Positions 1-64,000 of a stretch of 64,000 nucleotides of DNA are shown piece by piece. Source of the DNA: Desulfomonile tiedjei DSM 6799 (GTDB taxonomy: Bacteria > Desulfobacterota > Desulfomonilia > Desulfomonilales > Desulfomonilaceae); contig NC_018025.1 in assembly GCF_000266945.1 (NCBI RefSeq), forward strand, positions 124,001 through 188,000, read 5' to 3'. The notes under the pieces are model-generated. The model ran no database searches. It was not told the DNA's origin and saw only the letters and a list, made by a program, of their open reading frames with translations. Position 1 is the first letter of the stretch, and each line of letters opens with the position of its first letter. The position numbers were made by a program, and so were the translations under genes.

Positions 1-1632
1 AATGATTATCCCCAGTATTAATGCCGTTTTTCGACCATAGCCATGCATGAAGAATTTCAACGACCACATGAAACCGTTTGCCACGAGGGTTCCCACGCGA
101 TCCAGATAGTTGAGAGGCATCAGAATTATCTTGAGCGCTCCCCTCGGCTCTTCTTCATTGCGCATCCAGCGGGAAGCGAGCATCGGCACAACGGTAAATG
201 CATCGAACAGGGACATGAACACAGCGCAGGAGATAATAAATGCGACTGGAGCAAAAAGTGTCCCAACCTCGCCCTTGAGGAGGAGAATCGGCATAAACAC
301 CGCTGCTGTCGTAAGTGTAGCCATGAAAGCAGCCATGCCCACTTCTCTCGTACCATCCACGCACGCTCGGATGATGTTCTTCCCTTCCTCATAACGATGA
401 CGGTGAATATTTTCCAGCACCACAATGGCATCGTCCACCACGAGTCCGATGGACAAGGCAAGTCCCGCTAGAGACAGTACGTTGATCGAGTACCCGAATG
501 CATACATCCCGATGAACGTTCCGATAATGGAAACAGGTATGGACGTTGCCACTATGAAGATGCTTCTCCATTTCTTGAGGAACAGGAAAAGCACCAATAA
601 AACAAGAATGACAGCTTCAATGAGGCTATATGTGACTATTCGGACCGCGTCTCGAATATAGGTGCTCTGATCGTACAATTTTTCGAATTTGACTCCGAGA
701 GGCCCATATTCCTTGTTCATCAGGGCTATTTCACGATTAACCAGATCGATGGTATTGACGATATTTGCGCCCACTTGATTAAAAACGCTGAAGCTGATTC
801 CGGTTACTCCATTGATGCGGCAATAGGAATCCGGCCGCTCATAGAGATCTTCGATGATCGCAACATCCTGGAGATGAATGATAGGCTCGCCCGGTTTTGA
901 AATGATGACTTTACGGAATTGCTCTGCCGTAAGCAGTTCGCCGACGGTACGAACCGTCCATTCACGTGTTCCTTCAATGAAGTAGCCGCCGCTCCTGTTC
1001 AGGTTGGTGCGATCGATAAAGTTCTTTATGTCCGATACAGTGAGTTGTCGGGCTTTCAACCGTTCGGCATCAAACGTGATGCGCATTTCGCGATTGCGGT
1101 TTCCGTCGAACTGACAGTCCCCTACGCCTTCAATTCGCTTGATACGCGGGGCAATCTCGCGGTCAGCCCACGTAGACATGGTTACGATGTCTACGTTCCC
1201 GGTGAGCGAAAACTGATAGACCGGCAGACTCACGCGTTCGGAAGCTTTGAAAATCTGAGGCTTCTGAACAGCAGACGGAAGGTCGGTTACCCGATCGAGA
1301 TTCCGTTGCAACTCTGCTGCTGCAAGATCCAGATTTGTTCCCGGCTTGAAATTGAGAATAATGAATGATTGACCGTACGGAGAAAAGCTATGTGAATAAA
1401 GCAGATTGGAGACGCCACTTAGATTGTCCTCGAAACGAGTCGTTATTTCGCCTTCGATTTCTTCGGGAGCCGCTCCCGGGAATTTGGTCGCAACCACCAG
1501 AACCGGCTGTTCGGTATCGGGTTTTAGCTCGACAACCAAGAAGGTCAAGCATACGTACCCGAAAACCAAAACGAGCAGCACTCGAACGATAACGGTTATG
1601 GGAAACCTTACGGACGCTTCGGCAATATTCAT
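1..1632 (-). CDS. RND-family efflux transporter, inner-membrane subunit (3' end outside window)
   Basis: Reading the minus strand from an ATG at 1632 gives 544 codons open to the window edge. The product starts with a short cytoplasmic tail and a first membrane helix ('PITVIVRVLLVLVFGYV'), then a periplasmic porter-like domain, then a run of helices. The helix-4 motif 'GLVVDDAIVVLEN' carries the paired aspartates that relay protons in AcrB/MexB-type pumps. An SD-like GAGAGG precedes the ATG. The family exports drugs, metals or lipophilic compounds by proton antiport with a periplasmic adaptor and an outer-membrane channel, but neither partner gene is visible here, so the substrate is unknown. 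The ends 'KPDTEQPVLVVATKFPG' and 'PGAAPEEIE' suit the AcrB/HAE-type branch. The gene is divergent from the isomerase at 1867. About half of a normal ~1,030-residue protein is present. Confidence 0.93.
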   Translation of the reverse strand, partial: MNIAEASVRFPITVIVRVLLVLVFGYVCLTFLVVELKPDTEQPVLVVATKFPGAAPEEIEGEITTRFEDNLSGVSNLLYSHSFSPYGQSFIILNFKPGTNLDLAAAELQRNLDRVTDLPSAVQKPQIFKASERVSLPVYQFSLTGNVDIVTMSTWADREIAPRIKRIEGVGDCQFDGNRNREMRITFDAERLKARQLTVSDIKNFIDRTNLNRSGGYFIEGTREWTVRTVGELLTAEQFRKVIISKPGEPIIHLQDVAIIEDLYERPDSYCRINGVTGISFSVFNQVGANIVNTIDLVNREIALMNKEYGPLGVKFEKLYDQSTYIRDAVRIVTYSLIEAVILVLLVLFLFLKKWRSIFIVATSIPVSIIGTFIGMYAFGYSINVLSLAGLALSIGLVVDDAIVVLENIHRHRYEEGKNIIRACVDGTREVGMAAFMATLTTAAVFMPILLLKGEVGTLFAPVAFIISCAVFMSLFDAFTVVPMLASRWMRNEEEPRGALKIILMPLNYLDRVGTLVANGFMWSLKFFMHGYGRKTALILGIII

Positions 1633-1866
1633 GGGGAACCTCTCACGGGAACAATGATACCGCATTGACAGCTCTTGCAAAAGAGATTCAGCGGCTTGCC
1701 CGTTCGTGCTTTTGGCTGCTTTCCTGATGCTGAGTATTCATGATTTCTCGAATGCTTCTTGCCAGACCGGGAGCAAGATGATAATGAACCTTGAAACAGC
1801 AAGAACATGAGGGATTCCGGGCCACACATTGTGTAGTGCCCTATCGTGAAGAAGTGTAGGCAGATA

Positions 1867-2481
1867 ATGGAAAAGAGTGTGTGTAAATCGAAAGAATGGG
1901 CCGCTCATGTACAAGCAGGTTCGGACCATGCCGAAAGATACATTGACCGGCTGATTTCGGTCTTGCAGAGCATCGACCGGGAAGCAATCGGACGCATCAT
2001 AGAGTTATTTCTTCAGGCACGAGCTCGAGGTAGCACGATCTTCTTTCTCGGAAATGGCGGGAGCGCTGCCACAGCCGCACATTTTGCGAACGATCTTGGA
2101 TTCGGCGCTTCTCCGGAAGGCAAGACTCCATTCCGTGCCCTTTGTCTTGCCTCCAATCCAGCGTTTCTTACCTGCCTCGCGAACGATATCGGATACGAAA
2201 ATATCTTTTCATGGCAACTCCGTAATCTCATGCGGCCGGGAGATATCGTGGTCGGCATTTCCGCAAGCGGAAATTCACCCAACGTAGTGAATGCCCTCCT
2301 CTATGCTGCAGAAAACAATGGAATTCCTGTGGCTTTTACCGGATTCGACGGTGGTCGCATAAAGCATATTGCACATTATTGTGTTCATTTTGTAACGAAC
2401 AAGGGTGAGTACGGCCCTGTAGAAGATGCTCACATGGTCCTGGATCACCTTATTGCAAGTTATCTGGCCCATGTGGACTAG
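1867..2481 (+). CDS. SIS-domain phosphosugar isomerase, GmhA/DiaA-like
   Basis: A 204-residue single SIS domain protein. 'GNGGSAATAAHFANDL' is the phosphosugar-binding signature of sedoheptulose-7-phosphate isomerase (GmhA), followed by 'SASGNSPNVVNAL' and the C-terminal 'VEDAHMVLDHLIASYL', which matches the metal/active-site helix of that family. GmhA makes D-glycero-heptose-7-phosphate, a precursor of the LPS core; the close relative DiaA instead binds DnaA. No other heptose genes are adjacent, so the role in heptose synthesis is inferred from the family. I chose the ATG at 1867 because AGG lies a usable distance before it; an in-frame GTG at 1846 would add seven residues but lacks a ribosome site. 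It is transcribed away from the efflux gene, with about 230 bases between the two starts. Confidence 0.85.
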   Translation: MEKSVCKSKEWAAHVQAGSDHAERYIDRLISVLQSIDREAIGRIIELFLQARARGSTIFFLGNGGSAATAAHFANDLGFGASPEGKTPFRALCLASNPAFLTCLANDIGYENIFSWQLRNLMRPGDIVVGISASGNSPNVVNALLYAAENNGIPVAFTGFDGGRIKHIAHYCVHFVTNKGEYGPVEDAHMVLDHLIASYLAHVD

Positions 2482-2511
2482 CAGGAAAAGAATATCGGGG
2501 AGGAACTTCTT

Positions 2512-2720
2512 GTAATCCCGCCTTTGGCGGGACTCTCCGAACCTCCGGCGCTAACTTTGTTCCAATCTCTTACGTCCCTATGGGACGAAAGGAAATAGCC
2601 CGGTAATTCATTGCCGGGACTCCTGTGAATCAGCCGTCCCTCTGGGACTCACGAATCCTTATAATTGCTCAGGTAACCGGCGATGAATCGCCGGCCTATT
2701 ATCAGATGTTCCTCCGGAAC
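2512..2720. repeat. Array of short palindromes (intergenic)
   Basis: Six small perfect or near-perfect palindromes sit one after another: CCCGCCTTTGGCGGG, GTCCCTATGGGAC, CCCGGTAATTCATTGCCGGG, GTCCCTCTGGGAC, CCGGCGATGAATCGCCGG and GTTCCTCCGGAAC. The same style of array recurs at 40957-41167 and 48520-48780. No reading frame of note covers it. It fills most of the gap between the isomerase and the membrane protein. Confidence 0.75.
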
Positions 2721-2815
2721 AAAAGATAAATGAGCTTAAGTTAACGCTTGTGCCCTGAACCCCTCCTCAAAAACTTTGGGCACTCGCCGGAACCCGAATC
2801 TCCTTCTGGTCAGAA

Positions 2816-4312
2816 ATGTCATTCTCTGGAAATAGCATCACCAACTCTCTCCAAAATAGCCGTACAACTTTTCTGATCGTTTTCGGCTGCTGTATAGCCG
2901 TAATTATCCCTTTTGCGATTGTGGATTTCCCACCCATAACCGATCTGCCTCAACAATCTGCTCAGATTCGACTATTTCTCGAGACAATCCACGATGACGG
3001 TGGGGGACCGTATCGCATTCAGTGGTTCACTCCGTACAGCCTCTCATATTTGCTCCTTGGTGGAAGTTGGATGGTTTTCGGCCCACATGACGCAGGACGA
3101 GTGGGAATGGCCCTGATCGGCGTTCTCTGGATTCTTGCATTTTGGTGGGTTGCAAGGAAGAGAAACAGGCCGGAATCCTCGGCAATTTTAGCTGGGGTGT
3201 TCTTTTTCAATCATATTGTGTACTGGGGTTTTTATAGCTTTGCAGTTGGCTGGCCCATTTTTTTGCTCTGGTTTCAAGCTGTATCGGATTCGGACGATGA
3301 AAGACTTTCGTGGAAGTCGTTCGCAACGTTTTCCACGTTGGGATTGCTCCTTTACCTGAGCCATGTGCTCTGGCTCCTGGCTGGAGTCGCATGGTTTGTG
3401 CTCCATGGAGTATGCATCCGTCGTTCGATTCGAACACTGATACACGGAATCGCATACTTGGGCCCGCTCGTAATTGCGGTAATTCTCTGGTATCCACTCC
3501 TTGCAGGTTCCACAATGGCTACGCCTCCCTTGTGGGCCACAGATCCCTTATCCAGAATCAGTTTTTCATGGTTGGCAGATGCTGCGCTCGGGGGGTTGGA
3601 GGGAAATGCTGAGGCCATTATCCTCGTTTTCTGTCTCGTGTGGCTCGTTCTATCGGCCCGGCGCACCTGGTCCGAATTTGCTGCGGAAACAGACGCTGAA
3701 ATGCTCCTATGTGCCGGAATGTTCCTGGTGTTCGCATTGATACTCCCAGACAAATTCATGAACACCATACGTTTCGGTCAACGGTGGGTTCCGCCTGCAA
3801 CAATCCTGCTCCTGGGAGCCATGCCGGGCCCCCGATATAAGCCTGGTTACCTCAGAGCTGCAGCTCTCGCAGTGCTTGCAGGATTTGCCATATACGTCGC
3901 TTCAGCGTGGTTTGCATTCGAACGCACCGAATTGACGGGACTCAGAGCTGCACTGGAGAATCTTCCCCAGTCACCGAAAACCCTCGGCCTGAGCTTTCCC
4001 CAGAAGAGTGAAATCGTACGAGGATATCCTTTCATCCAGATGTTTGCTTATTCCCAGGTGCTGAAGGGAGGGTTGCTGAACTTTTCCTTTGCCGAGTTTT
4101 CGCCCTGCCTCGTTGTATACAAGACGCAATTTCAACGATCCTGGACAGGCGGACTGGAATGGTTTCCCGGCCGGTTGCGTGAATCAGATTTGGAATGGTT
4201 CGATCATATAATCGTGAATGGGCCCGATCGGGTACATTCTCTCCTGATGAGCAAGCTTCCGGTCCAGCCCGTAACGAAAGAAGGTACCTGGAGACTCTAC
4301 CGGATCAATTGA
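2816..4312 (+). CDS. Polytopic membrane protein, possibly GT-C-like
   Basis: A 498-residue protein with roughly ten hydrophobic helices and no recognised catalytic family signature. After the first helix comes 'VDFPPITDLPQQ', an acidic, proline-rich first loop of the kind found in membrane (GT-C fold) glycosyltransferases and related uncharacterised proteins. The last ~110 residues form a soluble, probably periplasmic, domain containing 'FSFAEFSPCLVVY' and ending in 'GTWRLYRIN'. These traits suggest a lipid-linked sugar transferase or a relative, but I cannot identify the substrate and the assignment is weak. The ATG at 2816 has only a poor ribosome site. It stands alone between repeat-rich gaps. 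Confidence 0.75.
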   Translation: MSFSGNSITNSLQNSRTTFLIVFGCCIAVIIPFAIVDFPPITDLPQQSAQIRLFLETIHDDGGGPYRIQWFTPYSLSYLLLGGSWMVFGPHDAGRVGMALIGVLWILAFWWVARKRNRPESSAILAGVFFFNHIVYWGFYSFAVGWPIFLLWFQAVSDSDDERLSWKSFATFSTLGLLLYLSHVLWLLAGVAWFVLHGVCIRRSIRTLIHGIAYLGPLVIAVILWYPLLAGSTMATPPLWATDPLSRISFSWLADAALGGLEGNAEAIILVFCLVWLVLSARRTWSEFAAETDAEMLLCAGMFLVFALILPDKFMNTIRFGQRWVPPATILLLGAMPGPRYKPGYLRAAALAVLAGFAIYVASAWFAFERTELTGLRAALENLPQSPKTLGLSFPQKSEIVRGYPFIQMFAYSQVLKGGLLNFSFAEFSPCLVVYKTQFQRSWTGGLEWFPGRLRESDLEWFDHIIVNGPDRVHSLLMSKLPVQPVTKEGTWRLYRIN

Positions 4313-4346
4313 GTTCCATTAGCAAGTGTCCGCAAACGTGCAATAC

Positions 4347-4640
4347 CGTTTCGCAGTTGTGCACATAAAATAGCGAAGGCTGGAGTGTCCGGAGCGGAGT
4401 GATTATACCGATTCTCGAAAGTAATCACGGATTGTGAAGAGCAGTTCCCAGCAATTGGTAGCGCCGGCCTCCGTGCCGGCGAACAATTCACCAAACAAAT
4501 CAATAAGTTCTCGCCGGCAGGGACGCCGGCGCTACTGATTCTTCTCATTGCAGGCATTGGATTTCGTCAAGACTTTCGATAACCGCTATAGACGGCTCTG
4601 CGTCGTCCGGAGCGAGGAAACTCCAGCCTCCCAGATTTTG
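4347..4640 (-). repeat. Copy of a ~110-bp dispersed repeat, interrupted by a MITE
   Basis: The flanks at 4347-4403 and 4591-4640 are together the reverse complement of 45421-45530. They share the string GCAGTTGTGCACATAA, then GCGGAGTGATTA, then GACGGC, GCGTCGTCCGG and CCAGCCTCCCA in the same order. The copy here is split at GTGATTA/GACGG by the 183-bp element at 4406-4588. A third, more decayed copy is at 37731-37780. No protein is encoded. Confidence 0.7.
4406..4588. mobile_element. 183-bp MITE-like element with 16-bp terminal inverted repeats and TA target duplication
   Basis: The left end TACCGATTCTCGAAAG and the complement of the right end TAGCGGTTATCGAAAG match at 13 of 16 positions. 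TA at 4404-4405 and at 4589-4590 flanks the element, and the intact related repeat at 45421-45530 has a single TA at this point. A TA duplication is typical of Tc1/mariner and IS630-type transposases. The element has no reading frame, so it would need a transposase in trans. It carries one copy of the paired REP-like palindromes seen elsewhere in the window. Confidence 0.75.
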
Positions 4641-4675
4641 GAAGAAAAGTGAATCGGTATAAGTGATGAAAATTC

Positions 4676-4706
4676 AGGGAACCTTCTCTTTGCGGTAAGG
4701 TTCCCT
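4676..4706 (-). terminator. Perfect 10-bp-arm hairpin, likely terminator of the small Cys-rich gene
   Basis: The arms AGGGAACCTT and AAGGTTCCCT pair perfectly around an 11-base loop. On the minus strand the stem lies about 65 bases after the stop of the gene at 4771-4887 and is followed by a short GAATTTT stretch, so it may end that transcript. Confidence 0.55.
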
Positions 4707-4770
4707 TATTTACAGCTATATATGAATCTTTTCTAAGGGGTGTATGGGCGATGTCCCTTAATTTGCCGGG

Positions 4771-4887
4771 TTACTTACAGGAGGAACAATCTTCTACCAT
4801 CTGTCCGCCGGATATGGGACATTCCGATTCATCAGTCATTCGGTAACAAATACCGTTGATGCAACAGCATTTTTTGGACTTTTTCAT
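4771..4887 (-). CDS. 38-residue cysteine-rich small protein
   Basis: A very short gene. Its ATG at 4887 is preceded by a textbook GGAGG six bases upstream, and the frame ends at TAA 4771. The product has seven cysteines in 38 residues: a lysine-rich start, a CCC run at 7-9, Cys14, Cys23 and a C-x2-C pair at 34 and 37. Such a pattern suits metal binding or disulfide cross-linking. I recognise no family. The strong ribosome site, the dense cysteine pattern and a downstream hairpin argue that it is real. It is divergent from the Sel1-repeat gene at 5074, with about 190 bases between the two starts. Confidence 0.65.
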   Translation of the reverse strand: MKKSKKCCCINGICYRMTDESECPISGGQMVEDCSSCK

Positions 4888-5073
4888 GATGACCTCCGTC
4901 AGATAGTACACGTACATAAAATATGGTGAGCATCGAATCACGAGTCAAATCGAGGATAGCGGTTGACACTGAGGCGCACATGATCGATTTTTATTCCAAC
5001 CTGATTCAGGCAACTATCTTTTCTATAAATTGTCCCAACCTGTGGACTCGAATATACATGTGTGAGGTAGACT

Positions 5074-5580
5074 ATGAAAAAGAACGCTGGACAGCTCTAC
5101 TCCTTATCGATACTTCGCTTGTTGTGTTCGGTCCTGTGCGCCCTAGGACTGCTGATTGCAATACCGAACTTGGGGTATTCCCAGACAAAACCAGCCGACA
5201 AACCGGAATCGGCCATCGATCAACTGAAAGATCTTGCAGAAAAAGGCAACGCAGAGGCCCAAACCAAACTCGCCGATCTCTACAGAGAAGGTGAGAAAGT
5301 CGCCAAGGATCTTCAGAAATCGGCAGAATATTACAAGAAGGCTGCGGACCAGGGATTTGCCGAGGCCCAGTACAAACTCGGCAAGCTGTACATGGAGGCA
5401 AAAGAGTTGGCGCAAAAACCCGATGAGGCTTTCGAGTGGATGAAGAAAGCCGCTGATCAGGGATTCACTGCTGCAAAACAGAAGATCGATGAACTCGCGG
5501 CGAAAACACGGGAATCTATGGAAGGAGTGGTTAAACCCACCAAACCGCCTGAACCGCCGGCCGATAAAAAAGGACAATAA
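5074..5580 (+). CDS. Secreted Sel1-repeat protein
   Basis: A 168-residue protein with an N-terminal signal peptide (hydrophobic core about residues 12-32, probable cleavage after 'NLGYSQ'), then two to three Sel1-type TPR repeats. The clearest are 'AEAQTKLADLYREGEKVAKD' and 'KKAADQGFAEAQYKLGKLYM', each with the A-x2-LG/A-x-LY pattern; a third, partial one begins 'MKKAADQGFTAAKQ'. The tail is rich in Lys and Pro ('KPTKPPEPPADKK'). Sel1 repeats bind proteins and often act in envelope or signalling complexes; the partner is unknown. GTGAGG stands upstream of the ATG at 5074. Confidence 0.85.
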   Translation: MKKNAGQLYSLSILRLLCSVLCALGLLIAIPNLGYSQTKPADKPESAIDQLKDLAEKGNAEAQTKLADLYREGEKVAKDLQKSAEYYKKAADQGFAEAQYKLGKLYMEAKELAQKPDEAFEWMKKAADQGFTAAKQKIDELAAKTRESMEGVVKPTKPPEPPADKKGQ

Positions 5581-5673
5581 CAGATCTTCTCGATCCTCCA
5601 GGGCGAAAGGGGAGCATCGAGCTGTCAATACGGCTGCACATGGCGCGGCTAACGTATGGCATTTCGTATACAC

Positions 5674-5801
5674 CAATTGTGAAAATTAGTGTCTGATTGA
5701 AGATTAGGGATATTGGTGGGTGCCGTGCCTCTGTGCCGGCACATATTTAATATAATCGATGATATCAATAGAATGGACCGGCAGGGAGACCGCCGGTCCC
5801 C
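5674..5801 (+). repeat. Paired REP-like element, copy 2 (full length)
   Basis: About 126 bp containing two imperfect palindromes: one around GTGCCTCTGTGCCGGCAC and one around GGACCGGCAGGGAGACCGCC, joined by an AT-rich spacer (ATATTTAATATAATCG...). It aligns almost end to end, in inverse orientation, with 14121-14246. It lies between the Sel1 gene and the convergent ankyrin gene. Confidence 0.8.
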
Positions 5802-5817
5802 TCTAGTATCTTGCCGG

Positions 5818-6570
5818 TTATTCGGCTCCATATGTTTTGAGGATCTTGACCACTTCCACATTTCCTGCCGACGAAGCCCACATGAGTGCAGTCCATCCGT
5901 TTCGATCTTTTGCGTGAATATCCGCTTTAGCGTTCAGAAGCTGCTTAACCACATCGGCATGTCCTTCTGCCGAGGCTACAATGAGAGCCGTAGCACCGTA
6001 CTGGTCCTTTGCTTCCAGATCTGCGCCCGCATCGACAACACTTTTCACGACTGCAACGTATCCTCTTCGGGCCGCACGCATGAGAGCCGTCCATCCATAG
6101 TCATCTTTGGCGTTTACGTCAGCCCCTTTTTGCAGGAGGAACCGCACTACCGATTCAAAACCACGTCGACACGCCTTCATCAGGGCAGTGGCTCCGTACT
6201 GATCGCGGTCTTCCAGCCCGTCTTCTTTATCCAACAGAATTTTGACAATCGCTTCCTGCCCTGTTGCCGCAGCCCACATCAGAGGCGTCCATCCGTTCTT
6301 GTCCTTGATGCGAACATCCGCATTGCTTTGGATGAGCAAATTCGCCACCCCTACCTGACCTTCTCTGCACGCCACAATCAGAGCAGTCCATCCCTCGGAA
6401 TCCCTTTCGTTCACATCTGTTCCGGCTTCTATCAGTTCACGCACTCTCTCTGTGTTACCTGTCATGGAAGCGTAGATTATTTTATTCTTCATGGGTGCGC
6501 CGCAATGGGGGCACGCCTCGGCGAGACTGGATACACCGTCTCCACACTCGTAACATGCTGTTAAAGCCAT
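5818..6570 (-). CDS. Zinc-ribbon ankyrin-repeat protein (short paralogue)
   Basis: A 250-residue protein. Residues 1-30 form a zinc ribbon with Cys6, Cys9, Cys20 and Cys23 ('CYECGDG...CPHCGAP'), and the rest is about six 33-residue ankyrin repeats with the usual 'GWTALM.AA..G' start. There is no signal peptide or membrane segment, so it is probably cytoplasmic and a protein-binding scaffold; the partner is unknown. I start it at the ATG at 6570, which has GGAGG in front; an in-frame TTG 18 bases earlier overlaps that ribosome site. The gene lies 23 bases after the longer paralogue at 6594-8018, so they are probably co-transcribed. Its last five repeats match those of the other two ankyrin proteins in order. 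Confidence 0.92.
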   Translation of the reverse strand: MALTACYECGDGVSSLAEACPHCGAPMKNKIIYASMTGNTERVRELIEAGTDVNERDSEGWTALIVACREGQVGVANLLIQSNADVRIKDKNGWTPLMWAAATGQEAIVKILLDKEDGLEDRDQYGATALMKACRRGFESVVRFLLQKGADVNAKDDYGWTALMRAARRGYVAVVKSVVDAGADLEAKDQYGATALIVASAEGHADVVKQLLNAKADIHAKDRNGWTALMWASSAGNVEVVKILKTYGAE

Positions 6571-6593
6571 GATATTTTCCTCCGTCAAGAGAA

Positions 6594-8018
6594 TTACTTA
6601 GCAGTATATTTTTCCAGGAGACTTATGATGTCCCTATTGCGAATGGAAGAAGCCCACATCATTGCGGTCCATCCATTTTTATCCCGAGCCTTAATGTCAG
6701 GATTTTTTTCCAGAATCAGTCGGACAGCTTCTCTGTGTCCCTCGCTTGCCGCCAATATAAGAGCGGTATTTCCGTCCTTGTCCGAAAGATTGGGATTAGC
6801 CCCCCGAGCCAAAAGCAATTTGACTACTCTCGAATGGCCGCCTCTAGCCGCGCGCATTAGAGCCGTTCCCCCATCTGCATCCACAGCATTCACATCTGCT
6901 CCCTTGTCCAGAAGAAAACCGGCGACTTCAGTAAATCCGCGCCTACTCGCTTTCATGATGGCGGTAGCCCCGAATCTGTCCTGATAATTAATGTCGGCAC
7001 CGTATTTGAGAAGAAGTGCGGCTACATTGTCGTATCCGAGAGATGCAGCCCAGATCAGAGGCGTCCACCCTGTTGCATCGGGGAAGTCCGGATCTGCTCC
7101 TGCTTCCAACAATAGCTGAACCACTCCGACATGACCTTCTCGTGCTGCCAAAACGAGCGAGCACAGCCCTTCTGCATCTTTGGCATTGACGTCCGCTCCG
7201 TGTTCCAAGAGCGTTTTCACAGTCCCGACATGGCCCATGAGAGCGGCCCTCATGAGAGCGGTAACACCGTCAGCATTTGCTGAATCGGTATCCATGCCAT
7301 GTCTCAGAAGGATTTCTACAATTTCGCGATGTCCTCCAGCCGCCGCCCATCGCAATGCTCTCGGATCGATCTCAGCGCCTTTCTCCAGCAAAAGTCTTAC
7401 TATCCCTGCATTTCCGGCTTTTGCAGCTTTGAAGATCGCTGACTCATTCTTATTGTCTTTGGCATTGACATCCGCTCCATGCCTCAGAAGAATTTCTGCG
7501 AAATCGATATGATTCCTCGAACAGGCTTCTATCAGCGGAGTTCTTCCGGTTTCGTTTGCGGTGTTGACATTCGCTCCGTACTTGATCAGCAATTCGGCGA
7601 TATCCGAGTGTCCCTGAGCTGCCGCCCATATGAGCGCTTGATCGCTATCTTCTTTCGCAGTCACGCTTGCGCCTGCATCGAGGAGAATCCTTATAACCTC
7701 CGGATTGCCGGTTGAGACTGCCCACATGAGCGCAGAAGCACCGGATTCGTCTGCAATCTGAAATTCTGCTCCAGACTTGAGCAGCACTTCGAGAATGGAG
7801 ACGTTTCCGAGTTCGGCAGCTTTCATGAGCGGAGTGCAGCCTGCTCTGTCTTTTGTATTAACGTTAGCTCCTCTCTTGATCAGGTCCTGAAGAGCTTCGA
7901 TATCTCCGCATTCCACAATCTTGATCAGCTTATTTTCCATGGGTGCGCCGCAATGGGGGCAAGCTTTCGCAAGACTGGACACTTTGCCGTCGCATTCATA
8001 GCAAATCATGAGAGCCAT
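6594..8018 (-). CDS. Zinc-ribbon ankyrin-repeat protein (long paralogue)
   Basis: A 474-residue protein with the same N-terminal zinc ribbon as its neighbour ('MICYECDGKVSSLAKACPHC', two C-x2-C pairs) followed by about thirteen ankyrin repeats. The ATG at 8018 follows a GAGAGGTGA ribosome site. It is the first gene of a likely two-gene unit with 5818-6570. Compared with that protein, it keeps the zinc ribbon and the C-terminal five-repeat block and has extra repeats between them, which suggests repeat expansion after gene duplication. The expected role is protein-protein binding; no enzymatic domain is present. Confidence 0.92.
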   Translation of the reverse strand: MALMICYECDGKVSSLAKACPHCGAPMENKLIKIVECGDIEALQDLIKRGANVNTKDRAGCTPLMKAAELGNVSILEVLLKSGAEFQIADESGASALMWAVSTGNPEVIRILLDAGASVTAKEDSDQALIWAAAQGHSDIAELLIKYGANVNTANETGRTPLIEACSRNHIDFAEILLRHGADVNAKDNKNESAIFKAAKAGNAGIVRLLLEKGAEIDPRALRWAAAGGHREIVEILLRHGMDTDSANADGVTALMRAALMGHVGTVKTLLEHGADVNAKDAEGLCSLVLAAREGHVGVVQLLLEAGADPDFPDATGWTPLIWAASLGYDNVAALLLKYGADINYQDRFGATAIMKASRRGFTEVAGFLLDKGADVNAVDADGGTALMRAARGGHSRVVKLLLARGANPNLSDKDGNTALILAASEGHREAVRLILEKNPDIKARDKNGWTAMMWASSIRNRDIISLLEKYTAK

Positions 8019-8501
8019 CGGTAATCACCTCTCCTGGGATCTGAACAAGAGATGCGCATGAGTTCACGGTTCGAATCGGCCGATTCCGGGGAGTAGCGGA
8101 GTAGCTCGGCAAGATCGCTCTTACCTGCTATTCAGTCTTCCCGAGAGATCCGCAAGTAAGTCGGCCTGCTGCAGGATACCGCTCGGCGCTCTCTGTCTAA
8201 AGTCGTAAGAAGCAATAGGCGTGCCAATGACAGGAAACGATTAAGTCCCAGAAAAGGAAGGATTGGAGATTCATGAGAGTAATGAGTCGTGAATTTGCTG
8301 TCGCACGACTGTAATAATTCCTGACAGAATGTAAAAGCCGGATTAAGCGATAAATGAGTGTGGGCCCTATCCCGATCTCCAGAAGTTATTCCCGGAGTGC
8401 TTTTTAAGCCGTGCAGACATTCGATCCGCATGAGTCCGGTCAGGTCGAATAAGCGGGCGGAAAGAACACTCCAGTGCCGGGATGATGTGAGCCCACTACG
8501 A
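8019..8501. other. 483-bp gap without a convincing gene
   Basis: Open frames here are short and show no family resemblance or ribosome site; the longest, on the minus strand at 8132-8518, has a composition unlike a folded protein. I see no strong hairpin or repeat. It separates the two zinc-ribbon ankyrin genes from the third paralogue. Confidence 0.5.
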
Positions 8502-9179
8502 TCAGTACTGAGCTCCATGAGCTTTCAGCAACTTGACTACATTTGCGTGACCGGCGGAGAAGGCCCAGAGCCAAGCAGTCCAGCCGTTCTTATCCTTTGC
8601 GTGCATCTCGGCGCCCTTTTCGAGGAGCACGCGTACGACCTCTTCATGACCTTCCGATGCAGCTATAATGAGAGAAGTAGCGCCATATTCGTCCCGTGCT
8701 TCCGTGTCTGCTCCTGATTCGAGGAGAAGAGCGGCCAGATCGAAAAATCCTCTTCTCGCGGTCCGCATGAGCGCTGTGCGACCGAGATTGTCCACAGCGT
8801 TGATCTGTGCTCCACGCTGAATGAGAATCCTGGCGACTTCCGGGAAATGGCGACGCGCTGCTTTCATGAGCGCGGTGGCTCCGTATTGATCGGTAGCCTC
8901 AATGTGAGCCCCACGTGCGAGAAGCCGCTCTACAAGTTCGGCTTGACCTACGGCAGCCGCCCACAACAGGGGGGTCCAGCCGTAAGGGTCTTTCGCCTCA
9001 ACATCGGCTCCTTGATCCAAGAGGAATTCAGCGATCTCCACATTGCCCTTCATAGTTGCCTTCATCAATGGTGTCAGGCCGTCTTGCCCCACAGAATCCA
9101 CAAGTACCCCCTCGCGAATCATTCTTACGACTTCATCCAAATTGCCCGATTCGGCTGCAATAGAAAGCTGTGTTTCCAT
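8502..9179 (-). CDS. Ankyrin-repeat protein lacking the zinc ribbon
   Basis: A 225-residue protein made almost wholly of ankyrin repeats (about six and a half). The ATG at 9179 has GAGAGGGG upstream; a longer frame start 42 bases earlier would only add basic residues and lacks a site. Its last five repeats correspond one by one to those of 5818-6570 and 6594-8018, including the 'GWTPLLWAAAVGQ', 'QYGATALMKAARR' and 'KNGWTAWLWAFSAGH' types, so it is a third member of this local family. It has no zinc ribbon, signal peptide or membrane helix. It probably acts as a cytosolic binding protein. Confidence 0.9.
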   Translation of the reverse strand: METQLSIAAESGNLDEVVRMIREGVLVDSVGQDGLTPLMKATMKGNVEIAEFLLDQGADVEAKDPYGWTPLLWAAAVGQAELVERLLARGAHIEATDQYGATALMKAARRHFPEVARILIQRGAQINAVDNLGRTALMRTARRGFFDLAALLLESGADTEARDEYGATSLIIAASEGHEEVVRVLLEKGAEMHAKDKNGWTAWLWAFSAGHANVVKLLKAHGAQY

Positions 9180-9340
9180 TGATTCGTCCCCTCTCATTCG
9201 ATACCGCAATCGTGGGAGCATTCTTTTACAAAGAAGATTTCCCCAATGTTACATTTCTGCATCAAAATGGCACAAGAACCACTATGCATCAATCGATTTC
9301 ACGTGAACATCCTAAGGCCAATTCGCTTTTATGAACCCAA

Positions 9341-9405
9341 TTTTGGCCGGCACGGAGGCCGACCACTACCGGCTGATAGGAGGGTCCGGCGTCTCTGCCG
9401 GACTT
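9341..9405. repeat. Paired REP-like element, diverged copy
   Basis: Two neighbouring palindromic units, GGCCGGCACGGAGGCC and GTCCGGCGTCTCTGCCGGAC, match the GC-rich halves of the ~125-bp repeat at 5674 and 14121, with a shorter spacer. It is intergenic. Confidence 0.6.
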
Positions 9406-9520
9406 CCCGATTTTATTAAGTTTTCGGCGAAATGGTATAAGACAATTCATCGTGGTCTGGACACGTTTGGCTATGGGAAAAGCCGCCGGAGAGGTACTAT
9501 ATACAACTCGGCTCACTATA

Positions 9521-10817
9521 TCAGGATTCAACTTTCTCAGAAATAATATTTCCAGGATTTAAGATGAATCCGGGGTCGAGAATGCTTTTGATGTTCCGGA
9601 TACTCTCCAGACCCTGCCGGCCGATCATCATTTCAAGCATCTCACGCTTCAACTTGCCGATGCCGTGCTCTCCGGAAACGCTTCCGCCCAGAGAGCAGAT
9701 CTTCTTGGCCATGAGCCTGTACTCTGCTCGGAAATGCTCCATTTCTTCCGGCGAATCCGGAATCATGTTCGCATGAATATGCGCATTTCCTATGTGACCG
9801 AACCAGTATGTCTTTCCCTGTGGAAGCTCATCATGAAGTGCCAGAAAGGTGTCGAGACTCTTCATGGGCACCGAGAAATCCGTGGCGACTTTGACCAGGC
9901 CCGGTCTGATCAGCTCATTGAGCTGTTCCGGAACTGACTGGCGCTCTTTTCTCATTCTGCGTATTTGCCCGGAGTCAAAAGCGACTTCCGTCACAATCCC
10001 GGTCCCGGCAAGCCTTCCATTCAATGACTCTATAAATTCAGCCCATATGGAGGCCAGTTCCATGGGATCTTCCGTTGGATCATATTCTTGCTCTATGTAC
10101 AAGGCACCGTAAGCAGTGTGAAGTTTGTGACCGATTTCAGCGCTCAAGAAGGGAGCGACGGACCGGTGAAGCCATTCCATACAGGATGGCTGCAATTTCG
10201 CGATTAGCCGGGAATTCTTACTCATCCCCCAGAATGCCAGCTCGCGACAGAGTTCTCTTTCAATCTCTGTTTCACCGGACAAGCACCTTCGAAAATGGTC
10301 CAGCAGAGTCACCAGACGGACTGTGGTTTGCCGGTCCGGAAGATATGCCATAAGAGCGAAATGCGGCAATCGCGCAGGCAACAATCGAGTTTTGATATTG
10401 ACGATGACTCCAAGAATTCCCTCGGACCCGATGAACAGATCTATGAGATCCAAAGGATCGGATGAGAAAAGACCGGCGGAATTCTTGCACTCTCTCCAGG
10501 GACGCTGTTCCACCCCGGGTACAGGCAAGACCAGATCCAGATCTGCTCGCGGGGAGAACATTTCCGCGGGAATTCTGAATACCCCGTTCCTGCTTTCAAT
10601 CAGGCCTCGATGCAATTTCAGGACTGAGCCTGAAGCCAGAACTACCTCGATTGCCTCAACATAATCCCGCGTAGGACCGTACCGATAACTCAGTGCGCCG
10701 GAAGCATTTGTGGCCACGGTTCCACCCAAGGTGCAGGACTCTTCAGATGTAGGATCCGGCGGATAGAACATTCCGTTCAGTTCAACGAGGCTCCTGTATA
10801 GCTTGAGGTTTATGAAA
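9521..10817 (-). pseudogene. GlcD-type FAD-linked oxidase, 3' part, interrupted by an insertion sequence
   Basis: This is the C-terminal ~430 residues of a flavoprotein of the glycolate oxidase GlcD/D-lactate dehydrogenase group (FAD_binding_4 plus FAD-oxidase_C). It contains 'YPPDPTSEESCTLGGTVATN', the usual FAD-binding stretch, and the C-terminal 'HIHANMIPDSPEEM' and 'GGSVSGEHGIGKLK', where the final His sits in the substrate site. The 5' part is at 12491-12810. Joining the two at GAAA/TTTC restores one uninterrupted 538-codon frame, so inactivation is due only to the insertion. Such enzymes oxidise 2-hydroxyacids and feed electrons to Fe-S or electron-transfer partners; no GlcE/F partner is nearby. 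An internal ATG at 10771 could give a fragment without the full FAD fold. Confidence 0.9.
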
Positions 10818-12490
10818 GCGTCTCAAAACCTGCGCACTGCGGCGAATCACGCAAGCCGGACGGGAGGACCTGCTTCTGGGAAAAAAGCAGTCCCGTCAAG
10901 TGAAGATCAGGCGAGGTTCGATCCGAGTGTACTGTCCGTTATAAGGTCATGGTCTCCCTCCGGCTGCTTACGTGAATGCCACCTCGCCGGATACCCAATG
11001 GTGGTAGAGCTTCCTGAGATTTATGGTCGTGCAAATAAGGTCCCACTGGGCCTTTACGTTGTCGATTCCGGCCACGGTCCATCGCCGAAAGCTTAATGCG
11101 CTCTTGATCCAGGCAAACGGTGGCTCGATAATCTTCTTTCGAGTCTTCAGGCGCTCTTTGTTCTCTGGTTTTTCCCTCTTGCTGCGGTGTCGTTCTAGGG
11201 CCGCCTCGTAAACGCTGAGGTCTATGAGGCGTCCGTTCTTGCTCTTGGAGCATTTCCAGCGATTGGGACACGTTAGAAAATCCTTGCAGTGATACCTGCG
11301 AACCTCATTGTGGTTCTTGCCGTTAATTTTCCGCTGATGAAAAGGCAACAAGCGCCCTTCAGGGCATATGAAGCAATCACGCTCCTGATCAAAGACGAAC
11401 CGGGATCGGTGATAGAGATCCTCATCCGCACCTCTCTCGGAAACAATTTCCCCTGACGATTTCCCGATAAGAATGCCGTATTCTCGCTCATGGGCCAGAC
11501 CTATCTGCCCTGAGGAAAAATATCCCCCGTCCGCCACATTTTCCTCTGCCACAGCGCCCAGATTCTCTTTCACCTTGTCGAGCATGGGGACCAATTGCCC
11601 GTTGTCGGCCCCATCCGTGACCACATCTGCGGCCACGATAAGGCCGCTCTTTTGGTCGGCAACCGCCTGAGCGTTGTACGACAAGTCTTTGGTCCGGCGA
11701 TTCTTCATAAAGCGAGCTTCCGGTTCCGAAGGGTGAACTGACTTCTTGTCCGATTCATCCAACTCCTTCAGAGCCTCTTGTATCCGCTGTTTCCGTTTCA
11801 ATCCGTCTTGCATGGACTGCGGAAGGCGATACTCACCGGTCTCTTCCCGCTCGGCTCTCTCTATCTCAGTCATCGCATCGGCAATCGTGCGGTCCAATCT
11901 CTCCGAAACACTTTCCAGAAACCTCTCCAGGTGCTCACGACCCCGAGCCTTGTCGTTGGATGAGACGGCTTGGATCTTGGTCCCGTCCACGGCATGAAGA
12001 GCTAGACCGATCAGATCGGCCTTCAGAGCAACACGAATCGACTGTCTGAACAGATGCCTCAATGATTTCTTGTTCGCCTTGAAGAATCGCCATAAGGAAT
12101 TATGATCCGGAGCATTCATCCCCGTCAGCCAAATCAGCCCCATATTCTCAAGGCAACCCTTTTCAAGCTTACGGGTACTCCTGATCCGATTGAAGTATCC
12201 GAAAAGCCACACCTTCAACAGAAGATCTGGCGCATACGGAGGACGTCCTGTATCGCTGTCGGGAACCTCGATTCCCAACTCGGACAGATCCAAGGAATCC
12301 ACGAAATCTCGGATAAAGCGCGCCGGGTGATCCTTAGCCACCCAGTCTTCCACTGACGGCGGAAACATCAAGATCTGTTCGTAATCGGCCCGGATCTGTT
12401 TGCCCATGACAGCCTCGTGGTTGTTGAATTCCTCTCCTTTCTAGTACATCTCTTGGCAAATCGCGAGCCCAAAATGGAGTTTTGAGACAG
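10818..12490 (-). mobile_element. IS1182-family insertion sequence, about 1.67 kb
   Basis: The element holds one full-length transposase gene. The ends carry inverted GTCTCAAAAC sequences (10820-10829 on the plus strand; its complement at 12479-12488). The bases just outside read GAAA on one side and TTTC on the other, so the empty site would be GAAATTTC, an 8-bp palindrome cut at its centre with no duplicated target. Removing 10818-12490 restores the oxidase frame exactly. Intact ends and transposase suggest a recent insertion. Confidence 0.88.
10968..12407 (-). CDS. IS1182-family transposase
   Basis: A 479-residue DDE-type transposase. The N-terminal DUF772-like domain starts 'ADYEQILMFPPSVEDWV', a hallmark of IS1182/IS1380-like enzymes. 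Catalytic acidic residues are likely in 'HAVDGTKIQAV' and 'VADGGYFSSG', with the last Glu in the C-terminal region 'KIIEPPFAWIKSALSFRRW'. A Cys-rich stretch ('CKDFLTCPNRWKCSKSK') lies between. The reading frame is complete and begins at ATG 12407 after GAGG. It lies inside the FAD oxidase gene and on the same strand. Confidence 0.93.
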   Translation of the reverse strand: MGKQIRADYEQILMFPPSVEDWVAKDHPARFIRDFVDSLDLSELGIEVPDSDTGRPPYAPDLLLKVWLFGYFNRIRSTRKLEKGCLENMGLIWLTGMNAPDHNSLWRFFKANKKSLRHLFRQSIRVALKADLIGLALHAVDGTKIQAVSSNDKARGREHLERFLESVSERLDRTIADAMTEIERAEREETGEYRLPQSMQDGLKRKQRIQEALKELDESDKKSVHPSEPEARFMKNRRTKDLSYNAQAVADQKSGLIVAADVVTDGADNGQLVPMLDKVKENLGAVAEENVADGGYFSSGQIGLAHEREYGILIGKSSGEIVSERGADEDLYHRSRFVFDQERDCFICPEGRLLPFHQRKINGKNHNEVRRYHCKDFLTCPNRWKCSKSKNGRLIDLSVYEAALERHRSKREKPENKERLKTRKKIIEPPFAWIKSALSFRRWTVAGIDNVKAQWDLICTTINLRKLYHHWVSGEVAFT

Positions 12491-12810
12491 TTTCTTATTC
12501 CCGGCTCCGTTTCGGATGGATCGGCAGGGTTCACAGCGTTCAATCTGCTCAAATCCATGACAATACCATCGATCGGAACAGAGGCCCCTGTGAGAGAAGT
12601 CCTGCCTGATGCGACAGTGATCGGAACCGAATGTCGGTTGGCAGCGGTAATCGCCTGAATGACTTCATGTTTATTGGATGGCCGAATCATTCCTTCAGCG
12701 TGCCCTCGGAATCTTGACTCGTCTTTCATGAAATCGGTCAAATCCGTTCGAGTTACGGAAATCCCGTGTGCTTTCAACTCTGAAATGAAGTTGTCCAAAG
12801 ATGACGCCAT
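12491..12810 (-). pseudogene. GlcD-type FAD-linked oxidase, 5' part, interrupted by an insertion sequence
   Basis: The first ~107 residues of the same oxidase, starting at ATG 12810, include the start of the FAD-binding domain ('ITVASGRTSLTGASVP'). The frame runs to the insertion point after '...EPGIR' and continues in the element into a false stop. It is in frame with the downstream part at 9521-10817. No strong ribosome site precedes 12810, so the start is only probable. Confidence 0.85.
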
Positions 12811-12908
12811 ACATACATCCGTTCAGTCGTGACCTGTAACAGACTCCAATCTCAGCGGAAATAGTAGCAGAAGCGCTGTTCGAATCAAACAGGGGATGTG
12901 AAAAAAGC

Positions 12909-12938
12909 TTGACAATGTGAGTCGGGAATTCGTACGAT
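12909..12938 (+). promoter_or_regulatory. Possible sigma-70-type promoter for the TauE-like gene
   Basis: TTGACA at 12909-12914 and TACGAT at 12933-12938 are 18 bases apart, about 140 bases before the ATG at 13079. A second TTGACA follows at 12940. This is a match by eye only. Confidence 0.35.
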
Positions 12939-13078
12939 ATTGACACGAAATAAAGAAAAACCGTGTCATAAGATGAACCGACACATAACCAGTACTGACA
13001 TACTGTTTGAGAGTCACACGTTAAGGCGAGTGCTCGGCCGATTCAAAAGCGCGGTGCCTTACCCTGGAGGAGGTCCAC

Positions 13079-14020
13079 ATGACTTTTCCCGTATCAGGTG
13101 TTGAGACTGCAATCTGGATTCCACCGCTTGTAGGTTTCGTTATATCGTTTTTCACATCCATGGGAGGAATTTCAGGAGCTTTTCTCATATTGCCGTTTCA
13201 GGTCAGTATCCTGGGGTTTACGAGTCCTGCAGTTTCCCCTACGAATCTCGTCTTTAACATCGTCGGTATTCCCAGCGCGGTGTACCGTTATTTTCGTGAA
13301 GGCAGAATGAACTGGCCGCTGGCCTGGAACATCATTTTCGGTACGCTTCCAGGATTGGTAGGAGGCATGTTCATCCGCATCTGGTATCTTCCGGACCCGA
13401 GAGCATTCAAACTATTTGCTGGAGCAGTTCTCTGTTACATTGGCGGGCGGTTGCTGATCCAGGTACTCACCGATCGAGGCGTTCAGACCGCTGCGAAATC
13501 AGCGGAATCGAAAATGAGGCAGCAGGTCTCTGCACGTGCTTCCCATCCAGGTTCCGGGCAGGCTATTCGGACCTTGAGTTGGTCTCTTGCTAAAACGGAA
13601 TATGAATTCTTCGGCGAGAAATTTTCGTTCCACACAACCGGCCTTTTCATGCTGGCTCTCGTTGTCGGCCTTATCGGCGGAGTTTACGGAATTGGCGGAG
13701 GAGCGATTATTGCGCCGTTTATTGTAGCGTTTTTTGGATTGCCGATACACACGATTGCCGGAGCAACGCTCATGGGGACGTGTGTCACTTCCATCGGAGG
13801 TGTGCTCCTGTATCAATTCCTCGGGCCTGCTGTTGCTGTACCGGGAATGGCTGTCGCTCCGGATTGGCTCCTGGGGTTCCTCTTCGGCATCGGTGGGTTT
13901 GTGGGCATGTATTTTGGAGCTTCTGCTCAAAAGTATGTGCCGGCCTCAATCATCCGACCGGTTCTGGCTATTCTGATAACCGGATTGGGAATCCGCTATG
14001 TGATAGGCTATTGCTACTAG
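13079..14020 (+). CDS. TauE/SafE-family (DUF81) anion exporter
   Basis: A 313-residue integral membrane protein. Two related halves of hydrophobic helices are typical of the TauE/SafE family, each beginning with a glycine-rich motif: 'FTSMGGISGAFLILPF' in the first half and 'GVYGIGGGAIIAPF' in the second. The family moves sulfite, sulfoacetate or similar sulfur/organic anions across the inner membrane. A soluble loop of about 50 residues separates the halves. GGAGGAGG stands eight bases before the ATG. Export of a sulfur anion would fit a sulfur-metabolising host, but the substrate cannot be read from sequence. Confidence 0.88.
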   Translation: MTFPVSGVETAIWIPPLVGFVISFFTSMGGISGAFLILPFQVSILGFTSPAVSPTNLVFNIVGIPSAVYRYFREGRMNWPLAWNIIFGTLPGLVGGMFIRIWYLPDPRAFKLFAGAVLCYIGGRLLIQVLTDRGVQTAAKSAESKMRQQVSARASHPGSGQAIRTLSWSLAKTEYEFFGEKFSFHTTGLFMLALVVGLIGGVYGIGGGAIIAPFIVAFFGLPIHTIAGATLMGTCVTSIGGVLLYQFLGPAVAVPGMAVAPDWLLGFLFGIGGFVGMYFGASAQKYVPASIIRPVLAILITGLGIRYVIGYCY

Positions 14021-14120
14021 AAGGAAAAATCTCGCACGTATATTCCGTGAGGGAGTGCATTATTGTGACGATTGCCGAAAATTCTGACGTCTATCCCATG
14101 CTCCAATACATGATGTTAGT

Positions 14121-14246
14121 GGGGACCGGCATCCCTGCCGGTCCATTCTATCGATATCATTGATTATATGAATATGTGCCGGCACGGAGGCACAGCACCC
14201 ACCAATATCCCTAATCTTTGATCGGACACTGATTTTGGCAATTGCT
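14121..14246 (-). repeat. Paired REP-like element, full-length inverted copy
   Basis: The reverse complement of this stretch aligns along its whole length with 5674-5801, differing mainly by single-base changes. It contains both palindromes (GGACCGGCATCCCTGCCGGTCC and GTGCCGGCACGGAGGCAC) and the shared flank that reads ATTAGGGATATTGGTGGGTG on the other strand. Confidence 0.8.
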
Positions 14247-14393
14247 AAATACGTTCAACAAAACACGTGTCGGTGTTCTTTTGGGATGGAATCTTTGAGA
14301 GAAGGTCTCCGGGTGAATTCCAAGCTTCTCGGGGCAAAGAACGCTTTCATTGGTGCCTGAGAATTCCTTACGCAAATTCCTGCACACCAGGAG

Positions 14394-14831
14394 TCAACCA
14401 GCGCTTTTTTGGTCTTCATTTGTATTGGAAATCTCGGGATCTGCGTCGAAACGGTGAGGGTAAGATTTTCTGAGCACGGATACCACAACTTCTTTGAGGT
14501 TATCTATATTATTCCCACGTTTTTCAAGAAATGCCGCGGCTCTCCGAACCGATTCATGGTCCGCGTTATCAGTCATCAAGGTGTGTATCACTACGGGCAG
14601 CAGCGGCTTCAAATCCAGGAGCTGTTGGAGCACTTCCGGTCCGCCTGCATAAGGCATCTCGAGATCGAGAATCAACAGATCGGGGTTTGCCTCGGCTTCA
14701 ATCATCAAAAGCAATTCTCGGTCATCTTTTGCAAGATGGACTACGTACCCCTCTGACATAAATTCTCGGCGGAGAAACTCCCTTACATGCCGATTGCGGT
14801 CTGCGATTAAAAGGGTAAACGGGTTTTCCAT
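14394..14831 (-). CDS. Single-domain response regulator (CheY-like receiver)
   Basis: A 145-residue receiver domain. The acidic pocket lies near 'LLIADRNRH' (only one Asp where two acids are usual), the phosphorylated Asp is in 'LLILDLEMP', and the conserved Lys is in 'FLEKRGN'. There is no output domain, so it likely passes phosphate to, or competes for, another protein. The C-terminal 25 residues are polar and disordered. GGAAGGA precedes the ATG at 14831. The nearby PilZ protein and the MCP hint at a motility or second-messenger context, but no kinase is adjacent. Confidence 0.85.
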   Translation of the reverse strand: MENPFTLLIADRNRHVREFLRREFMSEGYVVHLAKDDRELLLMIEAEANPDLLILDLEMPYAGGPEVLQQLLDLKPLLPVVIHTLMTDNADHESVRRAAAFLEKRGNNIDNLKEVVVSVLRKSYPHRFDADPEISNTNEDQKSAG

Positions 14832-15340
14832 TGCACTAGTCCTTCCAGATTATGATTGACAAGCAATGGTTGTGCCAACAGAATAGTCCTCTGTTAATCT
14901 CGTACAACTGCGTAACCAATCGGTTTTTTTCGGATCGATGCGAACGCGGCCGTCGGGCCACTGTCAATTTTTCTGACAGGTCGTAAAACTTGGATCCGGC
15001 GCTTTTGAAATTTCGATATTCATTCTCCATCATTATGAATGGAATTCGCCTACCGAAGCTGCTGATGACTTTTGTGAAAATTGTTTGAACAAACCGGGGA
15101 TAGAGAAGATTGCTCTTTTGCATGATTTCCGGAAATTTTCGAACCACTGCGCCGAGAAATGTTAGGAGAAAATAACTTGTGAATCTCTATTAATCAGGGT
15201 ACAAGTACATCAGAAGTACAGGTTTTTCGAGTTGAGGCTTATAAAAGATAATTGAGATAACAAGCCGTGGAATGGGGGACGCTTCACCTTGTCTTAGCGG
15301 CTTTTTTTCTGTTTAGATTTTGATACGGAAATGTTTGCCG
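14832..15340. other. About 500 bp without a supported gene
   Basis: This divergent gap separates the receiver and PilZ genes. An open frame on the minus strand at 14836-15147 lacks a ribosome site and any family likeness. Near 15264-15310 AAGCCG and CGGCTTTTTTT could pair as a loose hairpin with a T-run, but the loop is long. Confidence 0.45.
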
Positions 15341-16033
15341 ATGACCCGTGACGTATCTCAAGAAATAATGCTCTACATTGAGGCCGGCTTGACTGACGTG
15401 GCATTGAGCGACAAATTCAAGCAGTCTTATGAAGAATTACAGAGTACTCTGTCCGAATTAGTGGATGGAGGAATTCTCGAACCGGCTCCAACTCTCCCCG
15501 TGGCTCCCAGGAAGCGGACGATTAAAGCGCAAAATCTTGTAGCAGATATCAAATCCGGTGTATCGTCCGGAGAATTGATGACAATGCATGGATTGTCGCA
15601 GAATATGTTAAGAAATGCTCTCAAGAAACTCATTCAAGCGAACAAATTGTATCCTTCCGAGCTTTCAAACGAACTTTGCGGGTATCTCAGGTCTTCTCCA
15701 CCCGAAAGAACGAGAGAACAAACACGATTCTGTCTGGATTTCGAGCTTCATCTCAGTTTGAAGGGGTCCACCGAGAGTTGTGGAACAATACTAGACATCT
15801 CTGAAAAAGGGCTTGGTGTCAAAGGATATACCACCAGGGTTTCAGACGTGGTGAGCTTTGAAATAAGCCACGAAGATTTCATCGAAATCGCACCCTTTTC
15901 GTTTGAAGCGGAATGCAGATGGACGAAAACGGAAGCAGATCCCCGTGATTCTCTTTCAGGGTTCAGAATTACCGCAATATCAGACAAAGATGCCGAGGAA
16001 TTGCGAAAATTGATACAGTTGCTCACACTTTAG
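15341..16033 (+). CDS. PilZ-domain protein with an N-terminal helical region
   Basis: A 230-residue protein. The C-terminal half resembles PilZ: the arginine-rich entry 'ERTREQTRF' (R-x3-R type) and 'ILDISEKGLGVKG' (D-x-S-x2-G type), the two c-di-GMP contact motifs. The N-terminal ~110 residues contain two repeated helix-turn-helix-like units ('YIEAGLTDVALSDKFKQSYE' and 'IKSGVSSGELMTMHGLSQN'), as in small helical domains that gauge binding partners. It likely couples cyclic di-GMP to protein or DNA contact; the target is unknown. I prefer the ATG at 15341 over an in-frame TTG at 15320. Confidence 0.8.
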   Translation: MTRDVSQEIMLYIEAGLTDVALSDKFKQSYEELQSTLSELVDGGILEPAPTLPVAPRKRTIKAQNLVADIKSGVSSGELMTMHGLSQNMLRNALKKLIQANKLYPSELSNELCGYLRSSPPERTREQTRFCLDFELHLSLKGSTESCGTILDISEKGLGVKGYTTRVSDVVSFEISHEDFIEIAPFSFEAECRWTKTEADPRDSLSGFRITAISDKDAEELRKLIQLLTL

Positions 16034-16216
16034 CATGTCTCCATTAAGGAGGGATTCATAGAAGCTTGTTGTCGGAAGAGTCGACTACATCTTTCGTTCC
16101 GGACTGAACCAAAAAGGGAACAATGGCACCAATTCAGATTCAGGCTGCAAGGCAGAATTTTGACTTATAATTTTCGCATAAGACGAATAATAATCGAGTT
16201 CGGAGGGAGGGTTTCA

Positions 16217-16714
16217 ATGTACTGGTGGAATGTGTCCAAACTGGCGGAAGATCTTCGCGAGGGACGAGTGCAGGAAAAGGAGAGGTTCAAGTACTATATT
16301 GCAGCTATTCTTATGTACAGCATCGTTTTGGAATTAGCCCCTTTTTTCCCTGAGACGTTTAATATGGTGGAATTTATATCCAGTGCTGTAGGTGTCATTA
16401 TCACTATCGCAGGAACGATTCTCTGCTATAGAGTCAACAGAAATGGTGACAACACTGATTTCATCGGACGCATGATCTGCCTGAGTTGGCCAGTCAGTAT
16501 AAAGATTGGGGTGCTGTTCTCGGCTATTTTTATAGTAACAAAAACTTTGTTTCATGCGACGTTTGGCATTGATGCTAATTTCCGTCCTGTTGTGGCTGCA
16601 TTTGATATGCCTCTAGAGGTCTTTTTCTATTGGCTGCTTTACAAATACGTGAAGCTTGTTGCTCGGCCGAAAGAGGCCGCGAATCCCGATTTGCCTGGTC
16701 CAGTGTTCGAGTAA
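16217..16714 (+). CDS. Small integral membrane protein of unknown function
   Basis: A 165-residue protein. Residues 1-30 are amphipathic and charged ('WWNVSKLAEDLREGRVQEKE'), followed by about four hydrophobic helices and a short soluble tail. GGAGGGAGG lies seven bases before the ATG at 16217, so this start is preferred over upstream alternatives. I cannot assign a function. It is convergent with the chemotaxis receptor gene, only two bases from its stop, so the two transcripts must end close together. Confidence 0.8.
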   Translation: MYWWNVSKLAEDLREGRVQEKERFKYYIAAILMYSIVLELAPFFPETFNMVEFISSAVGVIITIAGTILCYRVNRNGDNTDFIGRMICLSWPVSIKIGVLFSAIFIVTKTLFHATFGIDANFRPVVAAFDMPLEVFFYWLLYKYVKLVARPKEAANPDLPGPVFE

Positions 16715-16716
16715 AG

Positions 16717-18699
16717 TTATTTATCGATTTTGAACCGACTTACCAGAAACGTCAGTTCATTGCCAAGGCCATGCAATTCCCGGGCAGCATCTTCCAGGTC
16801 TTGAGCGCTCTCGACATTTTGTAACACTGTCTGTTGAACTCCTGTAATTGACGACGAGATCTCCTCAAGGCCTTTGACCTGCTGATTACTTGAGGATTCA
16901 ATGGCACTTATGGTGTCCGCAGATCCCGTGAGACTTCCGGCGAGAGACCGAATAGACTGTCCGGCAAGCATGGATTGCTCTGCACCTGCAGAAACTGCAT
17001 TTTCGGCTGCTTCAGTGGCTTGAATTACACCTAGAACAGAATCGTCGATTTCCTTGAGAAATTTCTGGACACTATCGGTTGACTGCTTGGATTGGCTTGC
17101 AAGATTCTTGATTTCCCATGCAACAATGGAAAAACCACGACCGTGATCGCCTGCATGAGCAGCCTCGATTGAAGCATTGACAGCCAACAACTGCGATTGA
17201 TCGGCAATATCACGCACCGAATCGACAATTTTCTCAATTTCCTGACTTCGGACTTGAAGCTTATCGACTCTTCCTCTGATTCGCAGCATCTGTTCTTTAA
17301 TAATACCCATATTAAGAGCTGTTTGTTCTGCCGCTGCCACACCGGAATTCGTTACTGCCCCCGCCTGGTCCGAAACGCCTCTTACCTTTTCTGACGAGAG
17401 CTGTACCTCCCTTTGAACCTCATGCACAATGTCAGTAGCCTTTTGAACAGCGCCGGAGCTTTCCGAGACCGTTTGGGTGAGGCGGGACACTGCTTTGGAA
17501 ATGTTATCGCTCGCGTTTGTCAGAACATTAACACCTCTAAGAATTTGCCTGGTCTGGTTTCTTAAATTCTCCATCATCGAACCAAAAGCGGTGACAAGCG
17601 TTCCCATTTCGTCATTTCTTGTCGCTGCCGGAAGTTCGACTGTCAAGTCGCCTTCACCTATCTTGATTATCTCGTTTGCCACCCTTGTGATTGGCAATGC
17701 CAAGTCTCGAGCCAGGTAAAATGAGAATGCTGCAATCGCAAGTGCGGCAAGCAAACTGACAATGACGATATTCCGGAAAATTGTGGGGACAAAACCAATG
17801 ACTTCACTCATATCGGCTCCCGCGCCAAACTGCCATCCGAGGCCGGGAAAGTTGCCGAAACCTTTGGGATAGGCGAGCCCCACAATCTTGCTGTCCAACT
17901 GATTCGTCTGACGATTCTGAAATGAGTATTCATAATACGCGGCTTCCCGTTTTAATGCTTCCGCCAAATCAGGCAATCCTATTTTGGGACCGGCTACTGC
18001 TTCGAGATAATAATCACGGGAAGGGTGAGCAACGACACGCTGGTCACTGTTGATTACGTATACATATCCGGTTTTCCCGACTTTAGTTTCATTGAGAATC
18101 GTTTCGACAACAGACCATTTGAGCAGTGCACCCAAGATGCCGACCACTTCGTCGCCAATTTTCACGGGCGTGGCAATTCCTACAGTCCATCCTGAAGACG
18201 CAGGGTTGATCTCAGTCACACGAGCATCACGGAACAAATCTCTGAGATACAGTGAGCTTTTGAGACCGTTGACGAACAGAGGGTCAGAAGAAAAATTGAG
18301 CCCGAGAAAATTCGGTGAGCTTGCCGCTACGCATATTCCGCGACGGTCCAATAAAAATACAGCTTCATAGGTTTGTGCAAGATGAACGAAATCCCTGAAC
18401 ATATCATTCGCATGTTCGCGGGCTTCAGCAATCTCCAGGGACTCCAGGACCGTGTTCGATTTGGCCCATACCAACTGATCGCCGACTCGATCGTTCATGT
18501 ACACGTTGACTGCATTCGCTGCCGAATGCGCTAAAGCAGACATCTCTCGGATGGCGGTCTCCTGCGCGCCGACAACGATAGTGCGATAAGCCACCAGAGA
18601 TGCTACAACCAGCGGAATCAGCGACATGGTAAGGAAATAAACGAGCAGGCGATTTCGCAAACTGCTGAACAGGACTCCGAAACGAAAATTCCATTTCAT
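16717..18699 (-). CDS. Methyl-accepting chemotaxis protein with dCache sensor
   Basis: A 660-residue receptor. A transmembrane helix near residues 15-35 is followed by a periplasmic double-Cache-type ligand-binding domain to about 300 ('GYVYVINSDQRVVAHPS' is typical), a second helix, HAMP ('LALPITRVANEIIKIGEGDL') and a cytoplasmic signalling domain whose hairpin tip contains 'GRGFSIVAWEIKNLASQS'. The tip normally binds CheA/CheW. The ligand is unknown, but dCache domains often sense amino acids or organic acids. I chose ATG 18699 because GAGG precedes it; ATG 18711 would add four residues. No che genes are adjacent. Confidence 0.93.
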   Translation of the reverse strand: MKWNFRFGVLFSSLRNRLLVYFLTMSLIPLVVASLVAYRTIVVGAQETAIREMSALAHSAANAVNVYMNDRVGDQLVWAKSNTVLESLEIAEAREHANDMFRDFVHLAQTYEAVFLLDRRGICVAASSPNFLGLNFSSDPLFVNGLKSSLYLRDLFRDARVTEINPASSGWTVGIATPVKIGDEVVGILGALLKWSVVETILNETKVGKTGYVYVINSDQRVVAHPSRDYYLEAVAGPKIGLPDLAEALKREAAYYEYSFQNRQTNQLDSKIVGLAYPKGFGNFPGLGWQFGAGADMSEVIGFVPTIFRNIVIVSLLAALAIAAFSFYLARDLALPITRVANEIIKIGEGDLTVELPAATRNDEMGTLVTAFGSMMENLRNQTRQILRGVNVLTNASDNISKAVSRLTQTVSESSGAVQKATDIVHEVQREVQLSSEKVRGVSDQAGAVTNSGVAAAEQTALNMGIIKEQMLRIRGRVDKLQVRSQEIEKIVDSVRDIADQSQLLAVNASIEAAHAGDHGRGFSIVAWEIKNLASQSKQSTDSVQKFLKEIDDSVLGVIQATEAAENAVSAGAEQSMLAGQSIRSLAGSLTGSADTISAIESSSNQQVKGLEEISSSITGVQQTVLQNVESAQDLEDAARELHGLGNELTFLVSRFKIDK

Positions 18700-19402
18700 A
18701 AGAAGCCTCATCTATGAAATCGATCGGTAGGGAACATTTCGGTCACGCGGTCCAATAGTGTTACACATGAATACAGAAAGCGAAGTTAAATCTACGTTTT
18801 TATAAAGCACCTTTCGATTTCATATTCTCAGTGATAAGTTGCGGTAGGCCTTAATTAAACCGGGCGCTGCTCCTCTAATATGAGCACAATGTAAGCACAC
18901 CCCTCTTTCAACTATCACTCAAATAGCTTTTCGTAGTCAAAGAAATTCTGTGAAATATGTACATCTTCAGTTTCGATCATAACAAAAAGCAGTGTTTGAA
19001 ACCGCATTTGTACAGATAACGGTCTCGTGGAGCGCATTATCACGAGCGCGCTAACGAGCGGTGAAAAATGGATAACGTTCTCGCAATCCTAGTCAAATAC
19101 GTGACATTTTTGTCACTCGATTTTGCCCTATAGATACACAATGCTTTGCCCGAATAGCTGAAGTTGAAAAGGAGCCTTGATAAATAAAACGATGCGATTG
19201 TTTTGTTCTCGTTATCGTTGTGTGAAATATTCATCGGAAAGAAGCACGGATGTCGAATGATCATCCCATCTCCAGAAGAGAAGACTGACACTGACACTTG
19301 ATCACCACGTGTAAGATTTTGCGGTATGATGGTATAATAAAAATTTGGCGTTTTTGTGCATCGAGCACGCATACATGAGAATACTAGTTTTTAGGTCCCT
19401 GG
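18700..19402. other. About 700-bp intergenic region with possible promoter for the fusion gene
   Basis: No convincing gene lies here; the frame on the minus strand at 19040-19372 lacks a ribosome site and family likeness. A TATAAT at about 19333-19338, 65 bases before the next start, is a plausible -10 box, but no good -35 accompanies it. Confidence 0.4.
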
Positions 19403-22012
19403 ATGTCACATAGCACTTCTTCACCAGAATCCGGAACGGAGCTCGAGAAAAATATTCCGATCCTCTTCAAGCCTCTTTTGACAGAGGGCGTGGTGGTTCG
19501 TACGGTCGATTCCGGAGATCCCATTACCCGATCGGGAGCCAACGACCGCATTCTATGCATTTTGTCGGGCCGCGCCCAGGTTGTGCTGGGTTACCGCGCA
19601 GCCCAGGAAGTCATTGTAGAGAGCCTTGAACCAGGAGATGTCTTCGGAGACCTCGGATTTCTTACAGGACGTCGCTGGCCGGTCGATGCGGGTCTTGTGG
19701 CCACAGAGCCCACAGAAGTGCTGGAAATATCGGTGAACACATTTCAGCGGCTGTTGCGTGAAAACCCTGAATTCACCGTGGCTTTGCTGAAATCTTTGGG
19801 AAAGAAGACTATCCGGGTCGATCGGCTTGAATTCTCATCAGCCGAGACAACTGAGACCGGTCCTGCGTCGGTCTGTGCGTATCCCTCCCACCCGGGCATT
19901 CCCCATGATGTGCAATTACGATTTCAGGCTCTGGCTATCTCAAACGAATCCGTATTGATCATCGGCGAGACCGGTGTCGGAAAGGATGTCCTGGCGTACG
20001 CCATATTTGACGCAGCAGCCAGGAATAACGAGGTCCTGGTTCCGGTTAACGTGAAACAGATCGGCACCGAGTCGTTTTTTCTTCACACAAAAGCCGGCCC
20101 CTCTTCAAAGGAACGCGGCCTCGCGATGGATCAAATATGGGCACTGTTTGGTAGAGAAATCGTCCTCCGTGCCGACGGTACGACGAGAATTTTACCGGGA
20201 TATTTGGATCTGGCCCGGGAAGGCACGCTCTTTGTGCGGGGGGCTCATCTCTTAAGCGCAGTGGCCCAGCAGAAGCTGCTCGATGCGTTAAAAACACAGT
20301 TTTACTGTCCAATGGGTGGCAATGAGAGGATTAGGGCGGATTTTCGTCTGATATGCACGACAGAACTGAATCCTTCACAATTTAGTCCGGACCGTCATCC
20401 ACTTCTCTATGAGCTTCAGCGGACCGCTCTCATCATTCCGCCACTCAGAGAGCGACGCACGGTTATCCCTGCACTTGCAGCACACTATCTGACCCATTAC
20501 GCACGGGAAGTTAACAAGCGACCACCTGAATTAGAGGACATTACTCTGAAGGCCATGGTCGATTATTCCTGGCCCGGAAACGACCTGGAACTCGCCAATG
20601 CGATGCGAAGATCCGTTCTGATCACTCCCGGCAGCACGGTGCGTCGGCAAGACTTGACCTTCGACAAACAGAGAACCGAACGTGGAACGCGGTACAATCT
20701 GCTGAAACTCAAACCGATTCGACAAGCGCTGGTGAGTCCTTTGTTTCCCGCTATCCTGCAGAGTGCATTCTTGCCTGTTTTTTTGGGCATAGTATTGCTT
20801 CTGTTCCTGGGGCCTGCCGATGCTTCGAAAAATTTGGCAGCCGTTATCATGTGGTCTCTTGCTTGGCCGTCAGTTATTCTGGGCGCATTTTTCGGGGCAA
20901 GAGTCTCCTGCAGCATTTGCGCAATTGGAGCCTTGAGCACGCTCGCGAAACGGATTGTTTCCCTGGAATTGGAATTCCCTGAAAGCCTCAGGATGCGCAG
21001 CGATTTCCTTATCGCGGGCGGAATTCTTTTCATTATATGGCTGGAATCAGTCCTGAATATGAGGAGTTCCCCGTCCAGTCTGGGGATGCTCCTGGTAACC
21101 ATGTTCCTGGTGGCATTCGTGCTGAATACGCTCTTTGCACGTCAAACGTGGTGCCGGTATTTATGTCCGTTGGGTGGCATGACAGGTCTTTTCGCAAGGA
21201 CTTCCATGATAGAGTTGAGAGCCGATAGTGCCATATGCCTATCGGAGTGCAGTTCCCACGAGTGCTATTATGGCAGCAGAAAAACGGAAGGCTGTCCGTT
21301 CGGACAGGTTGTCGCCACGCTCCATAGCAATCAGTTCTGCAAAATCTGTGGTAACTGCGTGAAGAGCTGTCCGTACAATGCGGTGAATCTGAATGTACGT
21401 ATACCCGGTCATGAGCTGGGAGAAGTGCGCCACGTACGGACCGGAACAGGATTCCTGGTGCTCGCGCTGAATGGGGCGCTCCTGAGTGATATTATCACCC
21501 GAACATCCTTTTACGACAAACTCACGGATTGGCTTCCCGTATCGGGCACTCTGAAGTTCACTATTGTCTATATCGGCTTCATTGTGGCAGTGAATGCGAT
21601 AGCATTGATTGCTTCCTTGCTGTCACACCGTGCTTTTAGAGAGAGATATTGGGAAAATTATTCGCGGTTCGCTCTGTCGCTTCTTCCCCTGACCTGCGCA
21701 GGGTTTCTCGCGTTCCATCTGTATTATTTCTTTGCTCTCTGGCCCGATCTCTTACAGTTGTTAGGCAAATACTCCGGAGTAGATGCACTTGCGGGACCGG
21801 TTTCCTCTATATCGGGATCGTTCATCACGCGTGTGCAGCAAATCGTCATTTTGGGCGGATGCCTCTGGTCGCTGGTAACCATGTCCAGGTTAGGCGCATC
21901 ATCTCCGCGAGGACGCTTTCGCAGGCGCTGGGGAGTGCTGCCTCATATAGCGCTCGACATCATTCTCGCAGGGCTGTTGCTTATCGCCATGATGAATGCC
22001 TTTCCGGAATGA
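19403..22012 (+). CDS. Fusion: cyclic-nucleotide-binding + degenerate NtrC-type AAA + NapH-like membrane ferredoxin
   Basis: An 869-residue protein. Residues ~18-140 are a cNMP-binding domain ('LEPGDVFGDLGFLTGRRW'). Residues ~150-420 resemble the sigma-54 activator AAA domain with Walker A 'GETGVGKD' near 187-195, but the Walker B acidic pair is replaced ('GTLFVRGAH' at ~274-282) and no GAFTGA loop is visible, so ATP hydrolysis and sigma-54 contact are doubtful. From ~445 come about six membrane helices and cysteine sets typical of NapH/CcoG polyferredoxins: 'CSIC', 'CRYLCPLGG', and two cluster motifs ending in 'FCKICGNCVKSCPYNAVNL'. There is no DNA-binding domain. It could sense a nucleotide and gate or report membrane redox flow; this is inference. 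Confidence 0.85.
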   Translation: MSHSTSSPESGTELEKNIPILFKPLLTEGVVVRTVDSGDPITRSGANDRILCILSGRAQVVLGYRAAQEVIVESLEPGDVFGDLGFLTGRRWPVDAGLVATEPTEVLEISVNTFQRLLRENPEFTVALLKSLGKKTIRVDRLEFSSAETTETGPASVCAYPSHPGIPHDVQLRFQALAISNESVLIIGETGVGKDVLAYAIFDAAARNNEVLVPVNVKQIGTESFFLHTKAGPSSKERGLAMDQIWALFGREIVLRADGTTRILPGYLDLAREGTLFVRGAHLLSAVAQQKLLDALKTQFYCPMGGNERIRADFRLICTTELNPSQFSPDRHPLLYELQRTALIIPPLRERRTVIPALAAHYLTHYAREVNKRPPELEDITLKAMVDYSWPGNDLELANAMRRSVLITPGSTVRRQDLTFDKQRTERGTRYNLLKLKPIRQALVSPLFPAILQSAFLPVFLGIVLLLFLGPADASKNLAAVIMWSLAWPSVILGAFFGARVSCSICAIGALSTLAKRIVSLELEFPESLRMRSDFLIAGGILFIIWLESVLNMRSSPSSLGMLLVTMFLVAFVLNTLFARQTWCRYLCPLGGMTGLFARTSMIELRADSAICLSECSSHECYYGSRKTEGCPFGQVVATLHSNQFCKICGNCVKSCPYNAVNLNVRIPGHELGEVRHVRTGTGFLVLALNGALLSDIITRTSFYDKLTDWLPVSGTLKFTIVYIGFIVAVNAIALIASLLSHRAFRERYWENYSRFALSLLPLTCAGFLAFHLYYFFALWPDLLQLLGKYSGVDALAGPVSSISGSFITRVQQIVILGGCLWSLVTMSRLGASSPRGRFRRRWGVLPHIALDIILAGLLLIAMMNAFPE

Positions 22013-22149
22013 CAAACATACCTCCTGCCCGATACAAGTTCTTCATTCGTATTGACGAAACGTGAGCTCACTGTAAAGACGTTGAAAAAACTTGACGTGA
22101 GCCGTCGAAATTGATCCACTTATATCGATTCGCAATCGAAGAGTAAAAT

Positions 22150-22306
22150 CGGGGCAACCCTTCTTATAAGAAGTGTTTCCCCGAGCCCCTTCCCAAGAAT
22201 TTCTAGCATTCGCCTAAATCTCGGTTTTCTCAAAAACCGAGATTTAGGCAAGTGTTAAAAGTTTTTGGAGGGGTCCGGGGAACCTTTTTACAAAAAGGTT
22301 CCCCGG
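22150..22306. terminator. Three consecutive strong hairpins after the fusion gene
   Basis: Stems at 22150-22183 (CGGGG...CCCCG with a CTTCTTATAAGAAG core), 22212-22249 (GCCTAAATCTCGGTTTT and its complement, near perfect) and 22275-22306 (CCGGGGAACCTTTTT and its complement). They probably end transcription of the fusion gene. The third resembles common dispersed terminator-like repeats of delta- and gammaproteobacteria. Confidence 0.65.
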
Positions 22307-22349
22307 ATCTTGCTGCTACGATTGCGAATCGGTACCTATGGGAGGCGTT

Positions 22350-22571
22350 ATGATGAGAATCATTCTTTTAATTATAGTTGCAGGTTGTCTCGTTTCTACG
22401 TCTGCATTTGCTCAGCAGTGGCTGCTGGTAAAAGACAAGTCCGGCAAATGCGAAATCATGCGTACAAAGCCTGACATCACGATCATCGAGGGACCTTTTC
22501 GCTCCAAAGCTGAAGCTGAAAAGGCTTTGAAGGAAGTCTGCGGACCGGAGAAGATGCATCCTCCGAAATAG
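22350..22571 (+). CDS. Small secreted protein, paralogue of 59606-59830
   Basis: A 73-residue protein with a signal peptide (residues 1-23, cleavage after 'SAFA'). The mature part begins 'QQWLLVKDKSGKCEIM' and contains 'EGPFRSKAEAEKALKEVCG'. A protein at 59606 follows the same plan: a W-x2-x-KDK-x2-C start, a GPF-x-K-K/A-x2-A-x-KA motif and a C-terminal Cys. Two cysteines in the mature part may form a disulfide. GGGAGG precedes the ATG at 22350; an ATG follows immediately at 22353. Function is unknown; the protein is likely periplasmic. Confidence 0.75.
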   Translation: MMRIILLIIVAGCLVSTSAFAQQWLLVKDKSGKCEIMRTKPDITIIEGPFRSKAEAEKALKEVCGPEKMHPPK

Positions 22572-22723
22572 CGCGGCCGGTCTATCCTGACGGAAAGCTC
22601 AGTTTCTACCGTGCACGGGCCTTATGCATCCGGTTTGCTTTCACGAGAAGATTATCCGAACGACCTTTTGTAAATCCACGCGGAGACAACTGGTCTCAAG
22701 GCATTTGAGGGGAGAAAGTTGCC

Positions 22724-25700
22724 ATGAAAAAAGGATGTCTAGCAGGTTTATTGTTGAGTTTAGTATTTCTGATCCTGCTGGGGCAAGCGTTCGCCGAAGA
22801 TCGGAACCTCACTGTTTACGCGTACAGGTATAATTTTGGCGATAACCGGTGGGCGGTTATGTTGAATTTCAACCATCCGGTTTTTCCCTCCAATTTAACC
22901 GGAGCAACTACTGTCACTGCCGAAAAATCCGGAGAACAATTCGACCTGGTGGATCCTGCCACCGATCGTCCCGCTTCTGCTCCGTCCAAACGATTTATCC
23001 TGGTAGGCAAAAAGAGTTTCACCAAGCCGGTTTCCATTACCATCGCCATAGAAAAGAGTCTTACCGATTCCTCAGGCCGCTTTTTGCTCGAGAAGCCATT
23101 CAGTTACCAGTTCTTGTCTGTTACCACTGTTTATGTAACGAATTTCAGCACCTTTTACAGATCGAAAACCGATAAAGGCGTAAAGTTTTCTACAACCGAA
23201 TCAATCAGTGAAGACGAGTTCTCCAAAATCGCACTTGAAATTGTCCCGCAAGTTCCCAATATGAAAGTCTCTCGTCAGGGATTTCAAAATTATCAAATCA
23301 CGGGAAATTTCGAGTTCGGCCGCAATTATAAGTTAAAAATTGCCCCGGTAGCCGTCAGTGGTGGAAAAGCTGTACTGGAAGCCAAAGAATTCAGTTTCAC
23401 CGGTCCGGGAATAAAGCCGGATATAAGCATAAAGACCGACCGTTCCATCGTAGAATTGCGCGGCCGTCAGCTTATGTCTCTGACTCTTTCCAATGTGGAC
23501 AAGGTCAGGTGCGAGTTGACCCGCGTCCCTGCTTTTCTGTTGCCTGAAGCGTCAGGGCAAAATTCAGGAGGAAAGCAAACAGCGAAATTTAACCTGGAAT
23601 CACAAATCGCGGAATTGAAAAAACTGTCCGGCATCAGTCCGCTGTTCCTCTCGGAATCGTCGCAGGATTCGGAAGTCTTCTTTGCCAAAGAAGGAAAAGA
23701 TCATGTGTATCCTTTTTCCATACCCCTTGCATTCAGGAAGAATCCTGATGACGGCGGTGCCTGGTTAGTATCGTTCAAAGACCCGGACAACAATTTCCAC
23801 GGCGCAGCTTCACGGTTGGTCCAGATAACCGATCTGTCCATTACGTACAAGTCTTCTCCCAAGAATCTCCTGTTATGGGTAACCACATTGTATGCAGGAC
23901 AGCCTGTACCGGGAGCCGAGGTGCTTCTTTCTACTGTTGACGGGGCCAAATTTTTCCCAGGTAAGACAGACGAGAACGGCTGCCTGATTATCAGCGAGGG
24001 TCAAGAAGTCCCCTCTGTGGATGCATCGGGAACTCTGACAAAAAGGCAGCTTCTGCTCGCCAGTGTAGGGTGGGCTGTAGCCGCGACGCCAACGGATTCC
24101 TGCGGTCTGCAGTTGAATGGCTTTGAACTCAAACCTTTTACCGTGACTCCTCAGAAGGCTGTTAAAGACTCGGTGGATTCGTACACGGGGTACGCCTTTA
24201 CGGAACGGGGAGTGTACAAGCCGGGAGAAACCGTACATTTCAAATTTCTTGCCCGCGGGTACGAACAGAACAAGATTATCTCGCCTGTCGGCAAAAAGGT
24301 GCATATCGAGATAACGGACCCGCGTGATGAGGTGAGCTACAGCAAAAATTTGGAGCTGAACGAGTACGGCTCGTGCTGGGACACATTTGAAGTGAAAAGC
24401 TTCTTTCCCGTGGGAACTTACAACCTCAAAGCATCGATTGTCCGATCCGAGGGCAAAACCAACACCTTCTCCACTACCTTTATGGTCCAGGAATTCAAGA
24501 GAATCAAACATTATGCGTCGCTCTTTCTGAAACAGAAACGGGTGACCGGCGCATTCGTAGGGGTCAAACGAGACGAGGATTTCCTTGTTGCGGACATTTC
24601 AGGACAGTACTACACCGGCGGGCCCGTGAAGCACGGAAAAGTGCGGTGGAAAGCTACTCTGGTCCCGGCCGTGAACAAGGTGAAAGAATGGGACGCCTTC
24701 TTCTTCGGCAACGAGAGCGACACAACGCAGTTCATGGAATCCGGCGAATCCATGCTGGATTCCCAGGGCAAGCTGAGTGTTTCAATCCCGCTCGATGCGC
24801 GATTGCTGACAGGAATCTATGGAGTGGAAGTGTCCGCTACTGTGCTCGACGTGGATGGTGAGCCTGCAACGGAAGTCACAACATACAATCCCATTCCAAA
24901 CGTGATGGTCGGTGTCTCGGATCATCCCAAACAGGTGCAGACAGGATATTCAGCTCCTCTCAGAATCGTGGTGGTGGACCGCGAGGGGAAAAGTGTCAAA
25001 AGCGGCACGCTTGAAGTCGGTATTTTGAAACAAGATTATTACTACACTGAGAAACGCGACGATGAGGGTAGTGTGAGCGAATCATGGGAAGAAGGATGGA
25101 TGAAGACTCTTACTACCCAGGTTTCCCTCACCGATGGCCAGGCAGTGTTCCAGCCTGAATTCAACGAGGGTGGAAGCTATATGCTGTCCTTCACGTACGC
25201 TGACGATCTGGGAAAATACACGACTCAGATTGTATTCAAGGTGGGATGGCAAGAATATGACACCTGGGCGCGGGAAAACCTGAAAACAGGGCCGCGAACC
25301 GGTCGCGAAATCCTTCTTTCCCTCAACAAAAAGGAATACAAGGTCGGCGATCAACTCAGTGCGCAATTCAGTATTCCGCGACCGGTGAAGAAGTGTCTGG
25401 TCACCGTGGAAAAGAGCGGGATTCTCGAATACCGGGTTGTGGATGTGAACGGGACGAATGGAAGCTTTCAAATCACTACATCCAAAGAGTTCCAGCCGAA
25501 TGCTTACATTTCCGTGTTTGCACCCGCAGGAAGAGCAGGATTTCCGGTTTACACCAGCCAGGTAGATTCCGATATCCCTATGATCTACTTCGGTTATGCG
25601 AATGTCGCGGTTCGGAGTGAAGCTCAGAGTCTTCGGGTCGAGATTCAACCGTCCACGGCCGATCTCAAAGGGAGACCGGGAGAAAAGAAGGTTCTCGATT

Positions 25701-28066
25701 TTCATGTGACCGATCAGGCGAACAAGGGCATTGTTTCGGAAATGGCGGTTTGCGTGGTGGACGAAGCAGTGCTGGCACTTACCCGTTTTCAGACCCCAAC
25801 TCTGTCTTCTTTGGCTCAGTTCACTCTTCCGCTTGGGGTTTTCTCCGGAGACTTGCGCCTGGGCCTAGTGAGTCAGGACCTCTATCGCCTGCTCTCCACC
25901 AAACCGCTCACGGGTGGCGGCATGGGGCTGGGAGAAGTGAATCCCACGCTGCGCAAAGATTTCAGGCCGGTGGCTTATTTCAATCCGGCAGTGGTGACGG
26001 ATGCGACGGGGAAAGCTACCGTAGAGTTCACTCTACCGGACACGACCACTTCTTATCGCGTGTATGCCGTGGTCTGCGACAAACAGGCAGGATTCGCTTC
26101 GGCACAGCGGAATATGGTTGTGACCAAGGAATTTTTCGTGGAACCTTCATTGCCGCGATTTCTGGTTCCCGGGGATAAGGTCACATTTCCTCTGGTGCTG
26201 CACAACAAAACCGCTGACAAGGGGCATGCAGAAATCCGTTCCGAGGCTTCCGGAGATCTCGAATTGCGCGTCCTGCAACCGGGTATTTCACTCGAACCCT
26301 GGTCAAGTGCTGTAATCAAGGCTTCAGCGCACGCTCTGGGCGGAACGGCCGCTAAAGGCGTCATGCGATTCTCCGGGAATTTCACCGCGGATAAGGCTAA
26401 ATTTACCGATGCCATTGAACTGACACTACCCATTCATTCGCGATTTCTCCCCGTGAACAAAACTCAGATCGGGGATTTTACGCAAAAAACGCAGGTAAAT
26501 GTGTCTTTTCCGGATGCAATCAGACATATGGACCCGGGTAGCATCAATCCGGCGGATTTCAAGGCAAACATCATCTTGAGCATGACAAACTGGAGCAAGT
26601 TAACTCCCGGATTGAGATATTTGCTGCATTTTCCGTACGGTTGCATCGAACAGACCAGCTCCGGCGTAATTCCGCTGGCGGCCCTGCGAGGACTCGTACA
26701 GTCGGGGACGATTCCCGGTATCCGCATTGCGGAAGTAGACAAATTCCTGACGTCCGGGGTGAACCGGCTTCTTTCCATGCAGTTGCCTACAGGTGGTTTC
26801 GTGTACTGGCCCGGCCAGACGGAAGTCTCATGGTGGGGCACGATGTATGCTACTTTTGCGTTAATGGTAGCAAAGGATGGCGGGTTTGCTGTGCCGGAAG
26901 ACAGACTTGCGAAGGCATTGAATTTCCTCGAGGACAAGCTTTTCGATAAGAATGAAACAGACCGGTACCACGGCTCGGCATGGACGAAAGAACTTGCACT
27001 CTTCAATCTCTCTCAGGGAGGCAGGTTGACCGCTCAGGATCTCGATCGGTTCATGGCAACCTATGGTTCACTCTCGAACGAAGGAAAAGCCCTGCTGATT
27101 CTTGCAGCAAAGAAGATCAAGCTCCTGCCGGATGCGAAGCTCGTACAGATGGTCAAGCAACTGGAACCGAAGGTGGATGCTCACAGGAGCAACTACACGG
27201 ATTCTTCGTACCGTGAGATTGCTTTGTGCCTTCTGGCTGCGGTGGAAACCAAGGCGGACCGGGAAAAAGCAAATACGTGGGCAGGTCTCTTGATTCGGGG
27301 ACTTAAACCTGAAGGCCGGTGGTTTTCCACTGCAGACACTGGCTGGTGCTTGTTTGCATTGAGCAAGTATTATCGAACCGTGCACCAGGAAAAACTGCAC
27401 GCTACAAAAATAGTTCTCGATTACGGTGATAAGCCCAAAGAATTCACGCTTTCCAATGCTTCCGAATCATTGGAACTCGACCCCAAAGCGCTCGTCAAAT
27501 CAGGAAAGTTGAGTATTCAGAGCGACTCCAAATCACTGATCGGTTACACGTTGAATTTTCAGTATCCTGATGTGGTGACCGATCCTGCTCATTTGAGCAA
27601 CGGATTCACACTCACCAAACGCATGGAAAACCTGAACGGCAAGGAAGAGATCCGTGTGGGCGACGTGATCAGGGTCACGCTTGAAATGGATCTCCGCGAT
27701 CCTGCGAAAAGACGTGATTACGGCAAGCTCGAGTATCTTGCCCTGGAAGATCCTGTCCCGGCAGGTATAGTCCCCATCAATTCCGACCTGAAAACCGAAG
27801 GAGTGGACAGTTCCCAATCCAAGCCCGAGGGTTACGGACCGGATTGGATGGACAACTTTACTCCAAGCTACTTTGAGTTCCGCGACGACGGAGTCCGTGT
27901 TTTCAAAGACACGGCCTGGACCGGCCGCTACAAGTACTCATACCTTGCTCGTGCAACCGCGGAAGGCGAATTTTGGATGCGAGGCTCGAGAATTTCGCTC
28001 ATGTATCATCCGGAACGGTTCGGCAAGACATTAGGAAAGAAAGTGATTATTTTGCCGGCTCAGTAA
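22724..28066 (+). CDS. Bacterial alpha-2-macroglobulin (giant periplasmic protease inhibitor)
   Basis: A 1,780-residue protein with a signal peptide (cleavage likely after 'QAFA', no lipobox cysteine). It has macroglobulin MG domains through the first ~1,000 residues, an A2M core near 1,080 ('FNPAVVTDATGKATVEFTLP'), a thioester motif 'YGCIEQ' with Cys1307, and a C-terminal receptor-like domain. The Cys-Gln thioester traps attacking proteases, which in Gram-negative cells guards the periplasm. In many bacteria this gene is paired with pbpC, which is not seen here. Unlike the E. coli YfhM form, this one lacks a lipidation site. GGGGAGAAAG precedes the ATG. Confidence 0.93.
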   Translation: MKKGCLAGLLLSLVFLILLGQAFAEDRNLTVYAYRYNFGDNRWAVMLNFNHPVFPSNLTGATTVTAEKSGEQFDLVDPATDRPASAPSKRFILVGKKSFTKPVSITIAIEKSLTDSSGRFLLEKPFSYQFLSVTTVYVTNFSTFYRSKTDKGVKFSTTESISEDEFSKIALEIVPQVPNMKVSRQGFQNYQITGNFEFGRNYKLKIAPVAVSGGKAVLEAKEFSFTGPGIKPDISIKTDRSIVELRGRQLMSLTLSNVDKVRCELTRVPAFLLPEASGQNSGGKQTAKFNLESQIAELKKLSGISPLFLSESSQDSEVFFAKEGKDHVYPFSIPLAFRKNPDDGGAWLVSFKDPDNNFHGAASRLVQITDLSITYKSSPKNLLLWVTTLYAGQPVPGAEVLLSTVDGAKFFPGKTDENGCLIISEGQEVPSVDASGTLTKRQLLLASVGWAVAATPTDSCGLQLNGFELKPFTVTPQKAVKDSVDSYTGYAFTERGVYKPGETVHFKFLARGYEQNKIISPVGKKVHIEITDPRDEVSYSKNLELNEYGSCWDTFEVKSFFPVGTYNLKASIVRSEGKTNTFSTTFMVQEFKRIKHYASLFLKQKRVTGAFVGVKRDEDFLVADISGQYYTGGPVKHGKVRWKATLVPAVNKVKEWDAFFFGNESDTTQFMESGESMLDSQGKLSVSIPLDARLLTGIYGVEVSATVLDVDGEPATEVTTYNPIPNVMVGVSDHPKQVQTGYSAPLRIVVVDREGKSVKSGTLEVGILKQDYYYTEKRDDEGSVSESWEEGWMKTLTTQVSLTDGQAVFQPEFNEGGSYMLSFTYADDLGKYTTQIVFKVGWQEYDTWARENLKTGPRTGREILLSLNKKEYKVGDQLSAQFSIPRPVKKCLVTVEKSGILEYRVVDVNGTNGSFQITTSKEFQPNAYISVFAPAGRAGFPVYTSQVDSDIPMIYFGYANVAVRSEAQSLRVEIQPSTADLKGRPGEKKVLDFHVTDQANKGIVSEMAVCVVDEAVLALTRFQTPTLSSLAQFTLPLGVFSGDLRLGLVSQDLYRLLSTKPLTGGGMGLGEVNPTLRKDFRPVAYFNPAVVTDATGKATVEFTLPDTTTSYRVYAVVCDKQAGFASAQRNMVVTKEFFVEPSLPRFLVPGDKVTFPLVLHNKTADKGHAEIRSEASGDLELRVLQPGISLEPWSSAVIKASAHALGGTAAKGVMRFSGNFTADKAKFTDAIELTLPIHSRFLPVNKTQIGDFTQKTQVNVSFPDAIRHMDPGSINPADFKANIILSMTNWSKLTPGLRYLLHFPYGCIEQTSSGVIPLAALRGLVQSGTIPGIRIAEVDKFLTSGVNRLLSMQLPTGGFVYWPGQTEVSWWGTMYATFALMVAKDGGFAVPEDRLAKALNFLEDKLFDKNETDRYHGSAWTKELALFNLSQGGRLTAQDLDRFMATYGSLSNEGKALLILAAKKIKLLPDAKLVQMVKQLEPKVDAHRSNYTDSSYREIALCLLAAVETKADREKANTWAGLLIRGLKPEGRWFSTADTGWCLFALSKYYRTVHQEKLHATKIVLDYGDKPKEFTLSNASESLELDPKALVKSGKLSIQSDSKSLIGYTLNFQYPDVVTDPAHLSNGFTLTKRMENLNGKEEIRVGDVIRVTLEMDLRDPAKRRDYGKLEYLALEDPVPAGIVPINSDLKTEGVDSSQSKPEGYGPDWMDNFTPSYFEFRDDGVRVFKDTAWTGRYKYSYLARATAEGEFWMRGSRISLMYHPERFGKTLGKKVIILPAQ

Positions 28067-28136
28067 ACGCAGTATGTGCTGAATGCGACTTGTATCCGGT
28101 CCGGCTATTCAGCAACTCGGTTCGCTTTCATGAACC

Positions 28137-28230
28137 TAATTGGGCCGGCTCATATGCGGGCCGCACCGACTCATGGTAGGGTACGGAGTCTCTGCCGGAC
28201 CATTGATTTCATTAATTTATTCGCGAACGG
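28137..28230. repeat. Paired REP-like element, diverged copy
   Basis: GGGCCGGCTCATATGCGGGCC and GTACGGAGTCTCTGCCGGACC correspond to the two palindromes of the ~125-bp repeat family, with drift. It lies directly before a different MITE at 28242. Confidence 0.5.
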
Positions 28231-28241
28231 TATATGATGTT

Positions 28242-28329
28242 GTCATTGCGAGGAGCGGAGCGACGTGGCAATCTCCTGACTACGAGCCTGCATTCGGGGG
28301 ATTGCTTCAGGGTCTGGCATCGCAATGAC
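28242..28329. mobile_element. MITE-like repeat with perfect GTCATTGCGA ends (copy 1)
   Basis: An 88-bp element that starts GTCATTGCGA and ends TCGCAATGAC, a perfect 10-bp inverted repeat. Internal text (GGAGCGGAGCGACGTGGCAA) matches the family seen at 63411-63509 and in many bacterial genomes. It has no coding capacity. Confidence 0.75.
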
Positions 28330-28421
28330 GTGCTGACATAGCACCGAGCAGAAGCTGGAATGAGATGAGTCATTAGGAAGGATCTCTTGCTTTCCCCAAA
28401 ATTTAAGAGGTAGTAATTGTG

Positions 28422-28616
28422 ATGACAAAGTGGGCGTACGAGTTTCTCGGCCTTGTGCTGTGGATTATTTTCGTGCATTTGATAGCACCGGATATTTCGC
28501 ATGTAAGAAGTTTGCTGGCTAGCTTAATTGGATACTTCGCAGTCTGTTCGATAGCACGTGCTTTCAGTGCGAGAGACTCGCGTGTTGGGGAAGAAGAGAA
28601 GCCACAAAGCGAATGA
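28422..28616 (+). CDS. Small two-helix membrane protein
   Basis: A 64-residue protein with two hydrophobic segments ('GLVLWIIFVHLIA' and 'LLASLIGYFAVCSIA') and a polar C-terminus ('RVGEEEKPQSE'). AAGAGG lies a little far (about 11 bases) before the ATG at 28422; a GTG three bases earlier is also in frame. I recognise no family. It precedes the ankyrin gene by 58 bases and may be co-transcribed. Confidence 0.5.
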   Translation: MTKWAYEFLGLVLWIIFVHLIAPDISHVRSLLASLIGYFAVCSIARAFSARDSRVGEEEKPQSE

Positions 28617-28674
28617 TGTATCTCATCCCGAATCTAGTCTGTGCGGATCTAGACGTCAAATTGCGGGAGGCTTG

Positions 28675-29451
28675 ATGCGTAGGCTAGTTATTATTTCATT
28701 CATAGGCTGCCTCATAATCTTAGTTACACTGGCGACCGCATTTTTTTATTCCGTACCGTCTCAAGGCCCGCATAATCCACTCACTGTAGCTGCCCGAGAA
28801 GGAGATCTGAAGAGAACGAAACAACTTCTCAGAGAGGGCGCCTCAATAAATGCAGGTGATCCTGATGGCATGACTGCCCTCATTTGGGCATTAAGTTGGA
28901 AGCAACTAGAAGTTGCCAAGTTCCTCATCGATAAGGGTGCTGACGTGAATCGTCCCGACATGTATGGACGAACTCCTCTCGCATTAGCTTTTGGTACTGA
29001 TAATCTTGAAATTATTGAGTTCTTGGTGAAAAGTGGAGCCCACGTGAATGGTGACATAATGCATCGAGGAACCAGGTACAAAACAACACCCCTGCTCTTG
29101 GCAATACGGAAGAACCACTGGGATATTGTTAAACTTTTGGTTGAAAAAGATGCGGACGTCAATGCCCGAGATAGTCTCTCAGGAGAAACAGCTCTTATGG
29201 CGGCATCGCGGAAAGGCAATCTCGAATTGGTTAAGCTTCTTCTGCATAAGGGGGCCGATGTCAATGCGAAAGACCGTATAGGCGAGTCTGCATTGATGTT
29301 GGCATGCGGAAGATCATTGGAATTGACCAGAATTCTTCTGAGAAAAGGGGCTGACCCTAACGCCAGGGGAGGCAAAGAGGGAGAAACGACTTTGAGCCGA
29401 GCAAAAAACGATGAAATAGCCGATCTGTTGCGTGCAGCAGGTGGAAAGTAA
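28675..29451 (+). CDS. Membrane-anchored ankyrin-repeat protein
   Basis: A 258-residue protein. One N-terminal hydrophobic segment ('LVIISFIGCLIILVTLATAF') serves as an anchor or uncleaved signal, followed by about six ankyrin repeats ('DPDGMTALIWALSWKQLEVA' and so on). The rest should lie outside the inner membrane or in the periplasm. GGGAGG precedes the ATG at 28675. It differs from the zinc-ribbon ankyrin set at 5818-9179: it has a membrane segment, no zinc ribbon, and a different repeat order. The target is unknown. Confidence 0.88.
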   Translation: MRRLVIISFIGCLIILVTLATAFFYSVPSQGPHNPLTVAAREGDLKRTKQLLREGASINAGDPDGMTALIWALSWKQLEVAKFLIDKGADVNRPDMYGRTPLALAFGTDNLEIIEFLVKSGAHVNGDIMHRGTRYKTTPLLLAIRKNHWDIVKLLVEKDADVNARDSLSGETALMAASRKGNLELVKLLLHKGADVNAKDRIGESALMLACGRSLELTRILLRKGADPNARGGKEGETTLSRAKNDEIADLLRAAGGK

Positions 29452-29470
29452 CCTGCTTCGAACTCGCCCC

Positions 29471-29568
29471 ACTCATTGACTCATGCCGGGCCGTACAATA
29501 TGCTGAGAAGAGGCTCTCAAATCTGAAAGGAAAATTACGAAAAGGAGGGAGATCGCACTGAGACAGAA
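29471..29568 (+). repeat. Promoter/leader direct repeat, copy 1
   Basis: These 98 bp match 31785-31882 at 82 of 98 positions by hand alignment with no gaps, including an unbroken 26-base stretch that ends in an AAAAGGAGGG ribosome-site-like sequence. Both copies carry TTGACT, 17 bases, TATGCT. This copy is not followed by a gene: it faces the 3' end of the YwgA-like gene on the other strand. Confidence 0.8.
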
Positions 29569-29643
29569 TTTAGAATTTGGGACGAACTGATTCTTCTGCT
29601 CCATAATTCTGTAAATTCTAAAACTTGCAGCAATAGAATCAAG

Positions 29644-30216
29644 TTAATCCGCTCGGAATTCAACAAATCCTTTTTCTTCAAGTTCTTTTAGGGCCACTGC
29701 AATCGTATCTTCGCTGAATCTGGGTTTGATTCTCTTCACCAACTGAATGAATCTGTCTCTACTGAGATCTTTCTTCGTTCGCCCGGCGTCTCGATCTAGA
29801 TAGACAATGGTCGACCTCAATTCTAAATCTTTGGCGGAAAAAGCCCCGAACTCGTCTACCACTTTGTCAATCTTCTCCTTATTTTGATCAAGGAATTGCG
29901 CAGCCTTATTCCGAATCGATTCCGATTCACGGTCAGGAGAAATCTGATATCCTCCGTACCCTTCAGTGAAATACCTGACTTTAACCGCCCCAAAGCCCTC
30001 CACCAGATCAAGATCGCCTAAAATTTGGGCCGTAAAAGGACCATGCGTATAGAGTGAAAATTGGTAATTGGTTGGAACCTCTTCTAATTCCTGTAAGAGA
30101 AAAATTATCTTCTGAAGAGAAGTCTTGCCAAATTGACGAGACTTTCTTCCAAGGCGCTGAGCAAGTTCCGCTATCAAGGCATATCTATGCCATGGAGTGT
30201 CAATCGTGCAACCCAT
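29644..30216 (-). CDS. YwgA/SocA-like protein (Panacea-type fold suspected)
   Basis: A 190-residue protein of the uncharacterised YwgA-type group. 'GKTSLQKIIFLLQEL' and 'FSLYTHGPFTAQIL' resemble the SocA/Panacea fold seen in antitoxin-like and proteolytic-adaptor proteins (a 'LQK...LYxxGPF' layout). The C-terminal 70 residues look like a small winged helix ('EDTIAVALKELEEKGFVEF'). It starts two bases after the stop of the HD hydrolase gene, so both are on one message. As I recall, Bacillus also keeps homologues of this pair together (ywfO, ywgA). No activity is established from sequence; an accessory or regulator of the HD enzyme is plausible. Confidence 0.7.
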   Translation of the reverse strand: MGCTIDTPWHRYALIAELAQRLGRKSRQFGKTSLQKIIFLLQELEEVPTNYQFSLYTHGPFTAQILGDLDLVEGFGAVKVRYFTEGYGGYQISPDRESESIRNKAAQFLDQNKEKIDKVVDEFGAFSAKDLELRSTIVYLDRDAGRTKKDLSRDRFIQLVKRIKPRFSEDTIAVALKELEEKGFVEFRAD

Positions 30217-30218
30217 GA

Positions 30219-31520
30219 TCAGGCTCCTTTACCGCGCCCTGGCAAGGCTTCGATTATTTTCTCAGCCTCTTTTCTGTTTTCTTCGGACACGTATATTCTT
30301 ATCTGGTTCACGGACTTAAGGCCGTTTACCACACTCGACAATTTCGAAAGCGGAGTCAGAAACTGTCTCGTGTTCTTGGTTCCTTGTAGCACAGGAATGT
30401 CTTTATCCAGAAATTTGTACCACGATTGTTCTGCCCTATCAACAAACCCTACCTTATCTCCCAAATGTTGGCAAACTTCTTCGGCACGTTCCAGGTCGTC
30501 TTTATCAGGAACTTCTTTCGTTGCATAGACCTTTTTGAAATGTTTTCGCCGCCGAATAATCTCTCCATGATATCCACCTTTGCCCTGCTCCAAAAGGCCG
30601 AGGACTCGCCAATCGGTCCACTGAAAATAGGCTTTCAGACTGGCTATATTGTTTGGGGCTGGAAAGCGGCCTTTCATCTGACCTTTAAGATATGGCTCTT
30701 CATCTAGAAGGGACCTCATAGCTTCGGAAAAGTGAAAGTCATACGCTCGTCGGGTTTTGTGGAAATAGACCTGTGTGAACATCATGTAACGAGCTAGGAT
30801 GAACCCTTCAGCTGCATGCAATCCGCCTTCTTCAATTGCTAGCACAGGGGCGTCCGTCTCGGGATCGATGGCAACTGTCAAAGTTGAGACAAGTCTGTCG
30901 AGATCATAGCGTCCGTATGCCACACCTATATGATGAGAGTCACGCAACAAATAGTCGACGCGATCAGCGTCAAGCTGGCTGGATAGAAGACGTCTCCATA
31001 ATAGACTGCCCTCGTCAGGGACTTCTCCGTTCAGAAATTCCTTGATGTCCTGGGTGGTTATTCCATAGTTCCTTTCATTAGTCCGATGATTAATGATGTC
31101 TTCCATCAAGGTAACAGCTTCCGCCGAATAAGATTCATGATCGTATGGTTTACCTGTGTTCTCAGAGATAGGCATGAGTTCTTCCGCGGCATGAGAGAAT
31201 GGCCCATGTCCAATATCGTGCAGGAGGCAGGAGATACGAATCAGCGCCAACACTCGATCTAAGCCGCCGTCAGTATAATTGAGGTCGTTCTTCAGAATGT
31301 CCTCACTCCCTAATCGGACATTCTTGAACATACGTGTTGCAACGTGCATGACTCCAAGGGAGTGCTCGAACCGAGTGTGTAATGCACCAGGATAGACCAT
31401 ATCTGTCCAAGCCAATTGTCGAATTCGCCGTAACCTTTGAAACAGGGGATGATTGATTATGTCCTGCTCCCATTCGTTGAGTTCTATAAATCCGTGGATT
31501 GGGTCACGAATAGGTTTCAA
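30219..31520 (-). CDS. HD-domain phosphohydrolase, SAMHD1/YwfO-like (dNTP triphosphohydrolase-type)
   Basis: A 433-residue protein. The N-terminal half is an HD domain with 'HTRFEHSLGVMH', 'LLHDIGHGPFSHAAEEL' and later 'LDADRVDYLLRDS', the metal-binding His/Asp set. 'HDIGHGPFSH' closely matches the SAMHD1 core motif, and EF1143-type bacterial relatives hydrolyse dNTPs. The C-terminal ~200 residues ('TRRAYDFHFSEAMRSLL') fit the family's second domain. It has an unusual TTG start with AAGGA seven bases upstream. It is followed by the YwgA-like gene after two bases. It probably controls dNTP pools or acts against phage, by inference. Confidence 0.9.
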   Translation of the reverse strand: MKPIRDPIHGFIELNEWEQDIINHPLFQRLRRIRQLAWTDMVYPGALHTRFEHSLGVMHVATRMFKNVRLGSEDILKNDLNYTDGGLDRVLALIRISCLLHDIGHGPFSHAAEELMPISENTGKPYDHESYSAEAVTLMEDIINHRTNERNYGITTQDIKEFLNGEVPDEGSLLWRRLLSSQLDADRVDYLLRDSHHIGVAYGRYDLDRLVSTLTVAIDPETDAPVLAIEEGGLHAAEGFILARYMMFTQVYFHKTRRAYDFHFSEAMRSLLDEEPYLKGQMKGRFPAPNNIASLKAYFQWTDWRVLGLLEQGKGGYHGEIIRRRKHFKKVYATKEVPDKDDLERAEEVCQHLGDKVGFVDRAEQSWYKFLDKDIPVLQGTKNTRQFLTPLSKLSSVVNGLKSVNQIRIYVSEENRKEAEKIIEALPGRGKGA

Positions 31521-31784
31521 GACACATTCCTTAAACGTGCAATCATGTCAATTGGAAGGAAGCTCGGGGCCAAACTCCGCGCTGGCTGGAAAATCGCCGC
31601 TGGATCAGTGCAACACAATATTTGCCGAGACAATCACTAGCAGCTTTGTACGATTGAGAACCAATCTCCTGAAACTGCTTGTAGTAGAACTGTATACGGC
31701 TGTCAATGAGAATCGCTGAAGGCTTTCTCAAGTGATTCTGTTGAGAACCTATTCTCTTGAAAGCCCTAGAAATGGTATCGTGGC

Positions 31785-31882
31785 ACTCATTGACTCGTAA
31801 CAAACCATACAATATGCTGAAAAGAGGCTCTCAAGCCTGAAAGGAAAATTACGAAAAGGAGGGTGTCGGCAGTGACACAGAA
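31785..31882 (+). repeat. Promoter/leader direct repeat, copy 2 (in place before the peroxiredoxin)
   Basis: This is the partner of 29471-29568 and lies directly before the peroxiredoxin. It ends in AAAAGGAGGG, which could serve a GTG start at 31872 in the same frame, so an N-terminal leader of 35 residues is conceivable. Confidence 0.8.
31790..31818 (+). promoter_or_regulatory. Likely sigma-70-type promoter of the selenocysteine peroxiredoxin
   Basis: TTGACT at 31790-31795, a 17-base spacer, then TATGCT at 31813-31818. The same arrangement is kept in the repeat copy at 29471-29568 although the spacer has changed, which supports it as a conserved element. Confidence 0.5.
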
Positions 31883-31976
31883 AGTTGACGGCTGCGTCGT
31901 GCCTGCTAAGGGTCCAATTAGATCGAAAGAAATTACCGAAGCCACCGGACACGCTGAAAGGAAGGAGGAACCGATT

Positions 31977-32582
31977 ATGACTATCGCTCGTGTGGGAAGA
32001 CCTGCACCTGACTTTGAAGCAAGTGCTTACATAGAGAACGGATTCAGGAACATAAAACTTTCGGAGTTTATGGGGAAATGGGTGGTTATCTGCTTTTATC
32101 CGGGTGATTTCACCTTTGTTTGACCTACCGAACTAGCGACAGTTGCCGCAAAACATGATGAATTAGTCAAAATGGATGTTCAGGTTCTCTCCATAAGCAC
32201 AGACAGCCGCTTCGTTCATAAGATCTGGGACGAAGAGGAACTGTCGAAAATGGTCCCCTCCGGAATTCCTTTCGCAATGCTCTCCGATCCAGGTGGAGAA
32301 ATCGGAAAAGTCTACGGTGTATACGACGAAGCTGCCGGAGTCGATATTCGCGGCAGATTCCTTATCGATCCCGATGGTATCATCCAGGCCATGGAAGTCA
32401 TGACTCCGCCGGTGGGACGCAATTTCTCCGAACTCGTACGTCAGGTAAAAGCATTCCAGCACGTCCGCCAGAGCGGAGGCTCCGAAGCCACTCCAGCAGG
32501 GTGGAAACCCGGTGATCCCACTTTGAAACCGAGCCCTGCGCTGGTCGGAAAGGTGTGGAAAGAGTGGAAGGTCTCCGAGTAG
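31977..32582 (+). CDS. Selenocysteine-containing peroxiredoxin (AhpC/TSA type)
   Basis: A 201-residue peroxiredoxin with an in-frame TGA at 32121-32123 (codon 49). The flanking text 'FYPGDFTFV-(TGA)-PTELATVA' is the peroxidatic Cys motif with the Cys codon replaced by TGA, so TGA most likely inserts selenocysteine, as in the known PrxU. The downstream 'TPAGWKPGDP' occupies the place where the 2-Cys AhpC resolving Cys usually lies, but that Cys is absent, so the enzyme is probably of the one-Cys (here one-Sec) type. It reduces peroxides with an external thiol. AAGGAGGAA precedes the ATG at 31977. The RNA after the TGA can form only a modest hairpin by eye (GAACT...AGTTG); the SECIS is unproven. 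A standard gene finder would split this gene. Confidence 0.9.
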
Positions 32583-32600
32583 CCGAGAATTCCTCATGTA

Positions 32601-32711
32601 GCAATCAAAATTAAGTCCGATTTAAGATAAGAATATTGGTGGATGCCGGCCTCCGTGCCGGCACATCTTTTGTATGATTAATGATATCGATAGAAGGAAC
32701 CTCCAGAGCCC
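32601..32711 (+). repeat. Paired REP-like element, copy before the GNAT gene
   Basis: It keeps the ATTGGTGGATGCCGGC start, the CCTCCGTGCCGGCAC palindrome and the AT-rich centre with GATATCGATAGAA of 5674 and 14121. The second palindrome has decayed. Confidence 0.65.
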
Positions 32712-32714
32712 CTG

Positions 32715-33788
32715 TCAGTGCCCGGTAGCTTGCCGGTAATTCGTCGAGGAATCGCCTCCACTTTTTGCGAGTTTCAGAATGTTTGCCGATTCAGGCTGTA
32801 CGTTTCGGGCAGTCGATTTCGGCCGATGAATCCACTTATGAAAATGAAGACTGCTGGAAGTCACCTTGAATCCGCTGCGAGACAATATCTGAAGAGCAGG
32901 GTAGTTGCTGGCCAAAGTCCGAACGGCAGCAAATTCTGCACCGTTTTGTCCCAGATGACTCAGCGCTGCATGATTGAGCGCAACGCCCAGCCCTTTGTTG
33001 CGTCGTTCAGGACGCACTCCTATGAAGTCCAGGCTTGCAGCCCGAATTCCCACTGTCCGGGAGAAGTTTTCGCTTGTTTTGAAGGTTATGAACCCCTCTA
33101 CTCCTTTTCGCGAGCGAGCAACCATTACGCCAAACTGGTCGGTTCGGAAGCAGTTTTCAACTAAACGGCAATACAATGATTTCGCTATGGCGGTGTGAAT
33201 CATGGGATCGTAGGCAAAGCGATTATGCACGTGAGTCGCTTCTACAATATCCAGGACTTCCTGGCGCTCCGAAGGTCTGCAGAAATCCAACTCTATTCCG
33301 GCGGGTAAACTGGGAGCTACATCGTTTGCCAGGTGCCGTCCCATGAAGACTTCTGTTCCGACATAGCGGAAACCGCAAAGCTCCAGTGCGTGGGCAGAAT
33401 AAATGTCATCTACGGCTACCCTGCAGTCCAGAAAATCGACTTCAGGAAGTTCTTCCATGACAAATCTCAAGAGTCTCGCATGCTCCAGCGGACCGTCCGA
33501 CCTTGACAGAAGATGGCGTACGGCATACATCCTGAGCCCGAAGTGCTGACTCATCCAGGGCAAGGCCTGCAAAGCAATCAACCCCATCAAACGACCGTTG
33601 TCTCTGAGACAGATACTCTGTGTATTAGGGTCGGCAAGTGTCCCTGCCAAATAGTGTGCCATGCGATCCTTCTGAACTCCCATGGACAGCAACTGAAAAT
33701 CCTTGTGAGGATAAAATGCAAAAAGCTCTTTTGCCTCTTCGTCGCGGCTTGGATCATATGGTGCGAACACCAGTTTTCTCATATTCAC
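32715..33788 (-). CDS. GNAT-family acetyltransferase (two-domain)
   Basis: A 357-residue protein. The C-terminal domain contains the acetyl-CoA loop 'GVRPERRNKGLGVALN' (R-x2-G-x-G/A type) and 'NYPALQILSRSGFKV', which mark the GNAT fold; the N-terminal ~170 residues form a second, weaker GNAT-like part. The GTG start at 33788 overlaps the TGA stop of the transglutaminase gene (GTGA) and follows GGAGGAG by five bases, a typical coupled start; ATG 33782 is the alternative. The acceptor substrate is unknown. It is on one transcript with the upstream gene. Confidence 0.82.
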   Translation of the reverse strand: MNMRKLVFAPYDPSRDEEAKELFAFYPHKDFQLLSMGVQKDRMAHYLAGTLADPNTQSICLRDNGRLMGLIALQALPWMSQHFGLRMYAVRHLLSRSDGPLEHARLLRFVMEELPEVDFLDCRVAVDDIYSAHALELCGFRYVGTEVFMGRHLANDVAPSLPAGIELDFCRPSERQEVLDIVEATHVHNRFAYDPMIHTAIAKSLYCRLVENCFRTDQFGVMVARSRKGVEGFITFKTSENFSRTVGIRAASLDFIGVRPERRNKGLGVALNHAALSHLGQNGAEFAAVRTLASNYPALQILSRSGFKVTSSSLHFHKWIHRPKSTARNVQPESANILKLAKSGGDSSTNYRQATGH

Positions 33789-34996
33789 TGATTCTCCTCC
33801 AGTGGTTCAATTCTGATTCTTGCTTCCAGGATTGTTGTTCTGAGAGGTATGGCTGGTTCCCATTTTTGATAAGGAACATTGTCAGGTCCAGGAGAAATAA
33901 GAAGCGGGATACCCGTAGGAGTGACTGACGTGGAGAGCCATCCATTTCCGGGCACATACACCTCGGAAAAGAAATGCCCAAAACGACCGGCAGTGCGGCA
34001 AGGGATTCCTCGGGCTCTCAAAAAGGCACATTCAAGCAGGACTGTATCCGGACAGCAACCCGTGCCCTTTCTCAAAGTATCCCGGGCATTCTGATACATG
34101 TCATCCAAATTCGAATAAACCGACAGTCCCCCGAAGTAATCGGTCTTTTTTCGGTTGTCATACTTTATGGAGCCGGTGAGCAGTCCATATAGGTGTTTGA
34201 ATTCATTGCGTGCATCTGGAGGAGCGTTTCCTCTTCCGGATGCCCATGCTATTGCCTCAGGAAGCTCGGGGTCTATCTTGTGTCCCTTTTTGAGATAAAT
34301 CGCGATTTCGGATGGCACTTGGCCGGATGCAAGTGCCGATTTCAAGAGAAGATCGTGTTTCAGCACTAGTCCCACATCCACCAAGTACTTGAATGCAAAA
34401 TAGATCTTAACTATTCCCCCCTGACGTACACGGGAATAGTTTACCGTTAACCAACGATTTCCGGCCAAGTCTTCGGCAGACCACGCGGCTGTTCCGGGTC
34501 GGACCGCGTGCTCGCTTTTCAAGAGCTTCTGGCCGGGTCCGTCCCGAGGCCCTGTTACCTGCAACGTCAAGGGACCATCGTAACCTTTTGCCTCCACCTT
34601 GAAGCCAAGACGATATATGCCGGTCATGGTAAAGCGTGACAGCAGTCTGCCTTTCAAGTGTTCAGGAAGTTGTGCTGCCATCCATTTCTGAAGCGTGCTC
34701 TTGAATACAGCTCGTTCGAGACCGACGATCAGGCCTGGATCGCGATCTGCCGGGATCAGTCCGAAATCTGCACAGGTGGCAAGATCTGCAAGAGTGAAAG
34801 GTTGTCTGGTCTCGATCAAGACCAGCACTTTCAAGTCCGGGTGCAGTTTGGCCGCTTTGATCCAGTCTATGGAAACGCTGTCTGCTTTACAGGGTAGTGA
34901 CACCCACGACATTAGCGAGAAGACGGAGATCAGAAGTAAAAAGGTTTTTTTTCTCAGCCGGCAGCTTTGAATTCTGCTTTGAGAAAGCGATTTCAC
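33785..34996 (-). CDS. Secreted transglutaminase-like protein
   Basis: A 403-residue protein with an N-terminal signal segment ('FLLLISVFSLMSWVS'). Its C-terminal half has a transglutaminase-core-like papain fold: Cys in 'KGTGCCPDTVLL', His in 'RFGHFFSEVYVPGNGW', the third residue probably in the tail. Such domains cleave or cross-link peptides, or serve as inactive binders. The first half has no known domain that I recognise. The start at 34996 is a GTG with AGAGG upstream. It overlaps the GNAT gene, so the two probably serve one envelope-related process. Confidence 0.75.
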   Translation of the reverse strand: MKSLSQSRIQSCRLRKKTFLLLISVFSLMSWVSLPCKADSVSIDWIKAAKLHPDLKVLVLIETRQPFTLADLATCADFGLIPADRDPGLIVGLERAVFKSTLQKWMAAQLPEHLKGRLLSRFTMTGIYRLGFKVEAKGYDGPLTLQVTGPRDGPGQKLLKSEHAVRPGTAAWSAEDLAGNRWLTVNYSRVRQGGIVKIYFAFKYLVDVGLVLKHDLLLKSALASGQVPSEIAIYLKKGHKIDPELPEAIAWASGRGNAPPDARNEFKHLYGLLTGSIKYDNRKKTDYFGGLSVYSNLDDMYQNARDTLRKGTGCCPDTVLLECAFLRARGIPCRTAGRFGHFFSEVYVPGNGWLSTSVTPTGIPLLISPGPDNVPYQKWEPAIPLRTTILEARIRIEPLEENQ

Positions 34997-35448
34997 GAAA
35001 ATTGACCTCTAGTGCAGTCTGGCGAGCAACATTTTACATGAGAAAATGCAGGGACACTCAGCTATCGCTAAGCTGGCTGCTCGAATGATGATCCGGGATT
35101 GGACTGCACAGATTCGGGAGTTGGAATATCCTCTCCAATTGCGGGCCGGCGACAGTGTGTATGGGGAAATTGTGCTTGAAGTCACCGGCAGGACAGCTTA
35201 TATGCATCCGCGCCTCAATAACAGGGCTCTTCCTCTATCACATGATGATAAGAGCGTCAAGCCGATAAGAGCGAAGACTCCGTTGGCAGACTCACAAGAA
35301 CCTCTCTAATACAGGTTTTCTGATAATACGATTCAACGGGGTGAATTGTCATTCCGAGTCAAAGCAAAGCAACTGGAGATGAAATCGCGGGCATGTCAGT
35401 CTATGAATTAAGAGGAATTTCCTATTGCTATAAACGTGCTTTCCGGAA
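34997..35448. other. About 450-bp gap, no supported gene
   Basis: An open frame on the plus strand at 35046-35309 (87 codons) has no good ribosome site and no family likeness, so I left it out. No strong repeat or hairpin is visible. Confidence 0.45.
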
Positions 35449-36699
35449 CTACGATCCGGACTTGCCGAGGGACGAGAAGCGCTTGGACTTGCGGGCAGCT
35501 TTCTGAGTTTCCACCTTGTGGACAGGTACAACCAACTTGTCACCGGGTTTCAGCCTTTTCCTCAGGTTAACATCAGGATTCAGACCGGCAAGGATGTTCT
35601 TCTGAATGTTGTACCGCTTAAGTATTCTGGGGAGACTGTCTCCGCGGTTGATGACGTGCACTATTTGCTGTTGCTTGGGTTCTTCTTTAAGCTGGTCCAA
35701 TTTAGCGAGCAGCACTTCTCTCTTACCGGCCGGAACCCGAATACTGTATTCCATTCCCGGCGGAGTCATTCCTCGAACAAGAGAAGGATTCAACTCCACA
35801 AGACTGTCATGAGGGATACCCGTCACCTTCGCTATTTTTTCCAGTCTATAATTCCCCTCGACATTGACTAATTCGTGGTTCTCGTCATCCTTTTTTCCCC
35901 GCAGGGGTGCAAATCCGTACTTTTCAGGAGTCTTGGCGATTGCGGCTATTGCATGAAAACGGGGAAAAAACTCACGAGTCTCTCGTTTGAGACGAGGGCT
36001 CGAGCAGATTTCATCATACTCGTTCGCATCTTCCTGGCAGAGGACTTTATTAAGCTTGTTTTCACCGGAATTGTATGCGCTCAATGCGAGACGCCAGCAA
36101 CCAAACATTCCATACAGGTCTTTGAGATAAAGCATAGCCGCTTTGGTCGACTTGCGCGGATCGAGCCGCTCGTCAACCCAACTGTCCACTCTCAAGCCGT
36201 AACTTCTTGCAGTTGCAGGCATGAACTGCCACATGCCTAAAGCGTTTGCAGGCGACCGAGCTTCAGGATTCGCACCAGATTCCAGCATGAACAAATATGC
36301 GAGATCTTCAGGTAGGCCGTTATCCCGCGCTGCCGTCTTAACCATAGGAAGGTATTCCTCGGCCCGGGAAAGATACCGTTTCATCGTTTCCCGCTGAGAA
36401 TAGGCATATTCCTGGATAAACTGGCGTACCTTCGGAGCTGTATAATCCATCGGTACTTCGGGATAGCCGTTTTTCGCAGGAGCAGGTTTCTTTTTGTCTG
36501 AGGTAGAAGTAAAGGAGATTGCTCGGGAAAGGGCATTTGCAACAGCAGGTCGGTAATCCAGGTCAGATTTGATCAGCGCGCCTTTTGATCCACATCCTAC
36601 GAGGAGGAGTTGGCTTGCCGCGAAAAGAACGCACCAAACCCATCTTCTCGCATGCCGCGGAACCTCGGATGCAACCCCGAGTTTGCCTCGGGGCGTCAC
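35449..36699 (-). CDS. mltD: Membrane-bound lytic murein transglycosylase D (MltD-like lipoprotein)
   Basis: A 416-residue lipoprotein. The lipobox 'LLLVGC' follows an N-terminal hydrophobic stretch. Then comes an SLT/lysozyme-like domain with 'YLFMLESGANPEARSPANAL' (catalytic Glu in the 'ES' pair), 'GMWQFMPATARSYGL' and 'ALSAYNSGENKL', and two C-terminal LysM-type repeats ('VINRGDSLPRILKRYNIQ' and 'GNYRLEKIAKVTGI'). It cleaves peptidoglycan between MurNAc and GlcNAc from the periplasmic face of the outer membrane. Start GTG 36699 with GGAG upstream. Its length is near the E. coli protein's 452. Confidence 0.92.
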   Translation of the reverse strand: MTPRGKLGVASEVPRHARRWVWCVLFAASQLLLVGCGSKGALIKSDLDYRPAVANALSRAISFTSTSDKKKPAPAKNGYPEVPMDYTAPKVRQFIQEYAYSQRETMKRYLSRAEEYLPMVKTAARDNGLPEDLAYLFMLESGANPEARSPANALGMWQFMPATARSYGLRVDSWVDERLDPRKSTKAAMLYLKDLYGMFGCWRLALSAYNSGENKLNKVLCQEDANEYDEICSSPRLKRETREFFPRFHAIAAIAKTPEKYGFAPLRGKKDDENHELVNVEGNYRLEKIAKVTGIPHDSLVELNPSLVRGMTPPGMEYSIRVPAGKREVLLAKLDQLKEEPKQQQIVHVINRGDSLPRILKRYNIQKNILAGLNPDVNLRKRLKPGDKLVVPVHKVETQKAARKSKRFSSLGKSGS

Positions 36700-36826
36700 C
36701 TGTCACGCTCCGCATCGACCCTTTTATGAAGAGAACTCCACATCATGGCAAAAATCATGATAACACATGGCGTATTACGGACAAAGCACTTTCGCTTCAG
36801 GAGCTTCTCATCAAGCCCAGGACTTA

Positions 36827-37546
36827 TTATGTATCCGGAAAACGGATCACCAATCTTGGGGGAGCAATTTCAAGATGACCGCCGATTTGGGCTAGAATCG
36901 AACGTGCAGCAATCAATCCTATGCGATCGTTCGGATCGGGTATTCCGTCGATTGTCGCTCCATTATGGCCGTTCCATTCCATCTTCATTACCGTCGTATC
37001 GAGCTGACCGATTGTAACCTGGAGACATTTTGTGTAGGACCCGGCATTCTGTTTGTACCACAGTTCAAGCGCTGCAATCGTATCCCTGGCGAACGCGAGA
37101 CAATGGACCATGACGTCCTCGACAATGGCAGGATTCCCTCCGAGATTAGGCAGTCCTTCTTCACTTTCTACGACAAGATCGATACCGCGGCCTGCGAATT
37201 GCTGTCCCATTAACGTTTGCACCCGGTTCAGAAGTTCCCGCGCATTGATAGGATAACCGTCATGCTGTTCGCCCCTTGCAAACCTGCGCATGCTCTCGAT
37301 TATCTGTGTCGCCCGCTGGACCTGATTTACGACAATATCCAGGCGCTGCGTGAGAAAATCTCTCTCGTTTTCAACAAAATTCGTGCGCGAAATCTTTAAC
37401 TGGAGCACCTGAGATGCAATCATAATTGTATGCAACGGTTGCGCAATTTCATGCGTGAAACCGTTGAAGATCTCTCGCAGAGAGGTCAGGTGTAGTATCT
37501 CTTCAGCACTCAATTCCTTTTGAACACCGACGCCAACCGGCTTCAT
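36827..37546 (-). CDS. Histidine-kinase-like protein with a degenerate ATPase domain
   Basis: A 239-residue protein. 'FNGFTHEIAQPLHTIMIAS' is a DHp/HisKA-type H-box with the phospho-accepting His. The following domain is HATPase-like in length, but I could not find the N-box asparagines or a clear glycine-rich G2 box; 'GLIAARSILAQIGGHLEI' is the nearest trace. It carries no sensor, so it may be a phosphate carrier, a binding partner or an inactive kinase. The start at 37546 has GGGAGG before it; an ATG at 37582 adds 12 residues without that support. It is divergent from ligD. Confidence 0.7.
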   Translation of the reverse strand: MKPVGVGVQKELSAEEILHLTSLREIFNGFTHEIAQPLHTIMIASQVLQLKISRTNFVENERDFLTQRLDIVVNQVQRATQIIESMRRFARGEQHDGYPINARELLNRVQTLMGQQFAGRGIDLVVESEEGLPNLGGNPAIVEDVMVHCLAFARDTIAALELWYKQNAGSYTKCLQVTIGQLDTTVMKMEWNGHNGATIDGIPDPNDRIGLIAARSILAQIGGHLEIAPPRLVIRFPDT

Positions 37547-37856
37547 TCGGGGGCCTCCCGATACGTGTTTGAAAGAAGCCATAGCACAGTATTCGAGAAG
37601 ATACTATGTCAAAAGACATGAGCCAATAAAGCTTCAGTTTCGAACAGTGGTTTGAGAGGTATTTTGTCTGAGTACGCGGCGGAGAGCACTTCAGGAAACG
37701 GAGCAGATGATAAAGTTTGGATCCCAGCCCAAGACACCCCGGTCTTCGCTAACTTATGTGCATAACTGCGAAATGATATGAGACTTCTTCTCTTATCCGG
37801 TGGCCTCTGAACCGCCATCTTGTGAGTGCATATTTTATTTTCGAGGGAATGCAATC
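37547..37856. other. 310-bp gap with a decayed copy of the 110-bp repeat
   Basis: Positions ~37731-37780 read CTTCGCTAACTTATGTGCATAACTGCGAAATG, a worn copy of the repeat at 45481-45530 and 4347. The remainder shows nothing definite. Confidence 0.5.
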
Positions 37857-39467
37857 ATGAAAAAACGTCTCACATCGTACCGCGACAAGCGGGATTTTGC
37901 GAAGACTCCTGAACCAGCCGGTGAAACGGAATCGAACCATAAGGTCCCGATATTCGTGGTGCAGAAACATGATGCCAAGAAGCTCCATTACGATTTTCGC
38001 CTCGAAGTGAACGGTGTGCTTAAATCCTGGGCGGTTCCGAAAGGTCCTTCTCTTGAGCCTTCGGTAAAGAGACTCGCTGTGGCTACGGAAGACCATCCTT
38101 TGGAATATGCGGATTTCGAAGGATACATTCCGGACGGGGAATATGGAGCAGGCCCTGTTATTGTCTGGGACAGAGGCTTCTATTCCAACATTACCCAAAA
38201 AAGAGGTCAGGCTCTCTCCATTGAACAAGCGATTGAGCACGGCCACCTGACGGTCCTTCTGGATGGAGAAAGACTGAAAGGCGCCTATTCGCTGAGTCGA
38301 ATCCAATCCGGTGCTAAAGCGCAATGGCTCATGGTCAAAGTCAAAGATAAATTCGCAGCGGATCGGGACCTTGCGACCGAGTTTCAGGACTCGGCTTTGA
38401 GCGGCCGGACTCTCGAGGATATCTCGAACGAGTCCATGTCAGAGACACCCCGCGCTGCTTTGGCCTCCGTGAAGAAAACACGAAAATCACCTCATGCCAC
38501 AGACCCGTTTCCGAGCAGGATTAAGCCCATGTTGGCGCTTCTGTCCAAGATGCCCGCGGATCAAGAGCAGTACGGATTTGAATTCAAGTGGGACGGTATA
38601 CGGGCCATCTGCTACTGGGACGGAGAAAGCCTCCGTATAGAAAGCCGCAATCTGCTCGATATCACGTTCCGATGGCCGGAGTTGCAGCAGTTGGGAGAAC
38701 TCCTCGGAGACAGCCCGGCTGTGCTTGACGGGGAAATCATAACCCTCGATGAGCAAGGAAAAGTGAGCTTCGGGTTGCTGAAAGAACGAATGCATCTTTC
38801 AAAAAAACCTTCTCTCAGACTGATGCAACGAGTTTCTCCGGTGTACATGATCTTCGATCTGCTCTATTACCGCGATCGATCGCTCATGGGTCTGGCGTAC
38901 AGAGAAAGACGGAAACTCCTTGAAAAACTGGGATTAGTTTCCAATCATCTGCAGGTTCCACCTTCGTTTCCGGGTCGCGGTGAGGAGACACTAGCTGCAG
39001 CCATCGAGAATGACATTGAGGGAATTGTTGCGAAGCGGCTGGAAAGTGGATACGAAGCAGGAAAACGAAGCGGCGCATGGATTAAAATCAAAACCGGCAA
39101 CCGGCAGGAATTGGTCATCGGCGGCTGGGTGCCTGAGAAGGGTATCAGAAGCCGAGGAGTAGGCGCATTGCTAGTAGGGTATTACGATAATGCCCGCAAT
39201 CTGATATTTGCAGGAAAAGTAGGAACGGGCTTCACTGACGCGTGTCGAATCGAACTAATGAACATGTTAGATAAGCTGGAGCAGGAAAGCAGTCCGTTTA
39301 CAACAAAACCTTCTAAAGAGGCCATATACGTGAAGCCGCAACTCGTTGCGGAAATAGAATTCAGAGAATGGACGTCCGATGGGGTTCTCAGGCATCCATC
39401 ATTCAAAGGGCTTCGTGAAGACAAGGATCCAACGGAAGTTGTCCGGGAAGATGTCGCAGTGCAGTGA
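37857..39467 (+). CDS. ligD: LigD: 3'-phosphoesterase and ATP-dependent DNA ligase domains
   Basis: A 536-residue protein, the PE and ligase parts of bacterial LigD. Residues ~15-160 are the phosphoesterase ('KKLHYDFRLEV', 'DHPLEYADFEG', 'GEYGAGPVIVWD'). The ligase part from ~215 has the nucleotidyl-Lys motif 'FEFKWDGIRA' with Lys244, then 'SRNLLDIT', the glutamate-rich 'VLDGEIITLDE' and a C-terminal OB domain. It acts in non-homologous end joining with Ku, which is not in the window. GAGGGAATG precedes the ATG at 37857. The polymerase domain, usually on the same chain, is the next gene, overlapping by four bases. Confidence 0.93.
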   Translation: MKKRLTSYRDKRDFAKTPEPAGETESNHKVPIFVVQKHDAKKLHYDFRLEVNGVLKSWAVPKGPSLEPSVKRLAVATEDHPLEYADFEGYIPDGEYGAGPVIVWDRGFYSNITQKRGQALSIEQAIEHGHLTVLLDGERLKGAYSLSRIQSGAKAQWLMVKVKDKFAADRDLATEFQDSALSGRTLEDISNESMSETPRAALASVKKTRKSPHATDPFPSRIKPMLALLSKMPADQEQYGFEFKWDGIRAICYWDGESLRIESRNLLDITFRWPELQQLGELLGDSPAVLDGEIITLDEQGKVSFGLLKERMHLSKKPSLRLMQRVSPVYMIFDLLYYRDRSLMGLAYRERRKLLEKLGLVSNHLQVPPSFPGRGEETLAAAIENDIEGIVAKRLESGYEAGKRSGAWIKIKTGNRQELVIGGWVPEKGIRSRGVGALLVGYYDNARNLIFAGKVGTGFTDACRIELMNMLDKLEQESSPFTTKPSKEAIYVKPQLVAEIEFREWTSDGVLRHPSFKGLREDKDPTEVVREDVAVQ

Positions 39468-40393
39468 AACATACACGATCTGACAATACCAAATCATCGA
39501 TAACCATCGAAGGTAAAAAGCTCCACCTGACGAATCTCGATAAAGTGCTTTATCCCGCAACCGGTTTTACCAAAGGCCAGGTGATCGAATACTACGCGAA
39601 AATTTCTGAGGTTCTTCTTCCGCACGTGAAGAATAGACCTCTCACCTTGAAACGATATCCGAACGGCGTTGACGGAGAATACTTCTACGAGAAGATGTGT
39701 CCGTCACATCATCCGGACTGGATACAGACCACCCGTGTTGCGAGTCAGCACCGAAAGTTCGTGGATTATTGCACCATCGACGGTCTTGCGTCTTTGATCT
39801 GGGTGGCCAATCTTGCCTCTCTTGAGCTGCATACCTCGCTTTCTCATTCGGATAATGTGCTTCGACCTTCCATGATAGTCTTCGATCTCGATCCGGGGGA
39901 GCCTGCAGGATTGCTTCAATGCGTTGAAGTGTCGCTCATCTTTCGAGACATGTTGCGGGATCTGGGGTTGGCCGGTTTCGCGAAGACCAGTGGAGGAAAA
40001 GGTCTTCACCTGTACGTTCCATTGAACACGGAAACTGATTACGATCGTACCAAAACATTTGCGCAAGCTCTTGCCAGGTCATTGGCCAAACGCATGCCGA
40101 AACTCGTCACTGCAAACATGAGAAAGGATCTGCGTAAAGGAAAAGTGTTCGTGGACTGGAGCCAAAACGACGATCACAAAACAACGGTGTGCGTGTATTC
40201 CTTGAGAGCACGCGAAAAGCCGACCGTATCTGCTCCAATAGCGTGGAGTACCCTTGAAACCTGCCATAAAAAGAAAAATGCTTCCGGCCTTGTCCTGGAT
40301 ACCGAACAGGTGCTCAAGCAAGTCGAAAAAGAAGGCGACCTCTTTGCGGAAGTGGTTTCATTGAGACAAAAGCTTCCGGAACTCGCGGTGTGA
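39464..40393 (+). CDS. ligD: LigD polymerase (archaeo-eukaryotic primase-like) domain protein
   Basis: A 309-residue protein with 'LDKVLYPATGFTKGQVIEYY', 'SLIWVANLASLELH' and 'PSMIVFDLDPGE', the signature of the NHEJ polymerase (AEP primase) part of LigD; the DLD pair holds the catalytic metals. It fills gaps during end joining. The GTG at 39464 overlaps the TGA of the ligase gene (GTGA), so translation is probably coupled and both products are made together. Splitting the two-domain enzyme into two genes is the less common arrangement. Confidence 0.93.
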   Translation: MKHTRSDNTKSSITIEGKKLHLTNLDKVLYPATGFTKGQVIEYYAKISEVLLPHVKNRPLTLKRYPNGVDGEYFYEKMCPSHHPDWIQTTRVASQHRKFVDYCTIDGLASLIWVANLASLELHTSLSHSDNVLRPSMIVFDLDPGEPAGLLQCVEVSLIFRDMLRDLGLAGFAKTSGGKGLHLYVPLNTETDYDRTKTFAQALARSLAKRMPKLVTANMRKDLRKGKVFVDWSQNDDHKTTVCVYSLRAREKPTVSAPIAWSTLETCHKKKNASGLVLDTEQVLKQVEKEGDLFAEVVSLRQKLPELAV

Positions 40394-40494
40394 GAATAAG
40401 AGTTATGGCGTCCGACCAAAAGTCTTGAGAATGTCATAGGAATGACGGACCTGATGATCGGGTCCATGACACCCGAGTCTCCACATAGGGAAGA

Positions 40495-40845
40495 TCACGG
40501 TGCTCGATCAAGACCTTTCCGAATTTTCTCTGTCATGCGTCTCTCTTGTTCAAGCTTTTCTCTAATTTCTTCTTCTGCTCGCTCTTTTTCCTTTTTCCTA
40601 TCCTTCTCACGCTCTTCAGCGCTGCGACGAGACAAAGACTTGTTGAACCCGCATTCCTGAAGACAATGGCGGTAATTGTCCTGGTCCTTGATACCCGAGC
40701 ACTGAGTCAGGCAGTCGGCAGTATCTCGCTCAGATTGACCAGGGTTGTTGAGAAGCATGTCCCATATCGTTCTTCCGCAACCCGACACATTCAGCAACAG
40801 CGAGATCGAGCACAAAAGAGCAAGCCTCTTGGAACCTTTTGACAT
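40495..40845 (-). CDS. Lipoprotein with a twin C-x3-C motif and a charged coiled tail
   Basis: A 116-residue protein. A lipobox 'LNVSGC' ends the signal peptide. The mature part has 'DCLTQC' and 'RHCLQEC', two C-x3-C motifs 11 residues apart, as in twin-CX3C disulfide proteins such as small Tim and CHCH-type domains. The remaining ~50 residues are a highly charged helix ('EEREKDRKKEKERAEEEIRE'). It probably forms two disulfides in the periplasm. I recognise no named family. It is convergent with the ligD pair. Confidence 0.7.
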   Translation of the reverse strand: MSKGSKRLALLCSISLLLNVSGCGRTIWDMLLNNPGQSERDTADCLTQCSGIKDQDNYRHCLQECGFNKSLSRRSAEEREKDRKKEKERAEEEIREKLEQERRMTEKIRKGLDRAP

Positions 40846-40956
40846 GCGAACAGATCCTGGCTGATGAGGTGTTTAGAGAATGGGATTTCATGAGTACCGC
40901 AATCAGTTCTACTTAATGCCGGACTCTTTGCCAACAGTGTAACCATTCAGTTACAG

Positions 40957-41167
40957 GGGGTAGAGATTTCTACAGCCCCATAGGGGCTACCCAACAGTAG
41001 CCGTGGGTGCAAACCCACGGAAGCGATACGGGAAGTCTTTTGTTTTCAAGACCCTGAAGGGGTCGACCAACGACATTTGAAAATTATTGCCTATCGGTGG
41101 ACCCTTTCAGGGTCATTCAACTATGCATAGGGGCGTGCGGCTGTCCACGGGTTGACACCCGTGGCTA
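40957..41167. repeat. Array of short palindromes, interrupted by a group II intron at its end
   Basis: Units include AGCCCCATAGGGGCT, CCGTGGGTGCAAACCCACGG, ACCCTGAAGGGGT, ACCCTTTCAGGGT and CCACGGGTTGACACCCGTGG. The intron begins three bases after the last one, and more palindromic sequence (GCCCTTCCAGGGC) resumes after it at 41930. It is the same kind of array as at 2512 and 48520. Confidence 0.75.
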
Positions 41168-41917
41168 GTGCGCCTGTGAGCGTACTTGATCAGAGAGGTG
41201 CAAGTCCTCTCCAGGTATACCTTCTCCGGCCTGTAACCGACTGTAACTGCGTCGTCGTGAGGCGGGGTGGAGAGCAACAGGAGGTGAACGACCAGTCCGT
41301 AGGATAACGAACCTGTTTCGGCCGGGTGGTTTCGGCGAGCCTGCTAGCCTATGGCGAAGCCTAGACCCGTGGTTGGGAAGGCATTGAGTTGCCGAAGTAC
41401 CAGTGCGGGAAATCTGTCGAGCTGATGGGTAAGGTGTAAAAGCGATGACAGAGGGCCACCAGGTGGTTGGGGACGGAATGGTCTGGACGGTTGAGTACGT
41501 GAAGCAGGGAGATCTGTGTGCGGGAGAGACACACACAGAAGTCAGAGCCTCCATAGTAGCGTTGAGACGCCGTAATGGGCGAGGAGCAAAGGGAGGCAGG
41601 AAGGTGGGTGCGCAACAGTCAGAAACGCGGAATATACACCGGTATCGAGTGACCGTTTGGCCTAGACCGCCGGAGACATCCGCTGCTATCAGATGGACTA
41701 ACCGTGTATTACGCTGACACCGCACGCTGGCTACCTCTGTAATGGAGGAGAAGGCTTCGAGTCTTTCGCCACATCTGGATGTTCTCTCGTCTGCATCCTC
41801 TGCGTGGTTAGTCAGTCCCCTCGGGGGTGAACCACCGACTGGAGAGCCGTATGCGGGAGATCCGCACGTACGGTTCGGAGGGGGGAGCGCCGGGTAACCG
41901 GTCGTTCCTACCCCTAT
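41168..41917 (+). mobile_element. ORF-less group II intron (~750 nt)
   Basis: The 5' end reads GTGCGCC, the group II start consensus. Domain V, at 41844-41876, is GAGCCGTATGCGGGAG, a short loop, then CCGCACGTACGGTTC, with the AGC catalytic triad and a typical stem; domain VI follows (GGGGGGAGCGCCGGG... CTACCCC) with a candidate bulged A near its end, and the 3' end is probably TAT at 41917. Joining its flanks gives GTGGCTA then CTATTGGGG, like GTGGCTACGATAG in another array (48738). No reverse-transcriptase frame is present, so splicing and mobility would need protein supplied in trans. The insertion point, just after a hairpin, is typical of class C introns. Confidence 0.85.
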
Positions 41918-42032
41918 CTATTGGGGCCGCCCTTCCAGGGCGTGCCCGGCTATGACTAAATGGTTACCCAACAGTTCATATACCAGTTGACACAATTTCT
42001 GACCCTTTGACCATGTTGTTCTTTGAAAGGAC

Positions 42033-42120
42033 GGTAGGGGCCGGCGTCCCTGCCGGACCGAACTGGTTGATTTGTATCTGAAAAACGTGCCTGCACGGAG
42101 ATACAGCACCCACCAATTTT
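42033..42120 (-). repeat. Paired REP-like element, copy upstream of priA
   Basis: On the other strand it reads ATTGGTGGGTGCTGTATC, CCGTGCAGGCAC, then GGTCCGGCAGGGACGCCGG, the order of the two palindromes of the ~125-bp family. Confidence 0.6.
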
Positions 42121-42288
42121 CAAGCAGTGCTTTTCGCAATCGGAGGCTATTTTATATACTTTCCCATAATAGACTCCTCTCCAGATTCTCAATCCTTCCA
42201 AGGGGGTTGTTATTCTTCCATTGCTCTGGTACATGTCGTTAGCCTGAAAATCATTCCTGATACAATCGTAGTGGAAGTGAACCGCTGG

Positions 42289-44502
42289 ATGGCGAATTCG
42301 GAATTGTACATAGATGTGTTGATCCCGTTACCGTTGGATGGACCTTTTACCTATCGTGTTCCGGAGGAACTAAAGGTCCGGGCGGATGTGGGCAGGAGAG
42401 TCCTGGTACCTTTCGGAAAAAAAATTCGAGCCGGGTTCATCGCCGCAGTTTCGGACAGCGCTCCACAGGATCATGAAATCAAGGATGTGTTGGATATTCC
42501 GGACGAGCCGCCATATGTGTCTCCTCCCCTGTGGTCTTTCCTATCGTGGATGGCCGAGTATTACATGCTTCCCTGGGGACTCGTGCTGAGGACCGCTTTG
42601 CCTCCGGGTTCGGATAGAAAATCCAAATCCTGGGCAATCATTACCCGCGAAGGTCTTACTTCTGAGGAATGCTCGTTTCCAGCCTCATTTGTGAAAGCAC
42701 GCGTGATGCTTCGCAAGGATCTGGAAGGACTTATCGGACCGGCACAGGTGGAGCAGGCTGTCTCTCGAGGGTGGATTAATCTTGAAGAACGCATAGCTCG
42801 ACCGCGTATCAGTCTCAAAAGGAAAGAAATCCCTGAACTCCTTTACGGGCGGAGCGAAAATCCGAAGGACCGGGAATCGATCCCTACTCTTACGGGAGAT
42901 CAGGCCGTTGCCGTGGAGCAGATGAAGACGGCAATAGTTGCCGGGGGTTTTCATGCATTCCTGCTCTTCGGCGTGACAGGCTCGGGCAAGACGGAAGTCT
43001 ATCTTCGCCTCATTCAAGAAGTGATAGACCGTAAGAAAAAGGCTCTGGTGCTTGTTCCCGAAATAGCCCTGACTCCTCAGCTCGCTCGCCGGTTCCTGAG
43101 AAGAGTGCAGGGAAAAGTGGGTATCTTCCACAGTGGATTGACTCCATCCCAGCGCCTGGATGAATGGAGGCGAGTCAAAGCAGGGAAAGTTGACGTCGCA
43201 ATAGCCGCGAGATCGGGGATATTCCTGCCGATGGACGATCTGGGACTCATTATCGTTGATGAAGAGCACGATCCTTCGTACAAACAGGAAGATAGCTGCC
43301 CGTACAATGCCCGCGATATGGCTCTTGCCCGTGGAAAACTTGAATCGGCCTGCGTTGTTTTAGGAAGCGCCACGCCATCTTTCGAGTCGTTTCTGAACGC
43401 CCGGCACGGGAAGATTACCCGTATAGAACTCCCGGTCAGATATCATGGAGGCGCACTTCCGCAGGTGGAACTTGTGGACCTCAGAGAAAGCAAGAGCATT
43501 AAGAAGGCTTTTCTGACTCCAACGCTCCTGGAATCCATCCGGCAGACGCTGGAACAGGGCGAGCAGGTGGTGCTTTTCTTGAACCGTCGCGGGTTTGATA
43601 CGTTTGCCCAGTGTAATTCCTGCGGTCACGTATTCAAATGTCCCAACTGCGACATAAGTCTGACACATCACAAACGAGCACGGGATCTCAGGTGCCACTT
43701 GTGCGGATTTTCACGGGCAGCCCCCCCGCTGTGCCCTCAATGCGCGGGTGAAAAGCTTTTTTTCGGGGGCGTTGGAACGCAAAAAGTGGAAGAAGAGCTG
43801 CAGACAGTTTTTCCTGAAGCACGCACAGGAAGACTCGATAGGGACAGTACCCGGAAAAGAGAAGAATTAGGGCGCATTCTCGATCGCTTTCGAAAGCGGG
43901 AAATAGACATTCTCGTCGGTACGCAAATGATCGTGAAGGGGCATGATTTTCCCGGAATAGGTCTTGTTGGAGTGCTGTGCGGAGACACATCGCTCCATTT
44001 TCCGGATTTCCGTGCTGCAGAACGCACATTTCAAATTCTCGCGCAAGTTGCAGGGCGCACAGGGAGGGGATCCGATTCAGGTCGAGTCCTGCTGCAGACG
44101 TACGATCCCGAACATGAAGTGATCCGTTTCGCGGCATCACACGAGTATACGGGATTCTTCGAGTATGATGCTCAGATGAGGCAAGAGCTGTATTATCCAC
44201 CTTTTGGCCATCTTATCCTGATTCGGGTGGAAGGTAACAGTGAGAAGAGAGTGGAAAACAAAGCATTGGAGATAGGGCGTGCTGCTCGCATGGTCAAACA
44301 GGAATTTCCCGCAGTTTCCATACTTGGGCCTGCCCCATCGCCAAGAAAGAAAATGGTAGGACGTTTTCGATGGCAACTCCTGTTCAAGTCTGCCAACCGG
44401 TCAGACGTTCGCGGTCTTGTGAAACAGCTTAAATCAGGCGACCACCTGCAGAGTCGCGGTCTCAAGATAGTAATAGACGTGGATCCTGTAGACTTGATGT
44501 AG
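42289..44502 (+). CDS. priA: Primosomal helicase PriA
   Basis: A 737-residue protein. An N-terminal DNA-binding domain ('VLIPLPLDGPFTYRVPEE') is followed by a superfamily 2 helicase core with Walker A 'GVTGSGKTEVY' and DEEH box 'IIVDEEHDPSYKQED', and eight zinc-binding cysteines in four C-x2-C pairs ('CNSCGHVFKCPNCDISL', 'CHLCG', 'CPQCA'). Motif VI is in 'QVAGRTGRGSD'. It restarts stalled replication forks. The start at ATG 42289 was chosen because the conserved text begins just after it; the upstream ribosome site is weak. Confidence 0.94.
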   Translation: MANSELYIDVLIPLPLDGPFTYRVPEELKVRADVGRRVLVPFGKKIRAGFIAAVSDSAPQDHEIKDVLDIPDEPPYVSPPLWSFLSWMAEYYMLPWGLVLRTALPPGSDRKSKSWAIITREGLTSEECSFPASFVKARVMLRKDLEGLIGPAQVEQAVSRGWINLEERIARPRISLKRKEIPELLYGRSENPKDRESIPTLTGDQAVAVEQMKTAIVAGGFHAFLLFGVTGSGKTEVYLRLIQEVIDRKKKALVLVPEIALTPQLARRFLRRVQGKVGIFHSGLTPSQRLDEWRRVKAGKVDVAIAARSGIFLPMDDLGLIIVDEEHDPSYKQEDSCPYNARDMALARGKLESACVVLGSATPSFESFLNARHGKITRIELPVRYHGGALPQVELVDLRESKSIKKAFLTPTLLESIRQTLEQGEQVVLFLNRRGFDTFAQCNSCGHVFKCPNCDISLTHHKRARDLRCHLCGFSRAAPPLCPQCAGEKLFFGGVGTQKVEEELQTVFPEARTGRLDRDSTRKREELGRILDRFRKREIDILVGTQMIVKGHDFPGIGLVGVLCGDTSLHFPDFRAAERTFQILAQVAGRTGRGSDSGRVLLQTYDPEHEVIRFAASHEYTGFFEYDAQMRQELYYPPFGHLILIRVEGNSEKRVENKALEIGRAARMVKQEFPAVSILGPAPSPRKKMVGRFRWQLLFKSANRSDVRGLVKQLKSGDHLQSRGLKIVIDVDPVDLM

Positions 44503-44541
44503 TCATACCAATGCGCGGCCAAAGAAGTGACATTGGATGAA

Positions 44542-44622
44542 GCCGGCCCTGGCAGGTCTCCGAAGCGAAGTCAGCCACGCAAGGCGTGGCGTTCGTAGCG
44601 GAGGAGATTTGCCAGGGCCGGC
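44542..44622. terminator. 81-nt three-tier hairpin after priA
   Basis: The outer arms GCCGGCCCTGGCA and TGCCAGGGCCGGC pair perfectly over 13 bases, a middle pair (GGTCTCC with GGAGATT) continues it with wobbles, and an inner GCCACGC/GCGTGGC stem with an AAG loop caps it. There is no T-run, so it may be a pause, stability or mobile element rather than a simple terminator. Confidence 0.6.
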
Positions 44623-44840
44623 AATGAACAAGCTTCTCGATGTTACTCGCATGAAAGCGCATTGGTATCACATTCTTGAAAGAGAGATGTCGCAAAAGGT
44701 ACCCCGTATGGATACTTCTCCTGATTTCACAAATTCCTAACCTACCTTTGCGTAAGTCATGGCCAAATTCTTGAGGGATCACATGGACAATGAACTGAAA
44801 AATGTATTATGATAGTCCGTGAACGGGCATCGGAGGCACC

Positions 44841-45281
44841 ATGAAGAAAGCAACCACTATAATCATCACCATCGCAGTCTTTGTTCTTATCGGTTCAGTT
44901 ATCATCGGATGGTCTGTTTACCAGAAGAAGAAAGATGTTGCCAGTCAACCGAGTTTATACGTAAAAAGCTTCAGTGATGACAATTTTGAAAAAGACGTTG
45001 TGGAAGCTTCCAAACGTCAACCCATCCTCGTAGATTTCTATGCCGAATGGTGTTTCCCCTGTCGCATGCTGGACCCCATCATCGAAGAAGTAGCAAAAGA
45101 GTTGAATGGTAAGGCAGTCATCGGAAAAGTCAACACCGACAAGAACCTTGTGGCACGTCGATTCGGCATCACGAAGATTCCCGCCATATTCATTATTCGA
45201 GATGGAGAAATAAAGAACGCCTTCTACGGAGTGGTTCCCAAAGAAACCATAATCAAAGCACTGGCGGAATTCGGCTCCTGA
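44841..45281 (+). CDS. Membrane-anchored thioredoxin-like protein
   Basis: A 146-residue protein. One N-terminal helix ('IIIAVFVLIGSVIIGWSV', approx.) anchors it, followed by a thioredoxin domain with active site 'WCFPC' and the cis-Pro motif 'ITKIPAIFI'. It should reduce or isomerise disulfides on the outer face of the inner membrane; cytochrome maturation or periplasmic redox are plausible but not shown. GGAGGCACC precedes the ATG. It stands alone. Confidence 0.9.
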   Translation: MKKATTIIITIAVFVLIGSVIIGWSVYQKKKDVASQPSLYVKSFSDDNFEKDVVEASKRQPILVDFYAEWCFPCRMLDPIIEEVAKELNGKAVIGKVNTDKNLVARRFGITKIPAIFIIRDGEIKNAFYGVVPKETIIKALAEFGS

Positions 45282-45420
45282 CGAAAATTTTCTTCAGAAT
45301 CGCAATAATTCGTACCATCAAGCCATACCATCCATAAAGTTTGAGCAGGCTTTTTCACGCTTGGACTGCGCATTGAGAATGCATCTTTATGCCGATTCGC
45401 TTTTTTTTTCATAACATGGG

Positions 45421-45530
45421 AGGCTGGAAGTATTCTTCGCCCCGGACGACGCAAAGCCGTCTAATCACTCCGCTCAGAACACCCCAACCTTCGCCATATT
45501 ATGTGCACAACTGCGAAATGGAATCAGAGC
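45421..45530 (+). repeat. Intact copy of the ~110-bp dispersed repeat
   Basis: It matches the flanks of 4347-4640 in inverse orientation without the inserted MITE, so it shows the empty site (CTAATCACTCCGC read on this strand). Weaker relatives: 37731-37780. It lies between the thioredoxin and glnD genes. Confidence 0.7.
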
Positions 45531-45704
45531 CTTCGTCGTAAGATTCTCACGAACTCCTCTCCAAATTTGGACAGCTTCTCTCGATCTTCCTTTTTAGTGG
45601 GCCTATCATTCTCTTCCCGAAATCGTATGAACAGTTGACCCGGTGATCCGGTGGAATTACTATTCGTCGCGGATTGAAATCTTCCACGCCCGGGGCAATC
45701 ATTT

Positions 45705-48374
45705 ATGAGATACATTTTCGCTCAGCATGACCGATCATTCCACATTAAGACTATTCGAGAAGGAATAGCGGAATTTCGCGATACCGGTAAGGCCGATCCC
45801 GGTAATTTTCTCATGCATCCGCTGTACGATGCAGTACTCAGACAGCTTGCGGATCACTTTCTGGGCCATTGGAAGGACAGCATTGCGCTTCTTGGACTCG
45901 GAGGGTACGGCCGCAAAGAAATGAGCCCCTTTTCGGATATCGATCTGCTCTTTCTCAGGCCGGAGGATGCTTCCGAAGGCATTTATCGGGGAATCAGAAG
46001 CTTGCTGTATCTCCTTTGGGATGCTCGGGTGGAACTCGGCCACTCCGTGAGGACGATAGACGAGTGCAAACACGAGGCGGACAAAGATTTGGCGGTCCTG
46101 ACCTCTCTTCTGGATATGCGATTCGTCTGGGGTGACGAAAAGATTTTCCGACAGTTGCTCATCGAACGGGGGGAATTGATCCGGGAGACGGATCCTCTCG
46201 AGCTGTACCTCAAGATTGAGGCAGAAATTCTGAAATCATCGAATAAATTCGGTCATACTATTTACGTCCTCGAACCCCACTTGAAAGAAGGTCCGGGTTC
46301 ATTGCGTTACATGCAACTGATAAATTGGTTAAGCAAACTGATTTTCGGTTGTAACAGCATAGACGACCTGGGAATGGCCGGTATCTGCGGCGAAAAAACA
46401 GTCCTTGAGGCAAGGGCGGGTCTTACATTTCTGGCTGAAATCCGTACCCGCCTCCACTTTATTGCAGACAGACGAGACGACCGGCTGAAATTCGATTCGC
46501 AATCAGTGCTTGCCCGCGATATGGGATTTGTGGATACCCCTGAACGTCAGGCCGTGGAAAGTTTCATGCGGGAATACTATCGTCACGCCTCCAGCATGGA
46601 CTTTTTCGGGCGGAGAGTCCTCGCCCGTGCTCGACTATTCCTGAGACCCAAAATTGCTATGGAGGAGAAGCGGCTCAAACTGGACGATTCGTTTCACATA
46701 GGAGCAGGGGGCATCAATCATGATTTTCCGGAAAACTTCGGAACCGACCCAAAGGATCTGATAAGGGTGTTCCAGAAGGTAGCTGCCACCGGATGCGAGC
46801 TGGACATTCGTTTGGTAGATCTCATTCGGCGTCGGCTCGATGCTGTAAACGAAGAATTGCGGCAAGATCCTGAAGCCAACCGGATGTTTCTCGAAATTTT
46901 CAGGTCCAGAGGAGCCATTGCCAAAGCCCTTAATGCCATGATGAAGATAGGCTTTCTGGAACGCTTCATTACTGAATTCGCGTGGATTCGCTTTTTGCCG
47001 CAGCACGATATTTACCATCAGTACACGGTCGATCTTCACACCATGTCGGTTCTCGAATACATTGATTCATTTGCGCGGAAGACCGGAGATCCTGATGACC
47101 ATCTCCTGCGTGTCATCAGCTCAAGGCTCGATCATCCGGAAGTTCTCAGTCTTGCGGGGCTTTTCCATGACATCGCCAAGGGTCGGGGTCCGGGTCATGA
47201 ACTCCGCGGAGAACAGATCGCAGCACCGGTGCTCAGGCGACTTGGATTGCCTGAGCCACACATAGATGAAGTATGCTTTTTGATCCGAAACCACTTGGCA
47301 ATGACTCACTTGGCTTTCAAAAAAGACTTGCACGATTCCGCGCTCATCGGGCGTTTCGCCGAAAACGTCATGGAACAGCGAAGGTTGGACCTCCTCCTCC
47401 TGCTAACCCATGCGGATCTCAGAGCGGTCGGTCCCACTGCGTTCGGTTCCTGGCGCCGCATGTTGCTGGAAGAACTCTACTACAGGACCTTGGATGTTAT
47501 TGAAGGAGAGGGACTGGAAGGGGAAGATCTGTCGGAATGGATCAGGCAGATAAAAGGAGCAATCCGGGAGATTGTCCCGGTAGACCTGCGTGATGAAAAC
47601 TTGGAGAAGTTTCTCCAGGAATCGGGATCTCGCTATTTTCTGGATTTTTATCCCGGAGTTATTGCCGGACACTATGCTGCAATGCGAAGATACCTCGATG
47701 CCGAAGGAAAAACCGAACTGGATTTTGGAGATGCAATAGCCGAAAAAACCGACCATCGGAGACCGGGCTATAGTGCCATCACCTTACTCACACGAGACAG
47801 GCGGGGTTTGTTCTTCAGGATCGCGGGAACCATGTCTGCCAACAGAATCAACATCTTGAGTGCCTGGACGCATTCCATAGGCAGCGTTGCGGTGGCAACT
47901 TTTCACGTGAACGATATACCGGAAGGACCGCTGAACGATCCAGCCCGCTGGGAAGGGTTCAAGTCCGATTTCAGAAAGGTCCTGAAAGGCGAGGTGGACG
48001 TGGATGAACTCGTCCTCGCACGAAGACGATCGAGGCGACCGTTCGGGACAAGTTCCGTTCCCCGTTTTCCCCTGAAAGTGCAGGTGGACAACGCTGCATC
48101 CGACAGGTCCACGATCATTGAAGTGTACGCTCATGACAGGCCGGGCCTGCTGTACGATATCACTCGCAAGCTTACTTCGCTCGGGCTCAACATAAGCCTG
48201 ACGAAGATCACCACGGAGATCGACCAGGCAGCAGACATCTTCTATGTGCAGGATGAATTCGGAAACAAAATTATGGATTTCGACCGCATGGAGGAGATTA
48301 GAAGCAGCCTGAAGAATCATCTCACCAGCATGGAAGAGGAACATTTTTCAGATAAGAAAGAAGCTTTCCGTTAG
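45705..48374 (+). CDS. glnD: [Protein-PII] uridylyltransferase/uridylyl-removing enzyme GlnD
   Basis: An 889-residue protein. Residues ~60-180 are the nucleotidyltransferase with 'LGLGGYGRKEMSPFSDIDLL' (G-x-G and D-x-D catalytic pair). An HD domain around residue 488 ('LFHDIAKGRGPGHELRG') removes UMP. Two ACT domains close the chain ('LTRDRRGLFFRIAGTMS' and 'YAHDRPGLLYDITRKL'), sensing glutamine. It adjusts PII signalling and so glutamine synthetase. Length and domain order match the family. Start ATG 45705. No glnB or amt gene is adjacent. Confidence 0.95.
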   Translation: MRYIFAQHDRSFHIKTIREGIAEFRDTGKADPGNFLMHPLYDAVLRQLADHFLGHWKDSIALLGLGGYGRKEMSPFSDIDLLFLRPEDASEGIYRGIRSLLYLLWDARVELGHSVRTIDECKHEADKDLAVLTSLLDMRFVWGDEKIFRQLLIERGELIRETDPLELYLKIEAEILKSSNKFGHTIYVLEPHLKEGPGSLRYMQLINWLSKLIFGCNSIDDLGMAGICGEKTVLEARAGLTFLAEIRTRLHFIADRRDDRLKFDSQSVLARDMGFVDTPERQAVESFMREYYRHASSMDFFGRRVLARARLFLRPKIAMEEKRLKLDDSFHIGAGGINHDFPENFGTDPKDLIRVFQKVAATGCELDIRLVDLIRRRLDAVNEELRQDPEANRMFLEIFRSRGAIAKALNAMMKIGFLERFITEFAWIRFLPQHDIYHQYTVDLHTMSVLEYIDSFARKTGDPDDHLLRVISSRLDHPEVLSLAGLFHDIAKGRGPGHELRGEQIAAPVLRRLGLPEPHIDEVCFLIRNHLAMTHLAFKKDLHDSALIGRFAENVMEQRRLDLLLLLTHADLRAVGPTAFGSWRRMLLEELYYRTLDVIEGEGLEGEDLSEWIRQIKGAIREIVPVDLRDENLEKFLQESGSRYFLDFYPGVIAGHYAAMRRYLDAEGKTELDFGDAIAEKTDHRRPGYSAITLLTRDRRGLFFRIAGTMSANRINILSAWTHSIGSVAVATFHVNDIPEGPLNDPARWEGFKSDFRKVLKGEVDVDELVLARRRSRRPFGTSSVPRFPLKVQVDNAASDRSTIIEVYAHDRPGLLYDITRKLTSLGLNISLTKITTEIDQAADIFYVQDEFGNKIMDFDRMEEIRSSLKNHLTSMEEEHFSDKKEAFR

Positions 48375-48519
48375 GAAAATTGAAATTCTACGAAAGATCT
48401 TTTCTTTTGCTGCAGCGGACAGACCGGCAATTATTCAGCGGATCTGTGAAGTGTTGGATGTGCTTGGTTGCTGAAGGAACATTCTGCAATTAATGTATGG
48501 ATTGGCCTCTCTCCTCTCC

Positions 48520-48780
48520 GCCGAGTGGAGCTTCGATGTAGGGGCATCCCTTGTGGGTGCCCTGTATCTTTGTCCCGAAAGGGACAATGAGAATCGCCCG
48601 TAATTTATTGTCGCGGGTGGGAACCAACAGTCGACCCCTTGTATATTACCACCATGAGTATCGAGTTCTGTAAGGCGCTCATACTTCAGGGTCGGCGTTT
48701 TTCAAAGTGCCCTGGATTCATTACCACGGGTTCGCGCCCGTGGCTACGATAGTCCGTCCTTTCAGGACGTTAGAAGCTCG
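48520..48780. repeat. Array of short palindromes (intergenic, after glnD)
   Basis: Units include GGGCATCCCTTGTGGGTGCCC, GTCCCGAAAGGGAC, CCCGTAATTTATTGTCGCGGG, CCACGGGTTCGCGCCCGTGG and CGTCCTTTCAGGACG. They share stem sequences with the arrays at 2512 and 40957. The rest of the ~500-bp gap has no gene. Confidence 0.72.
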
Positions 48781-48871
48781 GAAGAACTTGACAAAAAGAC
48801 CCATTGCCAAACTGCTGAGGCAAGGAAACAATCCATTAATATAGAAGATGATTCATTGATGGATTGCTGCG

Positions 48872-49369
48872 ATGCAGGTGCCGTTGATGAGCCCAAAGCG
48901 AGAAACGGAACTTCCTGGAGAGAAGACACATGATCCTGACGAAGGATTCGACCTCGACGGAATGCTGGGAAGTCTTGCCAAGTGGTTGCGTATTTTGGGG
49001 TTCGATGCGAGATTCCCGTGTAAGAAAGTTGCTCAGGACCGCTATTTCGTGACCACGAACCGCAAGCTGAAGAATCCGCAAGTAATTAAAGTTCGGAATG
49101 CAAGCCCCATAGAGCAGTTGAAGCAGATACTCGATCAAACCGGAATAGTTCCAAACTCGAACCTTTTCTTGAGCAGATGTCTTTCCTGCAATGTGCCGGT
49201 CCGTGAGATTGCAAAGCATAGAATCAAAGGGAGGGTGCCAGATTCGGTTTTTTCCAGGAATTCGATATTCCATGAATGCCCGTCATGTGGCAAGCTCTAC
49301 TGGGAAGGAACCCATGCAAGCAGAATAAAAAGAAGATTGGAGGAATCGGGTGTCCTCGCCAAGACGTGA
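48872..49369 (+). CDS. Mut7-C RNase-like protein with zinc ribbon
   Basis: A 165-residue protein. 'LDGMLGSLAKWLRILGFDAR' resembles the start of the Mut7-C (PIN-like) RNase fold, whose acidic residues would bind metal. A C-terminal zinc ribbon has 'CLSCN' and 'CPSCGKLYWEGTH', the usual ending of the family. It is thought to act on RNA; the target is unknown. A first ATG at 48872 and another at 48887 are both possible. It is followed 15 bases later by the transporter gene. Confidence 0.8.
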   Translation: MQVPLMSPKRETELPGEKTHDPDEGFDLDGMLGSLAKWLRILGFDARFPCKKVAQDRYFVTTNRKLKNPQVIKVRNASPIEQLKQILDQTGIVPNSNLFLSRCLSCNVPVREIAKHRIKGRVPDSVFSRNSIFHECPSCGKLYWEGTHASRIKRRLEESGVLAKT

Positions 49370-49384
49370 GCATCGCGAATCATC

Positions 49385-50257
49385 ATGAACTGGTTTTTTA
49401 TTGCCCTGACGTGCGCCTTTTCCACTGCATGCTGCGACGCGCTTTCCAAATATATAATGCGGGACAACGATGAATGGATCACCGGGACAGCAATCCTGGG
49501 GATTTCGTTAGTCTTCATGCTGCCTGTCTTCCTGTCATGCGAGTGCAAACCATTCACTCCTGAGGTCGCAGCACTGTTTGCGGTCGTCTTGCCGCTGGAA
49601 ATTGTAGCGTATTATCTTTTTCTCTCTTCCATACGCATGGCTGCATTATCGCTGACCGTCCCGCTGCTAGCTTTCACACCGGTATTGACCATCGCGAGTT
49701 CAGCTTTGATTCTCGGGGAAAAGGTGAGCACGGCAGGAGCTATAGGGATATCACTGGTGACCGTCGGAGCGTACATCCTGAACGGCAACCTGGCGAATCA
49801 GAGCTTTTGGGCTCCCATACGCGCGCTTTTCTCACATCCCGGTTCCAGACGGATGTTTCTCGTGGCAGTCATCTGGGCAGTGACATCGAGCTTGGGCAAA
49901 AAAGGAGTCCTGCTGTACGATCCAATTCCTTTCAGTTTTCTGTTGGTGGCAGGCGATCTCGTTATTTTTGCTCTAATAGCCGTGTTTCGCGTTCATCGAG
50001 GGACCGCGGTTAAACAGATGACAAAAAGCACTTTAGGGTTGCTTTTTACCGCGGGAGTATTTATGGCCGGAGCGGAACTCACGCATTTTGTCGCAGTAAG
50101 TATGGCTCCCGTCGCGTACATGATTTCCGTGAAGAGGCTCAGTCTGGTGTTCGGGGTCTTATTGGGGTGGATATTCTTCGGTGAACGAAATGTGGTTTAT
50201 CGCCTTGCGGGCGCATCCACGATGGTATGTGGAGTGTTCTTCATGTACAGTTCGTGA
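49385..50257 (+). CDS. EamA/DMT-family transporter
   Basis: A 290-residue protein with ten predicted helices in two five-helix halves (EamA repeats), each ending in a short charged loop. 'YLFLSSIRMAALSLTVPLLA' and 'VYRLAGASTMVCGVFFMY' fit the family. Members export or import amino acids, nucleosides or sugar metabolites; the substrate is unknown. The ATG at 49385 lacks a strong ribosome site. It probably shares a message with the Mut7-C gene. Confidence 0.85.
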   Translation: MNWFFIALTCAFSTACCDALSKYIMRDNDEWITGTAILGISLVFMLPVFLSCECKPFTPEVAALFAVVLPLEIVAYYLFLSSIRMAALSLTVPLLAFTPVLTIASSALILGEKVSTAGAIGISLVTVGAYILNGNLANQSFWAPIRALFSHPGSRRMFLVAVIWAVTSSLGKKGVLLYDPIPFSFLLVAGDLVIFALIAVFRVHRGTAVKQMTKSTLGLLFTAGVFMAGAELTHFVAVSMAPVAYMISVKRLSLVFGVLLGWIFFGERNVVYRLAGASTMVCGVFFMYSS

Positions 50258-50264
50258 GTCCCGG

Positions 50265-53156
50265 TTATAGCGATGGTCTAATGCCATCAGGGATAGTAAA
50301 GTAAAAGGTGGATCCCACGCCAGGTTCGGATTCCAACCAGATTCGTCCGCCATGGCGTTCGACGATCTTCTTGACGACTGCCAGTCCTACACCCGTTCCT
50401 GTAAACGAATCCGTCCTGTTCAGTTGTTGAAAGATCTCAAAGATTCGATCGAAGTATTCTCTTTCAATACCTATTCCATTGTCTCGGATTGAGAATACCC
50501 ATTCGTGATCTCTCTTTTCCGCTGAAACATGTATATGCGGTGAATCTTCGCTGCCAAATTTTACAGCGTTTCCGATAAGATTTTGAAAGACTTGCAACAA
50601 TTGGGTGGAGTCTCCCAAAATTGTGGGCAATTCATCCCACGTAACCTTCGTTCCCTTCTCTTCGATGAGCTTTTCCAGGTTGCGGACAGACTGATTTTGA
50701 ACTTCTTGAAGATCCACCTTCTTGAAAGAGTCTCTTCTCGTTCCAATACGAGAATACTCCAAGAGGTCTCGTATGAGTGCCTGCATTTTTTTTGCCTGCT
50801 CCACCGCAAAGTAGATCAACAGATCGGAATGGTCGGTAGGTCTGCCCTCATACTCCTTCTCAAGCATCTGTAGAGCGTTCGCTACCGATCGCATAGGTTC
50901 CTGTAGATCATGTGAAGCTATGTAAGCGAATTGTTCGAGATCTTTGTTTGACCTGATCAAGTCTGACTCACTTGCCAACAAAGCTCTTTCGACCCGTTTT
51001 CGTTCTTCAATCTCCTGCATCAATTCAGCAGTACGTTCCTGCACCCTTCTTTCAAGTTCTCGATTCAGTTCTCGTATTTCGTCCTGTGCCTTTTTTCGCT
51101 CGGTGATATCTTCAACGGTCCCCACAGTCCTCATGGGACGACCTTGATCGTCCCATGAAGAATGACCATGTAATCTGAGCCACTTGATGCTTCCATCTTT
51201 TGTGATGACTCTACATTCGGCTTCCGCGGTATTGCGATCGTTATGATGAGCCAAAATTTTGCGCAATATGTCGCTTATGTCGTCAGGATGGATAAATTTC
51301 TCGATAACGAGTGAGAAGGTCGGCTCAAACTCATCAAGTTCATACCCGAGTTGGGCGAAAATACCTGGTGACCAAAACATTTTGCCGGTGGGAACATTCC
51401 AATCCACTATGCCGACTCGTGTTCCCTCAATTGCCAAAGAAAAGCGTTGCTCACTTTGACGAAGTGCTTCCTCGACTCGTTTACGTTCTGTAATGTCCTG
51501 AACTACTCCATAGGTCTTGATAGTCCGGCCCGCATTGTCCTTAACAATGAAGACTCTGACTGCGATATAACCGATCTCTCCGTTTGCATACAGCATGCGA
51601 TGTTCATATTGGCGGCTGAACGAAGGATCGTAGGTCTGAATAGCCTCTTGAATTGCATCGGCCACCATGAACCTGTCATCAGCAAGGACGAACTGTTGTG
51701 CGTAATCGCCTGACGACATCGTGTAACCACCCACCTGTTCGGCCGTTGTACGAAAAATTTTGTAAAAGTGATCGTTGAAGGTAAAAAGATCCTTCATCAC
51801 ATCGTATTCCCAATGTCCAAGATGGGCCATCAGCACTGCGTTAGAAAGCTGTGCTTCACTCGTGCGAAGGGCTTGTTCCGCTCTCTTCCGCTCAGTAAGA
51901 TCTATGACGACACTCGTCAAACCTGCTGTGATATTGTTGCTGATTGTTGCGCAGGAATGAATGAAAGCCGGAAATTCGGTCAAATCCTTTCTAATACACG
52001 TGTATTCCGTCCCTCCCAGGTTTTCCTGATTCAGGATTCTGGCTATGTTTTCACGTGCTTTGGCTCTGTCTCCCGGTGTAATGACATCAAGGACATTGAT
52101 TCCACGGCTGAGGTCCTCTCTGGTGCAACCGAAGACCTCGAGTGCTCTGTGGCTCGCAAATGTTACCGTTCCGCCCACATCACATTGGACTACCGGTTCA
52201 GGCAATAATTCAGCAAGTTCCCTGAACCTTCTCTCACTTTCCCGGAGAGCCTTCTCTGCATTTTTACGTTCCGTGACATCAATACCCATATGAAACTTTG
52301 CAGCACGCCCGTCAGTCCACTTGATAATTCTGTCAGTTGCAAGATAATTCCGCTTTGTTGTCGGATTGTGATAATCCCACCGATAAGGCTTCCCCTCCAA
52401 CATGCGCACGATGTGGGTGGTGCAGTGATCGCAAGGCTCGTTCAAACCGTGAAGCTCTTTGTAACAAACACCGCCAACGACTTCTTTTCCCCGCCGGTCC
52501 CTAACGAACCTGTTTGCATATAAAATTTCGTACGTTTGCAGATCTATAACCGATATCACTTCATCAATGCTGTCAAAAATGGCGAGAAGTTGCTCTCTTT
52601 CCAGTCTTAAGGATTCTTCGATCCTTGTGCGTTCGGCAATTTCCAGGCAGAGCTTTTCATTGACTTCACGCAGGGCAGTCGTACGTTCCTCGATACGCTT
52701 CTCAAGCTCATCATGTGCCTTCTGCAGGTTTTCTTCCAACTGCTTCTGTTCGGTGATATCCGCCAGGAGATTGAGTCCTGCCGGTCTTTCTTTCCAGGAG
52801 ATTGTTGAAGTGTTGTTCTGAACCCACTTCACTATTCCGGCCTTGGTAAGAATTCTAAACTGACAGCTTTTCTTATCGAGTTCACCCTTCATTCTTTGCA
52901 TGTGACAATGCTCTACTCGATCGCGATCGTCCGGGTGAATGATAAACCTGAAAGGCATGGAAAGGAGTTCTTGCTCCGAATAGCCGCTCATATGCGTGGC
53001 CTTGGAATTGGTCCATCTGATCGTCCCTTCCTGTGTGACCATAACGGCTTGGTCAGCGGCTTCAAACATCATACGGTATATTTTCTCGGATTCTTCCAAT
53101 TCGGCGATCTTGCGGTGCAGTGCGTTCAGCTCTCTCTGTATTTCATATTCGTTCAT
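50265..53156 (-). CDS. Multi-PAS sensor histidine kinase (five PAS domains, soluble)
   Basis: A 963-residue protein without membrane helices. Five PAS domains run through residues ~20-690; the second contains a Cys-rich stretch ('GGVCYKELHGLNEPCDHCTT', four Cys), which may bind a metal or respond to redox. A DHp domain has 'ASHDLQEPMRSVANAL' with the phospho-accepting His. The HATPase has 'DNGIGIEREYFDRIFEIF' and 'GTGVGLAVVKKIVERHGG'. It presumably senses several cytoplasmic cues and passes phosphate to an unlinked regulator. ATG 53156 follows GAGGAAAAC; an in-frame upstream start at 53312 is not needed. Confidence 0.92.
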   Translation of the reverse strand: MNEYEIQRELNALHRKIAELEESEKIYRMMFEAADQAVMVTQEGTIRWTNSKATHMSGYSEQELLSMPFRFIIHPDDRDRVEHCHMQRMKGELDKKSCQFRILTKAGIVKWVQNNTSTISWKERPAGLNLLADITEQKQLEENLQKAHDELEKRIEERTTALREVNEKLCLEIAERTRIEESLRLEREQLLAIFDSIDEVISVIDLQTYEILYANRFVRDRRGKEVVGGVCYKELHGLNEPCDHCTTHIVRMLEGKPYRWDYHNPTTKRNYLATDRIIKWTDGRAAKFHMGIDVTERKNAEKALRESERRFRELAELLPEPVVQCDVGGTVTFASHRALEVFGCTREDLSRGINVLDVITPGDRAKARENIARILNQENLGGTEYTCIRKDLTEFPAFIHSCATISNNITAGLTSVVIDLTERKRAEQALRTSEAQLSNAVLMAHLGHWEYDVMKDLFTFNDHFYKIFRTTAEQVGGYTMSSGDYAQQFVLADDRFMVADAIQEAIQTYDPSFSRQYEHRMLYANGEIGYIAVRVFIVKDNAGRTIKTYGVVQDITERKRVEEALRQSEQRFSLAIEGTRVGIVDWNVPTGKMFWSPGIFAQLGYELDEFEPTFSLVIEKFIHPDDISDILRKILAHHNDRNTAEAECRVITKDGSIKWLRLHGHSSWDDQGRPMRTVGTVEDITERKKAQDEIRELNRELERRVQERTAELMQEIEERKRVERALLASESDLIRSNKDLEQFAYIASHDLQEPMRSVANALQMLEKEYEGRPTDHSDLLIYFAVEQAKKMQALIRDLLEYSRIGTRRDSFKKVDLQEVQNQSVRNLEKLIEEKGTKVTWDELPTILGDSTQLLQVFQNLIGNAVKFGSEDSPHIHVSAEKRDHEWVFSIRDNGIGIEREYFDRIFEIFQQLNRTDSFTGTGVGLAVVKKIVERHGGRIWLESEPGVGSTFYFTIPDGIRPSL

Positions 53157-53359
53157 GGTGTTTTCCTCGATAAGGCAGAACTCACTCGAGAGAACAAAGC
53201 GCTCATGCAAGGCGAGAAAATTGATATATTTAAATATCATGTTATCACGGAATATGAGAGTCAAAAAATTCGAAAGTAATATTTTAGCGGCTTCACACCT
53301 GAGTAGGAACAATTATGGAAATCATGTTAAAACAAGATAAATAGTAGTTCAAATCCTTG

Positions 53360-54331
53360 TTACTTGCGGTCTTGGCACGAAAGCACATGATTTGCATTCA
53401 GCATTTTCGGGTTTTCCTCGAACCATCGCACCATCAATCGAAAACCCTGCTCAAACGAGTATTTGGGGTGCCATCCGAGCTCATCGCGGATTTTTCTGTT
53501 ATCCGCAACCCAAGTGCTTGTGTCCCAGATGCGGCTTTCCATTGAACCCCATTGCGGTTCACCGGGTATATCGAGAACATCGCGGGCAATCTTAACCACT
53601 TCGCTCAATTTCGTCTCTCTGCCCGTGCCGACGTTATAAATCGCACCGAACTCTCTGCCCGAAGTCTGTGCGACTAAAATGTATGCATGCACTACATCGT
53701 CAATGTACACGTAATCTCGAGCGGTTTCGGGATTCACCAGGGGAGGAAACTTTTTCTCCAGCCCGCAGCGTATCAGGGTGGGCATAAGGCGTTTCGGTTC
53801 TTCATAAGGTCCGTACGCGGAATAGAGCCGCAGTGTCGGGATGCGAACCTCTTTGCTCTCTGCGGTGTATCGGCAAAACATGGTGGCGGACACTTTGGAT
53901 ACGGCATAGTAGCTGTTCGGCTCAGGCAGGTCACCTTCCGAGGGAGCATGATCTTTGAAGCCGTATTCCGACGAAGAGCCCGTATTCACTAACACTTCGA
54001 ATCCGGTTTCGAGACAGGCCTGAACGAGATTTGCCGTTCCCAGGAGGTTCGTTTCGAAGGTCTGCTGAATATTGGTCTGAAAAGAATAGGCTCCGTACGC
54101 GGCGAGATGAAATATCCATTCAGGTCTGATTTGCTTGACTGCCCGGAACAGTAAGTCGGCATCTCTCAGATCGGCACGTGTGACGCTCACGTGTTTTCGG
54201 ATATCCTGCAATCGCCAATCCAAGTGGTGCTCACGGAGTAGCAGGTGTACTTCATGACCTGACGCGAGCAAAGTCCTGGCGAGATTGGCACCGACAAATC
54301 CGGAAGCTCCTGTGATGAGAATTCTTCTCAT
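53360..54331 (-). CDS. NAD-dependent epimerase/dehydratase (extended SDR)
   Basis: A 323-residue protein. The Rossmann motif 'ILITGASGFVGANLARTLL' opens it, and 'SSSEYGFK' and 'YYAVSKVSA' supply the Ser, Tyr and Lys of the SDR site. It modifies nucleotide sugars, for example as a UDP- or CDP-sugar epimerase or dehydratase; the substrate cannot be read here. An upstream ATG at 54385 is possible, but the conserved domain starts near 54331. It lies downstream of the sulfation locus and may act on its sugars. Confidence 0.85.
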   Translation of the reverse strand: MRRILITGASGFVGANLARTLLASGHEVHLLLREHHLDWRLQDIRKHVSVTRADLRDADLLFRAVKQIRPEWIFHLAAYGAYSFQTNIQQTFETNLLGTANLVQACLETGFEVLVNTGSSSEYGFKDHAPSEGDLPEPNSYYAVSKVSATMFCRYTAESKEVRIPTLRLYSAYGPYEEPKRLMPTLIRCGLEKKFPPLVNPETARDYVYIDDVVHAYILVAQTSGREFGAIYNVGTGRETKLSEVVKIARDVLDIPGEPQWGSMESRIWDTSTWVADNRKIRDELGWHPKYSFEQGFRLMVRWFEENPKMLNANHVLSCQDRK

Positions 54332-54499
54332 GGCTGCTGTTTCGCGTATCCAGGAAAGGTGTTGGGAGAAAACGGAAACGTCCATACAAAGCAGTAATAT
54401 CCGGGAACCTTCTTCTGCAAATGATTATGTCGTTAGCTCAGGTCCGAATTGAAGCATCGGGTTTATGAACTGACATCGGGTTTTGGTATTGCGGGCACC

Positions 54500-54575
54500 G
54501 CGACGGTAGGGGCAGGCCTCGTGCCTGCCCGCCCGGAATGACCGGCACGGAGGCCGGTCGCTACCGGGGCACCCA
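54500..54575. repeat. Paired REP-like element, diverged copy
   Basis: GGGCAGGCCTCGTGCCTGCCC and ACCGGCACGGAGGCCGGT are two palindromes related to the family at 5674. They fill part of the gap between the epimerase and sulfotransferase genes. Confidence 0.5.
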
Positions 54576-54713
54576 CAAGGGATGACCCTACCTGATCCGT
54601 CGGACCAGGAAGAAGCATCACTAGAATTTTTGACCAACTCTCAGCTCAACTAAGGACATAATCCATTTGCGAAAGATGTTCTCCGAAATCTTCCGCTTTG
54701 AAGCGCAAGGGCA

Positions 54714-55634
54714 CTAGTCCAAGAATTTTGAATATTCCAATATTGCCGGATAGGGGCCTGCCCACGTTCGGATCCGATCGATTTCTTCCGCGCTCAGTTC
54801 TTCTGCCGTAGCCCTGTTCACCTGGGGAGAAGCTTTTCTGATGGTTCCCCACGGGTAGACTTCTTCCAGAGTATTTCCGTTCCACGTGGGCTGTTCCAGG
54901 CTGGTTGCGGCCTTTAATCCGATCTTGTTACAAATATTTCCAAGAATCTTCGCGGGATTTTCGATTACGTCTTCGTACCTGACGATAAAGAACCTGTCCG
55001 GAAACAGACTTTTGAACACAAGCGCATGGTACTGAGTAACCGTCCAAGCAGTAATATACTTGAACAGCGGCATAGGCACAGGGCGTTTCTTGGTGTCAGC
55101 GTACGCCGACCAGGGATTGCGGACCACGTGCACCACAATTCCCTCGGGCACGTCCCTCAGGATCTTTTCGGCATCTACCGCAATGATCGGGCTGTACCCC
55201 ACGTACACCTGTTCCTCGCCGGAACGAGAATAGTCCTTCCATGCTTCAAACGTAGCCCGGAAGAATGCCGCCATATTTCCACCCGTCGACCGGGGGTGAC
55301 CGCTCACATTCCTGACGAACAGCTCACATCGCTCATCATCGCTCATGGCAAACGCCATATGACGAAACTTGCTTACTTTTGGAGTCCGCGCCCGAACTTT
55401 GCATTCTTCATCAATAATTGAGCGATAATCCTGTACCGGCGAGGCTTCCAGGTCGAACACCGGCCACCGGTACTTTACCGGGAACATGGACGTGAGATGA
55501 TCGTGTACCAGATGAGTTCCAACCTGGGATTCAAAGGGATACACGTACATTTGCGGATGGCCGTCCAGGAATCGGTGAACAGTGTTCCCTCCGTTTTCAT
55601 ACATGGCAGATAGCATAAGAAGCCGAAAATCCAT
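54714..55634 (-). CDS. Sulfotransferase-like protein
   Basis: A 306-residue protein. 'MLSAMYENGGNTVHRFLDGH' occupies the position of the N-terminal PAPS-binding P-loop, but the family's usual basic/Ser pattern is weak there; 'VHVVRNPWSAYADTK' is the 3'-phosphate-binding motif (R-x-P). It should move sulfate from PAPS to a sugar, lipid or protein group. The ATG at 55634 overlaps the upstream TAA (TAATG) and has GGAGG, so it is translationally coupled. It is the last gene of the locus whose first genes encode a split transketolase and a glycosyltransferase, and the APS kinase lies upstream. Confidence 0.78.
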   Translation of the reverse strand: MDFRLLMLSAMYENGGNTVHRFLDGHPQMYVYPFESQVGTHLVHDHLTSMFPVKYRWPVFDLEASPVQDYRSIIDEECKVRARTPKVSKFRHMAFAMSDDERCELFVRNVSGHPRSTGGNMAAFFRATFEAWKDYSRSGEEQVYVGYSPIIAVDAEKILRDVPEGIVVHVVRNPWSAYADTKKRPVPMPLFKYITAWTVTQYHALVFKSLFPDRFFIVRYEDVIENPAKILGNICNKIGLKAATSLEQPTWNGNTLEEVYPWGTIRKASPQVNRATAEELSAEEIDRIRTWAGPYPAILEYSKFLD

Positions 55635-56827
55635 TAATCCTCCTGAGTTCCGGATGTCCGAAAGGAATAAAACAATAATCTTTCTTCCTTTTCCGAAAGC
55701 GGCTTGAACGGCCGGAACGGAAATCCCGTTGTAAAATCGGAAGGAAGCCATTCTACTGCAAAAATTTGACTCCCAAAAGGCCAGACAATGCTTCCCACGG
55801 TCTCGCCCGTCTGGATGTTAACAGCGTGAACACCGCATAAAGCAACGGCAGGATCGAGGCCGGGAGCATAGTTCGTAAACCGTGACAATACCTTGGAAAT
55901 TCCCACGAACGCGATCTCGTCGCAGAAACAAAGGCCGCGAGTCCATCCGGGCAGGCGGCTCACGGTTTGGAATCGGGACTCCTCAATGAACCCCAGCTCT
56001 CCGTAACCGCTGTTATCCACCCAGATTTTCCCGACATGCATGCGGGCCGAATGGGGCCGAGTCAATCCTCGTGCAATCGGCTCTCTGGTATCACCGGATA
56101 TGATGACCCCCCGCCGGTCCACTGGAAAATCCGGATTTCCGGGTCTGCGTTCGGTTATTTCATCGGTCGATGCAGAGAAAAAAGAGTTCGGCACGGTATC
56201 CCCTGCTGCGATGGAATTCAACTGCAGATGATTTTGACCGAATACCGGCCCATGTGGTGTCTCAATACACTTCGGCCACCAGACGCGCCGCGAACCAGTC
56301 GGAGAAATTTCGATAATTGCATTTTCTCCCACCGCGTTCGCATGAAGCACTCCTCCAATGATTGCCAGATCGTGCACGTACAAGCATCCCGGAAGAAACC
56401 GTGACTGCACGGGTACAAGAAATCGGTTCTCCGTTAGATCCGTTTCCACGTCAAGTCGCGGAATCCTCCCCTGAACCGGCATGAGGTCGAAGATCTGATT
56501 CGGGTTGCGAGTTGCCGCCACATGCACAACGCCACTCTCGCGGTTCACTGCTATTCCGGATGGATGCGGCAACCTCATCATGGAGATATCCGGGCCGGTC
56601 TCGTCATCCATACGCAGCGCGAGCAGCAGGTGTTCGTACTCACGACTAACGAAAAGGGTAATCCCCAGCTCACCGAGGACTTCCCACCATCTTCCGTTTA
56701 CTCGGAATTCCAGGAGTTCCGGCTTTACATCACGAGCGCTTTGCCAGCACGCAAGCACTTCGGCAGGATCACGAAATGCGCGATCGTGCATCGTCTCCAG
56801 TACTGCACTCTGGAGAGCTTCAGTCAT
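55634..56827 (-). CDS. TIGR03032/DUF4915-type protein
   Basis: A 397-residue protein, apparently of the TIGR03032 family, rich in beta-propeller-like repeats with aromatic and Gly pairs ('LPHPSGIAVNRESGVVHVAA', 'NGRWWEVLGELGITLFVSRE'). No catalytic signature is known. The family is often found with sulfotransferases and glycosyltransferases, which is also the case here. It overlaps the genes on both sides (four bases with the GT2 gene, one with the sulfotransferase), so all are on one message. Confidence 0.75.
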   Translation of the reverse strand: MTEALQSAVLETMHDRAFRDPAEVLACWQSARDVKPELLEFRVNGRWWEVLGELGITLFVSREYEHLLLALRMDDETGPDISMMRLPHPSGIAVNRESGVVHVAATRNPNQIFDLMPVQGRIPRLDVETDLTENRFLVPVQSRFLPGCLYVHDLAIIGGVLHANAVGENAIIEISPTGSRRVWWPKCIETPHGPVFGQNHLQLNSIAAGDTVPNSFFSASTDEITERRPGNPDFPVDRRGVIISGDTREPIARGLTRPHSARMHVGKIWVDNSGYGELGFIEESRFQTVSRLPGWTRGLCFCDEIAFVGISKVLSRFTNYAPGLDPAVALCGVHAVNIQTGETVGSIVWPFGSQIFAVEWLPSDFTTGFPFRPFKPLSEKEERLLFYSFRTSGTQED

Positions 56828-57540
56828 CGTTCGTCGGTCTTTCGAAGTACACGCGCGTCAGTGTGCAGACGCATCTTCAATGCGCCCCAATACATCTTGA
56901 GCGCGGAAGAATAATTGGTGGTCGATTCGCCTCCATGACGGGTGGTCGATACTATGGGAAGCTCGAGAATCTGAATTCCGAGACTGCTGCATTTCGCCAC
57001 AAGTTCCAGATCGATAAGATCGCCGTCTTCTCTCAGGTCTAATTGTTTGAGGAATTCTCGGGGAATCGCTTTAGGGGTGCCGTTTACGTCCCAGACAGGC
57101 AGATCGAACAGCATTCTGCATTCAAAGTTGTACAGAACCGAGCCGATCTTTCGCATCAGTGGATAGCGCAATTTTCTATTCGCTTTGATCACCATTCCCG
57201 GATTCGCCAGAGCAACCATCAGATGGAGCGCCAGCGTATACGGGCTCGTACGAGCGGAATTGGTATAGCACACAATATTACCGCTCGCTGCATGCAATCC
57301 TGTCCGGACCGCACGGCCCCAGCCGGGTTCCGTATCGTGCAGAACCTGCACCTCAGGATAAGTCTCCTGGAGTTCTCTGCAACGATCCAGCGAAGCATCG
57401 CGACTGGCATTGACTACCAGAATCAACTCCACCGGATGCTTGAGATTTCGTAAAACCTCTACATATCCCCGGACGATCTTCTCGATATGATCCGCCTGAT
57501 TGTACACGGGGAGAACAACGGAAATCTCCGACTCAGGCAT
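56824..57540 (-). CDS. Family 2 glycosyltransferase
   Basis: A 238-residue protein. 'ISVVLPVYNQADHIEKIVRG' and 'LILVVNASRDASLDRC' are the opening strands of GT2, followed by a trailing 'DGDLIDLELVAKC' that holds the acidic general base region. I could not find a clear D-x-D metal pair; 'VNASRDAS' occupies the place of the usual 'VDDGS'. ATG 57540 has GGAG before it. It overlaps the transketolase C gene by eight bases and the TIGR03032 gene by four. Confidence 0.82.
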   Translation of the reverse strand: MPESEISVVLPVYNQADHIEKIVRGYVEVLRNLKHPVELILVVNASRDASLDRCRELQETYPEVQVLHDTEPGWGRAVRTGLHAASGNIVCYTNSARTSPYTLALHLMVALANPGMVIKANRKLRYPLMRKIGSVLYNFECRMLFDLPVWDVNGTPKAIPREFLKQLDLREDGDLIDLELVAKCSSLGIQILELPIVSTTRHGGESTTNYSSALKMYWGALKMRLHTDARVLRKTDER

Positions 57541-58462
57541 CGTGGACTCCAAGAGCTTTGAGAGCGGTTGCGCAGATTCCTTGTCCTGTCAATCCGTTCG
57601 CCTCGCGGAGATATCGTTCGCCACCGAAATACGATCCTGGTGACGTGCCGACTGCACATCGAAGCACTCTGCAGGATGCTCCAATACCGGCAGCTATCTC
57701 ACAGACCATGGAACCCAGCCCACCTTCCGGATAATGCTCTTCTACGGTAAGTGCGACGGGGAATTTGCCGATGAGTGATTGAATGTCGTCCCATGGAGGG
57801 GGTTGAAGAGAAGATACCAGTGCGACCGTCGTTTCAATCCCCCGATTTCCAAGCAGTCGAGCAGCCAGGACGGCTTCTGAGGACAAAGCTCCGAGCGTAA
57901 TAATGAGGAGGTCGTCGCCTTCCTGCAAGATCTCGGTTCGACCGAGACGGAATCGTCCGTCCAAACGCGGAAGCTCGTAATCGTCCCGTTTTCCGAAGCG
58001 ATAGTAAATGGGCCCCGGAAGCTGGTATGTGTCTGCGAGTGCGGCAGCAGCCTGTCGGTGATCTCCCGGAGCAATGACCGTCAGTCCCGGTTGAACTCGA
58101 GCCAAAGCCAAATCCTCCAGCGCATGATGAGTGATTCCAGCGTGGCCGTATTCGAAACCCCCTCCCACTCCAACAATGCGAACAGGCAATTCATGGAGAA
58201 CCGGGCCGTTTCTGATCTGCTCGTACCCCCTCATGGATGCGAACGTGGCAATGGAATAGATGAAGGGAATGAATCCCGATGCTGCGAGTCCTGTGGCAAG
58301 GCCCACCATATTCGCTTCCGCGACACCCACGTTAAAGAAACGATCGGGATGAGATTCCGAGAATTCTTCAAGCACCATGAATCCGAGATCGGCCGTCATA
58401 AGCACAATTCGGGGATCTTTGTGCGCCAACTCGGTCAGAGTATGTGCAAATGCGCGCCTCAT
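57533..58462 (-). CDS. Transketolase C-terminal (pyrimidine and C domain) subunit
   Basis: A 309-residue protein with the transketolase Pyr domain ('RIVLMTADLGFMVLEEFSES', 'FFNVGVAEANMVGLATGLAA') and C domain. The Glu in 'GVAEANM' activates TPP. It acts with the N subunit encoded just upstream (four-base overlap). Split transketolases of this size are typical of sugar and cofactor gene clusters and probably make an activated branched or modified sugar here. Confidence 0.9.
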   Translation of the reverse strand: MRRAFAHTLTELAHKDPRIVLMTADLGFMVLEEFSESHPDRFFNVGVAEANMVGLATGLAASGFIPFIYSIATFASMRGYEQIRNGPVLHELPVRIVGVGGGFEYGHAGITHHALEDLALARVQPGLTVIAPGDHRQAAAALADTYQLPGPIYYRFGKRDDYELPRLDGRFRLGRTEILQEGDDLLIITLGALSSEAVLAARLLGNRGIETTVALVSSLQPPPWDDIQSLIGKFPVALTVEEHYPEGGLGSMVCEIAAGIGASCRVLRCAVGTSPGSYFGGERYLREANGLTGQGICATALKALGVHDA

Positions 58463-59328
58463 GAGAAGGAAGCCTCTTCAATTTCACCTAGAGCTTGCAG
58501 GTACTGTTCGTCCGAAAGCGGCAGATAATGCCATGCCACCTTACCTTCCATAAAGGATACACCTTTACCGCACACTGTCTTGCAAATGACAACCTTGGGT
58601 TTGCCCAGTGCAGTATCCAGGCTGGCAAAAACCTCTCTGAGACAAGTCGTGTCATGGCCGTCTGTCACATGAACTTCCCAGCCGAAAGCATCCCATTTTT
58701 CAGCGAGCGGCTGCAGATCCAGCACATCTTTCGTCTTACCGAGCGCTTGCTGCCCGTTATCGTCAACAATCGCAACAAGGTTCGAGAGCTTCTGGTGTGC
58801 TGCAAACATGACCGTTTCCCACAGCGCTCCTTCATTGCATTCAGCGTCGCTCACAAGAACGAAGGTTCGATAATCGAAACGTTTCATGCGCGCGGCCAAA
58901 GCTGTTCCAGCTCCGATGCTCAATCCGTGTCCCAGCGATCCGGTGGAAAAATCGATACCTCGAAGACGATGTTCTGGATGAACGCCCAACATACTGCCGT
59001 CTTTGCAGTACGTTTGAATCTGGCCCTCAGTGAGAACACCTTCAAGATGAAGAGCGGCATACAAAGCGAGCGCGGCGTGACCTTTGGAAAGAATGAACCG
59101 GTCTCGTAACGGATCGTCCGTGCCGATAAGGCGCAGCTCGTTTCCGAAGAGCACAGCGATAATATCTGCTATGGAGAGGGCAGAGCCTATGTGCCCTACA
59201 TTGGCTCTCTTGGATTCTTCAATAATTATCTTCCGTATCTGCTTCGCTGTTGATACGAGACCGCCTTCCGCCACAATATGAGCTGCCGGTTGATTCACTT
59301 TATCTCGATCTTTCGCAGGACTTTCCAC
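58459..59328 (-). CDS. Transketolase N-terminal (TPP-binding) subunit
   Basis: A 289-residue protein. 'RFILSKGHAALALYAALHL' and 'GSLGHGLSIGAGTALAARMK' place it in the transketolase N-subunit group; the TPP-Mg motif is 'VLVSDAECNEGALWE...DDNG'. It is the first gene of the overlapping set transketolase N, transketolase C, GT2, TIGR03032, sulfotransferase. Start ATG 59328. The reaction is ketol transfer between sugars; the natural substrates are unknown. Confidence 0.9.
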   Translation of the reverse strand: MESPAKDRDKVNQPAAHIVAEGGLVSTAKQIRKIIIEESKRANVGHIGSALSIADIIAVLFGNELRLIGTDDPLRDRFILSKGHAALALYAALHLEGVLTEGQIQTYCKDGSMLGVHPEHRLRGIDFSTGSLGHGLSIGAGTALAARMKRFDYRTFVLVSDAECNEGALWETVMFAAHQKLSNLVAIVDDNGQQALGKTKDVLDLQPLAEKWDAFGWEVHVTDGHDTTCLREVFASLDTALGKPKVVICKTVCGKGVSFMEGKVAWHYLPLSDEQYLQALGEIEEASFS

Positions 59329-59605
59329 TGAGAGGAACTTTCAAGGCATCTACTTGGGTTTGACTTGTTGGCACTCGGAAATCATTGCCGACGAAGATTA
59401 TCTGACCGGAGCGCCTCAGTCAAGTTCGTTGCTCGATTCCTCAGAAGAAGACCTGGCAAACCATCAAGATCTGTTTTCTCTCAATTTTTCTTACTTAATC
59501 TTGTGAGACTCTGCATTGCCAAAAAAAATCATGCATCTACGTTATTGCGGTTGTGATGATTTCGTGGTAGAGACTCAGCAGAACCTCGAGAAAGGAGCGT
59601 ACTCC

Positions 59606-59830
59606 ATGCTGAAAAAAACCCTGGCAATTTTGGGAGTTCTCGCGTTTGTGCTGGTCTCTTCACTGGGATTTGCTGCCGAGAAAAAATGGTATGTTACGAA
59701 AGACAAGAATAATGTCTGTTATGTCAAGCAGGTAGCCAATCCGAAAAATCCTGTAGCAGGTCCTTTTGACAAAAAGGCCGACGCCCAGAAAGCCAAAACA
59801 GAGAAATGCCCTAAGAAATCCAAATCTTAG
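59606..59830 (+). CDS. Small secreted protein, paralogue of 22350-22571
   Basis: A 74-residue protein. A signal peptide ('LKKTLAILGVLAFVLVSSLG', cleaved after 'FAA') is followed by 'KKWYVTKDKNNVCYVKQ' and 'AGPFDKKADAQKAKTEKC', the same plan as the protein at 22350. Two Cys remain in the mature form and may pair. AAAGGAGCG lies about nine bases before the ATG at 59606. A longer frame from 59516 lacks support. Function unknown, periplasmic. It is convergent with the APS-kinase fusion gene. Confidence 0.75.
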   Translation: MLKKTLAILGVLAFVLVSSLGFAAEKKWYVTKDKNNVCYVKQVANPKNPVAGPFDKKADAQKAKTEKCPKKSKS

Positions 59831-59855
59831 TTCATGCTGAGAATTCTGTACCGGT

Positions 59856-61952
59856 TTAAAGATAGCCAAGATCGATCAGGCGTTTCTTTACGATTTCTTC
59901 TTCTTCAGAAGTAAACCCCTCCTGCCGAAAATTCGTGTTCGCCATGGAGGGGATTTTCTTACTATGGCAGTTCGATGTGCCCGGATTCGGGAATGCTATC
60001 GGCTTGCCTCCGACACCGTCAGGGACCGGGAGCCCGAGTTCTCCCAGTATTGTGGGGGTAACATCCAGGCACGAGATGTCGTCCACAGTTTCATCCACTA
60101 CCCTGCCATTTCTCAGATCACTCATGCGGGTCCGAATGAAGATTCCGTGAAAATCGTGATTAGCTGCATCCATACCGCTGATGTTGCGTTTGCGCAGCAG
60201 TGTGTTGCTTCCCACAGTTCCTATGGATCGTAGCCCCAAATCGTCAAAGTACACCATTAGATCAGGCGGAAAATTCCGGCAATCCCGGTAGATTTCCCCT
60301 GGTTTGAGCACCCGATTGCGTATGTTCATGCCATTCCCGTTGCAGCAGCACTGTAAGACGCTACAGAGTTCATTGCGTACCGCATTGTACTCATGGGGCT
60401 CAACAATTCCGTACGGTTCTCGATCCTTTACATTCATGAAAACCCGGGCGTAATAGCCTCCTTCACTCCATGCCCGCGTCTGCGACCAGTCTATTAAATC
60501 CGGAGTAAGAGGAACTTCCTCACTTGGGTATTCTTTGAGCTTCAGGAAGCCGTTTTGGATCAACCATTCATTCACGCAAAAGCCACCTACCGCGCTCCTG
60601 GCACCATGATCGGATACGACCAGGACTGTAGTTTCATCGTCAAACCTCAACAGGAGACGGGCTATCCATTGATCCAGGAATCGATAAAAATCGGGAATGA
60701 CTGTTTCGTAAGGATTACCGGGTACATAATCCCCATGGTCCGGAGCACAATATCCCCAGAAAGCATGATGAAGCCTGTCCAGACCGATCTCAACCATCAT
60801 GAAGAAATTCCACGGTTGTGTGGAGATGAGATGTTCGACGACTTTGAAACGGCGTTCGACCATGGTGTAGATATTCTTGAGCAAGGCGCTTTTTTCTAAT
60901 ACTCGGAAATTGTTCACATCGATCATGTACTCGCCTTGAGCCAATCTATCCAGTTCCTCGAAAAACTCATCAGGATACGTGATCCGAGATCCGTCAGGTG
61001 CGAGAAAGTCTGCGACCGTAATTCCGTTGTGCGGTTTGGGCGGATACGTCTGGGGAATTCCCACGAGAATTGAGGAATACCCCGCTTCTTCAAGATAATC
61101 CCACACCCTGGGCACTGTAACGTGAGAACCGTTCACCGTTACCAAGCTGTCGTAGCCGTACCCGATTCGATTTCTGAACCCGTACAGCCCCAGTTCCCCG
61201 GGGTCTTTTCCCGTAGTCATGGTAGTCCAGGCGGGAACCGTTATGGGCGGATCGGTAGAGCGCATTTTTCCCGAAATTCCATGCTTCACGAGAGATTGCA
61301 GAACCGGCAGATCGGGGCGTCCAAAGACCATAGACGGCGGGGCGCAGTCCAGACCTATGACAGCTACCTTGGGTTGCGATGGTCTCGACACCGGAATTCG
61401 GGGCGTATGCCGCTTCAAGTCGGGGAATCGAATCGGCAAATAGTTCAGAATCTGCCGTAAAGCGTCTTGCGGAGAGACCTGGCCGGTACGAACGACGAAA
61501 TCCGGATTCTCAGGAACTTCGAATGGGGAAGAAATGCCCGTAAATTCTGGAATTTCCCCTTTTCTGGCCCGGCTGTAGAGATTCTTGCAGTCACGGCTCT
61601 CACAAACTGCCAGAGGACAATCGAGAAATATCTCAGCATATTCTTCATGACGAAAGAGGCCCCGCACTGCTGCACGGAGGCTCCGAAACGGAGTGATAAA
61701 TGCCGCGAGAACAATGTAGTTGGTTTCACACAACATCTTCGCGACTTCTGCTGCTCGTCGAATGTTTTCAGCTCTATCCGCGGACGAAAACCCGAGATCT
61801 CTATTCAGACCTTTCCTCAGGGAATCTCCGTCCAAAATGGTAACCGATAAACACTCAGACTCAAGAGCTTCCTTTACCATTCTCGCCAATGTAGATTTTC
61901 CGGAACCGGAAAGTCCCGTAAACCAAATAACTTTTCCCATATGCGTTTGCAC
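59856..61952 (-). CDS. Fusion of APS kinase and alkaline-phosphatase-superfamily phosphodiesterase
   Basis: A 698-residue protein. Residues ~1-180 are adenylylsulfate kinase: P-loop 'GLSGSGKSTLARM' and 'LDGDSLRKGLNRDLGFS'. Residues from ~200 on are a type I phosphodiesterase/nucleotide pyrophosphatase-like domain: 'AVIGLDCAPPSMVFG' (metal Asp), 'TVPAWTTMTTGKDP' (nucleophile Thr), 'GLDRLHHAFWG' and 'VVSDHGARSAVGGF' (metal His/Asp). The tail 'EEEIVKKRLIDLGYL' is typical of the superfamily. APS kinase makes PAPS, the donor for the sulfotransferase nearby. The second domain may recycle or trim a product; this is inference. Start: GTG 61952 (AAAGG upstream) or ATG 61940. Confidence 0.87.
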   Translation of the reverse strand: MQTHMGKVIWFTGLSGSGKSTLARMVKEALESECLSVTILDGDSLRKGLNRDLGFSSADRAENIRRAAEVAKMLCETNYIVLAAFITPFRSLRAAVRGLFRHEEYAEIFLDCPLAVCESRDCKNLYSRARKGEIPEFTGISSPFEVPENPDFVVRTGQVSPQDALRQILNYLPIRFPDLKRHTPRIPVSRPSQPKVAVIGLDCAPPSMVFGRPDLPVLQSLVKHGISGKMRSTDPPITVPAWTTMTTGKDPGELGLYGFRNRIGYGYDSLVTVNGSHVTVPRVWDYLEEAGYSSILVGIPQTYPPKPHNGITVADFLAPDGSRITYPDEFFEELDRLAQGEYMIDVNNFRVLEKSALLKNIYTMVERRFKVVEHLISTQPWNFFMMVEIGLDRLHHAFWGYCAPDHGDYVPGNPYETVIPDFYRFLDQWIARLLLRFDDETTVLVVSDHGARSAVGGFCVNEWLIQNGFLKLKEYPSEEVPLTPDLIDWSQTRAWSEGGYYARVFMNVKDREPYGIVEPHEYNAVRNELCSVLQCCCNGNGMNIRNRVLKPGEIYRDCRNFPPDLMVYFDDLGLRSIGTVGSNTLLRKRNISGMDAANHDFHGIFIRTRMSDLRNGRVVDETVDDISCLDVTPTILGELGLPVPDGVGGKPIAFPNPGTSNCHSKKIPSMANTNFRQEGFTSEEEEIVKKRLIDLGYL

Positions 61953-62056
61953 GTGCTTTTCGGCCTTTCTCAAATGAGTCGGACTACTATATCATACGAC
62001 ACAGTTCGGGGAACTTTCGACAATCACCCTGAACGAGACCGACACAGGAGGATTTT

Positions 62057-62812
62057 ATGCCGCATTCTGACTACATAGCGGTGTTTTCGTCGGACTGGAG
62101 CGAATGTCTTTCGCCAAACGGCCCGTTTGATCCTATTGCGTTTAACTATCCTGAATACGAAGAGTCACTCAAGAGAATTTTCCGGGAGTACACAGGGAAT
62201 CGCATCTCTCTGAAGCAAGCGGTGCAGGAAATAGAAGCGCTTTTGCCTGAAAAATTCACGAGCGATCGGATGGACGCATATCTTGACGCACATTTCGAGA
62301 CGTACTATAGGGTTCCCGAGCTGATCGAATGGTGCTTGTCACGGGGAATTCTGTTCATGATCAATACTACGGGTACTCAGGGCTACTTTCAGCGCGCATT
62401 CGCCAAGAATCTGCTCCCGAGAGTTCCCGTTGTCGCTGCCAACCCGTTCATCAGTTTCCCGGGCAATGATGAGGGAATCGATTTCACACATCATGTCCAG
62501 GAGATTGATGACAAGGCCAAGAATACTCGACTGGTAATGGAATCGCTCGGTTTTCCGGCAAATAGGCTCATCATTATGGGGGATAGCGGCGGCGACGGCC
62601 CGCACTTCGAATGGGGAGCATCCGTAGGAGCGTACCTCATCGGCAGCATGACGAAATCATCGCTTTCGGAATATTGTCGCACCCGAGGGATAAGAATTAA
62701 CAAGAAGTTCGGCTTGAGCTACGCGTCCGGTGAAAGCCGCAATGTGGACCTGGAACTCCAGGCCAATTTCATGGACTTGATGATTCTCATAGAAGATATT
62801 TTCGATATATGA
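62057..62812 (+). CDS. HAD-superfamily hydrolase-like protein
   Basis: A 251-residue protein. 'AVFSSDWSECL' takes the place of motif I (nucleophile Asp), 'FMINTTGTQGY' motif II, and 'IIMGDSGGDGPHFEWG' the GD-x3-D motif IV with Mg-binding acids. It should be a phosphatase or phosphotransferase; substrate unknown. Strong GGAGG seven bases before the ATG. It is divergent from the APS-kinase fusion, so the ~100 bases between them may hold promoters for both. Confidence 0.82.
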   Translation: MPHSDYIAVFSSDWSECLSPNGPFDPIAFNYPEYEESLKRIFREYTGNRISLKQAVQEIEALLPEKFTSDRMDAYLDAHFETYYRVPELIEWCLSRGILFMINTTGTQGYFQRAFAKNLLPRVPVVAANPFISFPGNDEGIDFTHHVQEIDDKAKNTRLVMESLGFPANRLIIMGDSGGDGPHFEWGASVGAYLIGSMTKSSLSEYCRTRGIRINKKFGLSYASGESRNVDLELQANFMDLMILIEDIFDI

Positions 62813-62878
62813 TTTTAGATCGGGGAGAGAACGGATTACAAAAAGGCTCCACATGTCCGAACCAGTCCAGGAGAAGGA

Positions 62879-63319
62879 ATGAGAAGAGCGTTCGTTTTGT
62901 TGATTCTGGTTGTTGCATTTCCTGCGTACGCGGGAGAATTCGGGATACCCGAAAACATCCTGAACGATTACCGGGCCGTTCGCCATGAAAGCGTCTACAC
63001 CAAGGTCCCCACAACGGGAAAGCTCGTCTCCATAAAAATCACCGACAGCGGACGAGTCTTCTATGTCTGCAGAGAAAAGACCGGATATGTGATTTACAGC
63101 CTGGAAATTCGTCCCATAGCCGGCTTTGAAGAAAAGGTGCGCGAGGAGTTGAAGAATTCCGGCCGAAACTGGAATGCGGATTATCCGAATGAACTGCTGT
63201 ACACAAAGGATTTCGCGGACGCTCAAATTCGCCGGAAATTGTCGAAGTATACGGAAGCCGTATGGGTTAGAAACGAAATCGTCGTACCCGAAGCCCCGAG
63301 ACAGAAGGATCGAGAATAG
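62879..63319 (+). CDS. Secreted protein of unknown function
   Basis: A 146-residue protein. A signal peptide ('AFVLLILVVAFPAYAG') is followed by a charged mature domain with 'YTKVPTTGKLVSIKITDSG' and an alternating strand/helix pattern. I recognise no family. GGAGAAGG precedes the ATG. The gene follows the HAD gene by 66 bases and may share its message. Confidence 0.65.
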   Translation: MRRAFVLLILVVAFPAYAGEFGIPENILNDYRAVRHESVYTKVPTTGKLVSIKITDSGRVFYVCREKTGYVIYSLEIRPIAGFEEKVREELKNSGRNWNADYPNELLYTKDFADAQIRRKLSKYTEAVWVRNEIVVPEAPRQKDRE

Positions 63320-63410
63320 TAAAGGCCACTAGCGAGGTCACCTGACCACTTCTGCCAGGAGCCATTTCAGAAGACTGCCACTCACAGGCATAGAACATCA
63401 ACAGATAATT

Positions 63411-63509
63411 GTCATTGCGAGGAGCGCAGCGATCCCGCGTCTCGCGGGACAATCGACTGGGAATCAGGCGCTTAATGTCAGGCGATTGCTTCGCTTCGCT
63501 CGCAATGAC
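63411..63509. mobile_element. MITE-like repeat with perfect GTCATTGCGA ends (copy 2)
   Basis: A 99-bp element with the same 10-bp perfect terminal inverted repeat as 28242-28329 and an internal palindrome (CCCGCGTCTCGCGGG). It is non-coding. Confidence 0.75.
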
Positions 63510-63907
63510 AGCCATTCAGACACTCTGGCAAAAAAGATGCGGTTCGCTTTGGTCATCACATCCGCCGGATTCCTGTTTTAGTGCCTATGTATAACGCCGC
63601 TCCATTGCAAGGGGTATTGCCGGTACTCCCTGACGGGGGCGTTATTGACTGTTCGCACGCGAGCCTGAGAAATATTGAACCGCACTGTCTTTGCCCTTCA
63701 ATAATTATTTACCCGGACAGCAAAGGCACGCAGATGCATCCAGCCCGGACCGGCGCATTAGTGTGTGTGGTGTAACAATCAATTAATACGCTTTGATATT
63801 GAAAATTATTAAACCAGTATGGTATTATTTGTTGCAACACGCCACTCCTACTATATTTTTTTACTTAAGGCGCGTTCAAAAATTCCGAAGAGGCCCTTAT
63901 ACTCCAC
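63510..63907. other. About 400-bp gap, no supported gene
   Basis: A frame at 63581-63775 has no ribosome site and no family likeness. The last part is AT-rich (TATATTTTTTTACTT) and may carry a promoter for the partial gene at 63908. Confidence 0.45.
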
Positions 63908-64000
63908 ATGCCAAAAAAGAGACCGGAAAAAACCGACTTGCTCAGAACAGTTCCACAGGAAGGCGACAGTCCGGTAAAGTCTCACAAAAGCGGCTGTTTC
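63908..64000 (+). CDS. Start of a gene running off the window (unknown)
   Basis: An open frame from ATG 63908 to the edge, 31 codons, lysine-rich at first ('MPKKRPEKTDLLRTVPQEGD'). There is no good ribosome site (GAGG is about 17 bases away) and it is too short to identify. It could be a chance frame. Confidence 0.35.
   Translation, partial: MPKKRPEKTDLLRTVPQEGDSPVKSHKSGCF

Follow-up and report, generated by a model that had tools for sequence, protein, structure and literature searches.

A selenocysteine peroxiredoxin gene of Desulfomonile tiedjei with a conserved N-terminal cysteine arm and a likely second translation start

A peroxiredoxin reading frame of Desulfomonile tiedjei DSM 6799 carries an in-frame TGA where the codon for the peroxidatic cysteine belongs, raising the questions of whether this codon is read as selenocysteine (Sec) and, if it is, how the oxidised Sec would be resolved in a protein that lacks the usual resolving Cys. 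The gene, here called prxU, lies within the window, the whole stretch of 64,000 nucleotides that was analysed. Sec peroxiredoxins have been known since 2001, when the one from Eubacterium acidaminophilum was reportedly described by Soehling et al. The initial annotation of the locus had stated that Sec forms of this family exist, and they are indeed a listed family in the accessible parts of PMC13188914, PMC9312934, PMC1794560 and PMC4046663. The features of the locus, all on the plus strand, are as follows.

31856–31862, +, AAGGAGG, Shine-Dalgarno sequence 9 nt upstream of the long start GTG 31872
31872–32582, +, long prxU reading frame, GTG start, 236 aa made up of Cys motif, linker and Prx domain (NF040737, 406.1 bits, model positions 2–232 of 233)
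31893–31895, +, TGC encoding the conserved N-terminal Cys, residue 8 of the long form (Cys8), in DGCVVPAKGPI
31926–31961, +, variable linker from the Cys motif to the Prx domain, predicted with low confidence and probably disordered
31962–31968, +, internal Shine-Dalgarno sequence AAGGAGG, 8 nt before ATG 31977
31977–32582, +, short reading frame (the gene of the initial annotation), Prx domain, 201 aa, Sec49
32091–32093, +, TGC codon of Cys39, ten residues ahead of Sec
32121–32123, +, TGA predicted to be read as Sec at the peroxidatic position (YPGDFTFVUPTE), codon 49 of the short frame
32134–32151, +, predicted SECIS hairpin, arms 32134–32141 and 32144–32151, GU at the tip
32490–32492, +, ACT (Thr172), in the column of the 2-Cys C-terminal resolving Cys according to structure alignments and the family alignment
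32644–32663, +, intrinsic-terminator-like hairpin 3' of the gene, a pattern match only (4 matches to the pattern in the region versus 1.1 expected from shuffling)

The selenocysteine codon and its decoding

The short frame contains a single in-frame TGA and continues for 152 residues past it to a stop after residue 201, the length of frame beyond the TGA being that given in the initial annotation. Its product scored 122.7 bits with the Pfam domain AhpC-TSA, 36.1 bits with 1-cysPrx_C and, against a curated cut-off of 270, 388.2 bits with the NCBIfam model PrxU (NF040737), rising to 406.1 bits when the upstream extension described below was included. The TGA lies at the peroxidatic position of the PxxxTxxU motif and is aligned to the peroxidatic Cys in all three solved-structure alignments shown, and the Pfam, NCBIfam and PDB sequences place the product in the AhpC/Prx1 group. 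Thr172 stands opposite the resolving Cys of 1we0 and 1qmv in the structure alignments, and the resolving Cys found in the C-terminal arm of typical 2-Cys (AhpC/Prx1) enzymes is thus absent.

Relatives were collected in two samples, the first consisting of the best 80 of 161 loci found in the contigs of other genomes by a scan with peptide patterns that excluded the TGA codon itself, and the second of the matches listed from 395 genomes of the same phylum, a set that is incomplete at its weak end. TGA was present at the catalytic codon in all 80 loci of the first sample, and in the combined, deduplicated set of 222 proteins this codon is TGA in 211 and TGC or TGT in 11, so that every member has a Sec or Cys codon at the position for which such an alignment had been proposed. 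Excluded from the 222 were remote peroxiredoxins of the same genome (L131, L132, L134 and L142), L136–L141 (no qualifying match), Cys peroxiredoxins of <42 % identity (L033, L034, L035, L069 and L073), eight duplicates and the partial match G388; six members that were retained score below the PrxU cut-off, and all six are among the 49 that lack the N-terminal arm described below. The five loci with the excluded Cys peroxiredoxins carry a YPLDFTFVCP-type gene in the same locus as a Sec gene, and two others (L181 and L251) hold two PrxU genes inside one stretch.

A bacterial SECIS element downstream of the UGA is strongly supported by covariation across the relatives; the copy in the window is itself weak and folds poorly alone. 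When 903 column pairs, numbered from the U of UGA, were compared in 207 distinct sequences, the pairs 15–30, 16–29, 18–27 and 21–24 ranked as the top four. Watson-Crick combinations occupy 734 of the 828 cells of these four variable pairs versus 355 (sd 12) after shuffling, which does not preserve relatedness as the 903-pair comparison does; the counts out of 207 (expected values in brackets) are 180 (69), 153 (69), 199 (110) and 202 (107), respectively. Three of the four join third codon positions, so that coding constraints do not account for the covariation. Pairs 17–28 and 20–25 are almost invariant, while 19–26 fails in 18 of the 207, including the window. Six or seven of the seven pairs from 15–30 to 21–24 can form in 201 of the 211 TGA forms and five in the window, where six of the eight pairs of the hairpin can form and the other two are A.A and A.C mismatches. 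The 11 Cys forms have one to six of the seven pairs, and a GU tip with both adjoining pairs is found in none of them (L257, with six pairs, has a UU tip). The hairpin belongs to the best local fold of 187 of the 207 sequences but not to that of the window, which is a 3-bp stem of -3.3 kcal/mol (mean of all, -9.7), and it was recovered neither by folding the 63 nt after the UGA nor by RNAalifold on the 207 rows. A 14 nt segment, GCGACAGTTGCCGC, is identical in the window and in L021–L024.

The decoding genes for which a search had been recommended (selA, selB, selC and selD) were all found in the genome (6.53 Mb, two contigs). The selA, selB and selD genes scored 599, 404.5 and 367.6 bits, each above its cut-off, which was exceeded in one, two and two, respectively, of 14 control genomes. 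The tRNA-Sec scored 69.5 bits with a looser cut-off that 5 of the 14 control genomes also exceed, and was called by ARAGORN as tRNA-Sec with anticodon UCA. The selD gene itself includes an in-frame TGA (SGUASK). Further TGA-containing genes of this genome are a second PrxU gene (L133/L260, C1:804340–805023, minus strand; 378.7 bits compared with 399.9 for prxU of the window), in which a signal-peptide-like stretch (MKRSLISPLMVAILLLIVV...) precedes the Cys motif, and a Prx-like UxxC gene (L136, C1:2112227–2112667, minus strand; GVWUPYC) with a good hairpin 3' of the TGA as judged by eye. The product of the former is possibly an exported selenoperoxiredoxin made without an internal start, and one family relative (L202) resembles it in having a signal-peptide-like stretch before the Cys motif.

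Two explanations that would remove Sec from the protein were considered. Apart from the in-frame TGA itself, nothing points to a sequencing error or a pseudogene, and because the TGA is kept in all of the best 80 of 161 loci and in 211 of the 222 relatives it is not a chance occurrence; with the frame likewise intact in those 211 and in the second PrxU copy of the same genome, this explanation is ruled out for practical purposes. The alternative that UGA is read as cysteine draws on a tRNA-Sec-like tRNA with anticodon GCA, called as tRNA-Cys (C1:3562734–3562821; L002, L010 and L259), that scores 51.9 bits to tRNA-Sec, has an 8/4 arm and U73 by eye, and is followed 130 nt downstream by a second selB (C1:3562952–3564838). 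This arrangement agrees with that of the selC*/selB* pairs described for Syntrophobacterales and Desulfobacterales in the available portion of PMC7609411, which proposes opal-codon reading for related genes that have the anticodon UCA. However, the anticodon here is GCA rather than UCA, on which ground cysteine insertion by selC* was rejected, and the full Sec set including tRNA-Sec(UCA) is present, making this alternative highly improbable. None of the outcomes named at the outset as contrary to Sec (no selABCD, no folded SECIS, no Sec- or Cys-containing relatives, or a sequencing error) was encountered. Hence, from sequence comparison, the presence of Sec at the catalytic position is near certain, and prxU very probably encodes a real selenium-containing, peroxide-removing enzyme.

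Genes found within about 3.5 kb of prxU among the best 80 of the 161 loci, with names read by eye rather than from a family search, include those for superoxide reductase (15), rubrerythrin (11), ferritin-like proteins (8) and Fur/PerR-like regulators (8), a setting that would fit the peroxide defence of anaerobes. Elsewhere in the window, the end of a group II intron was found at 41842–41917 (Rfam RF00029, 58.2 bits).

The N-terminal arm and the two candidate starts

The frame upstream of ATG 31977 is open to GTG 31872 and farther, and the in-frame extension bearing a conserved Cys that it encodes was not part of the initial annotation. From GTG 31872, which was selected on its spacing (an in-frame GTG at 31863 abuts the Shine-Dalgarno sequence), the extension adds 35 residues consisting of a conserved Cys motif followed by a variable linker, and Sec49 of the short form becomes Sec84 of the long form. 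The NCBIfam PrxU model includes the extension, and many members match from model position 1–3. An arm with the Cys motif, usually GC[AV][RK]P[TA]GG[PV][VI] and 21–35 residues ahead of the start of the Prx match, is present in 173 of the 222 family members (L242, scored by pattern as having the arm, lacks it by eye and was moved accordingly), and the named members that have it carry the labels of 15 phyla; six of the seven Bacillota loci in the set are without it. In 307 close pairs, the differences at codon positions 1/2/3 were 0.14/0.11/0.60 in the motif and 0.14/0.07/0.53 in the core versus 0.58/0.52/0.64 in the linker; by this measure, the Cys motif is conserved as protein and the linker is not.

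The AlphaFold model, in which the Prx domain is of high confidence, gives residues 19–34 a pLDDT of <50 and includes no confident docking of the arm (mean pLDDT of 51 for residues 1–10 and 71 for residues 11–20), and the arm is probably flexible. The conserved Cys was also considered as a lipoprotein Cys and this was rejected, as a hydrophobic stretch precedes it only in L133 and L202; in L182, a hydrophobic stretch lies upstream of the likely start. All of these signal-peptide-like stretches were judged by hydropathy only. In one relative (L058, just before position 5001), ATG TAG closes the extension frame immediately ahead of the Prx domain, a nonsense codon or an assembly error that would spoil both starts.

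An in-frame ATG stands directly before the Prx domain in 165 of the 173 members with the arm, and in 158 of them an ATG is preceded, at 4–12 nt, by a Shine-Dalgarno match of at least 5 nt, compared with 89 of 809 ATGs in the core; the former count is slightly inflated by taking the best of several ATGs. The codon test is independent of that choice: of the 94 cases of Lys-Glu ahead of the internal ATG, 90 use AAGGAG, when the codon usage of the genes themselves would predict 22.0 (sd 3.8), and for Lys-Glu elsewhere in these genes the figure is 21 of 104. Where Lys-Glu is missing, the 24 nt ahead of the ATG still include AGGAG or GGAGG in 63 of 71 members. Compared in register, the last nine codons before the Prx domain, with the Shine-Dalgarno sequence among them, vary roughly as much as the linker (0.51/0.52/0.56 in close pairs) and, therefore, the signal shows by content and not by position; GGAG mostly lies 10 or 13 nt from the ATG, i.e. 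the site slides by one codon. We read this codon bias as selection on the internal Shine-Dalgarno sequence as RNA. The long start is preceded by a Shine-Dalgarno match of at least 5 nt in 159 of the 173 members (best of several candidate starts), and in 43 of the 49 members without the arm such a match precedes the start at the Prx-domain site. The two members with a signal-peptide-like stretch, L133 from the same genome and L202, have no working internal start, as would be expected if that start serves a cytoplasmic short form. Hence, prxU is likely to be a two-start gene, and we infer from the sequences that both products are made.

Resolution of the oxidised selenocysteine

One of the features by which peroxiredoxin subfamilies are told apart is whether, and where, they have a resolving Cys, according to the part of PMC8945050 that was accessible. 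The initial annotation described the protein as a probable one-Sec peroxiredoxin in which the resolving Cys is missing as well. This holds for the C-terminus, but the long product carries the conserved N-terminal Cys, the one-Sec label could hold only for the short product from 31977, and both forms contain Cys39; the label was only partly right because the ATG from which it was drawn appears to be the second of two starts.

Cys39 is found in 172 of the 173 members with the arm versus 18 of the 49 without it, and only the phylum sample (106 of 107 versus 10 of 41) gives a fair count of it, since one peptide of the contig search (KWVVICFY) contained this Cys. Other candidate resolving Cys residues were counted at columns 172, 174, 73, 160 and 194, and none is present in 141 of the 173 members with the arm versus 6 of the 49 without it, or in 95 of 107 versus 4 of 41 in the phylum sample alone, though these plain counts ignore relatedness. 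On a FastTree tree the association between arm and resolving Cys was not significant, an underpowered comparison of 5 supported independent pairs (averages: resolving Cys opposite, 2.3; same, 0.0; no difference, 2.7), although its direction agreed with that of the counts. In 21 members the arm occurs together with Cys172, so it is not just a substitute. Six members (L227, L237, L241, L244, L058 and L084) have neither the arm nor another candidate Cys; the first four are Sec forms from genomes of the same class as the window, and are perhaps true one-Sec peroxiredoxins.

The scheme that we favour, with somewhat better than even confidence in it as a whole, is that prxU has two starts, that a tethered Cys resolves Sec in the long form and that the short form is a one-Sec subunit. 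Initiation at GTG 31872 would yield a product consisting of a one-Cys peptide, a flexible linker of roughly 20 residues and the Prx domain, and initiation at ATG 31977, with its own ribosome-binding site, one without the Cys peptide; in both, SelB and tRNA-Sec would insert Sec at the UGA, directed by the SECIS hairpin just downstream. The Sec selenolate would reduce peroxide and be converted to Se-OH, which in the long form would be attacked by the tethered N-terminal Cys to give an Se-S bond that thioredoxin could reduce, the N-terminal Cys thereby standing in for the missing C-terminal resolving Cys. For the short form, the thiol would have to come from outside or from the arm of an adjacent subunit in the ring. 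For the resolving role of the N-terminal Cys taken separately, we put the chances at about even.

Three other readings compete with all or part of this scheme. Internal Shine-Dalgarno-like stretches may pause ribosomes, and the internal AAGGAGG could be such a pausing site or a chance purine stretch in a gene that makes only the long product, as might be suggested by the 15 of 173 members that do not have the internal start as defined above and by the lack of both ATG and Shine-Dalgarno sequence there in L133, L036 and L038. However, the ATG at 4–12 nt from the Shine-Dalgarno match in the other 158 argues against this, as do an in-frame GTG after the purine stretch in four of the eight members without an ATG (L039, L040, L047 and L055, by eye) and the lack of a working internal start in both signal-peptide-like members, and we regard a long product alone as unlikely. 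Translation from ATG 31977 only, with the upstream region an untranslated leader and the product an ordinary one-Sec peroxiredoxin, would agree with the excellent Shine-Dalgarno sequence at that ATG and with the members that lack the extension and start there, but it is very unlikely given that the upstream motif is constrained at codon positions 1 and 2 and free at position 3, that 173 of 222 members carry it in frame and that it is served by a separate start. The N-terminal Cys could instead link subunits by Cys-Cys bonds or dock a reductase, with Sec resolved by Cys39 or an outside thiol. Human PRDX4, which ties with others for the best match in the fold comparison (Prx domain only), provides a model, since its flexible N-terminal extension forms Cys51-Cys51 bonds between dimers (PMC3824332, in the part available), and the near-constant Cys39 in members with the arm and the 21 members that keep Cys172 beside it point the same way. 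A pure cross-link does not explain why other candidate resolving Cys residues are so much rarer in members with the arm, a count that ignores relatedness, and we consider this reading a serious one with a little less than an even chance.

If resolution by a tethered Cys from two starts is correct, a single mRNA yields subunits with and without a resolving Cys and the chemistry is set at the level of translation. More tentatively, there may be a class of selenoperoxiredoxins spread over many phyla in which a swinging N-terminal Cys is the resolving thiol and the ratio of start-site use tunes Sec resolution in mixed rings. The arm and second start offer a concrete and cheap test of how Sec is resolved without the usual Cys, for which no account was found in the literature searched, and a gene caller that settles on one start, or ends the gene at the TGA, can miss what may be its most important part.

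Comparison with known systems

The closest known system is PrxU, represented by the NCBIfam model NF040737 and the Sec peroxiredoxin of E. acidaminophilum, with which the protein shares Sec at the peroxidatic position, a Prx1/AhpC-like fold and a family model of which the extension is a part. The Cys arm and second start are absent from the descriptions of PrxU found, as far as these were accessible, and were not met in the literature searched, a search that had most subscription papers and the 2001 PrxU paper outside its scope; an N-terminal place for the resolving thiol was likewise not met for the PrxU family. The bacterial genes infB, clpB and cheA have two in-frame starts, and prxU resembles them in specifying long and short products in one frame with a second ribosome-binding site; no two-start peroxiredoxin or selenoprotein was met in the same literature.

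AhpC and other typical 2-Cys (Prx1) enzymes share the fold, the PxxxTxxC/U site and the 1-cysPrx_C domain, but in the protein studied here there is no C-terminal resolving Cys (Thr172), and Sec replaces Cys. In the fold comparison, which covered residues 35–233 and so left the arm outside, the Z scores were 25.6 for human Prx4 and 25.3 for rat Prx1. Human PRDX4 is also similar in that its N-terminal extension is flexible and bears an additional Cys, Cys51; however, from the available part of PMC3824332, PRDX4 is a Cys enzyme that keeps its C-terminal resolving Cys, and its Cys51 bonds to Cys51.
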